A DNA stretch of 64,000 bases, taken from Saccharothrix sp. (GTDB taxonomy: Bacteria; Actinomycetota; Actinomycetes; Mycobacteriales; Pseudonocardiaceae). The stretch is taken from positions 1 to 64,000 of the forward strand of contig NZ_JAPSLK010000028.1 in the NCBI RefSeq assembly GCF_031180885.1, given 5' to 3'. Positions 1 to 64,000 of this stretch are shown one piece after another. Both the position numbers and the translations under genes were made by a program. The notes below the pieces were generated by a model. It was given only the letters and a program-made list of their open reading frames with translations. It did no database searches and was not told the DNA's origin. How positions within the stretch are numbered: position 1 is the stretch's first letter; each line of letters begins with the position of its first letter.

Positions 1-2639
1 TAGCGGGGGTCGTGGGGGACGCGGTGGGGCAGGTCGCCCATGTCCGGGTCGCCGCGGTGGTGGGAGATGCCGGACGGGGTGGTCTCGCCGTGCCGGGCGT
101 GCGCCTCGTCGATGTCGGGACGGTCGGTGTCGTGCTGGTTGGGGGTGTTCGGGTTGTCGGCGCTGTCCGGGCGATCGGTGCCGTCGGTGCGGTCGGGGTC
201 GGTGTGGGGCTGGTCGGACTTGTGGGGGGTGGTGTCCTCGCGGGTGTGGGGCGGGGTGTCGGGGTCGCGGTCGCGGGTGGGCGGGGACCACTGGTCCGGG
301 TCGCGCTTGGGCGGCTGTGTGGAGTCGGGGTCCCGGCGAGGGGACGGGGTGTTCTCCGGGTCGCGGCGGGGCGTGGGAGTGCTGTCCGGGTCGCGGCGGG
401 GGGACGGGGTGCTGTCCGGAGAGCGGTGCGGTGGTGTGGGGGTGTTGTCGGGGGTGCGGTGGGGTGGCGTCCAGTTCTGCGGGTCTTGGCGGGGGGACGG
501 GACGCTGTCGGGGGAGCGGCCCGGGGCGTGCGGCGGTGGCGTGTCGCCGCCGCGGGGGCGGGGGGCGTCGGGCCCCGTGTGCTGCGGGCCGCGTTGGGTG
601 GGCATGCCGGATTGGGGTGGGGCCGAGTGCGGGCCGCGCTGGGGTGGAGGGCCGGCGTTGGGGTGGTTCGGGGACGGGTGGGTGGACGGACCTGGGTGCG
701 GGCCGGGGCTGGTGGGGCCGGGGCCGTGGGTCGGCGTGTGAGGGCTCGGTGCGTGAGAGGGCGGCGTGTGAGGGGTCGACGGGCTCGACGGGCCGTAGGA
801 GGACGGGCGCGGGTTGTCCGGGGTGCGGGCGGGCGGGACGCTGGAGCCCAGGTCGCCGCGGTTGCCGGGAGTGCCGGTCCAGCCGGCTCCGCCGCCGGGG
901 CGGTTGCCGCCGGTCGGTGCGCCGCCGCCGCTGTTCGGGGTGCCGCCGCCGGGTGCCCCGGCCGGGGCCTGGCCGGGCGGAGTCGTCGGCGTGGACGACG
1001 GGGAGTTCGGGTCGCGTGGCGTCGAGGACGCTGCGGGCTGGTCCGGGCGGGGCGGAGCGTCCGGGGGTGCGGCGGTGGACGAGTGCGTCGAATCCACCCG
1101 GGACGGGGTGGGCGACGGCGTGTTCGGGGTGCCTGAGCCACCGCCGGGAGAGGAGCCACCACCGGGCGATGAGCCGTAACCGGGAGACGAGCCGCCGCTG
1201 GGAGACGAGCCGCCGGGCGACGGCGAGCCGCTGGAGGGCGACGTGGAGTGGGGTGCGGGCTGGCCCATGGGGCCGCCGCGGTGTTCGCCGGACGCGCGTG
1301 GCGAGTCTGGCGACGACGGTGACGACGGCGTGTAAGGCGAGGAAGGACTCGTCGGCGACGATGGCGGGTTGGCGCTGCCGGGACCGCCTCGGTTCTCGCC
1401 CAAGCCCCGCGGCTGGTCGGAGTCCGGGCTGTTGCCGCCGGGATCGCGGCCCGGGCGTGGGGCACCGGTGGGCGTGGTGTCGCCGGGGTCGGCGCGGCCG
1501 GGGCGCGGGGTGTCGGTGGTGGTCGGGGTGCTCGACGTGTTCGTCGTGCCGTCTCCCGGGCGGTTCGACGGCGGGGTCGAGTCGCTGTCCGGGCGTGAGG
1601 ACGAGTTCGGGGTGGAGGACGAGTTCGGGGTCGACGAGGACGGTGAGTTGCCGTCACCGGAGCCGTTGCCGTCGGAGCCGTTGCCGTCGGAGCCGTTGCC
1701 GTCGGAGCCGTTGCCGTCGGAGCCGGTGCCGGTGGAGCCGGTGCCGGTGGAGCCGTTCGGGGTGTCCACATTGGACTTCCCCGTCTGGAGGAAGCCGCCC
1801 TTCTTGATGTTCTTCGGGTCCAGCACGTCCAACCCGGTCGCCTTGCCGGCGATCTTGCCCAGGACCTTCATCACCTTCTCGAACACCTCGACCAGACGCT
1901 TCAGCATCGGCGAGACCTTCTTGATGGTGTCCAACAAATCCTGGATGATCTTCGCGATCTTCGCGGCCCACTTCGAAATCGCCGTCACCGCCTGCGCGAC
2001 GATCACCGGCGTCCCGAAACCCAGCGAGAACACCGCCTCCAACACCCAGGCGATGAGCTTCCCCACCAGATCCGCGATCAGGTCGCGCACCATCTCGCGC
2101 ACGAACCCGACCACCATGCCCATCATCCCGACAACCGTGCCGACCGTCCCCGCCGCCGACGCCGCACCGGTCAGGGCGTCACCGTGCGCCGAAGCGTTGG
2201 TCAGGTACCGCGAAGCCGCCGCACCACCCCAACCCGCCGTACCCTTGGCCACCGCCGCCTTGTAGTCCTCGGCGATCTTCCCCAACTCGGTGCCGACGTT
2301 GTTCCACGTCGTCGCATACGACTCGATCACCGGCGGGTTGCCCGCCAGCCAGTCCAGCATGTCCTTCAACGGCTGGACGTGCTCCATCAAGAACGACGCC
2401 GACGACGACATCAACGTCCCGAACGGGTCGATCGCCATCGCCGCGGCGTCCGCGGCCAGGCCGACCATCCCCAGACCCGCCTGGATCCAGTTGCCGTCCT
2501 TGATCCCGTTGAACGTGTCCATCGCCGACTCCGCGATGGAGATACCGGTCGCCCACCCGTTGTCACCGGTGCCGGCGTTGAACACCCCACCGGGCTCGGC
2601 GGGCGGGGCGGCCACCAGCGGGTTCTCGGGATCGGTCAT
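1..2639 (-). CDS. WXG-like, Pro/Ser-rich ESX-type protein (3' end outside window)
   Basis: Open from ATG at 2639 to the left edge with no stop, so at least 879 codons and C-terminus unseen. Residues 1-280 are mostly helical, with a WGG turn in a WXG100-like helical pair (TAGWGGAAASRYL, about residue 135) followed by hydrophobic stretches near 160-215 and basic helices to about 280. Beyond about residue 295 it is low-complexity Ser/Thr/Pro/Gly/Asp, first GSDGN pentapeptides, then repeats of the type DPDSTPSPRR. A GGTGG-like ribosome site precedes the ATG. This architecture is known from actinobacterial polymorphic toxins exported by ESX systems; the toxin domain would lie beyond the edge, so toxicity is inference. 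It follows the kinase gene by 127 nt on the same strand. Confidence 0.7.
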   Translation of the reverse strand, partial: MTDPENPLVAAPPAEPGGVFNAGTGDNGWATGISIAESAMDTFNGIKDGNWIQAGLGMVGLAADAAAMAIDPFGTLMSSSASFLMEHVQPLKDMLDWLAGNPPVIESYATTWNNVGTELGKIAEDYKAAVAKGTAGWGGAAASRYLTNASAHGDALTGAASAAGTVGTVVGMMGMVVGFVREMVRDLIADLVGKLIAWVLEAVFSLGFGTPVIVAQAVTAISKWAAKIAKIIQDLLDTIKKVSPMLKRLVEVFEKVMKVLGKIAGKATGLDVLDPKNIKKGGFLQTGKSNVDTPNGSTGTGSTGTGSDGNGSDGNGSDGNGSDGNGSGDGNSPSSSTPNSSSTPNSSSRPDSDSTPPSNRPGDGTTNTSSTPTTTDTPRPGRADPGDTTPTGAPRPGRDPGGNSPDSDQPRGLGENRGGPGSANPPSSPTSPSSPYTPSSPSSPDSPRASGEHRGGPMGQPAPHSTSPSSGSPSPGGSSPSGGSSPGYGSSPGGGSSPGGGSGTPNTPSPTPSRVDSTHSSTAAPPDAPPRPDQPAASSTPRDPNSPSSTPTTPPGQAPAGAPGGGTPNSGGGAPTGGNRPGGGAGWTGTPGNRGDLGSSVPPARTPDNPRPSSYGPSSPSTPHTPPSHAPSPHTPTHGPGPTSPGPHPGPSTHPSPNHPNAGPPPQRGPHSAPPQSGMPTQRGPQHTGPDAPRPRGGDTPPPHAPGRSPDSVPSPRQDPQNWTPPHRTPDNTPTPPHRSPDSTPSPRRDPDSTPTPRRDPENTPSPRRDPDSTQPPKRDPDQWSPPTRDRDPDTPPHTREDTTPHKSDQPHTDPDRTDGTDRPDSADNPNTPNQHDTDRPDIDEAHARHGETTPSGISHHRGDPDMGDLPHRVPHDPR
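1666..1755 (-). repeat. six 15-bp tandem units in the WXG-like gene
   Basis: Four exact copies of ttgccgtcggagccg (1666-1725) and two variants gtgccggtggagccg (1726-1755). In the coding frame they give GSDGN x4 and GSTGT x2, the junction between the structured N-terminus and the disordered tail. The unit is a multiple of three, so copy-number change would keep the frame. Confidence 0.9.
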
Positions 2640-2737
2640 GCGGTCCACCCCCGCGCACCGCATCCGCGCACGTCACAACAGAACACCAAGGCGCTGCCCT
2701 CCCCATAACAGGCACTGGTCATCCACAATGACGCATC

Positions 2738-2757
2738 CCGGACCAGAACGGTTCCGG
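2738..2757 (-). terminator. possible hairpin after the histidine kinase gene
   Basis: Read on the minus strand, CCGGAACC and GGTCCGG pair around a short loop with one bulged A, starting 10 nt after the kinase stop codon. There is no T-run, so it may only be a weak terminator or attenuator before the WXG-like gene. Confidence 0.35.
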
Positions 2758-2766
2758 ATTCGTCGA

Positions 2767-3939
2767 TCAGGCGTGCACACCGGCCTGGTACTTGGGCACC
2801 CGCACGCTGATCTTCGTCCCCAACCCCTCCGCCGTCTCCACGACCAGGCCGTAGTCGTCGCCGTAACACCTGCGCAGGCGCTCGTCGATGTTGCCCAGGC
2901 CGATCCCGGCCGTCTCGCCGACCTGACCGGCCAACGTCCGGCGCAGGGCCTCGGGGTCCATGCCGATGCCGTCGTCCTCGATGGTGATGTGCGCTTCCTC
3001 GCCCGCGTCCGCCGCCTGGATGGTGATGTGCCCGGGCCCGACCTTGCCCTCCATGCCGTGCCGCACCGCGTTCTCCACCAGCGGTTGCAGGCACAGGAAC
3101 GGCACGGTCACCGGCAGCACCTCGGGCGCGATCTGCAACGTCACCTTCAGCCGCTCCCCGAACCGCGCCCGCTCCAGCGCCAGGTACTGGTCGATCGACT
3201 TCAACTCCTCCGAAAGCGTGGTGAAATCACCCGCCCGGCGGAAGGAGTACCGGGTGAAGTCGGCGAAGTCGAGCAGCAGAGTCCGCGCCTTCTCCGGGTC
3301 GGTGCGCACGTAGGAAGCGATGGCGGACAACGAGTTGTAGATGAAGTGCGGCGAGATCTGCGCCCGCAGCGCCCGCACCTCCGCCTCCACCAACCTGGTC
3401 CGCGACCGGTCCAGCTCGGCCAGCTCCAACTGCCCGGACGCCCAGCGCGCCACCTCGTTCGTCGCCCGCACCAGGCCCGCCGACGGCTCCCGGCTGTACG
3501 CGGCCAGCACCCCGACCACTCGGCCCTCCACGGTCAACGGCGCGAGGACCGCCGAGTGCACGGGGCAGTCCGGCGAACCGCACGTGATGTCGAACGCCCG
3601 CGTCCGCCCGGTCGCGAACACCTCCCGCGCCAGGTCCATGGCGTCCGCCGCGTGGTGCTCGCCCTCCCCCTCCCACGCCACGACCTCGGTCTCGTCGGTC
3701 AGCGCCAGCGCGGGCGTGCCGAGCAGGGTCCGCAGGTGCTTGGCGGACTTCTTCGCCGCGTCCGGCACCAGCCCCGCGCGCAGCGGGGGAGCGGCGGACC
3801 ACGCGGTGTGCAGGGTCTCGAACGTGATCCGCTGCTCGTGGGTCAGGAAGTCGTTGCGGGTCCGCGACGTCCGCCACAGCGTGATCACCACGGCCAGGCC
3901 GGCGAGCAGTATCGCCCCGGCCGTCCACAGGCCGTTCAC
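2767..3939 (-). CDS. LytS/YehU-type sensor histidine kinase
   Basis: 390 aa. One N-terminal membrane helix (about 5-22), a GAF-like sensor region (about 50-170), then the His-kinase domain of the LytS/YehU family with QISPHFIYNSL (phospho-acceptor His about 198) and a HATPase N-box PLVENAVRHG followed by glycine boxes. The GTG start at 3939 overlaps the symporter stop as GTGA, so the longer frame reaching to 4299 is only the overlapped part of the symporter gene. It is the last gene of a four-gene overlapping operon with a LytTR regulator, DUF485 protein and symporter. By analogy with BtsS/BtsR it probably senses a small carboxylate; ligand is inference. Confidence 0.9.
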   Translation of the reverse strand: MNGLWTAGAILLAGLAVVITLWRTSRTRNDFLTHEQRITFETLHTAWSAAPPLRAGLVPDAAKKSAKHLRTLLGTPALALTDETEVVAWEGEGEHHAADAMDLAREVFATGRTRAFDITCGSPDCPVHSAVLAPLTVEGRVVGVLAAYSREPSAGLVRATNEVARWASGQLELAELDRSRTRLVEAEVRALRAQISPHFIYNSLSAIASYVRTDPEKARTLLLDFADFTRYSFRRAGDFTTLSEELKSIDQYLALERARFGERLKVTLQIAPEVLPVTVPFLCLQPLVENAVRHGMEGKVGPGHITIQAADAGEEAHITIEDDGIGMDPEALRRTLAGQVGETAGIGLGNIDERLRRCYGDDYGLVVETAEGLGTKISVRVPKYQAGVHA

Positions 3940-5645
3940 AGCCGGTCCTGACTGCGCAGACCCAGGTTCTCCGGCGCGTGCAACCGCACCATCACGTGGT
4001 TCACCCCCGGCGGCACCTTGCGCGGTGTCAGCAGCGACACCACGTACATCACGATGAACCCCAGCGGCACGGTCCACGCCGCGGGCCGGGCCAGGAACAC
4101 GTTCCCACCGCCCGCGCTGATCGTCACCAGCCCGGCCACCAGGGCGGGCACCCCGCCGGCCAGCATCCCGGCCACCGCCCCCGCCGTGGTGATCCGCGTG
4201 CTCCAGATCCCCAGCACCAGCAACGGGCACAGCGACGACGCCGCCACCGCGAACGCCAGCCCGACCATGTCCGCCACCGGCACCTTGCCCACCAGCCACG
4301 TCATGCCCAGCGGCACCAGCACGGCCAGCACCGTGGACACCCGGAACCCGCGGATCCCGCGGAACTTCAGCACGTCCCGGCTCAGCACCCCGGCCAGCGA
4401 CACCATCAGCCCCGACGACGTCGACAGGAACGCCGCGAACGCGCCCCCGGCGACCAAAGCACCCAGCAACTGCCCGCCGACCCCGTCCACCATCCGGCTG
4501 GGCAGCACCAGGACCACCGCGTCGGTGTCCCCGGTCATCAGCAGCTCCGGCGTGTAGAGCCGGCCCAGGGCGCCGTAGATCGGCGGCATCAGGTAGAAGA
4601 TCCCCAGCAGCCCCAGCACGATCAGCGTCGTGCGGCGCGCGGCCCGGCCGTTCGGGTTGGTGTAGAAGCGGACGATCACGTGCGGCAGGCCCATCGTGCC
4701 CAGGAACGTCGCGATGATCAGCGAGTACACCGCGTACAGCGGGAAGTCGTCACCGCCGCGCAACGGCAGCGCCCAGGACGCGTTGGTGTTGAACGGGATC
4801 GACGCCACGTGCGGCACCGGCGCGCCCTCCGGGAACACCAGCCGCGACCCGGCCGCGATGGTGTGCTCGCCCGGCCCGAACTCCGCCGGCCCGTCCACCT
4901 CCGAGCCGTCCACCACGCCGTCGCCGCGGAACGCCACCGCCTGCTCGACGCGCACGGACGTGTTGGTGTCGAAGGAGACCGTGGTCTCGCGCGGGAACAC
5001 CGGGAACTCCGGCCCGGTCAGGTCCCGCGCCCCGTGCGCCTGCCACGCCACGACCAGGAACACCACCGGCACGGCGATCGCGGTCAGCTTGAGCCAGTAC
5101 TGGAACGCCTGCACGAACGTGATGCTGCGCATGCCGCCCGCGATGACGTTCGCCGTCACCACCACCGCGACCACCAGCGCGCCCACCCAGTCCGGCGCGC
5201 CGGTCAGCGTGTGCAGCGTGAGCCCCGCGCCCTGGAGCTGCGGCAGCAGGTACAGCCACCCGATGCCCAAGGCGATCACGCTCGCCACGGCGCGCACGGC
5301 GGGCGAGCCGAACCGGGCCTCGGCGAAGTCCGGCAGCGTGTACGCGCCGCTGCGCCGCAACGGGGCCGCGACGAGCGCCAACAGCACCAGGTACCCGGCG
5401 GTGTAGCCGACCGGGAACCACAGCATGTCCGGCCCGTGCGCGAAGATCAGCCCGGCGATGCCCACGAACGACGCCGCCGACAGGTACTCGCCGCCGATCG
5501 CCGAGGCGTTCCACCACGGGGACACCGTGCGCGAGGCGACGAAGAAGTCCGAGGTGGTGCGGGAGATCCGCAGCCCGTACGTGCCCACCAGCACGGTGCC
5601 GACCGCGACCACGACCACCGCGATGATGCCGTACGAACTGCTCAC
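3936..5645 (-). CDS. SSS-family sodium/solute (acetate-type) symporter
   Basis: 569 aa, about 13 hydrophobic segments, of the sodium:solute symporter family. The motif GLPHVIVRFYT is typical of the ActP/MctC acetate-pyruvate branch. A hydrophilic stretch of roughly 100 residues between helices in the middle (rich in V/G/E, around residues 200-290) is also seen in actinobacterial members. GTG at 5645 was chosen because it gives VSSSYGIIAVVVV, begins the first membrane helix and overlaps the DUF485 gene stop as GTGA. It is paired with a DUF485 protein, as ActP is with YjcH in other bacteria. Substrate (acetate, pyruvate or similar) is inferred. Confidence 0.88.
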   Translation of the reverse strand: MSSSYGIIAVVVVAVGTVLVGTYGLRISRTTSDFFVASRTVSPWWNASAIGGEYLSAASFVGIAGLIFAHGPDMLWFPVGYTAGYLVLLALVAAPLRRSGAYTLPDFAEARFGSPAVRAVASVIALGIGWLYLLPQLQGAGLTLHTLTGAPDWVGALVVAVVVTANVIAGGMRSITFVQAFQYWLKLTAIAVPVVFLVVAWQAHGARDLTGPEFPVFPRETTVSFDTNTSVRVEQAVAFRGDGVVDGSEVDGPAEFGPGEHTIAAGSRLVFPEGAPVPHVASIPFNTNASWALPLRGGDDFPLYAVYSLIIATFLGTMGLPHVIVRFYTNPNGRAARRTTLIVLGLLGIFYLMPPIYGALGRLYTPELLMTGDTDAVVLVLPSRMVDGVGGQLLGALVAGGAFAAFLSTSSGLMVSLAGVLSRDVLKFRGIRGFRVSTVLAVLVPLGMTWLVGKVPVADMVGLAFAVAASSLCPLLVLGIWSTRITTAGAVAGMLAGGVPALVAGLVTISAGGGNVFLARPAAWTVPLGFIVMYVVSLLTPRKVPPGVNHVMVRLHAPENLGLRSQDRL

Positions 5646-6025
5646 GAACGTTCCACCAGCTCCGCGAACTCCCGCTCGCCGCGCTCGGCCTGCCGCACGT
5701 AGAACCACCCGGCCAGCACCAACACCGGGAACACCAGCACGCCCAGCAGCAGCCACGGCAGCGGCAGCCCGAGCAGGCGCTGCGAGGTGACCGACGGGAC
5801 CAGCGTGAACACCAGCGGGAGCGCCGCCACGCTCCCGCACACCACCGCGCACAGCAGCAGCCCCAGCCGCCGCTGCGTCCGGATCAGCGACCGCATGTAG
5901 ACCGCGCCCAGCTCGCTCTGCTCGTCGATCTCCCGCGACGCCGGGTACGGCCGAGGCACGCGCGGCGCACGCGTGCGCGGGCTGGTCACCACGACGCGCT
6001 GGGTCGGCTTCTCCGGGGTGGTCAT
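5642..6025 (-). CDS. DUF485 family membrane protein
   Basis: 127 aa with two transmembrane helices (about residues 50-75 and 85-108) after a basic N-terminus, and a charged tail ending FAELVERS. This matches DUF485/YjcH proteins that sit beside acetate-type symporters. ATG at 6025 overlaps the stop of the LytTR regulator gene (ATGA), and its own stop overlaps the symporter start (GTGA), so all three are translationally coupled. The N-terminal 45 residues, rich in Thr, Arg and Pro, are longer than in enterobacterial YjcH. Exact role unknown. Confidence 0.85.
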   Translation of the reverse strand: MTTPEKPTQRVVVTSPRTRAPRVPRPYPASREIDEQSELGAVYMRSLIRTQRRLGLLLCAVVCGSVAALPLVFTLVPSVTSQRLLGLPLPWLLLGVLVFPVLVLAGWFYVRQAERGEREFAELVERS

Positions 6026-6846
6026 GACGGCTGCCGGTTGCGCCGGACCAGCAGTTGGCGCAGGTGCCGGGCGTGGCGCCGGCTGACCGGCAGCACCGCG
6101 CCGCCGATGTTGACGCTCAGGTGCCCGTCCTCCAGGCGCAGCTCGTCGATGTGCCCGAGGGAGACCAGGTGGCTGCGGTGGATGCGGACGAACCCGGCCG
6201 ACCGCCACCGCTCCTCCAGCCCGTTGAGCGCCGCCCGCACCAGCCCGCTGCCGGTCGCCGTGTGCAGGCGGGCGTAGTCGCCGTGCGCCTCCACGTACCG
6301 GATGTCCGCCAGCCGGATGAACCGCGTGATGCCGCCGAGTTCGACCGGGATGACCTCGTCACCCACGTCCGGGGCCTTCTCCGCCGGGGCCGGCACCGGT
6401 TCCGCGGCCTTGAGGTCGAGCACCTCGTGCACGATCCGGTGCACGGACTCGGCCAGCCGCTCCGGCCGGACCGGTTTGAGCAGGTAGTCGAGGGCCTTGA
6501 GTTCGAACGCCTCGACGGCCGGCTCCTGGTGCGCGGTGACGAACACGATCGGCGGCGGCTGCGCGAACCGCGACAGCACGCGCGCGAGGTCCAGCCCGTC
6601 CAGGCCCGGCATCCGGATGTCGAGGAAGACCGCGTCCACGCCCTGCCCGGCGTGCAGCGTGCGCAGCGCCTTGGTGGCGTCCGTGACGGCCTCGACGTGC
6701 CCGATCCGGGGGTCCGCCTTGAGCAGGTAGACCAGGTCGTCCAGGGCGGGCGCCTCGTCGTCCACGGCGAGCACGCGGAGCCTGCGCTCCAGCGCCCCGC
6801 GGCGTTCCGGCCCCTCACAGATCGGGCAGGGAAGTCCTGACGTCAT
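6022..6846 (-). CDS. LytTR-family response regulator
   Basis: 274 aa. Receiver domain at about 23-140 with acidic pair D29-D30, phospho-acceptor Asp about 76 in FLDIRMPG, and Lys in LLKPVRP. The C-terminal part (about 165-270) is a LytTR DNA-binding domain with RYVEAHGDYARLHT and FVRIHRSHLVSL. It is the first gene of the operon that ends with the LytS-type kinase, so it likely activates this operon in response to the transported carboxylate. The N-terminus before residue 20 contains CPIC and is atypical; an internal start cannot be excluded. Confidence 0.9.
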   Translation of the reverse strand: MTSGLPCPICEGPERRGALERRLRVLAVDDEAPALDDLVYLLKADPRIGHVEAVTDATKALRTLHAGQGVDAVFLDIRMPGLDGLDLARVLSRFAQPPPIVFVTAHQEPAVEAFELKALDYLLKPVRPERLAESVHRIVHEVLDLKAAEPVPAPAEKAPDVGDEVIPVELGGITRFIRLADIRYVEAHGDYARLHTATGSGLVRAALNGLEERWRSAGFVRIHRSHLVSLGHIDELRLEDGHLSVNIGGAVLPVSRRHARHLRQLLVRRNRQPS

Positions 6847-6879
6847 GGAATTCCAATGCGGGTTCGACGGCGTCGGCGA

Positions 6880-7188
6880 TTAGACCATTGGATGGTCATC
6901 CTCGCTCTTCAGCCCCACCGGAGGCAATGACCGCCGCGCGGCCTGAGCGTCACCCAGCGTGACCTCCAGTTCGAGGAACGCCTCCTCGGCCCGCCGAGCC
7001 GCCACCCCGACCGACGCCGCAGCCGCCGTCCCGACCATCCGCCGAGTGGGTTCCTGCAGCTCACGCACCAGATCGGACCACCGACTGGCCAACCGCGCCA
7101 GCTCCCCCAACCGCTCGACCAACTCCGCCGGCGACCCGGGCACCCCACCGCGAAGCGCCGCGAGATCCCCTCGCGGATCGACACCCAT
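6880..7188 (-). CDS. small hypothetical protein, helical
   Basis: 102 aa, not assigned to a family. ATG at 7188 is chosen because GGGGG lies 8-12 nt upstream; an ATG at 7221 would add 11 residues. The sequence is nearly all amphipathic helix with Ala, Leu, Arg and Glu, reminiscent of small WXG100-like or regulator-associated proteins, but without a WXG motif. It sits 33 nt upstream of the LytTR regulator on the same strand and might be co-transcribed with it. Confidence 0.55.
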   Translation of the reverse strand: MGVDPRGDLAALRGGVPGSPAELVERLGELARLASRWSDLVRELQEPTRRMVGTAAAASVGVAARRAEEAFLELEVTLGDAQAARRSLPPVGLKSEDDHPMV

Positions 7189-7376
7189 GACACGCCCCCA
7201 CCGATCCGCCACCCAGGTCACCGATGCTCCCGCCGGCCCGCGACGAGGTCAACGCTCCACGCCAGTGGTCTCAATTGGCCCCGCGTGATCACGCCCACTC
7301 CCGCCGCACCCTCCGCCTTTCGCCGCGCACCGCCACCCCCCGCCGCGCCGCGGCCCCAACGCGTTTCGCCGCGCTC

Positions 7377-7597
7377 CGCGCGGCGGGCCGGCTCCCAGCC
7401 ACAGGTGGGGCCTCGGTTCCCCCACCGTATGGCCTGCCCGAAGGGCTGCCACAGATTTCCCGGGTGCGGCCAAAAGTTTTGCGAGGATCGAGCAAAAGGT
7501 TTCAGCGGCACCCGGAAAATCTGTGGTTGGCTCCGCCAGGCCATGCGGTGGGGGAACCGACGCCCTTCCTCCCCCATTGGCGGCCTGCCCGCCGGCG
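7377..7597. repeat. long imperfect palindromic element in a 459-bp gene-free gap
   Basis: The gap 7222-7680 has no credible gene. Its centre folds on itself: 7413-7436 pairs with 7537-7560 (23 of 24), 7449-7466 with 7509-7526 (17 of 18, contains ccacagatttcc / ctgtgg), and 7476-7481 with 7493-7498. Weaker complementarity extends outward to about 7377 and 7597. The whole would form a hairpin or cruciform about 220 nt long. No terminal repeats or target duplication typical of an insertion sequence were seen. It looks like a mobile or regulatory palindromic repeat; function unknown. Confidence 0.75.
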
Positions 7598-7610
7598 AGG
7601 CGCTTGTGAT

Positions 7611-7685
7611 CTTGAGGGCGCGCAGCGCGTTCAGCTTGAGAGCGCGAAGCGCGTCGCCGAACAGCGAAGCGCAGCGTGCCTCAAG
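7611..7685 (-). terminator. tandem and inverted cttgag repeats at the end of the BTAD gene
   Basis: Two tandem 24-bp units begin with cttgag at 7611 and 7635, each followed by gcgcgcagcgcg-like sequence. Its complement ctcaag at 7680-7685 overlaps the stop codon of the regulator gene. On the minus strand this gives a GC-rich stem-loop right after the stop, a plausible terminator, without a clear T-run. Confidence 0.45.
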
Positions 7686-10653
7686 GAAGAGGAGCGCCGA
7701 GTTCCTCGAGAAGGGTTTCGGCGGTGTTCGCGAACGCCCCGAAGCCACCCACCACAGACAATTCGAGCCCAATCCGCGCATGGCGCAGTGCGTCGGCCCG
7801 CCGCCCGTCATGAGCCATAGCCCGAACCAAATGAATATGAGACCGAGCAACCCCGTACCGGTAATCACAAGCCGAAGCCAGCTCCAACGCCCTCAGGTGA
7901 GCCGCCACCGCCCGACCCGGTTTGCCCAGGTGGAGCAACACCAACCCCAGCGCGTTGTGAACCTCCGACTCGATGCGCGTGCTGCCGCCCAGCTCCTGGA
8001 CCAGCGCCAACGCCCGCTGCGCCGTCCGCAACGCCTCCGCGTGCTCCCCGGCCAGGCACAACGCGGTCGCCAGGTGCGCCATCCCCTCGGCCCGCGCGTG
8101 GCGAACCCCCGTCCGGTACCAGTTCGCCAGCGCGTGCCGCAGCAGCGACACCGCCCGGTCGTACTCACCCCGGGCGGTGTCGCAGCGGCCCAGGAGAGCG
8201 GCACAGGCAGCCTCAAGGTTCTCGCCGTCCGCGGTTCGGGCCAGTTCCAGACCCTCGGTCAGGTACGAGACCGCCGGGCCCAGGTCGCCCTGCATCAGGT
8301 GCAGCGCCCCCAGACCCGCCAGAGCCGCGATCCGAACGTGGGGAATATCAGGAAGTACAGCACTGAGGTCCATCAACCGCGTGAACGACGTCCGCGCGGC
8401 GGCGAAGTCGCCCAGCTCCAGGTTGACCACACCGTCCAGCCCGGCGTGCAGCCACAGCGTCCGCCCGGACGGAGACGCCTCGCGCAGGAACCGCTGCGCA
8501 CCCCGCAGGTCGCCCAGGTTCCGGTGCTCGGCGGCCAGCCAGACCAGCATGGACGTCTCGGCGTCGTGGTCGCCTGCCTTCCGCGCGGCACCGAGCGCAG
8601 CGGTGATGGCGTGGACGAACTCGACGTGGTGGCCGTGGGACCCGAAGTACCCGCTGACCGCGTCGATCAACTGCCACGACAGCGGCAGCGGGCCGTGCTC
8701 GGCGCAGTGCTCGGTCGCGGCCAGGACGCTGGGGCGTTCCGCGGTCAGCCAGGCCCGCGCGGCGTCGGCGGTCATCGTCGGCGGGCCGGACGGGCCGCGG
8801 CGCAGTTCGGGGTACAGGACGTTGCCGACCTCGACCGCCGTGCGCAGGTACCAGTCGAACAGCCGCCGCCGGGCCGCCGCGAGGTCCTCGCCCTCGAATC
8901 GCGCCCGGTCGGCGGCGTAGTCGTGCAGCAGGTCGTGCAGCACGAACCGGTCCGCCCCCACCCGCTGCACCAGGTGCGCCGACGCCAACTCGCCCAGCAG
9001 CCGAGCAGCCTCCCCCATGGGCGCGTCCGACAACGCCGCTGCCCCCGCCGCGCTGAAGTCCGGGCCGGGGACCAACCCGACCAACCGGAACAACCGCGCC
9101 GCGTCGGCGGGCAGGGCCGCGTAGGACAGGTCGAACGCGCGGCGGATCGCGGCGGTGTCGTCGTTGTCCACCGCGAGCGCGGCCAACCGGTCGCCGCCGC
9201 GCAGTTCCTCCACATAGGACTCGATGTCCAGGTGGGCCGACCCGATCAGGTTGCCCAGCGCGATGCGCAGCGCCAGCGGCAGGTACCCGCACAGCGTGGC
9301 CAGCTCGGCGATCGCGTCGAACTGCGCCACCGCCGCCTCCGGGCCCAACGACCGGGCCAGCAGCTTCCACGCCTCGTCGCCGCGCAGCACGTCCAGCCGC
9401 ACCAGCGTCGCCCGCAGCGGTTTGCGCAGCTCGTTGCGGCTGGTGATGACCACCGAGCACCCCGGCTCGCCGGGCAGCAGCGGCAGCACCTGCTCCACCG
9501 ACGCGGCGTTGTCCAGCGTGATCAGCACCCGCCGGCCGCGCAGCCGCGCCCGGTAGCCGCGGACCAGGTCCTCCTCGTCGACCGGGATGTGGTCGGCCCG
9601 CACGCCCATCGCGCGCAGGAACCGGGCCAGCACCGCCGACGTGGTCAGCGGCGGGGACGTGGAGTGCCCGCGCAGGTTCACGTAGAGCTGCCCGTCGGGG
9701 TACCGGTCGCGCACCGCGTGCCCCACCGCCGTCGCGAACGCCGTCTTGCCCACCCCCGGCGGACCGCACACCACCACGGTCGCCGCCGCCCGCGTCAGCA
9801 GCGCGGTGACCCGGGCCAGTTCGGCGGCCCGCCCCACGAAGTTCCCGACCGGCGCGGGCAACTGCGACACCGGTGCCCACGCGTCGGCCGCGGGCTGGTT
9901 CAGCGACGGGTCCCCGGTGAGGATCGCGTGGTGCACCGCGCGCAGCCGGTCGCTCGGGTCCACGCCCAGCTCCCTCGCGAGCGCCGTGGACGCCTGCCGG
10001 TACGCGTCCAGCGCGTCGGCCTGCCGGTCCACCCGGTACAGCGCCACCATCAGCTGCGACCAGAACCGCTCGCGCAGCGGGTGCTGCGCGGTGAGCCGGC
10101 GCAGGTCCGCGATCACCTCGTCGCACCGGCCCAGCCGCAGCTTCACGTCGATCAGCTCGGAGGTCACCCGCAGCCGCTGCTCGGTCAGGTTCGGCACCTC
10201 GGTCTCGTGCAGCGACTCCGACGGCACGTCCGCCAGCGCCGACCCGCGCCAGTGCCCCAGCGCCTGCTCGTACACCCCCCGCGAACCCTCGAAGTCCTGC
10301 GCCGCCGCCAGCGCCGCACCCCGCTCGGCCAGGTCGGCGAACCGGTGCAGGTCCAGCGCGTCGCGCGGCAGGTCGATGCGGTAGCCGGTGGGCGTGGTGT
10401 GGATCAGCGGAGGGTCGCCCAGCGCCCGGCGCAGCCGCATCACGTACACGGGGAGGGTCTGGGCGGCCCGGTCCGGCGTCACCTCGCCCCACACGCGGCG
10501 GATCAGGTCGCTCGCGGGCACCGACCGGTTCGCGCCGAGCAGCAGGGTCGCCAGGACGATCCGGTGCTTCGCGGCGGTGATCGGGACCAGCCGGCCGTCC
10601 CGGCGGACCACGAGCGGTCCGAGCACCCCGAACTCGTCCTGCGACCGGGTCAA
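7681..10653 (-). CDS. AfsR/SARP-type BTAD transcriptional regulator with NB-ARC and TPR
   Basis: 990 aa. OmpR-type winged helix at about 10-92, bacterial transcriptional activation domain (BTAD) at about 97-247, NB-ARC ATPase from about 270 with Walker A GPPGVGKT (297-304) and RRVLITLDNA Walker B, then a TPR-rich C-terminal half from about 620. This is the layout of AfsR and similar regulators of secondary metabolism. The TTG start at 10653 is favoured by GGAGCGGAGG just upstream. No biosynthetic cluster adjoins it in this window, so its targets are unknown. A perfect inverted repeat lies 35-60 nt upstream. Confidence 0.92.
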   Translation of the reverse strand: MTRSQDEFGVLGPLVVRRDGRLVPITAAKHRIVLATLLLGANRSVPASDLIRRVWGEVTPDRAAQTLPVYVMRLRRALGDPPLIHTTPTGYRIDLPRDALDLHRFADLAERGAALAAAQDFEGSRGVYEQALGHWRGSALADVPSESLHETEVPNLTEQRLRVTSELIDVKLRLGRCDEVIADLRRLTAQHPLRERFWSQLMVALYRVDRQADALDAYRQASTALARELGVDPSDRLRAVHHAILTGDPSLNQPAADAWAPVSQLPAPVGNFVGRAAELARVTALLTRAAATVVVCGPPGVGKTAFATAVGHAVRDRYPDGQLYVNLRGHSTSPPLTTSAVLARFLRAMGVRADHIPVDEEDLVRGYRARLRGRRVLITLDNAASVEQVLPLLPGEPGCSVVITSRNELRKPLRATLVRLDVLRGDEAWKLLARSLGPEAAVAQFDAIAELATLCGYLPLALRIALGNLIGSAHLDIESYVEELRGGDRLAALAVDNDDTAAIRRAFDLSYAALPADAARLFRLVGLVPGPDFSAAGAAALSDAPMGEAARLLGELASAHLVQRVGADRFVLHDLLHDYAADRARFEGEDLAAARRRLFDWYLRTAVEVGNVLYPELRRGPSGPPTMTADAARAWLTAERPSVLAATEHCAEHGPLPLSWQLIDAVSGYFGSHGHHVEFVHAITAALGAARKAGDHDAETSMLVWLAAEHRNLGDLRGAQRFLREASPSGRTLWLHAGLDGVVNLELGDFAAARTSFTRLMDLSAVLPDIPHVRIAALAGLGALHLMQGDLGPAVSYLTEGLELARTADGENLEAACAALLGRCDTARGEYDRAVSLLRHALANWYRTGVRHARAEGMAHLATALCLAGEHAEALRTAQRALALVQELGGSTRIESEVHNALGLVLLHLGKPGRAVAAHLRALELASACDYRYGVARSHIHLVRAMAHDGRRADALRHARIGLELSVVGGFGAFANTAETLLEELGAPLP

Positions 10654-10687
10654 CTCGCCTCCGCTCCTGTAGAGACCTTGACATGCT

Positions 10688-10713
10688 GGTACTCCGGTCC
10701 GGTCCGGAGTACC
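10688..10713. promoter_or_regulatory. perfect inverted repeat upstream of the BTAD regulator
   Basis: Arms ggtactccgg and ccggagtacc are perfectly complementary with a 6-nt spacer, 35 nt before the TTG start and 48 nt after the helicase stop. It may be an operator for autoregulation of the BTAD gene or a terminator hairpin of the helicase gene; both lie on the minus strand, and the sequence alone does not decide. Confidence 0.6.
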
Positions 10714-10761
10714 ACCGGATGGACCCGACCACCCGGATCGCCGCCGATCGGCCCCGAAGCG

Positions 10762-13236
10762 CTAGAGCCGCCCCACTTCGGTGATCCGCAGCGCGGCGGT
10801 GCCGGCCTCGTCGGACTCGGCGAGGTCCACTTCGGCGGTGAAGCCCCAGTCGTGGTCCTTCGCGGGGTCGTCGAAGATCTGGCGGACCGTCCAGCGGCCG
10901 GGCTCCTCGGTGATCACCAGCAGCTGCGGGCCGCGCGCGTCCGGGCCGATGCCGATCTCGTCGTGCTCCTCGAAGTACGGGTCCAGCGCGTCCTGCCAGT
11001 CCTCGGCCGCCCAGCCCGAGTCGCCGTCGAGTTGGCCCAGCTCGTAGTAGTTGCGCCGGGCGGCCAGCTCCACCCGCCGGAACAACGCGTTGCGCACCAG
11101 GACGCGGAACGCCCTCATGTTGCGGGTGACGGCCGGCGGGACCTCGTCCACGACCGTGTCGTCGGCCGGGTTGCGCAGCTTCTCCCACTCGTCGATCAGG
11201 CTGGAGTCGACCTGGCGCACCAGTTCGCCCAGCCACTCCTCCAGGTCGGAAAGCTCCTCGGTCTTCGCGTCACCCGGCACGGTCTGGCGCAGCGCCTTGT
11301 AAGCGTCGGCCAGGTACCGCAGCACCAGGCCCTCGGAGCGCGCGAGCTGGTAGTACGACACGTACTCGGCGAACGTCATCGCCCGCTCGAACATGTCCCG
11401 CACCACCGACTTGGGTGACAGGTGGTGGTCGGCGACCCACGGGTGCCCGCGCCGGTAGGTGGTGAAGGCCGCTTCCAGCAGTTCGGCCAGCGGCTTCGGG
11501 TAGGTGACGTCCTCCAGCAGCTCCATCCGCTGCTCGTACTCGATGCCCTCGGACTTCATCGCGCCGATGGCCTCGCCGCGCGCCTTGTGCTCCTGCGCGG
11601 ACAGCACCTGGCGCGGGTCGTCCAATGTGGACTCGATGACGGACAGGACGTCCAGCGCGTAGGACGGGGAGTCCTTGTCCAGCAGCTCGATCGCGGCCAG
11701 CGCGAACGGCGACAACGGCTGGTTGAGCGCGAAGTTGACCTGGAGGTCCACGGTGAGCCGGATGTGCTCGCCCTCCCGCTCCACCACACCCGCCGCGAGC
11801 AGCGCCCGGTACATCGAGATGGCGCGCAGGATGTGCTTGCGCTGCGCCGGGCGGTCCTCGTGGTTGTCCTCCAGCAGGTGCCGCATGGCGGCGAACGTGT
11901 CGCCCGGGCGGCCGATCACGTTGAGCAGCATCGCGTGGCTGACCTGGAAGCTGGACGTGAGCGGCTCGGGCTCGGCGTTCTTGAGCCGCTCGAACGTCTG
12001 GTCGCTCCAGGACACGAACCCCTCGGGCGCCTTCTTGCGCACCACCTTGCGCCGCTTCTTGGGGTCGTCACCGGCCTTCGCCAGCGCTTTCTCGTTCTCC
12101 ACGACGTGGTCGGGCGCCTGGACGACGACCGTGCCGACGGTGTCGTAGCCGGCCCGACCCGCGCGGCCCGCGATCTGGTGGAACTCGCGCGCCTTGAGGT
12201 GGCGGGTGCGGGTGCCGTCGTACTTGGACAGCGCGGTGAAGACGACCGTGCGGATGGGGACGTTGATGCCGACGCCGAGCGTGTCCGTGCCGCAGATGAC
12301 CTTCAGCAGACCGGCCTGCGCCAGCTGTTCCACGAGGCGCCGGTACTTGGGCAACATGCCCGCGTGGTGCACGCCGATGCCGTGCCGGACCAGGCGCGAG
12401 AGCGTCTTGCCGAACCCCGAGGTGAACCGGAACCGGCCGATCATCGCGGCGATGGCGTCCTTCTCGGCGCGGGTGGCGACGTTGACGCTCATCAGGGCCT
12501 GGGCGCGTTCGAGCGCGGAGGCCTGGGTGAAGTGGACGACGTAGATCGGGGCCTCGCGGCCGTGCAGGAGTTCCTCGATGGTCTCGTGCAGCGGGGTGAG
12601 GACGTACTGGAAGTTCAACGGGACGGGGCGCTGGGCGGAGCGCACGGTCGTGGTCGGGCGGCCGGTGCGGCGGGTGAGGTCCTTCTCGAAGAACGTGACG
12701 TCACCAAGGGTCGCCGACATGAGGAGGAATTGAGCCTGGGGCAGTTCGATCAGCGGGACCTGCCACGCCCAGCCCCGGTCGGGCTCGGAGTAGAAGTGGA
12801 ACTCGTCCATGACGACCTGGCCGACGTCGGCTTCCTCGCCGTCGCGCAGGGCGATGTTGGCCAGGATCTCGGCGGTGCAGCAGATGATCGGGGCGGTCTC
12901 GTTGACGCTGGCGTCGCCGGTCATCATGCCGACGTTCTCCGCGCCGAACGTGTCGATGAGGGCGAAGAACTTCTCGGAGACGAGTGCCTTGATCGGGGCG
13001 GTGTAGTAGGTGCGCTTGCCTTCGGCGAGGGCGGCGAAGTGCGCGCCGATCGCGACCAGGCTCTTGCCCGAGCCGGTGGGCGTGCTCAGGATGACGTTCG
13101 ACCCGGAGACGATCTCGATGAGCGCCTCCTGCTGCGCGGGGTACAACTCGAGCCCCCGCTGTTGGGCCCACTCGGCGAAGGTGTCGTAGAGGAGGTCGGC
13201 GTCGGGGGTGGGCGGCAGCAGGTCGGTGAGAGTCAT
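10762..13236 (-). CDS. DEAD/DEAH-box helicase with DUF3516
   Basis: 824 aa. Superfamily 2 helicase core: Walker A STPTGSGKS (51-59), Walker B DEFH (144-147), SAT motif MSATLG, and helicase C motifs GINVPIRTVVF and HQIAGRAGRAG. The C-terminal half (about 420-824) corresponds to the DUF3516 region found with actinobacterial Ski2-like helicases. ATG at 13236 begins MTLTDLLPP; upstream in-frame sequence is low-complexity and there is no clear ribosome site, so the mRNA may be leaderless. RNA unwinding or processing is the probable role, by family. Confidence 0.9.
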   Translation of the reverse strand: MTLTDLLPPTPDADLLYDTFAEWAQQRGLELYPAQQEALIEIVSGSNVILSTPTGSGKSLVAIGAHFAALAEGKRTYYTAPIKALVSEKFFALIDTFGAENVGMMTGDASVNETAPIICCTAEILANIALRDGEEADVGQVVMDEFHFYSEPDRGWAWQVPLIELPQAQFLLMSATLGDVTFFEKDLTRRTGRPTTTVRSAQRPVPLNFQYVLTPLHETIEELLHGREAPIYVVHFTQASALERAQALMSVNVATRAEKDAIAAMIGRFRFTSGFGKTLSRLVRHGIGVHHAGMLPKYRRLVEQLAQAGLLKVICGTDTLGVGINVPIRTVVFTALSKYDGTRTRHLKAREFHQIAGRAGRAGYDTVGTVVVQAPDHVVENEKALAKAGDDPKKRRKVVRKKAPEGFVSWSDQTFERLKNAEPEPLTSSFQVSHAMLLNVIGRPGDTFAAMRHLLEDNHEDRPAQRKHILRAISMYRALLAAGVVEREGEHIRLTVDLQVNFALNQPLSPFALAAIELLDKDSPSYALDVLSVIESTLDDPRQVLSAQEHKARGEAIGAMKSEGIEYEQRMELLEDVTYPKPLAELLEAAFTTYRRGHPWVADHHLSPKSVVRDMFERAMTFAEYVSYYQLARSEGLVLRYLADAYKALRQTVPGDAKTEELSDLEEWLGELVRQVDSSLIDEWEKLRNPADDTVVDEVPPAVTRNMRAFRVLVRNALFRRVELAARRNYYELGQLDGDSGWAAEDWQDALDPYFEEHDEIGIGPDARGPQLLVITEEPGRWTVRQIFDDPAKDHDWGFTAEVDLAESDEAGTAALRITEVGRL

Positions 13237-13436
13237 CGCAGGCAGATCATAGTGGGTCCACCCCGAGAGCCACGTCCGCGCAACACCCACCCCCGCTCCG
13301 GCCGACCTGGCACCCCACCCGACACCGTCGCGCCGAGCCGGCCGGATCGCGCAGGCCGGGTTGGGGTGGGCTGCGTTGAGCCGCGCCGGGCCGGATCGGG
13401 TCGTGCCGCAAAACCGCCGAACCCCTTGTCCCGGGT

Positions 13437-13485
13437 GTTGGACGATGGCTTTGTTTTCCGGCCGGAAATTGCGGGATCGTCCAAC
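13437..13485. promoter_or_regulatory. nested palindromes between the helicase and PucR-type genes
   Basis: The 288-bp gap 13237-13524 has no gene. It contains gttggacgat (13437-13446) and its complement atcgtccaac (13476-13485) enclosing the perfect 14-bp palindrome tttccggccggaaa (13455-13468). It lies 40 nt downstream of the PucR-type gene and about 200 nt upstream of the helicase start. Two near copies of gcaaaaccgycg flank it. It could be a terminator or an operator. Confidence 0.55.
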
Positions 13486-13524
13486 GCGCAAAACCGTCGC
13501 CCCGCCGCCGCACCCGCCAAACGG

Positions 13525-14634
13525 CTAGCGGTCCAGCCACACTCGCAGCGACCACCACCGCTGGAGGCTGGTGAGGACGGAAGGTGGGTCGTCGTCCCAC
13601 GGTGTGCCGGTCAGTTCAGCCAACCGGTCCAGGCGGTAACGCACAGTGTTCGGATGGACGTGCAGAGCGGCGGCGGTGTGGCTGAGGCGTTGGCCGTGGT
13701 CCAGGTAGACCATCGCGGTGGCGACGAGCTCCCGGTGGAAGTCGTCGGTGTGGTCGAGGCCGGTCAGGGTGTTGGCCAGCAGGTCGGCCAGCACCGGCTG
13801 TGCGTCCAGGGCGACCTCGCCGGCCAGGTCGGTCAGGTGGCGCAGGCCCGAACGGGTCGTCAGCCGGGCCGCCGCCACGCACAGGGCGTGGATGTCGTGC
13901 ACCCGATCGAGGGGCGAAGCGGGGGCGACCACCAGCAGGACGCCGGGCACGGCGGTGGGCAGCCGGGCCGCCAAGCCGGTCAACCTGCCCTCTACCAGGC
14001 CGAACACCCCGCCGGCGGCGCGCAGGTGCTGCTCCAGGACCCGCGCGCGACCCGGGTCGCTGACGTCCGAGACCAGGCAGTGGTAGCGCTCGCCTGGGAT
14101 CAGGCCGGCGCGGCGCAATTCCCCACCCGAAGGGACGTCGCCGGCCAGCAGGAGGCGGCGCAGGAGGTGGGTGTCGGCGTCGCGGGTCGTGCGGGACAAC
14201 TCCAGTTCGGCGGTGTGGTAGCCGTTGACCACGTGCCGTTCCAGCGCGCCGGTGTAGCGGTCCATGTCCAGCACCGCCTCCAGGATCGCCTCGGACGGCA
14301 CGCCCGCCTCCCGACCCCGGGAGATCGCGATCTTCATCGCCTCCGCCCGACCCGCCTGCACGCCCCGCAGCAGGCCGTCGATCGAGATGCCCTGCGCCGC
14401 CCGGTCCGCGCCCAGGGCCTCGGCGGCGGCGAAGTGGCGGTCGTCGGGTTCGCCGGGCCGCTCGAAGAAGTCCAGCGCGGCGGCCAGGAGGACCTGCACG
14501 TGCCGGCGGGTCTCGGCCTCCGGCAGCGCGGCCACGTCCGACGAACTGCGCCGCGCCACCCGGACCAGCTCCTCGACGACGCGGCCGTCCGTCGCCACGT
14601 CCCGGAACACCCGCTTGACCAGCTCGTCGCGCAC
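13525..14634 (-). CDS. PucR/CdaR-type transcriptional regulator
   Basis: 369 aa. The C-terminus has the PucR helix-turn-helix (LSHTAAALHVHPNTVRYRLDRL, split here as LSHTAAALHVHPN and TVRYRLDRL), preceded by a GGDEF-like PucR middle domain and an N-terminal helical region (about 1-160) of the RsbR/Str-type seen in such regulators. GTG at 14634 gives VRDELVKRVF and has GAGGGGGCGGG upstream; the longer frame to 14934 overlaps the divergent gene and is less likely. It is divergent from a secreted beta-propeller protein, 121 bp away, and may control it. Confidence 0.8.
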   Translation of the reverse strand: MRDELVKRVFRDVATDGRVVEELVRVARRSSSDVAALPEAETRRHVQVLLAAALDFFERPGEPDDRHFAAAEALGADRAAQGISIDGLLRGVQAGRAEAMKIAISRGREAGVPSEAILEAVLDMDRYTGALERHVVNGYHTAELELSRTTRDADTHLLRRLLLAGDVPSGGELRRAGLIPGERYHCLVSDVSDPGRARVLEQHLRAAGGVFGLVEGRLTGLAARLPTAVPGVLLVVAPASPLDRVHDIHALCVAAARLTTRSGLRHLTDLAGEVALDAQPVLADLLANTLTGLDHTDDFHRELVATAMVYLDHGQRLSHTAAALHVHPNTVRYRLDRLAELTGTPWDDDPPSVLTSLQRWWSLRVWLDR

Positions 14635-14755
14635 CCCGCCCCCTCGAAGTTGTGGCACTGGCACAACGAGCTTGCGGGTCGTTGGGCGCGTTCCCCTACC
14701 GCCGGACCGCCGAAACCCGCTTCCCTGGTCGGCACACAGCCGAAAGGTGTCCCCC
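14635..14755. promoter_or_regulatory. divergent promoter region with inverted repeat
   Basis: This 121-bp gap separates the PucR-type gene and the beta-propeller gene. gttgtg at 14649-14654 and cacaac at 14662-14667 form an inverted repeat with a 7-nt spacer just 15 nt before the regulator start, a candidate binding site for the regulator. Confidence 0.4.
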
Positions 14756-15982
14756 GTGCGACCACTCCGAACGGCGGCCCTGCTCGCCGCGTGCGCCCTG
14801 CTCGCGACCTCCGCGCCGGCCACCGCCCAACCACCCCTGCGCCAGGTGATGTTCGTCGGCAACAACTGGGACGGCACCGCCGACGTCATCGCCGCCACCG
14901 GCGACTTCGCCAAGATCGCCCGCGTCAACGTCATCCCGGACCGCGAGGAGCGGTTGCGGGAGATCTACCTCAACCCGGTGAAGCTCGCGTTCTTCCTCGG
15001 CATCCGCAACGGCCCCGGCGAGGGCCACGACCAGTTCGTCGACGACATGTACACCACGCCGGACGGCACGGCGGTGGTCGCGTCCCGGCCGAGCTTCGCC
15101 GACGTGGTGTCGATCGACCTGGCCACCGGCCGGATCAAGTGGCGGTTCCCGGTGTCCGGGTTCCGCTCCGACCACATGGCCGTGTCCCCGGACGGCCGGC
15201 GGGTCGCGGTGTCCGCGTCGACCTCCAACACCGTCCACGTCCTGGACATCACGAGTGGGCGCGAGGTCGGCAAGTTCTCCGCCGGCGACAAGCCGCACGA
15301 GAACGTCTTCACCGACGGTGGCACCCGCCTGTGGAACATGTCGATCGGCGAGGTCAACACCGACCTGGACGCGCCGTGGCTGGACTTCACCAAGGGCGAC
15401 CGGCGGATCACCGTGGTCGACGCGGCCACGTTCCAGCAGGTCAAGGTGATCGACATGCGGCAGCGGCTGGACGCGTTCGGCCGCTCCGACCTGTCGGACT
15501 CGGTGCGCCCGGTGGCGTTCACGCCCGACGAGTCCAAGCTGTACTTCCAGGTGTCGTTCTTCAACGGCTTCGCGGAGTACGACGTGGCCGCCGACCGGAT
15601 CACCCGCGTCAAGACCCTGCCCAAGAACCCGAACACCAGCGAGGACCGCACCACCTGGGTCAACGACTCGCGCCACCACGGCATGTCGATGAACCCGGCG
15701 GGCACCAAGCTGTGCGTCGCGGGGACCATGGACGACTACGCCACCGTGGTGGACCGGGCGAGCCTCGTTGAAGGGCCGCTCGTGCCCGCGTCCAAGCCGT
15801 ACTGGGCGACGGTGAGCGGTGACGGCAAGGCGTGCGTGATCTCCGAGAGCGGGGCGGACCAGGTGACGGCGATCGACTTCGCGACCGGCCGCAAGATCAC
15901 CTCCGTGCCGGTGGGCGACCACCCGCAGCGCGTCCGCATCGGCCACGTGCCCGCCGGCTGGTCCGGACCGGCCGCGGGCTGA
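14756..15982 (+). CDS. secreted YVTN/WD40-like beta-propeller protein
   Basis: 408 aa from GTG at 14756, with CGAAAGG about 10 nt upstream. The signal peptide is clear: RPLRTAALLAACALLATS followed by an ATA-Q cleavage site near residue 24. The rest shows repeated beta-propeller blades with motifs such as SPDGRRVAVSAS, FTPDESKLYF and VSGDGKACVIS, each followed by xVxxxDxATGR, as in YncE/YVTN proteins. No catalytic motif was recognised. The stop region is partly duplicated just downstream (ccggccgcgggctga at 15968-15982, near copy to about 16003). Confidence 0.8.
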   Translation: MRPLRTAALLAACALLATSAPATAQPPLRQVMFVGNNWDGTADVIAATGDFAKIARVNVIPDREERLREIYLNPVKLAFFLGIRNGPGEGHDQFVDDMYTTPDGTAVVASRPSFADVVSIDLATGRIKWRFPVSGFRSDHMAVSPDGRRVAVSASTSNTVHVLDITSGREVGKFSAGDKPHENVFTDGGTRLWNMSIGEVNTDLDAPWLDFTKGDRRITVVDAATFQQVKVIDMRQRLDAFGRSDLSDSVRPVAFTPDESKLYFQVSFFNGFAEYDVAADRITRVKTLPKNPNTSEDRTTWVNDSRHHGMSMNPAGTKLCVAGTMDDYATVVDRASLVEGPLVPASKPYWATVSGDGKACVISESGADQVTAIDFATGRKITSVPVGDHPQRVRIGHVPAGWSGPAAG

Positions 15983-16241
15983 GGCGGGCCGGCCGCGGGT
16001 TGACCGGGACCGGCGGCGGGGCTGGCCTGGGCTGGCGGCGGGCTGACCGCGACCCCGCCCCCGGGCGGACCGGGGTCGGCCGGAACGGGTTCGGTGGGGC
16101 CGCAACCACCGGACCCGTTCGCCGGATCTTCACCCCGCGCCACCTTCTCCGCCGGTAGCTTGGGGACTGGTCCGCGCGGCTGACCTCACACCCCCTTTGT
16201 TGCCTCATGCTGGCCATAGCGGGGCACTGGCAATTACGGTG
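15983..16241 (+). other. 259-bp gap before the ECF transporter operon
   Basis: GC-rich, with short repeats of ggccggccgcggg and a ccgcccccgggcgg palindrome near 16054-16067. ttgcc (16199-16203) and ggcaa (16228-16232) form a loose inverted repeat close to the CbiM start. I see no convincing cobalamin riboswitch: the conserved B12 box is not recognisable. Confidence 0.4.
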
Positions 16242-16937
16242 ATGACCGTGTCCGAACCGGTAGCCATGCACATGAGCGACGGCCTGCTCAACGCGCCGAC
16301 GTCGCTGCTGTTCGTCGCGGTCGCCGTCGTGGGGGTCGGCGTCGCCCTCGCCAAGGCCCGGGGCGACCTCGACGACCGCACCGCGCCGATGGCGGGCCTG
16401 GTGGCGGCGTTCGTGTTCGCCACCCAGATGCTGAACTTCCCGGTGCTGCCCGGTGTCAGCGGGCACCTGCTGGGCGGTGCGCTCGCGGCGATCCTGGTCG
16501 GACCGTGGGTCGGCGCGCTGTGCGTGACGATCGTGCTGGTCGTGCAGTCGCTGTTCTTCGCCGACGGCGGCGTGACCGCGCTGGGCGCGAACGTCACCAA
16601 CATGGCCCTGATCGGCACCGCCGTCGGCTACCTGACCGCCGTCGCCCTGCGCGGCCTGGCCAAGCGCGGCAAGGGCGGTCTGGCGCTCGTCTCCTTCCTG
16701 TCCGCGCTGGTCAACACGGTGCTGGCGAGCTTCGGCTTCGTCGTCGAGTACGCGATCGGCGGCGCGGGCGGGGTGTCCTTCGGGACCGTCGCGACCGCCG
16801 TGCTGGGCGTGCACGTCCTGATCGGCATCGGCGAGGGCCTGATCACGGCCGCCACGGTGTCCGCCGTCGCCGTCGCCCGACCCGACCTGGTGTACCTGCT
16901 GCGCGGCGTGCCGCAGAAGCTGGAGCTGAAGGCGTGA
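16242..16937 (+). CDS. cbiM: CbiM-family ECF transporter substrate-binding permease (Co/Ni)
   Basis: 231 aa from ATG 16242, or 223 aa from ATG 16266 where the family signature MHMSDGLLN begins. In CbiM/NikM the second residue His helps coordinate the metal at the mature N-terminus, so 16266 may be the true start. Six to seven membrane helices follow, with the conserved ALGANVTNMALIG segment. The stop overlaps the next gene as GTGA. With the PDGLE protein and CbiQO fusion it makes a cobalt or nickel uptake transporter; which metal cannot be told from sequence. Confidence 0.9.
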   Translation: MTVSEPVAMHMSDGLLNAPTSLLFVAVAVVGVGVALAKARGDLDDRTAPMAGLVAAFVFATQMLNFPVLPGVSGHLLGGALAAILVGPWVGALCVTIVLVVQSLFFADGGVTALGANVTNMALIGTAVGYLTAVALRGLAKRGKGGLALVSFLSALVNTVLASFGFVVEYAIGGAGGVSFGTVATAVLGVHVLIGIGEGLITAATVSAVAVARPDLVYLLRGVPQKLELKA

Positions 16938-17221
16938 AGCGCTTCTTCGTGTGGTTCGCGCTGGTGAGCCTGGTGCTCGCGGGCGCGGTGTCCTACTTCG
17001 CCAGCTCCGACCCGGACGGGCTCGACTTCGTCACCGAGGAGCACGGCATCGCCGAGCACGCCCAGGACCACCCGCTGGCCGACGGACCGTTCGCGGACTA
17101 CGCGCTGGGCGGCGACGACCGGTTCACCGGCCTGGCCGGAGTGGTCGGCGTGGTGCTCACGCTGGCCGTGGCGGGTGGGCTGTTCTGGTTGCTGCGCAAG
17201 CGTTCCCCGTCCGCGAAGTGA
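16934..17221 (+). CDS. PDGLE-domain (CbiN-like) small membrane protein
   Basis: 95 aa with two membrane helices (about 5-22 and 66-86) flanking an extracytoplasmic loop that starts with the family motif, here PDGLDFVTEEHG. GTG at 16934 overlaps the cbiM stop, and its own stop overlaps the next start, both as GTGA. PDGLE proteins replace CbiN as the accessory component of cobalt/nickel ECF transporters. Confidence 0.9.
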   Translation: MKRFFVWFALVSLVLAGAVSYFASSDPDGLDFVTEEHGIAEHAQDHPLADGPFADYALGGDDRFTGLAGVVGVVLTLAVAGGLFWLLRKRSPSAK

Positions 17222-18645
17222 ACGCCGTCCTGCACCGGCCGGGCGACTCGCCGGTGCACCGCCTGGCGCCGCAGGTCAAGATCGTCGCCGCGGTGGTGGC
17301 CGTGCTGTGCGTGGTCGCCACGCCGCGCGAGGCGTTCCCGGCGTTCGGGGTCTACCTGCTGGCGATCACGGCCGTCTGGTTCGTGGCCCGGATTCCGCCG
17401 TCGTGGTTCGCGTCCCGTGCGCTGATCGAGCTGCCGTTCGTGGTGCTGGCGTTCGCGTTGCCCTTCACCGGTCATGCGCCGTACACGGATTTCCTCGGCC
17501 TGACCGTGTCGGTGGAGGGTGCGTTGGCGGGCTGGAACATCCTGGCCAAGGGCACGCTCGGCGTGCTGGTCTCGCTGACCCTGGCCGCCACCACCGCGCC
17601 GCAGGACCTGTTGCTGGGCCTGCAACGCCTGCGCATGCCGTCGGTCCTGGTCACCATCGCCACGCTCATGCTGCGCTACGCCGAGGTCGTGGTGGCGGAG
17701 GCGAAGCGGATGCGCGTGGCCCGCATCTCCCGCGGCGACGACCCGCGCTTCCTGTGGCAGCTCGGCGCCACCGCGAAGGGCGTCGGCAGCCTGTTCATCC
17801 GGTCCTACGAGCGCGGCGAACGCGTGCACCTGGCTATGGTGTCGCGCGGTTGGACGGGCCGGATGCCGGACGGGCGGGGGAGCACGACGTTGGAAGCCGT
17901 ACCCGCGACGACGACCGCGCCCGCGTTGCTGGTCGAGAAGCTGGCCTTCGCCTACCCGGATGGTCACCAGGCGCTTTTTGGCGTGAACCTGCGGATCGAA
18001 CGCGGTGAGCGGGTGGCGGTCCTGGGGCCGAACGGCGCCGGCAAGACGACGTTCGTGCTGCACCTGAACGGGGTGCTGGGCGGCGGTTCGGGCCGGATCG
18101 AGGTCGCGGGTCTGCCGGTGACCAGGGAGAACCTGCGGGAGATCCGGCGCCGCGTGGGCGTGGTCTTCCAGGACCCGGACGACCAGCTGTTCCTGCCCAC
18201 CGTGCGGCAGGACGTGGCGTTCGGCCCGGCGAACTTCGGCCTGCGGGGCGAGGAGCTGGACGAACGGGTCCGGGCGGCGCTGGCGGCGGTGGGCATGTCG
18301 GATGTTGCCGACCGGTCACCGCTGCACTTGTCGGGTGGGCAGCGGAGGCGGGTGGCGTTGGCGACCGTGTTGGCGTGCGACCCGGAGATCCTGGTGCTGG
18401 ACGAGCCTTCAGCGAACCTGGAACCGGTCGCGCGGCGCGAGTTGGCCGAGGTGTTGCTGGGGTTGGACCGGACGATGCTGATGGTCACCCACGACCTGCC
18501 GTACGCGCTCCAGATGTGCCCGCGCAGCGTCTTGGTGGACGGTGGGGTGGTGGTGGCGGACGGCCCGACCCGGGAACTGCTCGCCGACGCCGACCTGCTG
18601 GCCCGGCACCGACTCGAACTCCCTTACGGCTTCCGCTTGGACTAG
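17218..18645 (+). CDS. fused ECF transporter CbiQ (EcfT) - CbiO (EcfA) protein
   Basis: 475 aa in one uninterrupted frame. Residues 1-220 are a CbiQ/EcfT membrane subunit with several helices and the coupling motif region ERGERVHLAMVSRGW. After a short linker (about 221-237, GRGSTTLEAVPATT) comes an ABC ATPase: Walker A GPNGAGKTT from 270, Q-loop VVFQDPDDQLF, signature LSGGQ, Walker B ILVLDEPSANL and H-loop MVTHDL. A TTG at the linker could also start a separate ATPase, but no stop separates the two. Normally T and A subunits are separate genes. It completes the cobalt/nickel importer. Confidence 0.88.
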   Translation: MNAVLHRPGDSPVHRLAPQVKIVAAVVAVLCVVATPREAFPAFGVYLLAITAVWFVARIPPSWFASRALIELPFVVLAFALPFTGHAPYTDFLGLTVSVEGALAGWNILAKGTLGVLVSLTLAATTAPQDLLLGLQRLRMPSVLVTIATLMLRYAEVVVAEAKRMRVARISRGDDPRFLWQLGATAKGVGSLFIRSYERGERVHLAMVSRGWTGRMPDGRGSTTLEAVPATTTAPALLVEKLAFAYPDGHQALFGVNLRIERGERVAVLGPNGAGKTTFVLHLNGVLGGGSGRIEVAGLPVTRENLREIRRRVGVVFQDPDDQLFLPTVRQDVAFGPANFGLRGEELDERVRAALAAVGMSDVADRSPLHLSGGQRRRVALATVLACDPEILVLDEPSANLEPVARRELAEVLLGLDRTMLMVTHDLPYALQMCPRSVLVDGGVVVADGPTRELLADADLLARHRLELPYGFRLD

Positions 18646-18668
18646 CTCGCGCGCGCTTTCGACTATTT

Positions 18669-18729
18669 CGTGGGCGCTGTGCTTGCGGGCGCTCGTGGGC
18701 GCTGCGTTTGCGGCACAGCGCCCACGAGC
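18669..18729. terminator. strong bidirectional hairpin between convergent genes
   Basis: gctcgtgggcgctg (18691-18704) pairs perfectly with cagcgcccacgagc (18716-18729) around an 11-nt loop. A partial direct copy of the left arm, cgtgggcgctgtg at 18669-18681, pairs with 18714-18726 as an alternative. It lies between the CbiQO stop and the LPMO stop and probably terminates both. Confidence 0.8.
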
Positions 18730-18762
18730 ATGGTCGTACGGGCTGGGTCGTGGAGCCGGTTC

Positions 18763-19821
18763 CTACGGGCTGGTGCAGGTGACTTCAGGCAGCGGGTTGG
18801 AGCCCGTCGTGTTCGCCGTGAAGCCGAAGGTCACCGATTGCTCGACGCCCACGGTCCGGTTCCACTCCGCGTTCTTCACGACCACTTCGGCTCCGGAGCC
18901 GGACTTCACGCCGTTCCAGACGTTGGTGATCGTCTGGCCGCCGGAGAAGGTCCACTTGGCCGTCCAGCCGTTGTACGGGCTGGTGCTGTGGTTCATGATC
19001 TCGACCTCGCCCTGGAAGCCGCCCTGCCACGTGCTGGTGATCTTGTAGATGGCCATGCAGTGCGACCCCGACGGGGGAGGGGTCGTGGTGGTGGTCGTGG
19101 GCGGGGTGGTGTTCCCGGGGCGGCCGACGCCGGTCACCTCGCCGTTGCCGCCGTCGAAGACCACGTCGGAGCAGTTGTAGAACGTTTCGGTCGAGTCGGA
19201 GCGCTGCCACACCGAGTAGACGATGTGCCGACCAGACTTGCCCGACGGCAGCCGGCCGCTCCAGTAGTAGTGGCCCTCGGCCGTGCCCACCGAACCCGAG
19301 CGGGGCGGGTCGGTGACGGACAGGAACGGAGTGGACTCCAGGTCGCTCCACGCCAGGGGACGGGTCGGGCTCCAGCTGTCCTTGGTGATGTAGAGCCGGA
19401 ACGTGCCCGGGTGGTGGGCCCACATGTTGTAGGTGAAGTTGAAGTTCGCGCCCGCGGTCAGGTGGGTGACCGGGTAGTCGTCGCGGGCGATGTCGAAGCC
19501 GGCGAACGTGGGGTTGTTGCCGCTGCACAGCTTGCCGTCCGGGATGAAGCCCGCCATCCGGCCCGCGCCGTCGGAGCGCAGGACGCCGAACCAGTTGTAG
19601 AGCGCGTTGGTGCCGCCGGCCTTCACCGCGGCGTCGCAGGCGGGGTTGACCGGGACGATGTTGCCCTGCGGGGTGAGACCGTCCTGCCAGCACAGGAACG
19701 TGCGGCTGCCGGGTTTCATCATGGCGCCGTGGGCGGACGCCGTCGTCGCGTTCACGAGCACGGCGACCAGGAGTCCGGCGGCAGCGAGCGCCGCTGCGGC
19801 GAACCATCGTCGGGTCGTCAC
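18763..19821 (-). CDS. secreted AA10 lytic polysaccharide monooxygenase with CBM2
   Basis: 352 aa from GTG 19821, which has GAGGAGG 8 nt upstream. Signal peptide of 30 residues ending TTASA; the mature protein begins with His31 (HGAMMKPGS), the first ligand of the copper histidine brace, and the second His lies in YNMWAHHPGTFRLY. AA10 domain about 31-225, Thr/Pro linker (TTPPTTTTTTPPP) about 237-250, then a C-terminal cellulose-binding CBM2 with conserved Trp residues. It should oxidatively cleave cellulose or chitin; CBM2 and the CebR box upstream favour cellulose. Confidence 0.95.
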   Translation of the reverse strand: MTTRRWFAAAALAAAGLLVAVLVNATTASAHGAMMKPGSRTFLCWQDGLTPQGNIVPVNPACDAAVKAGGTNALYNWFGVLRSDGAGRMAGFIPDGKLCSGNNPTFAGFDIARDDYPVTHLTAGANFNFTYNMWAHHPGTFRLYITKDSWSPTRPLAWSDLESTPFLSVTDPPRSGSVGTAEGHYYWSGRLPSGKSGRHIVYSVWQRSDSTETFYNCSDVVFDGGNGEVTGVGRPGNTTPPTTTTTTPPPSGSHCMAIYKITSTWQGGFQGEVEIMNHSTSPYNGWTAKWTFSGGQTITNVWNGVKSGSGAEVVVKNAEWNRTVGVEQSVTFGFTANTTGSNPLPEVTCTSP

Positions 19822-19845
19822 GTCGTCACCTCCTCTTTGAGGTTC

Positions 19846-19859
19846 TGGGAGCGCTCCCA
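19846..19859. promoter_or_regulatory. CebR operator
   Basis: TGGGAGCGCTCCCA, a perfect 14-bp palindrome identical to the known streptomycete CebR site, located 25 nt upstream of the LPMO start. It implies repression relieved by cello-oligosaccharides. Confidence 0.9.
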
Positions 19860-19884
19860 GTCGGCCTGACTGTAACGGCCCCAC

Positions 19885-20304
19885 CCCGCTCTGTGAACGA
19901 AATACCGCCCTACGGCCCAGCCACGCCCTCTCAACGGCCCCAACGGTCTCGACCTCGGGTGTTCGCCCGCTGCTGGGCGGCTGGCGTTGCGGGGCGGCTG
20001 CGCTTGCGGGATGGGCGCGGCTGCGGGGGCTGCGGCTGTGCTTGCGTCAGGGGCGGGCGCGACTGCGGCTACGGGGCGGCTGCGGTTGCGGGGTGGGCGT
20101 GGTTGCCGGGACAGGTGGGGCTGCGCTTGCGGGGCGGCTGCGGTGCGGTGCGGTGTGGGCGCGGCTGCGCTTGCGGTGTGGTGTGGTGCGGGCGCGGGGT
20201 GGGGTGGGCGCGGTTGCGGTTGCGGGGCAGGGGTGGGCGCGGCTGTGCTGCGGCTGTTCTGGCTGTGCCGTGCGGAGAGGCGCAGCGTGGCGGCCCAGGC
20301 CCCC
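19885..20304. repeat. gene-free, G-rich degenerate repeat region
   Basis: No gene is supported here. From about 19975 to 20275 the plus strand is an array of imperfect units of the type gcggctgcgcttgcgggg and gggcgcggctgcgg, with many G-runs. Base composition is unlike flanking coding DNA, and no ribosome site or conserved protein emerges in any frame. It lies between the divergent LPMO promoter and the end of the kinase gene. Confidence 0.65.
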
Positions 20305-20979
20305 TCACCGAGCCGGTTCGGACGCGCTTTCCGCCGAGATGTCAGACCCCTGTGAGATCATGGAGACGGGGGCCGGAGGCCGGCCCAAGGCACGTGCCGC
20401 CTGGTGCGGAGTCAGCCTGCGCATTCCCGCCGCCACGCACCGCCGCACGACCGCCGGCTGTTCCCACAACAGCCGCAACCCCCGCCGCACCAGCAACGGC
20501 ACCGGCTTGCGCGCCTCCGCCACGTCCCGCGCCAACCGCCGCACGAACGTCACGAAAGCGTTGGGCGCCAACACGATCGCGTCCGCCAGCACCCCCGCCT
20601 CGCGGCACCCCGCCACCAACCGGTCGGCGAACAAGCCCTCCGCGATGAACGGCCCGTCCGCCACCACGACCCGGCACCCGACCCGCCGGTCCTCGCCGAT
20701 CTCGTACACCGGGGCCTCGACCCGCCCGGTCGTCGCCAGTTCGATGATCGCCGCCAGCGCGTCCGCGGTGTTCCACGACTCCTCGGCGTCCCAGTCCGGA
20801 CGGCCGCTCGCGTCGCGCGGGAGCAGGGGGTCGTCGCCTTCGCGGTAGAAGTCGTCGAGGCGCAGCACGGGCCGGCCCAGGTGGGCGGCGAGGGTGGACT
20901 TCCCCGAACCGGAAGGCCCGGCGAGCAGCACGACGTGCGGGTGAACGGCAGGTGACGGCACGGAGTGCAATGGTCGCAC
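20305..20979 (-). CDS. uridine-kinase-like P-loop kinase
   Basis: 224 aa from GTG 20979 (a GTG at 20961 is also possible). Walker A GPSGSGKST near residue 23, RLDDFYREGDDPLLPRD resembling the substrate-binding DDFY motif of uridine/phosphoribulokinase family, and VVADGPFIAEG Walker-B-like strand. The C-terminal 40 residues are basic and not conserved-looking. It is probably a nucleoside or small-metabolite kinase; the exact substrate is not determined. It is divergent from the ESX-type genes by 79 bp. Confidence 0.75.
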   Translation of the reverse strand: MRPLHSVPSPAVHPHVVLLAGPSGSGKSTLAAHLGRPVLRLDDFYREGDDPLLPRDASGRPDWDAEESWNTADALAAIIELATTGRVEAPVYEIGEDRRVGCRVVVADGPFIAEGLFADRLVAGCREAGVLADAIVLAPNAFVTFVRRLARDVAEARKPVPLLVRRGLRLLWEQPAVVRRCVAAGMRRLTPHQAARALGRPPAPVSMISQGSDISAESASEPAR

Positions 20980-21058
20980 ACGCGGCCCTTGTCCCGGCGT
21001 GCAGGGGAAGTGCTCCGCTGTGCACCGGCTCTGGCACTGAGCGCGAAGGCCCGCCACG

Positions 21059-21511
21059 ATGTCGGTCATGGAGAGGGTGCGCGACGAGGAACACGCGAGA
21101 CGGCTGCTCAAGGACCTCGAACGCGACAAACCGCGGCACGAGCGCCCGCCGGACGTCGCCGCGCCCACCGGGGCGGGGTCCGCGGACGTTGTGGCCCAGG
21201 GCGGTGACCGGATCGAGTTGGACCCGGCCGAGTTGGCCGAGGCGGTGCGGCGGCTGGACGCGTTGCACGACGAGATCGCCACCAAGCTCGGGGAGTCCGT
21301 CGAGCTGGAACGCCCGTTCGGCGACGGCCGCGGTCCGGTCGCCCGGCACATGCGCGCGGCGTTCGGGCTGCGTGGCGGGCACAGCGGGGTGCAGGGCGCG
21401 CTGAAGTCCTACCTGGACGAGCTGGGCGCGTTGCGCGAGGCGCTGCACCAGGTGGGCGTCACCACCCGGAACCAGGACGAGGCCGTCGCGGACACGATGA
21501 GGCGCAAGTGA
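21059..21511 (+). CDS. WXG100/PE-like small ESX protein
   Basis: 150 aa from ATG 21059; an ATG at 21068 is an alternative. The first 50 residues are charged and Pro-rich; residues 55-145 form a helical hairpin-like region with IELDPAELAEAVRRLDALHDEI and a glycine turn, resembling the small partner of ESX substrate pairs. It opens a run of five plus-strand genes joined by 4-nt overlaps, so it probably pairs with the next, larger protein. Unassigned to a precise family. Confidence 0.65.
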   Translation: MSVMERVRDEEHARRLLKDLERDKPRHERPPDVAAPTGAGSADVVAQGGDRIELDPAELAEAVRRLDALHDEIATKLGESVELERPFGDGRGPVARHMRAAFGLRGGHSGVQGALKSYLDELGALREALHQVGVTTRNQDEAVADTMRRK

Positions 21512-22701
21512 CCGAGCAGCGCAAGCACCGGTACTGGTCCGACGACCACCGGCCCAGCGCGCGGGCGCGGCGGCGGGCGCGGCGCGTCAAGCGGGACAAG
21601 GAAGCCAACCGGCTGCCGGAGAACTTCGGCCACATCAACTGGGCCGTCTACACCCACCGCGAGATGTGGGACATGGTCAAGTCCGCCGACACCGGCCGGA
21701 TGGGCAAGCGCGCGCACGACTGGCAGTCCCTGGCCGCCGACGTCGACCGCGCCACCGGGGACGTCCAGCAGTTGGTGCAGCGGCTGGTGATGTCGTGGCA
21801 CGGGCCGTCGTCGGTCGTGGCGGCGGAGTCGGCGTCCCGGTTGACCGAGTGGGCGGCCGACGCCTCGCGCCGGGCGTACGGGGTCGGGACCGGGATGACG
21901 GCGTACACGTCGGCGGTGGAGGAGGCGGCGCGGCGGATGCCCGAGCCGGTGCACCCCGACGCCGAGAAGTGGTTCCGCGAGGGGTACGACGTGACGACCC
22001 TCGACGGGCCGGAGGGCGCGTACTTCCTGCGGCAGCTGCTCGACGACCACCGGCCGGACAAGGAGGAGCAGCAGGCGGCCAAGGCGCGGGCGGTGGACGT
22101 GATGGTGGCTTACGAGCACGCGAGTCGGGGGGTGTACACGGAGCTGCCCACGTTCGACGCCGCCGCGCCGCCGGGTGCGCAGATCCACGCGGACCAGGCA
22201 CCGGTTCCGGCGCCGGGGTCTGGGGGAGTCGTGCCCGCTCCGGGGCGGCCGCAGGACACGACGACGGTCGCGGCGGTCACGGGGCCGAGCGGCTACGGGC
22301 CTGGTGGCTCGGGACCCGGTGGCTACGGGCCGGGTGGCTACGGCCCGGGTGGTTTCGGACCCGGTGGCGCTGGGCCTGGTGGGTTCGGGCCTGGTGGTGG
22401 GACCGGTTCGGGTGGGGCGGTTCCCGGTGGGTTCGGGCCGGGTGGTGTCGGGACCGGGCGGGGTGCCGGGTTCGGGCCTGGTGGGTCGGCCGGTGTGCTC
22501 GGTGCGGCGGGGCCGGGAGTGGTGGCGCGGGGTGGGGTCGTGGGGCCCGCGGGAGCGGCCGGTGCGGCTGGGTACGGCATGTACCCGCCGGTGGCGCCCG
22601 CGAACCAGGAGGAGGACCGCGAGCACCGCAACCGCTACGACAACGGCCTGGACCTGCTCGACGACCTCCCGCCCGCGTTCCCGCCGGTGCTGGGCGAATG
22701 A
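21508..22701 (+). CDS. PPE-like ESX protein with Gly/Pro-rich tail
   Basis: 397 aa. Residues 1-35 are basic, about 40-205 helical with NWAVYTHREMWDMV and LVQRLVMSWHGPSS (a WHG turn like the WXG/PPE motif), and from about 235 the protein is a Gly-rich tail of repeats GPGGYGPGG/GFGPGG ending in an acidic segment DNGLDLLDDLPPAF. GTG at 21508 overlaps the previous stop as GTGA. The size and layout resemble PPE-family T7SS substrates of actinomycetes; the pair with the preceding small protein is inferred. Confidence 0.65.
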   Translation: MTEQRKHRYWSDDHRPSARARRRARRVKRDKEANRLPENFGHINWAVYTHREMWDMVKSADTGRMGKRAHDWQSLAADVDRATGDVQQLVQRLVMSWHGPSSVVAAESASRLTEWAADASRRAYGVGTGMTAYTSAVEEAARRMPEPVHPDAEKWFREGYDVTTLDGPEGAYFLRQLLDDHRPDKEEQQAAKARAVDVMVAYEHASRGVYTELPTFDAAAPPGAQIHADQAPVPAPGSGGVVPAPGRPQDTTTVAAVTGPSGYGPGGSGPGGYGPGGYGPGGFGPGGAGPGGFGPGGGTGSGGAVPGGFGPGGVGTGRGAGFGPGGSAGVLGAAGPGVVARGGVVGPAGAAGAAGYGMYPPVAPANQEEDREHRNRYDNGLDLLDDLPPAFPPVLGE

Positions 22702-22958
22702 GCGACGGCTTCCGGGTCGACCCGGACGAACTGGGCTGGTACGCGAACCGGCTGGCCGAGTCGGCCGACGAACTCGCCCACCTGCTGTCCACTGTGGACA
22801 GTCCGGTGGGCGACCTGGGGCCGCAAGGGGTCACCGAGGTGGTCGACGGGCTGGTCCGCGGGTGGGTCGACCGGTTGCGGGCGGTGGACCTGGCGGACGT
22901 GGCGGGCTCGGTGCGGGAGGCGGGCGAGGCGTACCGGCGGGCGGACGAGCTGCCGTGA
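22698..22958 (+). CDS. EspC/WXG100-like small protein
   Basis: 86 aa, ATG at 22698 overlapping the previous stop as ATGA. FRVDPDELGWYANRLAESADEL at the start (shown to residue 26) resembles the ESX-1 EspC/DUF2580 pattern of a helix after a VDPD motif, with a second helix VREAGEAYRRADEL at the C-terminus. No signal peptide, as expected of a T7SS substrate or chaperone partner. Confidence 0.7.
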   Translation: MSDGFRVDPDELGWYANRLAESADELAHLLSTVDSPVGDLGPQGVTEVVDGLVRGWVDRLRAVDLADVAGSVREAGEAYRRADELP

Positions 22959-23905
22959 CGGACTACCGGGGGCTGGGGTTCGACCCGACGCCGGGTGACG
23001 CGGAGGCGGTCGCCGCGGTGAGCCGGCGGTGCGCGTTGGCGGTGGACGTGCCGGGGGTGCCCGCGGGCTGGTCGGGTGCGGCGGCGGAGGGGCTGGCGAC
23101 GCGGTGGGAGGCCGTGGTGTCCGAGTTGGCGGCGGTGCGCCGTGCGATGCGGGCGGCGGCGGAGGTGCTCGACGCGTGGGCCGGTGAGTTGCTGGGGAAC
23201 CGGCGGCGGGCGGAGGAGTTGGACGCGCGGGCGGTGCGGCTGCGGCGGGAACTCGCGGACGCCGCCGACGAGGTCGACCACACGGGGGCGCTGGCGTCGT
23301 TCACGCCGGCGCACGGTGAGCTGCACGCGGCGGCGGTCGCGCGGCACGACGAGCTGAGCCGGCGGCTGGAGGAGGTGCTGGCGGAGGCACGGCTGCTCGA
23401 ACGCGACCACCACGCCGCCGCCCGCCGCGTCGCCGAACGCCTGCGGGAAACCGAAGCCGCGCACACCGACGCACCGGCAGGCCCGGCGGTGGCTGCTGGG
23501 CCGGCGGATGCGGGCAGGCCGGCGGGCGGGGGCGAGCGGGCGGGCGCGGGCGAGCGGGCGGATGCGGGTTGGCCGGCGGGCGCGGGTTGGCCGGCGGGCG
23601 GGGGCGAGCGGGCGGGCGCGGGCGAGCGGGCGGATGCGGGTTGGCCGGTGGGCGCGGGCGAGCGGGCGGATGTGAGTGGGCCGGCGGATGTGAGTGGGCC
23701 GGCGGATGTGAGTGGGCCGGTGGGTGTGAGCGGGGCGCGGGGGGTGTTCGGGGAGGCGTTGGCCGGGTTCTCGGTGGCGACCGAGGAGTTGGCCTCGGTG
23801 TTGTTCGGCGGGCGGACCCTGGCGCGGCCTCCGGCCCCCGATTCCATTGTCTCACGGGGGACCGACAATTCCGGGGCGGCGGCGTTCTTGGCGGGGCTGG
23901 GGTGA
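22955..23905 (+). CDS. ESX-associated helical protein with minisatellite-encoded repeats
   Basis: 316 aa from GTG 22955 (GTGA overlap). Residues 1-175 are long amphipathic helices with GVPAGWSGAAAEGLATRW, a WSG turn of the WXG kind, and a later coiled-coil-like stretch (LRRELADAADEVD and LSRRLEEVLAEARLLE). Residues 185-255 are low-complexity repeats (GERAGAGERADAGWP twice, ADVSGP three times) encoded by recent DNA duplications. The C-terminus is helical again. Probably a secreted or accessory T7SS protein. Confidence 0.65.
   Translation: MTDYRGLGFDPTPGDAEAVAAVSRRCALAVDVPGVPAGWSGAAAEGLATRWEAVVSELAAVRRAMRAAAEVLDAWAGELLGNRRRAEELDARAVRLRRELADAADEVDHTGALASFTPAHGELHAAAVARHDELSRRLEEVLAEARLLERDHHAAARRVAERLRETEAAHTDAPAGPAVAAGPADAGRPAGGGERAGAGERADAGWPAGAGWPAGGGERAGAGERADAGWPVGAGERADVSGPADVSGPADVSGPVGVSGARGVFGEALAGFSVATEELASVLFGGRTLARPPAPDSIVSRGTDNSGAAAFLAGLG
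23519..23719 (+). repeat. 72-bp direct duplication followed by 18-bp triplicate
   Basis: A segment starting ccggcgggcgggggcgagcg at 23519 recurs at 23591, period 72 bp, nearly exact for about 58 bp. Then gcggatgtgagtgggccg is repeated three times (23666-23683, 23684-23701, 23702-23719) with a degenerate fourth. All units are multiples of three and keep the reading frame. Confidence 0.9.
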
Positions 23906-24462
23906 GGGTTCCTGCTGTGCCGGGGGTGACTCCGGTGGCGCTCGGCGCGCCCGATCGCACGGCCGCTGAGCTGCTGGAAGTGTTGCGGCGCATCAAAGGG
24001 ACGCGTGATCCTGGGCTTGAGGTGTCCGCGGTGCAGGCGGCGGATCTCGCGCATCGGCATGGGGCGGCGTTGCTCGCGGTCGTGGAGCACCCCCTGGCTG
24101 ATCCTGCCCTCCTGATGGCGGTGGTTGTTCCGGGGGAGCGGGTTCCGGGCGATCAAGTTGGGCTGGGGTTGGACGGGCCGGCGATTCGGGATGTGACAAA
24201 AGGGATTACGGCCAACGGGTATCCCGTTGTGATCGTCGAACGGGTGCCGGTGTCCGGCGTGGGGGCGCAGCTCCAGGTTGTGGTGAGTGCGGGGCGGGTG
24301 GCGGTGGTGTTCACGTTGCACTCGCCTACCGGGCGGGGGTGGTTGGACGTCTCCGGGATCGCTGGGCGGTTCGTTTCGGGGATCGAGGTCAGCGAGTCCG
24401 GTACTCCGTCGGGGTCGAGCCCACGACCTGGCGGAACGTCCGCGAGAAGTGGGCGGCGCTGA
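23902..24462 (+). CDS. hypothetical ESX-locus protein
   Basis: 186 aa from GTG 23902, overlapping the previous stop as GTGA; fifth gene of the run. Compact alpha/beta-looking sequence with LLEVLRRIKG, ALLAVVEHPLADPALLMAVVVP, GYPVVIVERVPV and VVFTLHSPTGRGWLDV, no signal peptide or membrane helix. I do not recognise the family. Its last 25 codons, rich in Ser, Gly and Arg, overlap the convergent AraC gene by 74 bp. Confidence 0.6.
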   Translation: MRVPAVPGVTPVALGAPDRTAAELLEVLRRIKGTRDPGLEVSAVQAADLAHRHGAALLAVVEHPLADPALLMAVVVPGERVPGDQVGLGLDGPAIRDVTKGITANGYPVVIVERVPVSGVGAQLQVVVSAGRVAVVFTLHSPTGRGWLDVSGIAGRFVSGIEVSESGTPSGSSPRPGGTSARSGRR

Positions 24463-25135
24463 CGAAACCGCAGTCCCTCGCTATCTCGCCGATGCCCCGG
24501 CCCGCCTTCGCCGGGTCGCTCAGCAACGCCTTCGCCCGGTCGATCCGCAAGCCCCGGATGCGTTCCGACACGCCCTGACCGTCGTCGAACAGCTGGTACA
24601 ACCGCCGCCGCGAGATGAACATCGCCTCGGCCACCCGGTCCGCGCTCAAACCCGGGTCGGACAGGTGTTCACGCATGTAGTCCAGAGCTTCGCGGCGGCG
24701 GGCGGCCAACGCATCTACACGGTCCAGTTCGGCCTTCAAAGCGCTGCGCAGCACCAGTTCTGCCAGGCCGACCAGGTGGTGGGACAGGCCGTGCGGGTCC
24801 AGTGAGCGTGCTGCGGCCAGGACGTGGGCGACTGCGCCGGCGAACACCGCACGTAGGGGCGGGTCGACTGGGACTGGCTGGAACATCAAGGGTTTCAGGT
24901 CGCCGAAACCGATGGTCAGCCGGGACTCGGCGACGGTCAGCAGCACCGCGCCGGCGGGGGAGGCGTGCAGCGACGCGTCCGGCAGGCGCAGCGCGGCACC
25001 CTGCTCGGGCAGGCCCTTCGGCACCGCGCAGCCCATCAGCAGCTGGATGTCCTGCGGCGGCGCGCCCCCGAGCGCGGCCCGCGCCGCCGCCGCGCCCGAC
25101 GCCCGGACGGTGAGCAGACCGTGGCCGACATCCAT
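24389..25135 (-). CDS. AraC-family transcriptional regulator
   Basis: 248 aa from ATG 25135; the frame is open to an ATG at 25255, but those 40 extra residues are low-complexity and would place the start codon on top of the divergent espG start. The C-terminal 100 residues carry the two AraC helix-turn-helix motifs (VAEAMFISRRRLYQLF and IGEIARDCGFVSAAHFSRTFRQ). The N-terminal part resembles the AraC-binding domain-like region of AraC/XylS regulators that have AraC-type ligand pocket (GLPEQGAALRLPDASLH). It lies inside the ESX locus and probably regulates it. Confidence 0.8.
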   Translation of the reverse strand: MDVGHGLLTVRASGAAAARAALGGAPPQDIQLLMGCAVPKGLPEQGAALRLPDASLHASPAGAVLLTVAESRLTIGFGDLKPLMFQPVPVDPPLRAVFAGAVAHVLAAARSLDPHGLSHHLVGLAELVLRSALKAELDRVDALAARRREALDYMREHLSDPGLSADRVAEAMFISRRRLYQLFDDGQGVSERIRGLRIDRAKALLSDPAKAGRGIGEIARDCGFVSAAHFSRTFRQVVGSTPTEYRTR

Positions 25136-25253
25136 GCCGGGCAGCGTACGAGCCAAATGCCCAGGACCCGAGTCCGCGAGGCCCGCTCGGGTTGCGGGCG
25201 ACTTCGGCGATACCGGCACGCGCACCGCCCCCGCCCCACTACCTTCGGTCGAC

Positions 25254-26012
25254 ATGGCACGCCGTTCCGGGACCGCGGTCGTCCTGTCCCACCTGGAATT
25301 CGACCTCCTCTGGGAGGACCTCGGCGCGGGCGACCCGCCGTACCCGCTGGAGGTCCCCTCGCACGGCGAGACGATGGCCGAGCGGGACGCGTTGGGCGCG
25401 CAGGTGTTCCGGACGCTCAGCGAGGCGGGCCTGGCCGACGGCGACGACGTCGCGCCCGAGGTGGAGGACCTGTTCGGCTACCTCACCGGCAGCACGCTGT
25501 CCGTCGACGCCCTGGTCTTCCGGCCCCAACCCTGGCGGGTGCTGGCCGCCGTGCGCGGGGCGCGCGGGGTGCTGGCGGTGCTCAACGACCGCGAGGTCGC
25601 GTTGGAACCGATCACCGACCTGGTCCCGGCCGTGGCGAAGGTCGTCGGCGACGCCCAACCCGGCCCCGGCGACCAGATCAGGCTGCCCCGCACGGCGTTC
25701 TCCGCCGCCGTCGACGCCTACGCCACCGGTGGGTACGCGGCCCTGGAACGCGCACTCGCTCAAGCGGGCATCACCGGGCGCGCCACCCGGGCGCTCACCA
25801 CGTTGCTGGAGTCCGGCCGGGGCGCGGCGGGCCAGCTCGCCGGCAGCGGGCCCGGCGGCCGGACACCCGTGCTGAGCTGGACCGACACCACCGCGGGCCG
25901 GTACGCGATGGCGGCGGAGGACGTGGCCGGTGAACCGTGGGTGCGCATCGCCCCGGCGGACGGCGCGGCGCTGGTGCGTCACCTGACCGTGCTGCTCGAC
26001 GAGGTCCGCTGA
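25254..26012 (+). CDS. EspG-family ESX secretion chaperone
   Basis: 252 aa. VVLSHLEFDLLWEDLGAGDPPYPLEVPSHG at the start (split: VVLSHLEFDLLWE, then PYPLEVPSHG) is the EspG family pattern; later VLNDREVALEPITDLVPAVA and a C-terminal SWTDTTAGRYAM segment fit as well. EspG binds PPE-type substrates in the cytosol and keeps them soluble for ESX export, so the PPE-like protein at 21508 is a likely client. ATG 25254 has no clear ribosome site. Its 3' end overlaps the convergent YbaB-like gene by 34 bp. Confidence 0.85.
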   Translation: MARRSGTAVVLSHLEFDLLWEDLGAGDPPYPLEVPSHGETMAERDALGAQVFRTLSEAGLADGDDVAPEVEDLFGYLTGSTLSVDALVFRPQPWRVLAAVRGARGVLAVLNDREVALEPITDLVPAVAKVVGDAQPGPGDQIRLPRTAFSAAVDAYATGGYAALERALAQAGITGRATRALTTLLESGRGAAGQLAGSGPGGRTPVLSWTDTTAGRYAMAAEDVAGEPWVRIAPADGAALVRHLTVLLDEVR

Positions 26013-26251
26013 TCGTCCGACCACCACGCCGGCACCACCTCGGTCACCACCGCCGTGCCCTGCGCCAGGGCGTCCGCGGTCGCCGCCTCGGCCAGCCGCC
26101 GCACGACGTCCGCGAGGTCATTCGGGCGCCGGGTGAACGCCTCCCGGTCGAACGCCAGCCCCACGAGCTTGCCGTGCAGGTCCACGGTCACCGACACGCC
26201 CTCGCCGGACGCCTCGCCGCGGATGTCGTCCAGCCGTGCTCCCAGTCCCAT
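25979..26251 (-). CDS. YbaB/EbfC-like protein
   Basis: 90 aa. GVSVTVDLHGKLVGLAFDREAF followed by helix DLADVVRRLAEAATADAL (each part under 22 residues; the first shown loosely) has the beta-strand and helix order of the YbaB/EbfC DNA-binding family common beside actinobacterial ESX genes. ATG 26251 is supported by GGAGGGT 6 nt upstream and by the TGATG junction with the preceding gene. Nucleoid or ESX-linked regulatory role is by family only. Confidence 0.7.
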   Translation of the reverse strand: MGLGARLDDIRGEASGEGVSVTVDLHGKLVGLAFDREAFTRRPNDLADVVRRLAEAATADALAQGTAVVTEVVPAWWSDDQRTSSSSTVR

Positions 26252-26511
26252 CAGACCCTCCACGTCGTCGGGGTGGTGTCCTCGGCCTCGGCCGACCCGC
26301 GGATGCCGAGGTCGGTCAGGTCGCCCAGGGCGTGCGCGGCCCGGGCGTCGGCGCGCGCGGTCGCGGTGTCCACCAGGGCGAGGATCGTGCGGGCCAGGTC
26401 GCTGCCCGGGCGCAGCGCGCGGCCGTCGAGGGTCAGGTCGAGGAGCGTTCCGCCGGGGCCGACCTCGACGGCGACTCCCCGGTCCGGGTCGTGGGCGTGT
26501 GCGCTGATCAC
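26251..26511 (-). CDS. second YbaB/EbfC-like protein
   Basis: 86 aa from GTG 26511, overlapping the CHAP gene stop as GTGA. VAVEVGPGGTLLDLTLDGRAL and helix SDLARTILALVDTATARAD show the same strand-helix pattern as its downstream neighbour, so the two may be diverged duplicates that form a heteromer. No other feature recognised. Confidence 0.6.
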   Translation of the reverse strand: MISAHAHDPDRGVAVEVGPGGTLLDLTLDGRALRPGSDLARTILALVDTATARADARAAHALGDLTDLGIRGSAEAEDTTPTTWRV

Positions 26512-27527
26512 GGGTGCACCCCTCCGTAGAACTTGCCCGAGCTGAGGCTGTGGGTGTTGCGGCGGACGGCGTCGCCGGAGTTGCCCTCGATGAGGGTCAC
26601 CGTGCCGCCCTCGACCTTCTCGACGATGCCGATGTGCGTGCTGGTGGCCGGGCTCTGCGGCCCCGTGCCGAACAGCAGCACGTCACCGGGGCGGACCTGC
26701 TTGAGGTTGGTGTACGCCTTGCCGTTGCGCCGGCCCCAGCGGAAGACGTCCCCGGTGAACGGCAGCAACGGGATGTCCACGCCCGCCTTGCGCCACATCG
26801 CGGTGGCGAACGACGAGCACCACGCCGCCGTGGGGCCGTACGGGTTGCGGTTGCTGCCCGGTGGGTTCTCGCGGGTGCCGATCTCCTTGCGCGCCTTGGC
26901 CAGGATCGTCCGGACGCGGCCCCGTTCGCGGGCCTGGGACGGCTTGGTCCGGCCGCGGGTCCGCTCCGGCCGGGCGTCGGCGACGCCGTCGTGCTCGACC
27001 TCGCGCTCCAGCGCCTTGAGCTTGCGCGCGGCGTCTTCGAGTTCGTCGCGGGCGTGCCGGAGCGCGGTGGCGGTTTCCTTGGTGTAGCGGGGTTCGAGGT
27101 CCGCCGCGGCGGCGACGGCCTTGAGCAGGGCGGCCCGTGACCCGACCGCCACGCCGGCGTCGAGGATGCGCACGGCCTGCGCCAGGTACTCCTCGACCGC
27201 CTGCCGCGCCCTGGTGTGGTTGGTGGTGAGGGTGGCGCTGACGCCGGCGACGATCTTCTCCGCGTCCCGGGCGGCGTCGGCGGTGACCCGGAGTTGGCGG
27301 CCGATCCGGCCCGAGCGCTTCTCGAAGCCCTCGGACTGGCTGCCCTTCCAGTTGTCCAGGACGGTTCTGGAGGCCTTCTTGTGGTCCTCGTGGCCTCCGG
27401 TGAGGGCTTCGGCGGTGCGGTTGAGGGCGTACTGGACCTTGACGGCGTCCTCGGCCTTGCCCGCCAGCGCGTTGCGGTGCCCGATCATGCTCTCGGCGAA
27501 GTGCCTCGCCATCGCGCGTGTGTCCAC
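26508..27527 (-). CDS. CHAP-domain peptidoglycan amidase with WXG-like N-terminus
   Basis: 339 aa from GTG 27527, with GAAGGA 8 nt upstream and only 5 nt after the previous stop. Residues 1-190 are long helices of WXG100-like type (NWKGSQSEGFEKR contains a WKG turn); residues about 215-339 are a CHAP domain with catalytic Cys in AAWCSSFATAMW and His in STHIGIVEKV, followed by TVTLIEGNSG. No signal peptide, so export through the ESX system via the helical part is a reasonable inference. It would cleave peptidoglycan peptide or amide bonds. Confidence 0.85.
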   Translation of the reverse strand: MDTRAMARHFAESMIGHRNALAGKAEDAVKVQYALNRTAEALTGGHEDHKKASRTVLDNWKGSQSEGFEKRSGRIGRQLRVTADAARDAEKIVAGVSATLTTNHTRARQAVEEYLAQAVRILDAGVAVGSRAALLKAVAAAADLEPRYTKETATALRHARDELEDAARKLKALEREVEHDGVADARPERTRGRTKPSQARERGRVRTILAKARKEIGTRENPPGSNRNPYGPTAAWCSSFATAMWRKAGVDIPLLPFTGDVFRWGRRNGKAYTNLKQVRPGDVLLFGTGPQSPATSTHIGIVEKVEGGTVTLIEGNSGDAVRRNTHSLSSGKFYGGVHP

Positions 27528-27532
27528 GGTGG

Positions 27533-28276
27533 TCAGTCCTTCAGCGAGCGGGCGGTGTCGTCGTCCTGGTCCCGGTAGGACCGGGCGGCGCGGGCGGCGG
27601 AGTCGGCGAGCCGGTCGGTGTTGTGCGCGACCGCCTTCACCTGCCTGCGCAGGGCGGAGGCGAAGTTGTCGAGGGCTTCGGTGAACCCGGACTGCCTGCC
27701 GATGCGCCCGAAGCTGTCGTCGGCGATCTCCCGGACCTCGCGCACGTGCCGGCGGCCCACCGCGGTGAGGTCGTCGGCGGTGCCCCGGGTGCGCCGGGTG
27801 AACTCCCGCAACACGTCGAGGTCCACCGAAAACCCGCCACCGGAGCCGCCCTGGCCACCACCGGAGCCGCCACGACCACCGCCTGAACCACCGCGGGAGC
27901 CGTTGTCGCGCAAGGCCTTCACGCCCCGCCGCGCCTCGTCCAGGTACTGCCGGTAAGCGCCGTTGGTGTAGGTCGACCACGGCGTCCACGACCGCCCGTC
28001 ACCGGAGATCCTGTTCGCCGTTTTCGCGTTCTCCGCCGGGTCGAACAGCTCCCGGTTGGACTCCAGCCCGAACTCGCGCCGCCGCGCGGGTCCCAGCGCA
28101 CCCAGCATGTTGATCTGCCACAGCCCGTAGGAGTTGTCGGGCGGCACGTCGTTGTGCGCGCGGGGGTCGCCGCCGGACTCGGCCAGCGCCACCGCCACCG
28201 CGATCGTCAGGTCCTCCCCGCGGAAGCCCGCGTCGTGGGCGTGCCGGGCGATCTGCTCGGGACTCAGCCTGCTCAT
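27533..28276 (-). CDS. lytic transglycosylase/lysozyme-like protein with WXG-like C-terminus
   Basis: 247 aa from ATG 28276. Residues 1-125 are lysozyme-like: the catalytic Glu in ALAESGGDP and the fold motif [12 protein letters not shown], as in SLT/Rpf-like transglycosylases. A Gly/Ser linker (about 128-148, repeats of RGGSGGG type) joins a helical C-terminal domain (about 150-247) like an ESX substrate. No signal peptide. With the CHAP protein it forms a pair of peptidoglycan hydrolases likely exported by, or opening the wall for, a type VII system. Confidence 0.82.
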
Positions 28277-28367
28277 GGCACCGACCCTGGCCCGCCGGCC
28301 ACCCCACCGGGTACCGCCGTTGCACGCTCGGACAGCGGCTGTGCACGGGGGAGCTACAGTCGAACAT

Positions 28368-29738
28368 GTGAACGAAGGGCTGTTCGACGAGGGCTTGTTC
28401 GGCGCCACGGACGAGGAGAAGGCGCAGCGCATCGCCGCCAACGCGCCCCTCGCCGTGCGCATGCGCCCCCGCACGCTGGACGAGGTGGTCGGCCAGGGCC
28501 ACCTGCTCGGACCGGGCGCGCCCCTGCGCCGCCTGGTGGAGGGCTCGTCGCCCGCGTCCGTGATGCTCTACGGCCCGCCCGGCACCGGCAAGACCACCCT
28601 CGCCACCCTCGTCTCCCAGGCCACCGGCCGCCGGTTCGCCGCGCTGAGCGCCCTGTCGGCGGGCGTGAAGGAGGTCCGGGCGGTCATCGACGAGGCCCGC
28701 CGCCGGCTGGTGCGCTCGGGCGAGTCGACCGTCCTGTTCATCGACGAGGTTCACCGCTTCTCCAAGACCCAGCAGGACGCCCTGCTCGGCGCGGTCGAGG
28801 ACCGGATCGTCCTGCTGGTCGCCGCGACCACCGAGAACCCCTTCTTCTCGGTCGTCTCACCCCTGCTGTCCCGCTCGCTGGTCCTCCAACTGCGCCCGCT
28901 GAGCGACGACGACGTCCGCTCCCTGGTCCGCCGCGCCACCGCGGACGAACGCGGGTTGAACGGCGCCATCACCATCGCCCCCGACGCCGAGGACCACCTG
29001 GTCCGCCTGGCCGGCGGCGACGCCCGCCGCGCCCTGACCGCCCTGGAGGCGGCAGCCGACGCGGTCACCAACGGGGTGCTGGACCTGGCCACCCTGGAGG
29101 CGACCGTCGACAAGGCCGCCGTGCGCTACGACCGCCAGGGCGACCAGCACTACGACGTGACCAGCGCGTTCATCAAGTCCATCCGGGGCTCGGACGTCGA
29201 CGCCGCCCTGCACTACCTGGCCCGCATGATCGAAGCGGGGGAGGACCCCAGGTTCATCGCCCGCCGCCTGGTCATCCACGCCAGCGAGGACGTGGGCATG
29301 GCCGACCCGACCGCGTTGCAGACCGCCGTCGCCGCGGCTCAGGCCGTGCAGCTCATCGGCCTGCCGGAATGCGCCCTGAACCTGGCCCACGCCACGGTCC
29401 ACCTCGCCACCGCCCCGAAGTCCAACGCGGTGACGGTCGCGATCGGGGAGGCGATGTCCGACGTCCGCAAGGGCCTGATCGGCCAGGTCCCGCCCCACCT
29501 GCGCGACGGCCACTACGCGGGCGCGGCCAAGCTGGGCAACGCCCAGGGCTACCGCTACCCCCACGACGTCCCCGAGGGCGTGCTGACCCAGCAGTACGCG
29601 CCGGACGACCTGGTGGACCGCGACTACTACGTCCCCACCAACCGGGGCGCGGAGCGCTACATCGCCGAACGCCTGCCCAAGCTGCGCAAGGTCGTGCGCG
29701 GCGAGCGAAATTCCGGTGACGATCAAGGCCCCGTCTGA
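28368..29738 (+). CDS. rarA: RarA/MgsA replication-associated AAA+ ATPase
   Basis: 456 aa. Walker [11 protein letters not shown], Walker [10 protein letters not shown], sensor TTENPFF and the RarA-specific C-terminal part ([36 protein letters not shown]). Length is normal for the family. It acts at stalled replication forks with SSB. GTG 28368 lies about 9 nt after a TACAGT hexamer (28354-28359), so the mRNA may be leaderless. It is divergent from the transglycosylase gene. Confidence 0.95.
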
Positions 29739-29751
29739 CACGGTGTGCGCC

Positions 29752-30483
29752 GTGACGGCTTCTCCGCCCCGCAACGGGCACGCTCTCCTCGACTTCAACT
29801 CACCGCTCTCGGACGCCAAGTCCTACGAGCTGATCGCCGGCCTCGGCGACCTCCGGGACAAGACGGTGGTGGACTACGGCTGCGGCTGGGCCGAACTGCT
29901 GCTCCGGGCGGTGGAGCACGAACCGGGGGCGACCGGCGTCGGGGTGGACGGCGACGACTACGCCATCGCGCGCGGCACGGCCAACGCGCGGGCACGTGGC
30001 ATCGCCGACCGGGTCCGGCTGGAGCTGGGCGACGTGACCACCTGGGACGGGCCGGTCGCGGACGTGGCGATCTCCATCGGCGCCTCCCACGCCTGGGGTG
30101 ACGCTCGCGCGGTGCTGGAGGCGATGCGGACCAGGATCCGCCCCGGCGGGCGCCTGCTGCTGGGCGACGGCTACTGGGAGCGGGAACCGTCGGACACCAT
30201 TCGCGAGATGTTCCGGGGCGACGCGCTGGGCACCTTCGAGGACCTGGTGGACCTGGCCCTGGAGTCGGGCTACCGCGTGCTGCGGCTGACCACGGCGAGC
30301 CAGGACGAGTGGGACAGCTTCGAGTCGCGCTGGTGCGGCGCCCGCGAGCTGTGGCTGCTGGAGAACCCGGACCACCCCGAGGCCGCCGCCGTCCAGAAGA
30401 TCGTCGACGACCACCGCGACACCTGGATCAAGGGCTACCGCGGCGTGCTGGGCTTCGCGTACCTCACGCTCGCCCGCCGGTGA
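29752..30483 (+). CDS. SAM-dependent methyltransferase
   Basis: 243 aa from GTG 29752 (GTG at 29743 or 29716 would extend it; the last overlaps rarA). Class I fold: motif I VVDYGCGWAELLL, acidic loop GVDGDDYA, and LRPGGRLLLGDGYW-like post-motif (here IRPGGRLLLGDGYWE). C-terminal region is acidic and Trp-rich. Substrate unknown. It starts 13 nt after rarA and overlaps the convergent Suc/Fer gene by 20 bp at its 3' end. Confidence 0.82.
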   Translation: MTASPPRNGHALLDFNSPLSDAKSYELIAGLGDLRDKTVVDYGCGWAELLLRAVEHEPGATGVGVDGDDYAIARGTANARARGIADRVRLELGDVTTWDGPVADVAISIGASHAWGDARAVLEAMRTRIRPGGRLLLGDGYWEREPSDTIREMFRGDALGTFEDLVDLALESGYRVLRLTTASQDEWDSFESRWCGARELWLLENPDHPEAAAVQKIVDDHRDTWIKGYRGVLGFAYLTLARR

Positions 30484-31477
30484 GGGACGCCCGTCCCGTC
30501 CGGTCGGGGATACCGGACGGGACGGTGCTCCCGACCCGGAACCAGCGCTCCCCGGCGCGGACCAGCGCCTCTATCGACCGGGTGGTGTAGGCGGGCGGGG
30601 TGATCACGCCCGAGCAGCGGCTCGCGCCCGACGCGGTGGCCACCGTGCGGGCCACCGTGACCTCGTACAGGTTGTCCAACCCCTGCACCGTCACCACCCG
30701 CACCTCGTCACCCTCGCCCGGCCGTTCGTCCACCGCGAGCACCGAATCGACGCCGCGCAGCCCGAACGACTTGCGCACCGCGATCTCGGCGAACTGCGCC
30801 CACGGGCTCGGCGCGGACGTCCGGCCCCGCAGCTGCTCCGCCACGACCTGCCCGACCAGCGCGGACTTCGCCACCAGGGCCGCCTCGCCGGGGTCGAGCT
30901 GCCCGTGCAGGAAGCCGTCCGGGACGACCAGCAGGTTGCCCGCCCACCGGTCGCCGCCGACGTGGCTGACCTCCCACGCCCGACCCGGGTGGTTCTGGCC
31001 CAGCACGCCCGCCAGGGGCCGGCCCAGCACCGCGCAGCACACGTCCTTCGTGCCGTGCGTGCAGACCAGGAACAACGGTCCGTCGACCCGCTCGCCGTGG
31101 CCGGGGACGCCCGCCGCGACCGCGGCCACGTCCAGCGACGCGAGGTCGGCCAGGTCGGCGACCTCGATCTTCTCCAGCCACCGGTTGCCCGGCACGCCGC
31201 TGCCCACGAACACGGTGTGCGGCGCGTCGGGGTCGCGCTGGTGCCGGCCGGGACGGCGGATCAGCAGCGGGCGCAGTCCGGCGGCCCGCGGCCCGTCCAG
31301 TCGTCCCGGCCCGAACACCGAGGCCAGGGTCTGCTCCAACGCGTCGGCGGGCCACGGGCCGGGCTGCTCGATCAGCAGCCACGACGTCATCAGCGTCGCC
31401 GTCCCGGCCGGGTTACCGCCGAGTTGGCGCGTCAGCACCGCGCACCCCGGCAGCCCGTCGGAACTTATGTTAGGCAT
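30464..31477 (-). CDS. Suc/Fer-like ferredoxin (thioredoxin-fold Fe-S) protein
   Basis: 337 aa from ATG 31477, which lies inside the iron box. Family hallmarks: GCAVL near residue 12, WLLIEQPGPWP, and the cysteine motif CTHGTKDVCCAVLGRP, then VSHVGGDRWAGNLLVVPDG. These proteins resemble sucrase/ferredoxin-like thioredoxin-fold [2Fe-2S] ferredoxins. The C-terminal 100 residues are an extra domain with a final Cys (ASRCSGV). It follows the JmjC gene by 16 nt on the same strand and probably supplies electrons or handles iron; this is inference. Confidence 0.82.
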   Translation of the reverse strand: MPNISSDGLPGCAVLTRQLGGNPAGTATLMTSWLLIEQPGPWPADALEQTLASVFGPGRLDGPRAAGLRPLLIRRPGRHQRDPDAPHTVFVGSGVPGNRWLEKIEVADLADLASLDVAAVAAGVPGHGERVDGPLFLVCTHGTKDVCCAVLGRPLAGVLGQNHPGRAWEVSHVGGDRWAGNLLVVPDGFLHGQLDPGEAALVAKSALVGQVVAEQLRGRTSAPSPWAQFAEIAVRKSFGLRGVDSVLAVDERPGEGDEVRVVTVQGLDNLYEVTVARTVATASGASRCSGVITPPAYTTRSIEALVRAGERWFRVGSTVPSGIPDRTGRASLTGGRA

Positions 31478-31483
31478 ACCTAA
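31465..31483 (-). promoter_or_regulatory. IdeR/DmdR-type iron box
   Basis: On the minus strand TTAGGTATGCCTAACATAA matches the IdeR/DmdR consensus TTAGGTTAGGCTAACCTAA at 15 of 19 positions. It overlaps the Suc/Fer start codon and lies in the 16-nt gap after the JmjC gene, with another TTAGGC half-site just upstream. Iron-dependent repression of the Suc/Fer gene is inferred. Confidence 0.65.
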
Positions 31484-31493
31484 GCCTAACGGA

Positions 31494-32681
31494 TCATTCC
31501 GGCGCGAGCACCCCTTGTGTGACCAACTCACCGAGCAGTGCCCGGACGGTTACCCGATCGAGGAGCGGAGCGCCCGCCTCGACCAGCTCCTTGATCGGGT
31601 GCCGCGCGGCCCCGATCAGGACCTCCAGCACCGGTTCGGCGGCCTTCGCGAACACCAGCCGCTTGCCCGCCGCGGCCAGTGACACCGTCTCCGGTCCTGC
31701 GGAAAGCACGGCACGGGGCGTCAGGAGGCGCACCTCGGACTCGTCACCCGGTGGGAGGAGGTCCTTGGTCGCCGTCCACGGCATCCCCACGTCCGAGATG
31801 GCCGGGGCCTGCGCGTCCCGGTCGTCGAGGAACCGCGCGACCACGTCGTCGTCCATCAACGCGGCTACGCGTTCCCGCAACGCGCGGGCGCGTTCGGCCT
31901 TCTGCTCGGGCGTGCCGAACCGGGGCAGGTCGGTGCGGAACACCTCCTCGGCGCGCAGTTGGTCGGCCAACCACGCCACCAGGTCCACGCCGGTCGCCCG
32001 GTTGAACCCGATGGTCAGGTGCAGCGATTCCTCGCCGACCGCCGACACGTCGTGCCAGTGCCCGCGCGGCACGTAGAGGACGTCGCCATCCTCCAGCATG
32101 AAGTCGTCGATCGGCTCGCCGGTGGGCTTGTCGGGCAGCACCACGTCCCGCTGGAGCGGCGCCGGCCGGGTCACGCCGTGCACGCGCCACCGCTTGCGGC
32201 CGGAGATCTGGACGATGAGCGCGTCGTGGTCGTCCCAGTGCACGTCGAAGCCGTGCGTGACGCCCCACCCCGCGTAGAGGTTGACCTGGACCCGCTCCCG
32301 CAGCTCGTGCTCCAGCTGCGCGGCCAGGTCGCCGACGGGTCCGAACATCTCGTGGACGGAGTCCAGCACGAGCGTCGCGCCGCCGCGCATCTTCTCGGCG
32401 AACGCGGCGGGCAGCAGCCGGGACACCGGTCCCGTGCGCCGGGTCTCCACCGTCTCGGCGTAGGAGTGCGTCGGGACGACCTCGCCGCCCTGCGCGAGCC
32501 GCAGCCGGGGGAACTCCAGCCGGTGCTGCCGCAGCACCCGGTTGACCTCCGACCACGGCAGCAGGTCGGCGAACCGCCCCGCACGGCCGGGGAACCGCTG
32601 GTGGACCCGGCCCTGCACCGCGTCGAAAAACTGGCTGACCCCGATCGGTGCGACGAGGTCAGCCAGGGTCGGGACGGTCAC
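31494..32681 (-). CDS. JmjC/cupin (ROX-like) Fe(II)/2-oxoglutarate hydroxylase
   Basis: 395 aa. Cupin_4/JmjC core of the ribosomal-oxygenase type: metal facial triad His148 and Asp150 in VHWDDHDALIVQISG and distal His210 in VLYVPRGHWHDV, plus GRKRWRVH for 2-oxoglutarate binding. The C-terminal third is a winged-helix-like dimer region. In this family known substrates are ribosomal proteins or other proteins hydroxylated at Arg, His, Asn or Asp. GTG 32681 follows the stop of a 38-codon gene with no gap (TGAGTG), so the small peptide is a likely substrate. Confidence 0.85.
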   Translation of the reverse strand: MTVPTLADLVAPIGVSQFFDAVQGRVHQRFPGRAGRFADLLPWSEVNRVLRQHRLEFPRLRLAQGGEVVPTHSYAETVETRRTGPVSRLLPAAFAEKMRGGATLVLDSVHEMFGPVGDLAAQLEHELRERVQVNLYAGWGVTHGFDVHWDDHDALIVQISGRKRWRVHGVTRPAPLQRDVVLPDKPTGEPIDDFMLEDGDVLYVPRGHWHDVSAVGEESLHLTIGFNRATGVDLVAWLADQLRAEEVFRTDLPRFGTPEQKAERARALRERVAALMDDDVVARFLDDRDAQAPAISDVGMPWTATKDLLPPGDESEVRLLTPRAVLSAGPETVSLAAAGKRLVFAKAAEPVLEVLIGAARHPIKELVEAGAPLLDRVTVRALLGELVTQGVLAPE

Positions 32682-32798
32682 TCAGTCGTTGCCGTCGGTG
32701 TCGTCCAGGGCGCCGTTGGCCTTGTTGCGGTCGACCGCGCTGGTCAGCGACTCGGCGCTGAGCAGCAGACCGCTGGCCTGGGGGGTCTCGTTCTCCAT
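32682..32798 (-). CDS. 38-aa peptide gene, candidate RiPP precursor
   Basis: ATG 32798 has a near-ideal ribosome site GAGGAGG 7 nt upstream; stop TGA touches the JmjC gene start. The peptide begins MENETPQ, has a central amphipathic helix-prone part LLLSAESLTSAV, then RNKANG and an acidic tail ALDDTDGND without Cys. It has the size and layout (leader-like helix, hydrophilic core with Asp/Asn/Thr) of a ribosomal peptide precursor, and its coupling to a hydroxylase gene supports that. It is too short to be reported by most gene finders. Modification and secretion are inferred. Confidence 0.7.
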   Translation of the reverse strand: MENETPQASGLLLSAESLTSAVDRNKANGALDDTDGND

Positions 32799-33112
32799 GC
32801 CGGTTCCTCCTCTGGTGGGGGGTCGGACGGAAGGTCACGCTACGACAACGAAACCCGTCGAGTCATCGGTCATTTGAGTAGTCCTCACCCTTGATCCCGT
32901 CACGTGGGAAGTGCCAAGCGAGATCCACCAGAGATCATTCGGGTGGCACGCGAGGCCGCGTCGGCTTTCCCGACGATCACGCTTTTCGATCGGCGGGAAA
33001 CGCGGCGCGACGAGCCGACTTCCAGGCGGCCTCGCCTGCCTCGGCGAAGCCGAGGCGATCCGACACGGTAACCTCATCGCACCAAGCCTCAGCTCGCCTT
33101 TCAGGAGGACTC
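32799..33112. promoter_or_regulatory. divergent intergenic region, peptide gene and DUF948 gene
   Basis: 314 bp, no gene seen. For the peptide operon (minus strand) a TAGCGT hexamer lies about 40 nt upstream of the ATG, with ATGACT about 17 nt before it as a possible -35. Near the DUF948 gene there is a perfect hairpin gcctcggc-gaa-gccgaggc (33038-33056), then the AGGAGG ribosome site. A part of the region is AT-richer than its surroundings, as promoters are. Confidence 0.45.
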
Positions 33113-33505
33113 GTGTCGCCAGGGCAGATCGCCGCGCTGGTCGCCGCCGGCGCGTTCGTGCTGCTGGTGATCCTGCTGGCCATCCCGCTGATCAAGCTGG
33201 GCCGCACGCTGGACGAGGCCACCATCGCCATCCGCAAGGCGCACCAGAACAGCGACCCGATCTTCAGCGGCGCGAACACCACGATCACGCACGTGAACAC
33301 CCAGCTGGAGCGGGTGGACGGCATCACCGCCAACGCGCGCGCGGTCACCGGCAACGTCTCCGCGCTGACCTCGCTGTTCACCGCCACCCTGGGCGGGCCG
33401 CTGGTGAAGGCCGCGGCCCTGTCCTACGGCGTCAGCAAGGCCATCAAGGCGCGCCGGCAGGCCGCCCAGGAGCCGAAGAAGCACTCGCGCCGGGGTCGGC
33501 GATGA
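33113..33505 (+). CDS. DUF948 membrane-anchored protein
   Basis: 130 aa from GTG 33113 with AGGAGG 6 nt upstream. N-terminal transmembrane helix (about 5-28), then a coiled-coil-like stretch with NTTITHVNTQLERVD and Ala-rich helix, and a basic tail (KKHSRRGRR). This matches DUF948, which usually sits just before alaS in actinomycetes together with the next small gene. Function unknown, presumably at the membrane. Confidence 0.88.
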   Translation: MSPGQIAALVAAGAFVLLVILLAIPLIKLGRTLDEATIAIRKAHQNSDPIFSGANTTITHVNTQLERVDGITANARAVTGNVSALTSLFTATLGGPLVKAAALSYGVSKAIKARRQAAQEPKKHSRRGRR

Positions 33506-33768
33506 GGCGCCTGTTCTGGTTCGGGCTGGGCATCGCCGCGGGCGTGTTCGCCACCCGCAAGGCGGGCAGGGCCGCGCACGCCGCCACCCCGGCGGGCATC
33601 GGCGCCAACGTCGGCGAGGGCCTGCGGGAACTGGCCGGCGCCATCGGGTCGTTCGGCGCGGAGGTCCGCGCGGGAATGACCGAGCGCGAGCAGGAGTTGC
33701 AGGACACCGTGGAACGTCAGACGGGCTTCACGCCGGGTCGGCGAGCGCGCAGGGCGAACGACCGCTGA
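33502..33768 (+). CDS. DUF6167-like small membrane protein
   Basis: 88 aa from ATG 33502 (ATGA overlap with the DUF948 gene). One short N-terminal hydrophobic helix (LFWFGLGIAAGVFATRKAGRA), then an amphipathic helix and basic C-terminus. It is a conserved companion of DUF948 upstream of alaS. No catalytic motif. Confidence 0.8.
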   Translation: MRRLFWFGLGIAAGVFATRKAGRAAHAATPAGIGANVGEGLRELAGAIGSFGAEVRAGMTEREQELQDTVERQTGFTPGRRARRANDR

Positions 33769-33821
33769 GGTCGTTCGCCTCGCCGTGCCCTGATTTCCAC
33801 TCGTAGACCCAAGGACAACCC

Positions 33822-36480
<2,659 letters not shown>

Positions 36481-36494
<14 letters not shown>

Positions 36495-36996
36495 CCGTCC
36501 CGGCGTCGACGACCCCGGCCTCGGCCGGAGGCTGGGCGTCGACGTCGGCTCGGTGCGGGTGGGGATCGCGCTCAGCGACCCCGGGGCATTCCTCGCGACC
36601 CCGCTGGTTACCCTGTCGCGTGACGAGAAGACCGGCCGGGACCTGGCAGACCTGGCCGGGCTCGTCACCGAGCACCAGGTGGTGGAGGTCGTGGTCGGAC
36701 TGCCCCGAACCCTGGCCGGGCGGCACGGGCCGGCGGCGGAGGCGGCGGCGGCGTACGCTGCGGCGTTGGCTGAGCGGGTCGCACCGGTCCCGGTGCGCCT
36801 GCACGACGAACGGCTCACCACCGTCACGGCCGGCCGCGTGCTCGCCGAGCGCGGGGTGAAGGGCAAGAAGCAACGCGCCGTCGTGGACCAGGCCGCCGCC
36901 GTGGAGATCCTCCAGTCCTGGCTGGACGGGCGGGCGCGACACGTGGCCCGCTCCGCCGACGAGGAGCAGGCCCCCGGACCGAAGGACCGCACGTGA
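36481..36996 (+). CDS. ruvX: RuvX/YqgF-type Holliday junction resolvase-like protein
   Basis: 171 aa from TTG 36481, overlapping the end of alaS by 14 nt. RNase-H-like motifs [28 protein letters not shown] and [13 protein letters not shown] are present, with [13 protein letters not shown] at the end. Role is the processing of 16S rRNA 5' end or branched DNA. Its stop overlaps the mltG start (GTGA). Confidence 0.92.
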
Positions 36997-38216
36997 GCGA
37001 CGACCTCGGGTTGTTCAGCGAACCTGACGTGCAGCACCACGAGCAGGACCGAGCGCGCGGCAAGGCCGCCGCGGCCGCCCGGCGGGCCAAGCGCCGCCGG
37101 AAGAAGACCGTGCTGTGGCTGGTGGTCGCGCTGGTGCTGGTCGGCGGTGGCGCCGGCGCGTACTACGGCTACCAGCAGCTGCGCGGCATCGGCTCCTACG
37201 AGGACTACGCCGGCGCCGGCGAGGGTGACGTGGTGGTCGAGGTCAAGGACGGCGACCTGGTCACCACCATCGCCACCTCGCTCAAGGAGCAGGGCGTCGT
37301 GGCCAGCGCGCGGGCGTTCACGGAGGCGGGCGAGGGCGACTCGCGGGTGACCGCCATCCAGCCCGGCTTCTACCTGATGAAGACGAAGATGTCGGGCAAG
37401 GCCGCGGTCGAGCGGATGGTCGACCCGAAGGCCAAGGTCGTGCCGCTGGAGGTCAAGGGCGGCAACGTCCTGCACGACATCACCGCGCCGGACGGCAAGG
37501 TCACCAAGGGCATCCTGTCGATGCTGTCCGACGCCTCGTGCGCCGAGCTGGACGGCGTGAAGAAGTGCGTCACCCCGCAGGAGCTGCGGGACGCGGCGGA
37601 GAACGCCGACCCGGTGGCCCTCGGCGTCCCCGACTGGGCCTTGCCGGACGTGGCCAAGGCGCCCAAGGAGCACCGCCTGGAGGGCCTGATCACCCGGGGC
37701 CTGTACCACCTCAAGCCGGGCGCGTCGGCGGTGGAGCTGCTCAAGAGCGTCATCGAGACGTCCAACACCAGGTTGCAGGGCTACGGCATCCCCGGCGGCA
37801 CGACGAAGACCGGTTTCCGCCCGTACGAGGTGCTGGTCATCGCGTCGCTGGTGGAGAAGGAGGGCCTGGAGAAGGACTTCGGCAAGATCTCCCAGGTCAT
37901 CTACAAGCGCCTGGCGGAGAACCACATCCTCCAGTTCGACTCGACGGTCAACTACAAGCTCGAACGCCCGATCATCACCACCAGCGACGAGGACCGCGAG
38001 CGCTCGGGCCCGTACAACACCTACAGCGTCAAGGGCCTGACCCCGACCCCGATCGCCTCGGTGAGCCGCGAGGCCATCACCGCGGCCATCACGCCCGAGC
38101 CCGGGTCGTTCATGTACTTCGTGAAGTGCCAGAAGGATGGCACTTCGTGCTTCTCGGACAACATCACCGAACACAACCGCCTGGTCGCCAAGGCGCGCGC
38201 GGAGGGTGTCTTCTGA
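36993..38216 (+). CDS. mltG: MltG endolytic transglycosylase
   Basis: 407 aa. Cytoplasmic basic N-terminus, one membrane helix (about 38-58), a LysM-like segment and the YceG/MltG catalytic domain with conserved Glu288 in IASLVEKEG followed by [10 protein letters not shown] and [16 protein letters not shown]. It terminates nascent glycan strands at the membrane. It keeps the alaS-ruvX-mltG-aroE order of actinobacteria. Confidence 0.95.
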
Positions 38217-38218
38217 CC

Positions 38219-39067
38219 GTGGCCGTTCGTCACGCCGCGGTGATCGGGTCACCGGTGTCGCACTCGCTGTCCCCGGTGCTGCACAACGCGGCCTTCGAGG
38301 CTCTGGGTTTGTCGGAGTGGTCGTACGGGCGCATCGAGTGCGCGGAGGACGGCGTCGAGCCGTTGGTCCGGGGGTTGGACTCGTCGTGGGTCGGCTTGTC
38401 GGTCACCATGCCCGGCAAGCGCGCCGCTCTGGCCGTTGCGTCTTCGGTTTCTCCGCGGGCTGCTTTGGTAGGGGCGGCCAACACTTTGGTGCCTCGCGGT
38501 GCGGGGTGGCACGCCGACAACACCGACGTGGATGGGGTCTTGGGCGCTCTACGGGCGGAGTGCGGTTTTTTTGCTGGTTCTCGCGGCGTGTTGCTGGGTG
38601 CGGGCGGCACGGCGACGGCGGCTTTGGTGGCGTTGGCTTCCGTGGGCGTACGGGACGTGTCGTTGGTCGTACGGTCGGTGAGCCGTGCCGGCGAGGCTTC
38701 GGCGTGTGCTGAACGTGCCGGGGTCGCGCTGACCCTGATCCCTTGGGAGGACGCGGACTTCGCCGAGCTGGCGGCTTCTTCGGACGTGTTGGTCAGCACC
38801 GTTCCGCCCGCGGCCACCGAGCCGATCGCGTCGGAACTGGCCGAATCGCCTTGTGCACTCGACGTCATCTACCACCCGTGGCCCACGCCTTTGGCTTACG
38901 CGGTGGAGAAGCGGGGGCGGGCGTTGGCGACCGGCTTGGACATGCTGATGCACCAGGCCTTCGGCCAGTCCGAACAGTTCACCGGCCAACCCGCTCCCCG
39001 CGAGGCGATGCGAGCCGCCCTCCGAGCCGCCACCGACAACGTCCTCCCGCTACCCCTGGGCGAGTAG
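38219..39067 (+). CDS. aroE: shikimate dehydrogenase
   Basis: 282 aa from GTG 38219, 2 nt after mltG. GSPVSHSLSPVLHNAAF binds shikimate; VTMPGKRAAL carries the catalytic Lys; GAGGTATAAL is the NADP loop; ADNTDVDG and GLDMLMHQAF are conserved. From about 38430 to 38760 the codons are unusually rich in gct, ttg, tct and ttt compared with the neighbours, and codons for Phe-Phe form a T7 run (38566-38572). It catalyses the fourth step of the chorismate pathway. Confidence 0.93.
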   Translation: MAVRHAAVIGSPVSHSLSPVLHNAAFEALGLSEWSYGRIECAEDGVEPLVRGLDSSWVGLSVTMPGKRAALAVASSVSPRAALVGAANTLVPRGAGWHADNTDVDGVLGALRAECGFFAGSRGVLLGAGGTATAALVALASVGVRDVSLVVRSVSRAGEASACAERAGVALTLIPWEDADFAELAASSDVLVSTVPPAATEPIASELAESPCALDVIYHPWPTPLAYAVEKRGRALATGLDMLMHQAFGQSEQFTGQPAPREAMRAALRAATDNVLPLPLGE

Positions 39068-39071
39068 GCAC

Positions 39072-39337
39072 GTGGCCGGGAAGGCGCCGCTGATCTCGGC
39101 GTCCCGCTACGACTACGAGCACCTCCCTGACCTCCCTCCGTCGCGGGGACACCGGCCACCATCGTCCGCTTCGACGCCTGGCGCCAGGCCCGCATCGCCC
39201 CGCCCTGGTGGACCCTCCTCGCCGCCACCCGGAAGTGCTCGGCGACCTGGTCCATGGGGTTGGCCGTGGTCTGCTCCAACAGCTTCGCGCCCTCGGCGCT
39301 GTCCGTCATCCGGCGGTGCTGCGGGACCGAGGACTGA
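39072..39337 (+). pseudogene. decayed remnant of a caspase/KAP-NTPase conflict-type protein
   Basis: No intact gene. In one frame, 39072-39146 encodes KAPLISASRYDYEHLPDLP, close to the N-terminal strand pattern of caspase-like (peptidase C14) domains. In another frame, from 39149 to a stop at 39335, it reads TIVRFDAWRQARIAPPWWTLL, close to the KAP P-loop NTPase signature FNAWR-x-PPWW-LL. The two lie only 77 nt apart, far less than a caspase domain, so a deletion and a frameshift are required. The assignment is by pattern memory, not search. Confidence 0.45.
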
Positions 39338-39375
39338 GGAGGCCCTGCCCGCGCGAGGGTGCGGGCAGGGCCTCC
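39338..39375 (-). terminator. strong terminator hairpin after ptsH
   Basis: ggaggccctgcccgc (39338-39352) pairs perfectly with gcgggcagggcctcc (39361-39375) around an 8-nt loop. It starts 11 nt after the ptsH stop on the minus strand. No T-run, as is usual in high-GC actinomycetes. Confidence 0.85.
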
Positions 39376-39385
39376 CGGGAGTGGA

Positions 39386-39655
39386 TCAGGCCTCGTCGAG
39401 GTCGGTCGCGATGATGGACGCGATGGCTTCCAGCGCGGCGTCCGCGCCTTCGCCGTCGGCCGCCAGCACGACCTCGTCGCCGTGCATCGCCCCGAGTGTC
39501 ATCAGGCCGAGCACGCTGGCCGCCTCGACCGGCTGGCCGTCCTCCTTGCGGATGGTGACCTTCACCGGCTGACCGGCCGCCGCCTTGGCCAGCACCGCCG
39601 CCGGGCGGGCGTGCAGGCCCACCTTGCTCGCCACGGTGACCCGTCGCTCAGGCAT
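39386..39655 (-). CDS. ptsH: phosphocarrier protein HPr
   Basis: 89 aa, normal HPr length. Active-site His15 in GLHARPAAV; Ser47 region ASVLGLMTLG is conserved. ATG 39655 has AAAGGA upstream. It passes phosphate from enzyme I to EIIA. It is third in the dasR-like/nagE/ptsH operon on the minus strand. Confidence 0.95.
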   Translation of the reverse strand: MPERRVTVASKVGLHARPAAVLAKAAAGQPVKVTIRKEDGQPVEAASVLGLMTLGAMHGDEVVLAADGEGADAALEAIASIIATDLDEA

Positions 39656-39687
39656 GATCCGTCCTTTCGTCGTTCACGGAGTGCAGG

Positions 39688-40989
39688 TCAGGACGCCGGC
39701 GCGCCGGACTTGCCGTCCTTCTTGTCGCCCTTGCCGCCGCCGTTCGCGGTCTCCACCACGCTCGGGTCGGCCTCCGGGTCCTCGTCCTCGTTGCGACCCG
39801 GTGTGCGCAGGTTCCACTTCTGGATGACGAAGCGGAACAGGAAGTAGTAGATCACCGCGTAGATCAGGCCGAGGACGATGATCAGCAGCGGCTTCTCGGC
39901 GATGTTGAAGTTGATCAGGTAGTCGATGGCGCCCGCGGAGAAGCCGAAGCCGTCGCGGATGCCCAGGGCGTTGCTGATCGCCAGCGAGGTGCCGGTGAGG
40001 ATCGCGTGGATCACGTACAGCGGCCACGCCACGAACATGAACGCGAACTCCAGCGGCTCGGTGACACCCGTGATGAACGAGGTCAGCGCGGCCGAGCCCA
40101 TGATGCCGGCGATGATCTTCCTCTGCGCCGGGCGGGCCGTGTGGATGATCGCCAGCGCCGCGGCCGGCAGGGCGAACATGAAGATCGGGAAGAAGCCGGT
40201 CATGAACGTGCCCGCGGTCGGGTCGCCCGCGAAGAACCGGTTGAGGTCGCCGGTCTTGCCCTCGTACTCGCCCACGACCTGCCAGATGAACGTGTTCGGG
40301 ATGTGGTGCAGGCCCAGCGGGATGAGCAGGCGGTTGATCACGCCGTAGATGCCCGCGCCGACGATCGTGCTGTCGGAGATGGTCTTGCCGACCCACTCCA
40401 GGCCCTTGTCGAACCCGGGGTAGACCAGGCTCATCAGCACGCCGACGACGATCATGACGCCCGCGACGATGATCGGCACGAACCGGCGGCCGCCGAAGAA
40501 CGCCAGGTACGGGGGCAGCTTGATGCGGTGGTACCGCTGCCACAGCACGGCGGTGATCAGGCCGACGACGATGCCCGCCAGCACCGAGTAGTTGATCAGT
40601 TCCTGCTTGGCCGTCGCGGGTGCGTCCGCGGGCAGCGGCAGCATGATCGGCGACATGGCCTTGAAGACGCCTTCGAGCACCACGAAGCCCACGACCGCGG
40701 CCAGTGCGGTCGAGCCGTCACCGCGCCGGGCGAAACCGATGGCCACGCCCACGGCGAACAGCAGCGGCAGGGCGCCGAAGATGGCACCGCCGGCGCCGCC
40801 GATGACGGCGGCCACCTGGTTCCAGCCCAGGCCGTCCTTGCCGAGCAGGTCGTCCTGTCCGAGTCGCAGCAAGAGTGCCGCGGCCGGCAACGAGGCGATC
40901 GGCAGCATGAGACTGCGACCGAACCGCTGGAGAGCAGCGAGACCCTTGATCTCTCGACCGCCGGTCGCCTGAGGGGCGCTGGCGCTCAT
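39688..40989 (-). CDS. nagE: PTS EIIC permease, N-acetylglucosamine type
   Basis: 433 aa, about ten membrane helices. EIIC signatures: LMLPIASLPAAALLLRLGQ, GLHHIPNTFIWQ, GFFPIFMFALPAAALA and ITGVTEPLEFAFMF. It is a stand-alone EIIC with EIIB and EIIA encoded separately and divergently, as in Streptomyces NagE2/NagF/Crr. A hydrophilic tail of 30 residues follows. ATG overlaps the regulator stop (ATGA). Confidence 0.93.
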   Translation of the reverse strand: MSASAPQATGGREIKGLAALQRFGRSLMLPIASLPAAALLLRLGQDDLLGKDGLGWNQVAAVIGGAGGAIFGALPLLFAVGVAIGFARRGDGSTALAAVVGFVVLEGVFKAMSPIMLPLPADAPATAKQELINYSVLAGIVVGLITAVLWQRYHRIKLPPYLAFFGGRRFVPIIVAGVMIVVGVLMSLVYPGFDKGLEWVGKTISDSTIVGAGIYGVINRLLIPLGLHHIPNTFIWQVVGEYEGKTGDLNRFFAGDPTAGTFMTGFFPIFMFALPAAALAIIHTARPAQRKIIAGIMGSAALTSFITGVTEPLEFAFMFVAWPLYVIHAILTGTSLAISNALGIRDGFGFSAGAIDYLINFNIAEKPLLIIVLGLIYAVIYYFLFRFVIQKWNLRTPGRNEDEDPEADPSVVETANGGGKGDKKDGKSGAPAS

Positions 40990-41753
40990 GGGTTACCTCC
41001 CTTGGCGGAGAAAGGGCCGGATTCCGGGACGGTCCGGTCCAGTTGCATGGTCACCTGGTAGAGATCGCCCCGGTACCAGGACGTCATGTCTTCCACGGGC
41101 CGGCCGGCGGAGCTGGTGACCCGGCGGAAGACCAGCAGCGGACTGCCGGTTCGCACGCCCAGCAACCGCGCGGTCTCCGGGTCCGCGCCTTCGGCCCAGA
41201 CCGTCTGATCCGCGTGGTCGAGCTGGACGCCGTAGGTGTCGGCGAGCAGCGAGTAGAGGGAGCCGGTCAGGTCGTGCCGGTGCAGGTCGGGGACGACCCG
41301 CCGGCTGTACCAGCCGCGCTCCACGGCCAGCGGCACCCCGTCGGCCAGCCGCAGGCGGACCACGTGGCACGCGGGCTCGTGCGGGGGCAGGCCCAGGGCG
41401 GCGGCCGCCGACGGCGGCGGGACCTCCTCGGCGCACCTCAGCACCCCGGTCGCGGGGGTGGACCCCCGCCGGCGCATGTCGTCGGTGAACGACTCCAGGT
41501 AGAGCTGGGCGTCCATCCGGCGGCGGGCGGTGAACGTGCCCCGGCCCTTGGCCCTGGTCAACAGCCCTTCGGCGACGAGCTGGCCGACCGCGGCGCGCAC
41601 CGTGATCCGGGAGACCCGGTAGAGCTGGGCGAGGTCGCGCTCGGACGGGATCGGGGAGCCGGGGGGCAGCTCCTGCTCGGCCATGCGCCGCAGGATGTCG
41701 CGGAGCTGGGCGTGCTTGGGCTTGGGCCCGTCGACGATCTCGTCGCGGTTCAT
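40986..41753 (-). CDS. dasR: GntR/HutC regulator, DasR-like
   Basis: 255 aa from ATG 41753, with GGGGAGG 5 nt upstream. N-terminal GntR winged helix (IPSERDLAQLYRVSRITVRAAV) and C-terminal UTRA effector domain (about 90-245). The downstream nagE and the dre-type palindrome 47 nt upstream make it the likely DasR, which binds glucosamine-6-phosphate. In-frame sequence upstream to 41852 crosses the operator and is not coding. Confidence 0.88.
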   Translation of the reverse strand: MNRDEIVDGPKPKHAQLRDILRRMAEQELPPGSPIPSERDLAQLYRVSRITVRAAVGQLVAEGLLTRAKGRGTFTARRRMDAQLYLESFTDDMRRRGSTPATGVLRCAEEVPPPSAAAALGLPPHEPACHVVRLRLADGVPLAVERGWYSRRVVPDLHRHDLTGSLYSLLADTYGVQLDHADQTVWAEGADPETARLLGVRTGSPLLVFRRVTSSAGRPVEDMTSWYRGDLYQVTMQLDRTVPESGPFSAKGGNP

Positions 41754-41798
41754 GACACCTCCCCGTGCTCGCGCTCGCAGACCGGGATTGGTACTTTC

Positions 41799-41814
41799 CG
41801 GTCTAGACCAGTTG
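41799..41814. promoter_or_regulatory. DasR dre operator
   Basis: ccggtctagaccagtt, with the perfect core GGTCTAGACC at 41800-41809, matches the DasR-responsive element. It sits between the dasR-like gene and EIIB gene, so it can control both divergent operons and autoregulate dasR. Confidence 0.9.
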
Positions 41815-41920
41815 GTGCGGGGAGGATGCTCCGCGCGCCAAGCGGGTGTCAACCGCCGTTACGCGACCGTGGCCGAGCGGTGGCACCCTCACCACAGGTG
41901 TGTCGAGAGAGGACTGCGAA

Positions 41921-42157
41921 GTGGCGGACGACAAGGCGGCTGGGATCCTCGCCGCGCTCGGTGGGGCGGACAACATCATCGAGATCGAGCCGTGCATCAC
42001 GCGGCTGCGCTGCGAGCTGGAGGACGGCTCGGTCGTGGACGAGGCGGCGCTGAAGAAGCTCGGCGCGCACGGCGTCATGCGGCAGGGCAACGTCGTCCAG
42101 GTGGTCGTGGGCCCGGAGGCGGACACCATCGCGAGCGACATCGAGGACCTCCTGTGA
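41921..42157 (+). CDS. nagF: PTS EIIB protein, GlcNAc type
   Basis: 78 aa from GTG 41921. Phospho-Cys in IEPCITRLRCEL, and GAHGVMRQGNVVQVVVG is the usual EIIB end. Like Streptomyces NagF it is a free-standing EIIB. It overlaps the EIIA start (GTGA). Confidence 0.93.
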   Translation: MADDKAAGILAALGGADNIIEIEPCITRLRCELEDGSVVDEAALKKLGAHGVMRQGNVVQVVVGPEADTIASDIEDLL

Positions 42158-42609
42158 CGCTTCGGGTGGGCAGCCCGGTCGCCGGGCGCGTGGTGCCGCT
42201 GACCGAGGTGCCGGACCCGGTGTTCGCGCAGGCGATGGTCGGCCCGGGGATCGCCGTGGAGCCGGACCGGGTGGCGGCCGAGGTGGTGTCCCCGGTGGAC
42301 GGCACGGTCGTCACGCTGCACCCGCACGCGTTCGTCGTGGCCACCGGCGACGGTGCGGCCGTGCTGGTGCACCTGGGCATCGACACGGTGAAGCGCAAGG
42401 GCGAGGGCTTCACCCTGCACGTGGTGAAGGGTGAGTCGGTCCGGGCCGGCCAGGCGATCGTGACGTGGGACCCGGCCGAGATCGAGGCTGCCGGCTTCGC
42501 CCCGATCTGCCCGGTCATCGCGCTGGACGCCAGTGCGGACGCGTTGCTCGACCAGGCCTCCGACGGTCCGGTGGCGGCGGGCGACGCCTTGTTCTCCTGG
42601 CGGCGATGA
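42154..42609 (+). CDS. crr: PTS EIIA (Crr-type, glucose family)
   Basis: 151 aa from GTG 42154. Active-site His in AVLVHLGIDTV, second conserved His in TLHPHAFVV. SPVDGTVV and HVVKGESVRAGQ are standard EIIA-Glc family patterns. It donates phosphate to EIIB and completes the sugar PTS with nagE and ptsH across the divergent promoter. Confidence 0.95.
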   Translation: MTLRVGSPVAGRVVPLTEVPDPVFAQAMVGPGIAVEPDRVAAEVVSPVDGTVVTLHPHAFVVATGDGAAVLVHLGIDTVKRKGEGFTLHVVKGESVRAGQAIVTWDPAEIEAAGFAPICPVIALDASADALLDQASDGPVAAGDALFSWRR

Positions 42610-42627
42610 CCTCCTCTTTCGACGACT

Positions 42628-42658
42628 GGCGCGACTGAATGGACCATTCAGTCGCGCC
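42628..42658 (+). terminator. terminator after crr
   Basis: ggcgcgactgaatgg and ccattcagtcgcgcc are fully complementary (effectively a 13-bp stem, 5-nt loop), followed by ttcccttgt. It starts 19 nt after the EIIA stop. Confidence 0.9.
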
Positions 42659-42699
42659 TTCCCTTGTGCTCCGAACGGCCCAGTGGACACGCTGGGTCC

Positions 42700-43263
42700 A
42701 TGGTCATCTACTCGCTGTCAGGCTTTCTGGTCGGAGCCTTCGGGGCTCGTCTGCTGCGCTCGCTCCCGCGCGGTGCGTCCGTCCACTGGGCGTGGTGCGC
42801 GCTGCCCACAGCCGGCCTGTGGGCGCTGTCCGCCGGAGTTCCTCCCCGGTGGCTGCCGGTGCCGTTCTTGGTCGCCTGGCTCGGCGTGCTGTTGTCCGTC
42901 GTGGACTTCCGGCACCGACGCCTCCCCGATTTCCTCACCCTGCCCGCGTACCCGCTGGTGGGCGGCGTGCTGGCGGTGTGCGGGGCGGACCTCGCGCGGG
43001 CTCTGGGCGGCGGCTTGGCGTACTTCGGGCTGCACTTGGCGGTGCACAAGCTGTCACCGGCCTCCATGGGTGGGGGAGACGTCAAGCTGGCCGGGTCGCT
43101 GGGCGCGGTGCTGGGTTCGGTGTCGTGGGTTGCGCTGCCCGTGGCTGCGGTCCTCGCGAGCGTCATCACACTGACGATCGCGCTGTGGCGACCCAGGGAC
43201 GGGCCGCCGCACGGTCCCGGGTTGGTCGGTGCGACGTGGCTGGTGTCACTGGCCGGCGGGTAG
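42700..43263 (+). CDS. prepilin peptidase (A24 family)
   Basis: 187 aa from ATG 42700. Six to seven membrane helices; catalytic Asp residues in VVDFRHRRLPDFLTLP and in GGGDVKLAGSLGAVLG (GxGD motif). It lacks the N-terminal methylase domain, as usual in actinobacteria. It normally lies between aroE and aroC; here the PTS genes separate it from aroE. Confidence 0.9.
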   Translation: MVIYSLSGFLVGAFGARLLRSLPRGASVHWAWCALPTAGLWALSAGVPPRWLPVPFLVAWLGVLLSVVDFRHRRLPDFLTLPAYPLVGGVLAVCGADLARALGGGLAYFGLHLAVHKLSPASMGGGDVKLAGSLGAVLGSVSWVALPVAAVLASVITLTIALWRPRDGPPHGPGLVGATWLVSLAGG

Positions 43264-43347
43264 TGGCGGCGCACACCGGACAGGTTCGGGTGCGACGTCG
43301 GTAACCAGGGCTCTCGGTGCTGTTAACGCTGTGAAAGGATTCGCGGC

Positions 43348-44543
<1,196 letters not shown>

Positions 44544-44547
<4 letters not shown>

Positions 44548-45053
44548 GCCCGCGCTACGTCGTCCTCGGCCCGCCCGGCGCGGGCAAGACGACCGTGGGG
44601 CAGTTGCTCGCGGCCCGGCTCGGGGTGGCCTTCCGGGACACCGACGAGGACGTGGTCGCCACCGCCGGCAAACCCATCGCCGACATCTTCACCACCGACG
44701 GCGAACCCGCGTTCCGGGCGCTGGAGGAGGAGGCGGTCGCGAAGGGCCTGGCCGAGCACGACGGCGTGCTGGCGCTGGGCGGCGGCGCGGTGCTGTCCGC
44801 CGCGACCCGCGCGCGGCTGGCGGCGCACACCGTGGTGTTCCTCAACGTCGGCATGGCCGAGGGCGTGCGGCGGACGGGCCTGTCCACCGCGCGGCCCCTG
44901 CTGGCCGGCGTGAACCCGCGCGCCACCTTCAAGGCGCTGCTGGACGCCCGGCTCCCGCTGTACCGGGAGGTCGCCACCATCGAGGTGGGCACCGACCAGT
45001 TGGAGCCGGAGCAGGTGGTCGACGCCGTCCTGGCGAAGGCGGAACGGACCTGA
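44544..45053 (+). CDS. aroK: shikimate kinase
   Basis: 169 aa. P-loop GPPGAGKTT, shikimate-binding DTDEDVV, GGGAVL and lid Arg in STARPLL. Normal length. GTG 44544 overlaps aroC. Confidence 0.96.
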
Positions 45054-45057
45054 CCCG

Positions 45058-47733
<2,676 letters not shown>

Positions 47734-47777
47734 CGGGCGGGGCTGCGGCCGACGGCGGGGCTGCGGCGGGCGGGCGC

Positions 47778-48170
47778 GTGACCCACGGGGCGCTGCACCA
47801 CGTCGAACTCTGGGTGCCTGACCTGGGGCGCGCGGAGGCGAGCATCGGCTGGCTGCTGCGCGAGTTGGGCTGGAGCGAGTACCAGCGCTGGTCCGCCGGG
47901 GTTAGTTGGCGCCTTGGCCCCACCTACGTCGTGGTCGAGGAGTCGCCCGCCCTCGATCGGCACCACAGGCTCGGGACCGGGCTCAACCACCTCGCCTTCC
48001 ACGTCGCGACCCGCGGCCGAGTGGACGAGCTGACCGAAGCGGCCCCGAAGCACGGATGGGCGTTGATGTTCGGGGACACGCACCCTCATGCGGGTGGTCC
48101 TGATCACTACGCCGCCTACCTGGAGAACACGGACGGTTTCGAGGTGGAGTTGGTCGCGTCCGAACGGTAG
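47778..48170 (+). CDS. VOC-family (glyoxalase-fold) protein
   Basis: 130 aa from GTG 47778; GTG 47730 would overlap aroQ and add a Gly/Ala-rich segment. LHHVELWVPDLGRAEASIGWLL and LNHLAFHV with a final Glu in GFEVELV match the metal-binding vicinal-oxygen-chelate fold. Substrate unknown. Confidence 0.8.
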   Translation: MTHGALHHVELWVPDLGRAEASIGWLLRELGWSEYQRWSAGVSWRLGPTYVVVEESPALDRHHRLGTGLNHLAFHVATRGRVDELTEAAPKHGWALMFGDTHPHAGGPDHYAAYLENTDGFEVELVASER

Positions 48171-48186
48171 TCACCCGAGAGGGTGA
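48171..48186 (+). terminator. small hairpin after the VOC gene
   Basis: tcaccc-gaga-gggtga immediately follows the stop codon; a weak 6-bp stem, possibly the end of the aro operon. Confidence 0.35.
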
Positions 48187-48260
48187 GTGGATCTCTACAC
48201 TGATGCGGAACCGGGGTCGCCGCACGTTGCTCCCCGTGATCAAAACCGGAAGTGGAGACC

Positions 48261-49760
48261 ATGCCCGGCCCGACGAGGCTCCTCGGATGCGCCCTCGCCG
48301 TCGCGACCCTCACCGCCTGCGCCCCCGGTGTCGCGGACCCCGCGCCGCCCGCCGCGTCCCAGGCGACGACGACCACGACGAAGAAGCCCGCGCCGAGCAG
48401 ACCCGCGCAGCCGGTCAAGCCCGTCACCACCGACCGCGGCCGGCAGAGCCCCGGCGTCATCGCCGCGGGTTTCGAGGCCCCGTACAACTACGCCCCCTCC
48501 GTGATGCTGGAGGGCGGCCGGTACCGGATGTGGTGGTGCAGCCAGGTCCGCCACGCCGAACCCGGCGGTGACGACGTCCTCTACGCCGACAGCGCCTCCC
48601 CGGACGGCGGGTTCGCCGGGCCCGACGGCAGCTCCGCGCTGGCCGTCCTGTCCGGCAGCACCCACGGCTGGGACGGCGTGCACACCTGCGACCCGTCCGT
48701 CCTCAAGGTCGGCGGCACCTACTACATGTACTACACGGGCGCGCCCGGCGACGTGCCGTTCGGCAGCCTGGTCGGCGTCGCCACCAGCCCGGACGGCATC
48801 AACTGGACCCGCGCGGCGGGCGGCAACCCGATCCTCGGCCCGGCCAACGACACCATCCGGGACAACCACTACGGCAGCGGCCAGCCGTCCGCGGTGTACG
48901 TGGACGGCTGGTTCTACCTGCTCTTCACCGACACCACCGCCAAGGCCGCCGGCTGGAACGGCGCGGGTCAGTTCGTGCTGCGCGCCAAGGACCCGACCTT
49001 CGGCAGCCAGGTCGAGGCGCTCGGCGCGGCCGGCTGGGAGAAGGTCGCCGACACCCGCAAGCCACGCACCCGGTCCGTGGTGGACGCGTTCAGCGCCGAC
49101 TGGATGTACGTGGACGCGCTGCGGGCCTTCCTGATCGCCCACTCGACCGACGCGGGCACCACGCTGACCTTCTGGAACCACGACTTCGCCACCCAGCCGT
49201 TCCCGCCGCTCCACATCCCCGGCCCGTGGAAGGAAGGCCCCGGCCTGGTCCGGACGCCGGAGGGCCACGCGCCGATCTCCGCCGAGGACCCCTGCGGGCG
49301 GATGTCCGTGGACGTCATGCGCGCCACCGTCACCGGCGCGGCGGGCGCGCCCACCGACATCGGCCACTTCGGCCTGGACCTGGTCAACATCCCGGGCTGC
49401 CGCACCAAGGCGCAGGCGTCGGTGCTCAACGGGTTCGCGGTGCCGTCCCCGGAGAACACCATCGACCTGGTCGTGGACGGCAAGGTGGTCCGGGTGGAAC
49501 GCCGATCGGTGACCGACCGCCTGGCCACCCGCGTTCTCGCCCAGCGCCCGGACATCGTGGACGAGCTGCCCGTGGTGGCCCGCATCCCGGCCGGCGTGAA
49601 GGCGGTGCGCGCGCCCAACGGCCAGACCGGACTGCTGGTGGACGGCAAGCTGTGGCGGGTGGGGCCGGAGGAGGTGGCGAAGCTGAACTCGTCGCCGGTC
49701 ACACCGGTCACCCAGCAGCAGTGGGACGCCTTCGACCACGCGGGCGCCCTGAACCGCTAG
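48261..49760 (+). CDS. secreted lipoprotein, five-bladed beta-propeller (GH43/GH32-like fold)
   Basis: 499 aa from ATG 48261. Lipobox LTAC within the first 22 residues, then a Thr/Pro spacer. YAPSVMLEGGRYRMWWCSQ, TCDPSVLKVGGTYYMYYTG and YGSGQPSAVYVDGWFYLLFTD are blades of the kind in beta-fructosidase/GH43 superfamily proteins. A typical catalytic triad was not confirmed, so enzymatic activity is open. A C-terminal region of about 110 residues is extra. Confidence 0.8.
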   Translation: MPGPTRLLGCALAVATLTACAPGVADPAPPAASQATTTTTKKPAPSRPAQPVKPVTTDRGRQSPGVIAAGFEAPYNYAPSVMLEGGRYRMWWCSQVRHAEPGGDDVLYADSASPDGGFAGPDGSSALAVLSGSTHGWDGVHTCDPSVLKVGGTYYMYYTGAPGDVPFGSLVGVATSPDGINWTRAAGGNPILGPANDTIRDNHYGSGQPSAVYVDGWFYLLFTDTTAKAAGWNGAGQFVLRAKDPTFGSQVEALGAAGWEKVADTRKPRTRSVVDAFSADWMYVDALRAFLIAHSTDAGTTLTFWNHDFATQPFPPLHIPGPWKEGPGLVRTPEGHAPISAEDPCGRMSVDVMRATVTGAAGAPTDIGHFGLDLVNIPGCRTKAQASVLNGFAVPSPENTIDLVVDGKVVRVERRSVTDRLATRVLAQRPDIVDELPVVARIPAGVKAVRAPNGQTGLLVDGKLWRVGPEEVAKLNSSPVTPVTQQQWDAFDHAGALNR

Positions 49761-49802
49761 CGGGCGCCTCGAACCGCTAACGGGATCGGAACCGCTAGCG
49801 GG
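49751..49802. repeat. three palindromic units at the convergent gene ends
   Basis: ccgctagcgg at 49754-49763 and 49792-49801, and ccgctaacgg at 49774-49783, each preceded by gaa or ga. The first contains the lipoprotein stop TAG and the third the B-4DMT stop TAG (minus strand). Confidence 0.85.
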
Positions 49803-50205
49803 AACGGGACCCGTCGGGCTGTGGCAAGGCGTTGCCGAGCGCCAGCCCGATGCCGGCCGACGCCATGACCAGCAACGCCGTGAACGCCGCGCCACCGGTC
49901 AGCGCCGCACCCAGCGACTCCAAACCCGTCTGGTCGACCACCAGCGACTTGCCGGCCACCCCGGCCACCCCGGCGACCGGCCCGGCCACCAGCGCCGCGA
50001 AGAACCAGACCATGCCCGGCCCCTCCAGCTGCCGCCACGCGTCCAGCGCGCCCCACAGCACGCCCGCCACGAGCACCAGACCCAGCGCGATGTAGCGCAG
50101 CGACGACGAGGCCCCGGGGCTGTGCACGGCCACCGCGTCCGTGCCGACCTGCACCCCGCCGTGCAGCAATCCCATCCAGAGCCCTCGGGGCAGCCACCTG
50201 CGCAT
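49795..50205 (-). CDS. B-4DMT family small membrane protein
   Basis: 136 aa with four hydrophobic helices (about 34-52, 65-85, 100-122 and a shorter first). It resembles the small actinobacterial B-4DMT transporter-like proteins found next to aminopeptidase P and efp. No motif reveals a substrate. Confidence 0.72.
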   Translation of the reverse strand: MRRWLPRGLWMGLLHGGVQVGTDAVAVHSPGASSSLRYIALGLVLVAGVLWGALDAWRQLEGPGMVWFFAALVAGPVAGVAGVAGKSLVVDQTGLESLGAALTGGAAFTALLVMASAGIGLALGNALPQPDGSRSR

Positions 50206-50257
50206 GGGCCCACCCTAGGCCACTGTGAACCCACGCCGATGCCTCTAGGCTGCGGGT

Positions 50258-51343
50258 ATGCCGCACGCGACACGCCGCGCCGCCCTGCGCGCCACGCTCC
50301 GGGACCGGGAGCTGGACGCCCTGCTGGTGACCAACCTGCTCAACATCCGCTACCTCACCGGGTTCACCGGGTCCAACGCCGCGCTCCTGGTGTCCGCCGA
50401 GTCGGACGCCGCCAGCGTGTTCTGCACCGACGGCCGCTACCTCACCCAGGCCGAGCGCCAGGTGCCGGACCTGGAGCGGGTCATCGACCGGCCCTGCGAC
50501 CTCGCGCTGGCCCAGCGCGCGCACAAGGACGGCAACCGGCGCGCGGGTTTCGAGAGCAACCACGTCACCGTCGAGGGCCTGGACGCGCTGGGCGAGGCCG
50601 CCGAGGACGTCGAGCTGGTCCGCGCGCCCGGCCTGGTCGAGCAGTTGCGGCTGGTCAAGGACGACGCGGAGGTCGAGGCGCTGCGCATGGCGTGCGCCGC
50701 CGCCGACCGGGCGCTGGCGAGCCTCATCGAGCACGGCGGCCTGCGCGCGGGCCGCACCGAGCGGGAGATCGCGCGCGAGCTGGAGAGCCGGATGCTCGAC
50801 CACGGCGCGGCCGGCCCCAGCTTCGAGTCGATCGTGGCGACCGGCGCGAACTCCGCCGTCCCGCACCACCGGCCCACCGACGCGGTCGTGCACGCGGGCG
50901 ACTTCGTGAAGCTGGACTTCGGCGCGCTGGTCGACGGCTACCACTCCGACATGACCCGCACCCTGGTCGTCGGCCCGGCCGCGGACTGGCAGCGGGAGCT
51001 GTACGAGCTGGTCGCGACCTCGCAGGCGGCCGGGCGGCACGCGCTCGTGCCGGGCGCGGCGGTGTCGGACGTGGACCGGGCGGCGCGCGAGGTGATCGAG
51101 CAGGCGGGCTACGGGGAGCAGTTCCTGCACGGTCTGGGGCACGGCGTGGGCCTGCAGATCCACGAGGCTCCGGCGCTGTCGAAGGCGGGTGACGGTACAC
51201 TTCTGCCCGGTATGACGGTCACCGTCGAACCCGGTGTGTACCTGGCCGGGAGGGGCGGAGTCCGCATCGAGGACACGCTCGTGGTGCGCGAAGGCGGCCC
51301 CGAACTCCTCACCCTGACCACGAAAGAGCTAGTGGTCGTCTGA
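50258..51343 (+). CDS. M24 aminopeptidase P family protein (Xaa-Pro peptidase)
   Basis: 361 aa. Creatinase N-terminal domain (1-125) then the pita-bread catalytic domain with metal ligands Asp in LDFGALVDGYHSDMTRT, His in GLGHGVGLQIHEAP and Glu in VTVEPGVY and RIEDT. ATG 50258 chosen; promoter shared with the divergent B-4DMT gene. Commonly adjoins efp, as here. Confidence 0.93.
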   Translation: MPHATRRAALRATLRDRELDALLVTNLLNIRYLTGFTGSNAALLVSAESDAASVFCTDGRYLTQAERQVPDLERVIDRPCDLALAQRAHKDGNRRAGFESNHVTVEGLDALGEAAEDVELVRAPGLVEQLRLVKDDAEVEALRMACAAADRALASLIEHGGLRAGRTEREIARELESRMLDHGAAGPSFESIVATGANSAVPHHRPTDAVVHAGDFVKLDFGALVDGYHSDMTRTLVVGPAADWQRELYELVATSQAAGRHALVPGAAVSDVDRAAREVIEQAGYGEQFLHGLGHGVGLQIHEAPALSKAGDGTLLPGMTVTVEPGVYLAGRGGVRIEDTLVVREGGPELLTLTTKELVVV

Positions 51344-51376
51344 CGCCCGAACACACGTAACAGGAGAAGCCCACCC

Positions 51377-51940
51377 GTGGCCACGACCAACGACCTCAAG
51401 AACGGCCTGGTGCTGAACCTCGACGGCCAGCTGTGGACCGTCACCGCGTTCCAGCACGTCAAGCCGGGCAAGGGCGGCGCCTTCGTGCGCACCACGTTGA
51501 AGCACGTCCTGTCCGGCAAGGTCGTGGACAAGACCTTCAACGCGGGCACCAAGGTCGACACGGCCACCGTGGACAAGCGGAACATGACCTACCTGTACAA
51601 GGAGGGTTCCGACTTCATCTTCATGGACGGCGAGACCTACGACCAGATCCCGGTCCCGGCCGAGACCGTGGGCGACGCCGCCAACTACATGCTGGAGAAC
51701 CAGGAGGCGATGGTCGCCACCCACGAGGGCGTCCCGCTGTTCGTGGAGCTGCCGACCAGCGTCGAGCTGGTCATCCAGCACACCGACCCGGGCCTGCAGG
51801 GCGACCGCAGCACCGGCGGCACCAAGCCCGCCACCCTGGAGACCGGCGCGGAGATCCAGGTCCCGCTGTTCGTGACGACCGGCGAGAAGATCAAGGTCGA
51901 CACCCGCGACGGCCGCTACCTCGGCCGGGTCAACAACTGA
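51377..51940 (+). CDS. efp: elongation factor P
   Basis: 187 aa from GTG 51377 with AGGAG upstream. Tip lysine at position 32 in [11 protein letters not shown], which promotes peptide bonds at polyproline. Three OB-like domains of normal length; [17 protein letters not shown]-type end (here [16 protein letters not shown]). Confidence 0.98.
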
Positions 51941-51941
51941 C

Positions 51942-52361
51942 ATGGGCGCTCGGAGCAAGGCCCGCAAGCGCGCGGTCGACGTCCTGTACGAGGCCGACCT
52001 GCGGGCCATGGACCCGGTGACCCTGCTCGCGGAGCGGGTGGGCTCCCCGGACGTCCCGCCGATCAACGACTACACGGTGGGCCTGGTCGAGGGCGTCACC
52101 GCGCACCGGGCCCGGATCGACGACCTGATCTCCGAGCACTCGGAGGGCTGGACGCTGCAGCGCATGCCCGGGGTGGACCGGGCGGTGCTGCGGGTCGGCC
52201 TGTACGAGCTGCTGTGGGCGGCGGACGTGCCGGACGCGGTGGCCATCGACGAGGCGGTCGAGCTGGCCAAGCAGCTGTCGACCGACGACTCGCCCCGGTT
52301 CGTCAACGGCGTGCTGGGCCGGATCGCGGTCATCGCGGACCAGCTCCGAGCGGTGCTCTAG
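51942..52361 (+). CDS. nusB: transcription antitermination factor NusB
   Basis: 139 aa, ATG 51942 one base after efp. ARKRAVDVLYEADLRA, NDYTVGLVEGV, LQRMPGVDRAVLRVGLYEL and DDSPRFVNGVLGRI are NusB signatures. It binds boxA RNA with NusE in rRNA operons. Confidence 0.97.
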   Translation: MGARSKARKRAVDVLYEADLRAMDPVTLLAERVGSPDVPPINDYTVGLVEGVTAHRARIDDLISEHSEGWTLQRMPGVDRAVLRVGLYELLWAADVPDAVAIDEAVELAKQLSTDDSPRFVNGVLGRIAVIADQLRAVL

Positions 52362-52375
52362 ACGCGCGTCACGCG

Positions 52376-52407
52376 ACCCCCGGCTGCTTGCGGCGGCCGG
52401 GGGTTTT
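52376..52407 (+). terminator. intrinsic terminator after nusB
   Basis: cccccggc (52377-52384) pairs with gccggggg (52396-52403) and is followed by TTTT; 15 nt after the stop. Confidence 0.92.
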
Positions 52408-52459
52408 CGTGTGCCCGAGCGTGGTGCGGCGGATGCCCTGCTGTCGGAGCGCACGTCCG

Positions 52460-52486
52460 CCGGCCGCCCTCCACGTGAGCGGCCGG
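52460..52486 (-). terminator. hairpin after bldD
   Basis: ccggccgc (52460-52467) and gcggccgg (52479-52486) around an 11-nt loop, 20 nt beyond the bldD stop on the minus strand. Confidence 0.65.
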
Positions 52487-52506
52487 GTCCGTCCCTCGTG
52501 GGTCGT

Positions 52507-52995
52507 TCAGTCTTCCTTGGCCGGTCGGGCCTCGGGAGGCAGCACGCCCCAGTCGATGAGCTGCTCGGTCAGCTCGCCCGGCGTCATGTCGTAGATGATC
52601 GCCAGGGAGCGCAGGTCCTCGGTGCGGATGGAGAGGACCTTGCCGTTGTAGTCGCCGCGCTGGCTCTGGATGGTGGCCGCGTACCGCGCGAGCGGGCCCA
52701 CCTTCTCCGCCGGGAGCTGTTGCAGCCGTTCGAGGTTGATCACGATCTTCGTCGCGGGTTCGGCGCCCGAGGGCACGCGACCCTCGGGGAGCAGCTCCGC
52801 GACCGGGACACCGTAGAAGTCGGCCAGCTCCGCGAGCTTCTGCACGGTCACGGCTCGGTCTCCGCGCTCGTACGAGCCGACGACCACGGCCTTCCAGCGA
52901 CCGCCGGACTTCTGCTCGACGCCGTGCAAAGACAAGCCCTGCTGCTGGCGGATCGCGCGGAGCTTTGCCCCCAGCGCCTTGGCGTAGTCGCCCAT
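52507..52995 (-). CDS. bldD: developmental master regulator BldD
   Basis: 162 aa. N-terminal XRE helix-turn-helix (GLSLHGVEQKSGGRWKA, SYERGDRAVTVQKLAEL) and C-terminal domain with the cyclic di-GMP signature RxD-x8-RxxD, here R113-G-D115 and R124-T-E-D127. c-di-GMP-loaded BldD represses sporulation genes during vegetative growth. It is convergent with nusB and divergent from the pyr operon; a BldD box lies 65 nt upstream. Confidence 0.97.
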   Translation of the reverse strand: MGDYAKALGAKLRAIRQQQGLSLHGVEQKSGGRWKAVVVGSYERGDRAVTVQKLAELADFYGVPVAELLPEGRVPSGAEPATKIVINLERLQQLPAEKVGPLARYAATIQSQRGDYNGKVLSIRTEDLRSLAIIYDMTPGELTEQLIDWGVLPPEARPAKED

Positions 52996-53060
52996 GTGGC
53001 GGTTCTCCGTTCATTCGCCCCGTCAGCCGGTAGGGGACTGCCGCGGGGAGGCTTAGATCA

Positions 53061-53073
53061 ATACGCAGAGTAA
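53061..53073. promoter_or_regulatory. BldD box (autoregulation)
   Basis: ATACGCAGAGTAA fits the BldD consensus TnACnC(A/T)GnGTnA at all but the first fixed position, 66-78 nt upstream of the bldD start. Confidence 0.7.
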
Positions 53074-53207
53074 TGATTGCTCTCCGTGGTCACCAGGTCA
53101 AGCTGATCTCGCCGGCCCGGGTGGGCGAGACCACGTGGACCACCCGGTCGATTGACCCCCGGAGCCTGATACGGTGCTGGTCAACCCGGTCACAACCGGG
53201 TGTCCGA

Positions 53208-53249
53208 CGTCCTTTAAGGACCCGTCCAGCGAGGCGGGGAAGGAGGTCC
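53208..53249 (+). promoter_or_regulatory. pyrR leader: PyrR-binding RNA element in the pyr leader
   Basis: gtccagcgaggcgg (53224-53237) matches the conserved loop of PyrR-binding RNA, inside a stem made by cctt (53211-53214) and aagg (53240-53243) with ccc/ggg. The ribosome site GGAGG of pyrR directly follows, so PyrR binding would block translation, as known in mycobacteria. Confidence 0.75.
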
Positions 53250-53253
53250 AACC

Positions 53254-53826
53254 GTGGCGCCACGTCAACGTGGCGCGACGGACCCGGCCGGGGAGCGCGA
53301 GCTTCTCTCGGCCGGCGACGTCGCGCGCACTGTCGCCCGAATGGCCCATCAGATCATCGAGAAGACGGCTCTCGATGCACCGAGCGCACCCGAAGTAGTC
53401 CTGATGGGGATTCCAAGTCGAGGTGCTCCGCTCGCCCGCCGCCTCGCGGCGAAGATCAAGGAATTCAGCTCGGTGGCGGTACCGACCGGCACCCTGGACG
53501 TCACCCTCTACCGGGACGACCTGCGCCGGGGCCCGACTCGTCCGTTGGAGGCCACCCGGCTGCCCGAGGGCGGCATCGACGACCGCCTCGTCGTCCTCGT
53601 GGACGACGTCCTGTTCTCCGGCCGCACGATCCGCGCCGCCCTGGACGCCCTGCGCGACCACGGCCGGCCCCGCGCCGTGCAGCTGGCGGTGCTGGTCGAC
53701 CGGGGGCACCGCGAGCTGCCGATCCGCGCGGACTACGTGGGCAAGAACGTCCCCACCGCCCGGTCCGAGGAGGTCCACGTGCTGCTGGAGGAGTTCGACC
53801 AGCGGGACGGGGTGGTGCTGCGGTGA
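53254..53826 (+). CDS. pyrR: PyrR bifunctional regulator/uracil phosphoribosyltransferase
   Basis: 190 aa from GTG 53254 with GGAGG upstream. PRPP-binding [20 protein letters not shown], flexible loop TLYRDDL, and the RNA-binding basic N-terminal half ([13 protein letters not shown]). First gene of the pyr operon, GTGA overlap with pyrB. Confidence 0.96.
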
Positions 53827-54755
53827 GGCACCTGCTGTCCACCGAGGGCATCGACCCGGCGGACGCCACCGCGATCCTCGACACGGCCGCGAACCTCAAG
53901 CAGTCGCTGGAGGGCCGTGAGGTGCGCAAACTGCCCACCCTGCGCGGCCGGACCGTGATCACGATGTTCTACGAGAACTCCACCCGGACCCGGGTGAGCT
54001 TCGAGATCGCGGGCAAGTGGATGAGCGCGGACGTGGTCAACGTGTCCTCGTCGGGCTCCAGCGTCAGCAAGGGCGAGTCGCTGCGGGACACCGCACTGAC
54101 CCTGGCGGCGGCGGGCGCGGACTGCGTCATCGTGCGCCACCCGGCGTCCGGGGCGGCCCACCGGCTGGCCGACTGGCTCAAGCACACCGGCACGTCCGTG
54201 GTGAACGCCGGCGACGGGATGCACGAGCACCCGACCCAGGCCCTGCTGGACGCGGCCACGCTGCGCGAGCGGCTGGGTGACCTGCGTGACCGCCGGATCG
54301 CCATCGTCGGCGACGTCCTGCACAGCCGGGTAGCCCGCTCGAACGTCCACCTGCTCACCGCCCTGGGCGCGCACGTCACCCTGGTCGCCCCGCCGACGCT
54401 GCTGCCCAGCGGCGTGGAGCGCTGGCCGGTCACCGTCTCGCACGACCTGGACGCGGACCTGCCCAGCCAGGACGCGGTGATGCTGCTGCGCGTGCAGGCC
54501 GAGCGCATGCACGGCGGGTTCTTCCCGTCCGCCCGCGAGTACTCGATCGCCTACGGCCTCAACGAGCGCCGCCTGGCCCTGCTGCCCGACCACGCCGTCG
54601 TGCTGCACCCCGGTCCGATGCTGCGCGGGATGGAGATCGCCTCGTCGGTCGCCGACTCGCCGCGCGCGGCCATCACCGACCAGGTGCGCAACGGCGTCCA
54701 CGTGCGCATGGCCGTCCTCTACCACCTGCTTGCCCACGAGGAGGAAACCGCGTGA
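53823..54755 (+). CDS. pyrB: aspartate carbamoyltransferase catalytic subunit
   Basis: 310 aa from GTG 53823. Carbamoyl-phosphate site [23 protein letters not shown], and [11 protein letters not shown] for aspartate. Normal length. Second step of UMP synthesis. Confidence 0.98.
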
Positions 54756-56035
54756 ACACCCTGATCATCAGGGGAGTACGGCCGTACGGCGAAGGCGATC
54801 CCGTGGACGTGCTCGTCCGCGACGGTGTCATCGCGGAGATCGGGGACGTCGAGGACGACGACGCCGAGGTCATCGACGGCGACGGCGCGGTCCTGCTCCC
54901 CGGCTTCGTCGACCTGCACACCCACCTGCGGGAACCGGGTCGCGAGGACACCGAGACCATCGAGACCGGGTCGCGCGCGGCGGCCCTGGGCGGCTACACG
55001 GCGGTCTTCGCCATGGCCAACACCGACCCGGTCGCGGACAACGCGGTCGTGGTCGAGCACGTGGCCCGCCGGGGCCGCGAGGTCGGTCTGGTGGACGTCC
55101 ACCCGGTCGGCGCGGTCACCGTGGGCCTCAAGGGCGAGAAGCTCGCCGAGCTGGGCACCATGGCCAAGACCGGCGTCCGGGTGTTCTCCGACGACGGCCA
55201 TTGCGTGCACGACCCGCTGATCATGCGCCGCGCGCTGGAGTACTCCAAGGCGCTGGACGTGGTGGTCGCGCAGCACGCCGAGGAGCCCCGGCTGACCGTC
55301 GGCGCGCAGGCCCACGAGGGCGAGCAGGCTTCGCGCCTGGGCCTGCAGGGCTGGCCGGCCGCCGCCGAGGAGGCCATCGTGGCCCGCGACTGCCTGCTGG
55401 CCAAGCAGGTCGACGCCCGGCTGCACGTCTGCCACGTGTCCACCTCCGGCACCGCGGACGTGCTGGCGTGGGCCAAGGCCCGGGGCACGAAGGTCTCCGC
55501 CGAGGTCACGCCGCACCACCTGCTGCTGACCGACGAGCGGCTGGAGACCTACGACCCGGTCAACAAGGTCAACCCGCCACTGCGGACCGGCGACGACGTC
55601 CAGGCGCTGCGCCGGGCGCTGGCCGAGGGCGTCATCGACTGCGTCGCCACCGACCACGCGCCGCACGCCGTGCAGGACAAGGACTGCGAGTGGTCCGCGG
55701 CCCGGCCGGGGATGCTCGGGCTCCAGACCGCGCTGTCGATCGTGGTGGAGACCATGGTCGAGACCGACCTGCTGGACTGGCGCGGCGTGGCGCGGGTGAT
55801 GAGCGAGCGCCCCGCCGCCATCGCCGGGCTGCCCGACCAGGGCCGGCCGATCGAGGTCGGCGAGCCCGCGAACCTGGTCCTGGTCGACCCCGGAGCCCGG
55901 TGGACCGTGCGCGGCGCGGAGCTGGCCAGCATCTCGGCCAACACGCCGTTCGAGGGCATGGAGCTGCCCGCCCGGGTCGTGGCCACGGTGCTGCGCGGGC
56001 GCGTCACGGCGACCAGCGGAAGGATCCCCGCATGA
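54752..56035 (+). CDS. pyrC: dihydroorotase
   Basis: 427 aa from GTG 54752. Zinc ligands His56 and His58 in [10 protein letters not shown]; further HAEEP, CHVST and TDHAPHAV. Type I (class I, long) enzyme. GTGA overlap with pyrB, ATGA overlap with the next gene. Confidence 0.97.
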
Positions 56036-56510
56036 CCCGCGTGCTGCTGTCCCTGGCGATCCTGGCCGTGTTCCTGCTGTGCCTCTACGGCATGTGGCGC
56101 GGCTGGCAGAACCGCGCGAAGCGCCAGTCCGCGCTGCCCGCCTTCCCCCAGCCGCCCGCCGCCCCCGGCGCGGCGACGCTGGAGGCGACCGGCGTCTACG
56201 TGGGCACGACCATCGGCGAGAACTGGCAGGACCGGGTCGCCGTGGGCGACATCGGCCACCGCGCCGAGGCGACGTTGAAGCTGACCGACACCGGTGTGCT
56301 GGTCGAGCGCACCGGCGCGAGCCCGATGTGGATCCCGTTGGAGGACGTCCTGGACGCCCGCACCGCCCGCGGCCTCGCGGGCAAGGTGATGGGCCCGGAC
56401 GGCCTGCTGGTGGTGCGCTGGCAGAACGCCGGCCACACCTTCGACACCGGGTTCCGCGGCGACGACAAGGACGTGTACGAGCAGTGGGTGCAGGCACTGG
56501 GAGGCCGAAA

Positions 56511-56514
<4 letters not shown>
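56032..56514 (+). CDS. membrane protein with PH-like domain
   Basis: 160 aa from ATG 56032. One N-terminal membrane helix (about 4-22), Pro-rich spacer, then a beta-rich domain ([34 protein letters not shown]). Such a gene regularly sits between pyrC and carA in actinomycetes; function unknown. Overlaps both neighbours by 4 nt. Confidence 0.85.
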
Positions 56515-57638
<1,124 letters not shown>

Positions 57639-57639
57639 C

Positions 57640-60935
<3,296 letters not shown>

Positions 60936-60939
<4 letters not shown>

Positions 60940-61754
60940 CGTTCGCCCAGCGGCTGGCCAAGGCCGTCTCGCAGCACGGACCGCTCTGCGTGGGCATCGA
61001 CCCGCACCCCGGCCTGCTGGACGCCTGGGGGCTGCCCCGGGACGTCCCGGGGCTGGAGCGGTTCGCGCTGACCTGCGTGGAGGCGTTCGGCGGCCACGTG
61101 GCCCTGGTGAAGCCGCAGGCGGCGTTCTTCGAGTCGTACGGCTCGAAAGGCGTGGCGGTGCTCGAACGCGTCCTGGCGGACCTCAGGGACGCCGGAACGG
61201 CCGTCCTGGTGGACGCCAAGCGCGGGGACATCGGGTCGACCATGGCCGCGTACGCGCAGGCGTACCTGTCCGACGGCTCGCCGCTGGCCGGTGACGCGGT
61301 CACCCTGTCGCCCTACCTCGGGTTCGGCTCCTTGGAGCCGGCGCTCGAAGCCGCACGGGCGAGCGGGCGCGGCGTGTTCGTGCTCGCCCGCACGTCCAAC
61401 CCGGAAGGGGCCTCCGTGCAGTGCGCGGGGGTCCCCTCCGGGGGCTCCGTCGCGCAGTCGGTGGTGGACGAGGCGGCCCGCCGCAACGCGGGCGCGGAGC
61501 CGCTGGGCGACGTCGGCCTGGTCGTCGGCGCGACCCTCGACCGGCTCGACATCGACCTGTCTGACCTGCACGGATACGTCCTGGCGCCGGGCTTCGGCGC
61601 CCAGGGCGCGACCGTGGCGGACCTGCGCCGGCTGTTCGGCGACGACCTGCGCGGGGTGCTGCCGACCAGCTCCCGGGACGTCCTCAGGCACGGTCCGGAC
61701 TCCGCATCCTTGCGGTCTGCGGCGCGGCGGGTGGGGGACGACCTCGGGATGTGA
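60936..61754 (+). CDS. pyrF: orotidine 5'-phosphate decarboxylase, type 2
   Basis: 272 aa from ATG 60936 (ATGA overlap with carB). Catalytic Lys95 in [22 protein letters not shown] and LAPGFGAQG are type 2 signatures. Last step to UMP; pyrD and pyrE are not in the window. Confidence 0.97.
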
Positions 61755-62057
61755 TCACCATCAAATCGCGACACGCTTTGCGGTGTCCGCTCACCTGCGT
61801 AAACGTTGCCTGGTACGGTCCAGGCCACCGACGGGTCCATACCCCATCGAGCGCATACCACAGGGGTCGTGCGCAGGGCGTTACCGGTGGCGGTGGCGGA
61901 GGCGTCGGAGGGTGTTGGTACTACTACCACCCGCCGCGGCAACCAGGCGCTGGAAAAGTTTCACCTGACTGGGACCACCTTGCGCCCAGGCAATTGCGCT
62001 TGGAGTACGGTCGCGGCACCGATCCAGAATTGAAATTCCCACACCACGGAGGAAATC
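61755..62057 (+). promoter_or_regulatory. 303-bp gap, promoter region of mihF
   Basis: No gene recognised; base composition is lower in GC than flanking genes. A TACGGT hexamer at 62006-62011 about 50 nt before the mihF start is a plausible -10, with TTGCGC further upstream as a loose -35 (spacing is not ideal). A ggaggaaat ribosome site ends the gap. Confidence 0.45.
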
Positions 62058-62375
62058 GTGGCCCTTCCCCAGCTTACCGAGGAGCAGCGGGCCGCAGCGC
62101 TGGAGAAGGCTGCTGCCGCTCGTCGCGCTCGGGCTGAGCTCAAGGAGCGCCTCAAGCGTGGCGGCACGACCCTGACGGACGTGCTGAAGGCCGCCGAGAG
62201 CGACGAGGTCCTTGGCAAGATGAAGGTGTCCGCGCTGCTCGAGGCCCTTCCGGGCGTCGGCAAGGTTCGCGCGCAGCAGATCATGGAGCGGCTTGAGATC
62301 GCTCCGAGCCGTCGGCTGCGCGGCCTCGGCGAGCGGCAGCGCAAGGCGCTGCTCACCGAGTTCAGCGGCGAGTGA
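62058..62375 (+). CDS. mihF: mycobacterial-type integration host factor
   Basis: 105 aa from GTG 62058 with GGAGG upstream. [20 protein letters not shown] and [19 protein letters not shown] (helix-hairpin-like DNA-binding part) identify mIHF/sIHF, a nucleoid protein needed for phage-type recombination, development and metabolism. It overlaps gmk by 4 nt. Confidence 0.97.
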
Positions 62376-62971
62376 CTGATGGCACCGGGGCGGGGTCGGG
62401 CGTGCGCGCCCGGCCCCGCCTCACCGTCCTGAGCGGGCCGTCGGGCGTCGGCAAGTCCAGCGTGCTGGCCGAGCTGCGGCGCCTGGGGCCCGATGTGCAC
62501 TTCAGCGTCTCGGTGACCACCCGGAAGCCGAGGCCGGGCGAGGTCGACGGCGTCCACTACCGCTTCGTGGACCGGGCCGAGTTCGACGAGATGGTCCAGA
62601 ACGGCGAGCTGCTGGAGCACGCCGAGTTCGCGGGCAACTGCTACGGCACGCCCCGCGCGCCCGTCGTGGCCGCGCTGGCGTCCGGGCGACCGTCGCTGCT
62701 GGAGATCGAGCTCCAGGGCGCGCGCCAGGTCCGGGCGGCCATGCCGGAGGCCCAGCTGGTGATGCTCGCGCCCCCGTCCTGGGAGGACCTGGTGGGGCGG
62801 CTGACCGGCCGCGGCACCGAGGACCCCGCCGTGGTGGCGCGCCGGCTGGAGATCGCCCGCGAGGAGCTGGCGGCCGAACCGGAGTTCGACGAGGTCGTGG
62901 TGAACGACGACGTGAAGTCGGCCGCGACCCGCTTGCTACACTTGGTGGTCGGCCCAGCGCCCGACGCGTGA
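62372..62971 (+). CDS. gmk: guanylate kinase
   Basis: 199 aa from GTG 62372; GTG 62402 (VRARPRL) is a shorter alternative. P-loop [15 protein letters not shown]-binding [19 protein letters not shown]. Normal fold and length. Confidence 0.96.
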
Positions 62972-63039
62972 TGGCGCGCGTCCGCGGCGGCTGCAGGACG
63001 CCACCCGCTTTGCACAACCAACCGCAGGAGCGTTGACGA

Positions 63040-63318
63040 GTGACCACGCACACCGAGCTGGGCCCGCTGTCGGGTTCTCCGGAGGGCATCACCAACCCGC
63101 CGATCGACGACCTGCTCGAGCAGGTCAGCTCGAAGTACGCGCTGGTGATCTACGCGGCCAAGCGGGCGCGCCAGATCAACGACTACTACGCGCAGCTCGG
63201 CGAGGGCCTGCTGGAGTACGTCGGCCCGCTGGTCGAGCCGGGCCCGCGCGAGAAGCCGCTGTCGATCGCGCTCCGGGAGATCCACGCGGGTCTCCTCGAG
63301 CACACCGAGGGCGAGTGA
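63040..63318 (+). CDS. rpoZ: RNA polymerase omega subunit
   Basis: 92 aa from GTG 63040 with AGGAG upstream. [28 protein letters not shown] (first 20: [20 protein letters not shown]) is the omega signature. Stop overlaps coaBC (GTGA). Confidence 0.97.
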
Positions 63319-64000
63319 CCGGGAGTTCCGCTGGCGGGCAGGACGCAGCTGCCTCCACCAAGCCCCGGGTCGTGCTCGGGGTGGGTGGGGGCATCGCCGC
63401 GTACAAGGCGTGCGAGGTGCTGCGCCGGCTCACCGAGTCCGGGCACTCCGTGCGCGTCGTGCCCACGGACGGCGCGCTGAAATTCGTCGGCGCGGCCACG
63501 TTCGAGGCGCTGTCCGGGCAGCCCGTGCACGCCGACGTGTTCTCCGACGTACCGTCGGTGCAGCACGTCAAGCTGGGCCAGGAGGCCGACCTGGTGGTCG
63601 TCGCCCCGGCCACGGCGAACCTGCTCGCGAAGGCCGCTCAAGGGCTGGCCGACGACCTGCTCACCAACACCCTGCTGACCGCGCGCTGCCCGGTCCTGCT
63701 GGTCCCGGCGATGCACACCGAGATGTGGGAGCACCCGGCGACTCAGGCCAACGTGGCGCTGCTGCGGTCCCGCGGGGTGATCGTCGCCGAACCCGCCAGC
63801 GGGCGGCTGACCGGCAAGGACACCGGCAAGGGCCGGTTGCCCGAGCCGAGCGAGATCGTCGAGCTGGCCCGGCTGCTGCTGGAGCGCCCCGACGCGCTGC
63901 CCCGCGACCTCGAAGGCGTCCACGTCGCCATTTCCGCGGGTGGCACGCGTGAGCCGTTGGACCCGGTGCGTTTCCTGGGCAACCGGTCGTCGGGCCGCCA
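63315..64000 (+). CDS. coaBC: CoaBC phosphopantothenoylcysteine synthase/decarboxylase (5' part)
   Basis: GTG 63315; 228 codons in the window, continuing past the right edge. The decarboxylase domain is present with [18 protein letters not shown], flavin-binding residues and active-site [13 protein letters not shown]. The CoaB part begins with [21 protein letters not shown]. Coenzyme A synthesis. Its end is not visible. Confidence 0.97.

Follow-up and report, generated by a model that had tools for sequence, protein, structure and literature searches.

Asp-rich, precursor-like peptides encoded beside JmjC-type oxygenases: a candidate RiPP-like cassette in Saccharothrix and other bacteria of two phyla

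A gene for a 38-aa peptide adjoins the gene for a putative JmjC-type oxygenase in Saccharothrix sp. (the window is the whole 64,000-nucleotide stretch analysed), and the pairing is wider than first observed: it recurs across genera and phyla. Its occurrence, with Asp-rich peptides, in numerous soil bacteria from two phyla suggests a large family of ribosomally made, then altered bacterial peptides that has drawn little notice. We propose a RiPP-like cassette in which the JmjC enzyme would hydroxylate a dedicated precursor peptide that has a leader and an Asp/Asn-rich tail, with a Suc_Fer protein as its partner (probability roughly 0.7). The features of the cassette are:

30464..31477, minus strand: Suc_Fer gene (PF06999), for a putative [2Fe-2S] redox protein; two candidate starts, ATG at 31477 and GTG at 31438
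31465..31483, no strand given: iron box of the DtxR/IdeR type, lying between the JmjC and Suc_Fer genes, TTATGTTAGGCATACCTAA; core 31470-31483, TTAGGCATACCTAA
31494..32681, minus strand: JmjC_2 (ROX-fold) putative Fe(II)/2OG oxygenase, 395 aa; its GTG directly follows the peptide stop
31497..31769, minus strand: RRE-like winged-helix domain, the C-terminal part of the JmjC protein (aa 305-395)
32682..32798, minus strand: 38-aa precursor-like peptide; leader with SGLLLSAESL, then a C-terminal Asp/Asn/Gly tail, ANGALDDTDGND; kept in homologues
32805..32811, minus strand: Shine-Dalgarno AGGAGGA for the peptide gene, read from the sequence, 6 nt 5' of the ATG

The peptide gene and its relatives

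The translation of 32682-32798 (minus strand) is MENETPQASGLLLSAESLTSAVDRNKANGALDDTDGND. The first-pass annotation described a short gene with a near-ideal ribosome site that touches the start of the JmjC gene, and both points hold: AGGAGGA precedes the ATG by 6 nt, and the TGA of the peptide gene is followed without a gap by the GTG of the JmjC_2 gene. The window peptide has no match in Pfam (limit E 1). In NCBIfam there was no match for this peptide, for the window JmjC protein or for eight related peptides (limit E 10), and PADLOC gave none among five cassette proteins. The pooled pN/pS of the peptide is 0.31 (30-codon core, 35 sequences); the window copy is among the more changed: comparison with five others gives 7 to 17 nonsynonymous differences and 4 to 9 synonymous ones.

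A short ORF lies upstream of the JmjC relative at 78 of 80 named loci (the leader pattern used in part of this comparison was set post hoc, after a look at earlier results); two more loci are cut by contig ends, with the Asp-rich tail still visible. The same motif search before 284 other genes found no ORF so placed and one anywhere. Among the distant JmjC-Suc_Fer loci (24 of 25 such pairs), the peptide is present in 23 of 24, and the 24th locus is cut. Phylum-wide, an ORF with 14% Asp or more lies upstream in 26 of 29 loci, its end no further than about 100 nt from the JmjC match. (Of the remaining three, two are of the SDGND type and one has an ADGG repeat at 12% Asp.) In the corresponding control, which searched 600 nt upstream versus 900 nt for the phylum-wide loci, 3 of 453 genes reached 14% Asp (one of the three was itself a JmjC gene) and none reached 20%. 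On these sequence comparisons, the pooled pN/pS and the recurrence across genera and phyla, set against the low control rates, confirm that the arrangement is more than chance. The condition that the first-pass annotation named as refuting its idea, the absence of a conserved peptide beside homologous JmjC genes, does not hold: the peptide is conserved beside the close relatives, and most of the distant ones examined have an Asp-rich peptide ahead of them.

The leader SGLLLSVEPL is identical in peptides from Pseudonocardiaceae and Acidobacteriota, although their tails differ. The tails of related peptides are mostly rich in Asp and Gly, often with repeats. Asp is present in all tallied tails of types I and IV, and there is no Cys in the tallied tails of types I, II, and IV (the L018 peptide, which is outside the tally, has two). 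The shortest peptide has 32 aa and the longest about 160; the number of repeats varies, and the leader motif is constant. Acidobacterial peptide ORFs stop 30 to 116 nt ahead of the JmjC match, and one acidobacterial locus, L090, has two precursor genes. On genomic evidence, the loci show one of the features expected of a RiPP system: a precursor-like peptide with a conserved leader and a variable core, encoded beside a putative modifying enzyme. In three plasmid records, the precursors are annotated as hypothetical proteins only.

The JmjC enzyme, the Suc_Fer protein, and the iron box

The 395-aa protein matches JmjC_2 in Pfam (3.9e-28), and its structure model (pLDDT 92.9) has the fold of the ribosomal oxygenases NO66, MINA53, and YcfD over its whole length. 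The HxD...H triad is intact (H148 in 39/40 aligned sequences, D150 and H210 in 40/40), and K163 is conserved in all 40. The protein combines the JmjC fold, winged helix, and triad of a ROX enzyme. Its C-terminal domain, as modelled, resembles RiPP recognition elements (RREs). We judged this likeness by fold because proof at the sequence level failed: among 28 members, Pfam assigned the domain to PqqD in 3, to ROXA-like_wH in 6, and to HTH_15 in 9, and in a profile search of the PDB the top places went to designed helical proteins and MarR-type regulators, with TfuB1 only at E 0.92. The best Foldseek matches of the domain model were the RREs TruD, TbiB1, McbB, and ThcOx, none of them under E 1e-3. 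VIA put ROX winged helices first, with some non-RRE domains interspersed among the RREs.

The next gene downstream had been called ferredoxin-like Suc/Fer, and its product does have a Suc_Fer-like Pfam match (8.8e-17). We take it to be an Apd1-like [2Fe-2S] protein. C157, H159, C165, C166, H190, and C306 (P0003 numbering) are present in 44 of 44 aligned sequences; together with the PF06999 match, this Cys/His set identifies a Suc_Fer protein, with a predicted [2Fe-2S] cluster. Of the 15 close loci, 12 were examined, and all of these keep the order peptide-JmjC-Suc_Fer, across two or more genomic settings; the three genes are the only ones common to all 12. With a simple gene caller, we found no leader protease and no exporter or transporter common to these 12 loci. 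Suc_Fer lies directly downstream of JmjC in 43 of the 80 named loci (13 of the 14 acidobacterial loci among them) and in 21 of the 29 phylum-wide loci, and downstream in 40 of 66 JmjC places in one family scan. Streptomyces-type loci have an aldo/keto reductase in its place, and there is no Suc_Fer within the examined flanks of 32 Streptomyces/Actinomadura-type loci. (Beyond the close loci, some of the recurring neighbours were Pfam-scanned.) A methyltransferase gene (29716-30483, plus strand) and a RarA/MgsA-type gene were considered as cassette parts and rejected, as their clusters occur in 3/20 and 6/20 loci, respectively, versus 12/12 close loci for Suc_Fer.

An IdeR-type iron box behind JmjC had also been noted. 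It agrees with the consensus at 16 of 19 positions (the runner-up in the window has 11) and is one of six distinct places with at most three mismatches in the 9.45 Mb genome; a reversed-pattern control gave none. The ATG at 31477 would place the Suc_Fer start inside the box, and the GTG at 31438 would leave the box just upstream. All 34 Pseudonocardiaceae loci have the box ahead of Suc_Fer, and it was found in that family only: 14 acidobacterial loci and 24 distant JmjC-Suc_Fer loci lack any such site. In this genome, the consensus also turns up ahead of genes for a Lys/Orn monooxygenase and for an ABC ATPase, so that the predicted operator-like site is one shared with siderophore-type genes, as in a DtxR/IdeR regulon. 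The claim that the peptide itself is under iron control is unsupported, because the box lies before Suc_Fer and the sites before the peptide score low (at best 9-12/19 across the 34 Pseudonocardiaceae loci; 13 in L059). Iron control of the whole operon was dropped for lack of a comparable site upstream of the peptide.

Proposed mechanism and alternatives

In our proposal, the small gene codes for a precursor whose N-terminal leader, SGLLLSxExL, would be bound by the RRE-like domain of the neighbouring JmjC protein. The JmjC active site, with Fe(II), O2, and 2-oxoglutarate, would then add hydroxyl groups to side chains in the Asp/Asn-rich tail, beta-hydroxylation of Asp (or Asn) being the likeliest reaction. 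Suc_Fer may supply electrons that hold the JmjC iron in the ferrous state, or it may act on a product with bound metal; its promoter in Pseudonocardiaceae appears to carry an iron box of its own. The gene order, protein-level conservation, leader/tail modularity, enzyme fold, catalytic residues, and box are directly seen. The first-pass idea of a RiPP-like system kept its conserved peptide, lost the iron control of that peptide, and is strengthened because the enzyme has an RRE-like domain and the leader is common to both phyla.

In a bolder form of this reading, whose odds overlap with it, the cassette makes a metal-binding peptide for iron handling: hydroxy-Asp residues would hold Fe(III) or a different metal, and the resulting complex would be reduced by Suc_Fer. 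The Asp-rich tails, the box before Suc_Fer throughout the Pseudonocardiaceae loci, and its counterparts near the monooxygenase and ABC ATPase genes are consistent with this. Yet we consider it rather doubtful, given that the box is absent from the acidobacterial and distant loci and from before the peptide, that no uptake or export gene is common to the close loci, and that the Streptomyces/Actinomadura-type loci lack Suc_Fer within the examined flanks. Alternatively, the peptide could be a small acidic partner of JmjC (a metal chaperone, activator, or pseudosubstrate), with the enzyme hydroxylating some other protein, such as a ribosomal one, as YcfD and NO66 do. The full-length ROX fold, the lack of a protease or transporter common to the 12 close loci, and the possible metal binding by acidic peptides would fit. 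This seems improbable, however, as the range of peptide lengths, with variable repeats behind a constant leader, is like that of RiPP precursors, L090 has two such genes, and the C-terminal domain resembles RREs that were solved with leader peptides.

The abutting stop and start might suggest that the short ORF serves only to couple translation to JmjC, either as a regulatory upstream ORF or as a chance one, but we give this idea almost no weight. Conservation is at the amino-acid level (as the pN/pS indicates), related peptides of up to about 160 aa contain protein repeats, the acidobacterial ORFs finish short of the JmjC match, and the controls gave 0/284 and 3/453.

Relation to known systems

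In biphenomycin-type RiPPs, a JmjC/cupin hydroxylase (BipG/BpmG/PbsQ) acts on a ribosomal precursor; the clusters also contain MNIO, RRE partner, arginase, and B12-radical SAM genes, and Orn is hydroxylated (passages of PMC12707348 and PMC12257519). Compared with those passages, the cassette likewise pairs a JmjC/cupin enzyme with a ribosomal precursor, with hydroxylation predicted here, but it consists of a peptide with an Asp-rich tail, a JmjC protein with its own RRE-like domain, and Suc_Fer. MNIO, B12-radical SAM, and arginase genes are not common to the 12 close loci, and a Pfam scan found none among nine window proteins. According to one sentence among the passages used from PMC12710340 (2025), the closest bacterial homologues of JmjC (PF08007) with a fused RRE occur in RiPP-like contexts. 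Those proteins share the Pfam family and the RRE-like domain; the precursor, leader, Suc_Fer partner, and bacterial distribution given here go beyond those passages. To call the system undescribed was nearly right, that sentence aside, and full-text searches of an open-licence library gave no description of these peptides.

The modelled JmjC protein shares its overall fold, triad, and C-terminal winged helix with NO66, MINA53, and YcfD. Unlike theirs, its presumed substrate is the product of an adjoining small-peptide gene rather than a ribosomal protein, and identity is 17-24%. Bufferins and methanobactin are RiPP metallophores made with MNIOs from Cys-containing peptides. They have in common with the cassette a small ribosomal peptide, an iron enzyme, and a possible link to metal stress, but here the enzyme is JmjC and the tallied tails of types I, II, and IV are without Cys. 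Cinnamycin is a beta-hydroxy-Asp RiPP. The predicted product residue is the same, whereas the cassette has many Asp per peptide, a JmjC protein with an RRE-like domain, and Suc_Fer as the sole other candidate tailoring enzyme common to the close loci. Peptide-modifying dioxygenases were reportedly treated by Iyer et al. in 2010 (NAR). Canonical 2OG enzymes carry out Asp beta-hydroxylation in some RiPPs (passages of PMC12636437). Xia et al. (2025, JACS) was set aside as prior art, as the same passages describe its subject as a Cys-Tyr crosslink.

More tentatively, the loci could represent a new RiPP class of Actinomycetota and Acidobacteriota, in which an RRE-JmjC enzyme would make poly-(beta-hydroxy-Asp) peptides from Asp-rich, often multi-repeat precursors. 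Suc_Fer would complete the chemistry, or an aldo/keto reductase and an APH-like protein would do so in Streptomyces/Actinomadura, and the product would serve iron handling in Pseudonocardiaceae. If the proposed cassette is real, many bacterial JmjC "cupin domain-containing proteins" and Suc_Fer proteins would gain a testable substrate and partner, the ribosomal-oxygenase fold would be tied to peptide natural products, and there would be many Asp-rich precursors in which to search for hydroxy-Asp peptides.

The peptide-JmjC pairing

The cassette lies on the window's minus strand and comprises a short peptide ORF, a JmjC_2 gene, and a Suc_Fer gene. It begins with

32682-32798, minus strand: 38-aa peptide ORF with a strong Shine-Dalgarno sequence upstream

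The TGA of this ORF directly abuts the GTG of a gene for a 395-aa protein that matches Pfam JmjC_2 (3.9e-28) and whose closest solved relatives are NO66, MINA53, and YcfD. A DtxR/IdeR-like box and then a Suc_Fer-like gene lie 3' of the JmjC_2 gene. The coordinates given by the first-pass annotation are correct, and its gene order (peptide, JmjC, iron box, Suc_Fer) is borne out by ORFs, Pfam matches, and scoring of the box. Divergent from the cassette, window positions 33113-36494 hold DUF948, a gene matching DUF6167 weakly, and an ORF of 890 aa; this block is a neighbor of the cassette at 6 of 20 loci and is probably housekeeping.

A search for small ORFs upstream of JmjC homologs, which the same annotation had suggested, did find a conserved peptide. 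Among 120 genomes of the Pseudonocardiaceae, 57 have a JmjC match (66 places), and the peptide lies upstream in all 15 close places (at least 65% identity, the window counted). A peptide profile had 15 strong matches in this set, in exactly the 15 genomes with those places, and a single marginal match outside them (E = 9e-4); as it was built from those same sequences, only its near-absence elsewhere is informative. Across the 30-codon core of 35 peptide sequences, of which the window's is one of the more changed, the pooled pN/pS is 0.31, and pN is the smaller of the two in 589 of 595 pairs. No peptide was found upstream of JmjC at one locus of the family scan (L027; L-numbers denote fetched JmjC loci). 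Ten deeper hits (in L169-L176) gave no clear fit, and a search of L174 did not find the enzyme. At L169 (G078:C19, genome and contig), a frame with tandem VIADNDPSDPVL units, possibly another precursor type, precedes a distant JmjC gene. At L176 (G094:C171), a 42-aa ORF without Asp repeats is followed by two JmjC matches in tandem. At L173 (G016:C1), ORFs that by eye resemble carrier-protein domains precede a distant JmjC gene, which suggests a nonribosomal setting.

A scan of named genomes yielded 546 relatives, and we studied the best 80 loci. These include Saccharothrix, Actinosynnema, Kutzneria, Amycolatopsis, Kibdelosporangium, Actinocrispum, Actinomadura, Actinocorallia, Streptomyces, Kitasatospora, Catenulispora, Actinacidiphila, and acidobacterial MAGs. 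(One record, JOAA01000014.1 or L069, is labeled Rhodococcus rhodnii NRRL B-16535, yet its locus is Kibdelosporangium-like; it looks mislabeled.) A leader pattern, composed after inspection of the upstream ORFs of these loci, finds the peptide in 76 of the 80 and matched upstream of 1 of 284 other genes in the same loci. Matches ending within 80 nt of the gene number 74/80 for JmjC versus 0/284 for the controls. L095, one of the 76, has a tail without Asp. L100 and L112 have the peptide though the pattern missed both; contig ends truncate L086 and L103, yet an Asp-rich tail is visible. A JmjC match with E of 1e-20 or better is present in 41 of the 296 genomes sampled across the phylum. The upstream ORF is at least 14% Asp in 26 of 29 phylum-wide loci (including L194, without repeats) and at least 20% in 17; the corresponding controls were 3/453 other genes, one of the three being a JmjC gene, and 0/453. 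The loci below 14% are L179 and L180 (type II) and L193 (ADGG repeat, 12%).

Peptide types and the enzyme tree

We coined the labels I to IV for the peptides. Type I has the leader SGLLLSVEPL; its Pseudonocardiaceae tails end in ANGAVADNDGND or a near-variant, and its acidobacterial tails are long DGTD/DGSD arrays. (One acidobacterial locus, L090, has two different Asp-repeat precursor genes upstream of a single JmjC gene.) Type II, from Streptomycetaceae, Actinomadura and kin, and Catenulispora, has tails like SDGGSTGRSDGND behind a GLLVARxxIAAAR-like leader. Type III comprises more distant copies, such as a second JmjC gene in the window's own genome (G000:C102:4299-5300, L167; 36% identity), whose separate upstream peptide is MDESELVVQVFRASTVQNRTELQASDGATGDSGETRDP. 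Type IV leaders are mostly DDDI/DEDI-like (exceptions: L188, L193), with tails of ADGG, HDGGADGG, DADTQDAD, or DGTDGD repeats. The family scan gave 25 distant JmjC-Suc_Fer pairs, of which 24 were examined: 23 have a type IV-like peptide (21, plus L143 and L149 with weaker ribosome sites), and a contig end truncates the remaining one.

In a tree of 86 enzymes (with L052 standing in for the window protein, which was left out), type IV forms one side of a branch with support of 100/100; support is 99/100 for the type I group of Pseudonocardiaceae and 100/100 for the acidobacterial group. The five labels, assigned largely by where loci were fetched, need 5 changes versus 44.6 in shuffles; L095, labeled II, and L017/L018, labeled III, do not group with the rest of their label.

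Partner genes and the iron box

With a simple gene caller, only peptide, JmjC, and Suc_Fer were common to 12 of 12 close loci, which sit in at least two different genomic surroundings. Suc_Fer is next to JmjC in 43 of the best 80 named loci (30/34 Pseudonocardiaceae and 13/14 acidobacterial, Pfam confirmation of the latter covering one member). It lies downstream in 21 of 29 phylum loci and, in the family scan, on the same strand within 750 nt downstream in 40 of 66 JmjC places (40 of 91 Suc_Fer places). Six Cys/His positions of Suc_Fer, invariant in 44/44 sequences, fit a putative Apd1-like [2Fe-2S] protein. Of the 32 type II loci among the best 80, 31 have an aldo/keto reductase next and 29 have an APH-like gene (in L123, about 4 kb further on). 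The APH match is weak: the single member scanned gave E = 1e-4, barely inside the cut-off, and Pfam matched nothing in two members from plasmids. The four-gene type II cassette is also carried by the Streptomyces linear plasmids pSV2 and pSglau1 and by a plasmid of S. virginiae (L208, L209, L210), with the gene order peptide (annotated as hypothetical), "cupin domain-containing protein," aldo/keto reductase, "hypothetical protein."

An IdeR-type box (12 to 15 of 19) lies in the JmjC-Suc_Fer interval of all 34 Pseudonocardiaceae loci among the best 80. The exact core TTAGGYATRCCTAA is in 24 of these intervals, with no second copy in those loci, and the other ten carry TAAGGCATGCCTAA; L062, L063, L064, and L083 have a higher-scoring site (14-16) elsewhere in the locus. 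In the window's own 9.45 Mb genome, the exact core occurs in one place, and 6 distinct places are within 3 mismatches of the IdeR consensus. Other consensus sites precede genes for a Lys/Orn monooxygenase, an ABC ATPase, a flavoprotein, and an MFS protein, and one is located past the 3' end of a gene for an Fe/Mn superoxide dismutase. On this evidence, the box is probably a genuine iron operator, but one that serves Suc_Fer. Neither the 14 acidobacterial loci (best scores 9-11/19) nor 24 loci of type IV (10-12 at best, not above the level of shuffles) have a comparable site that stands out. The role of iron is thus specific to one clade, and it is speculative.

Proposed modification

The simplest model is a RiPP-like pair: the RRE-like domain of the JmjC protein (C-terminal winged helix, aa 305-395) would hold the peptide's leader, and the JmjC active site would hydroxylate its tail. 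There is precedent for JmjC/cupin enzymes in RiPPs: BipG/PbsQ hydroxylate Orn in biphenomycin-type peptides (PMC12707348, PMC12257519). According to PMC12710340, bacterial homologs of JmjC (PF08007) proteins occur in RiPP-like contexts. The main text of RRE-Finder (PMC7470986) mentions neither JmjC nor cupin. Our searches of open-licence full texts turned up neither these peptides nor their pairing with Suc_Fer.

As for the residue modified, we tallied 13, 13, and 11 distinct tails of types I and IV, the 11 being part of the type IV peptides. NO66 and MINA53 act on His, but the tails of type II and of Pseudonocardiaceae type I contain no His, so this is unlikely to be the common chemistry. Few Arg residues occur in the type IV and acidobacterial tails; Arg may be a target in type I Pseudonocardiaceae and type II, as it is present in every tail of those groups. 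Asp, Gly, and Ala are the residues that every type I and IV tail tallied contains. Our best guess is beta-hydroxylation of Asp or Asn, with a probability of about 0.45 taken alone. Gene order and conservation support a RiPP-like function well, and fold does so moderately; the chemistry is a proposal. The original observation is confirmed, and the peptide-JmjC pairing is a large, real family.
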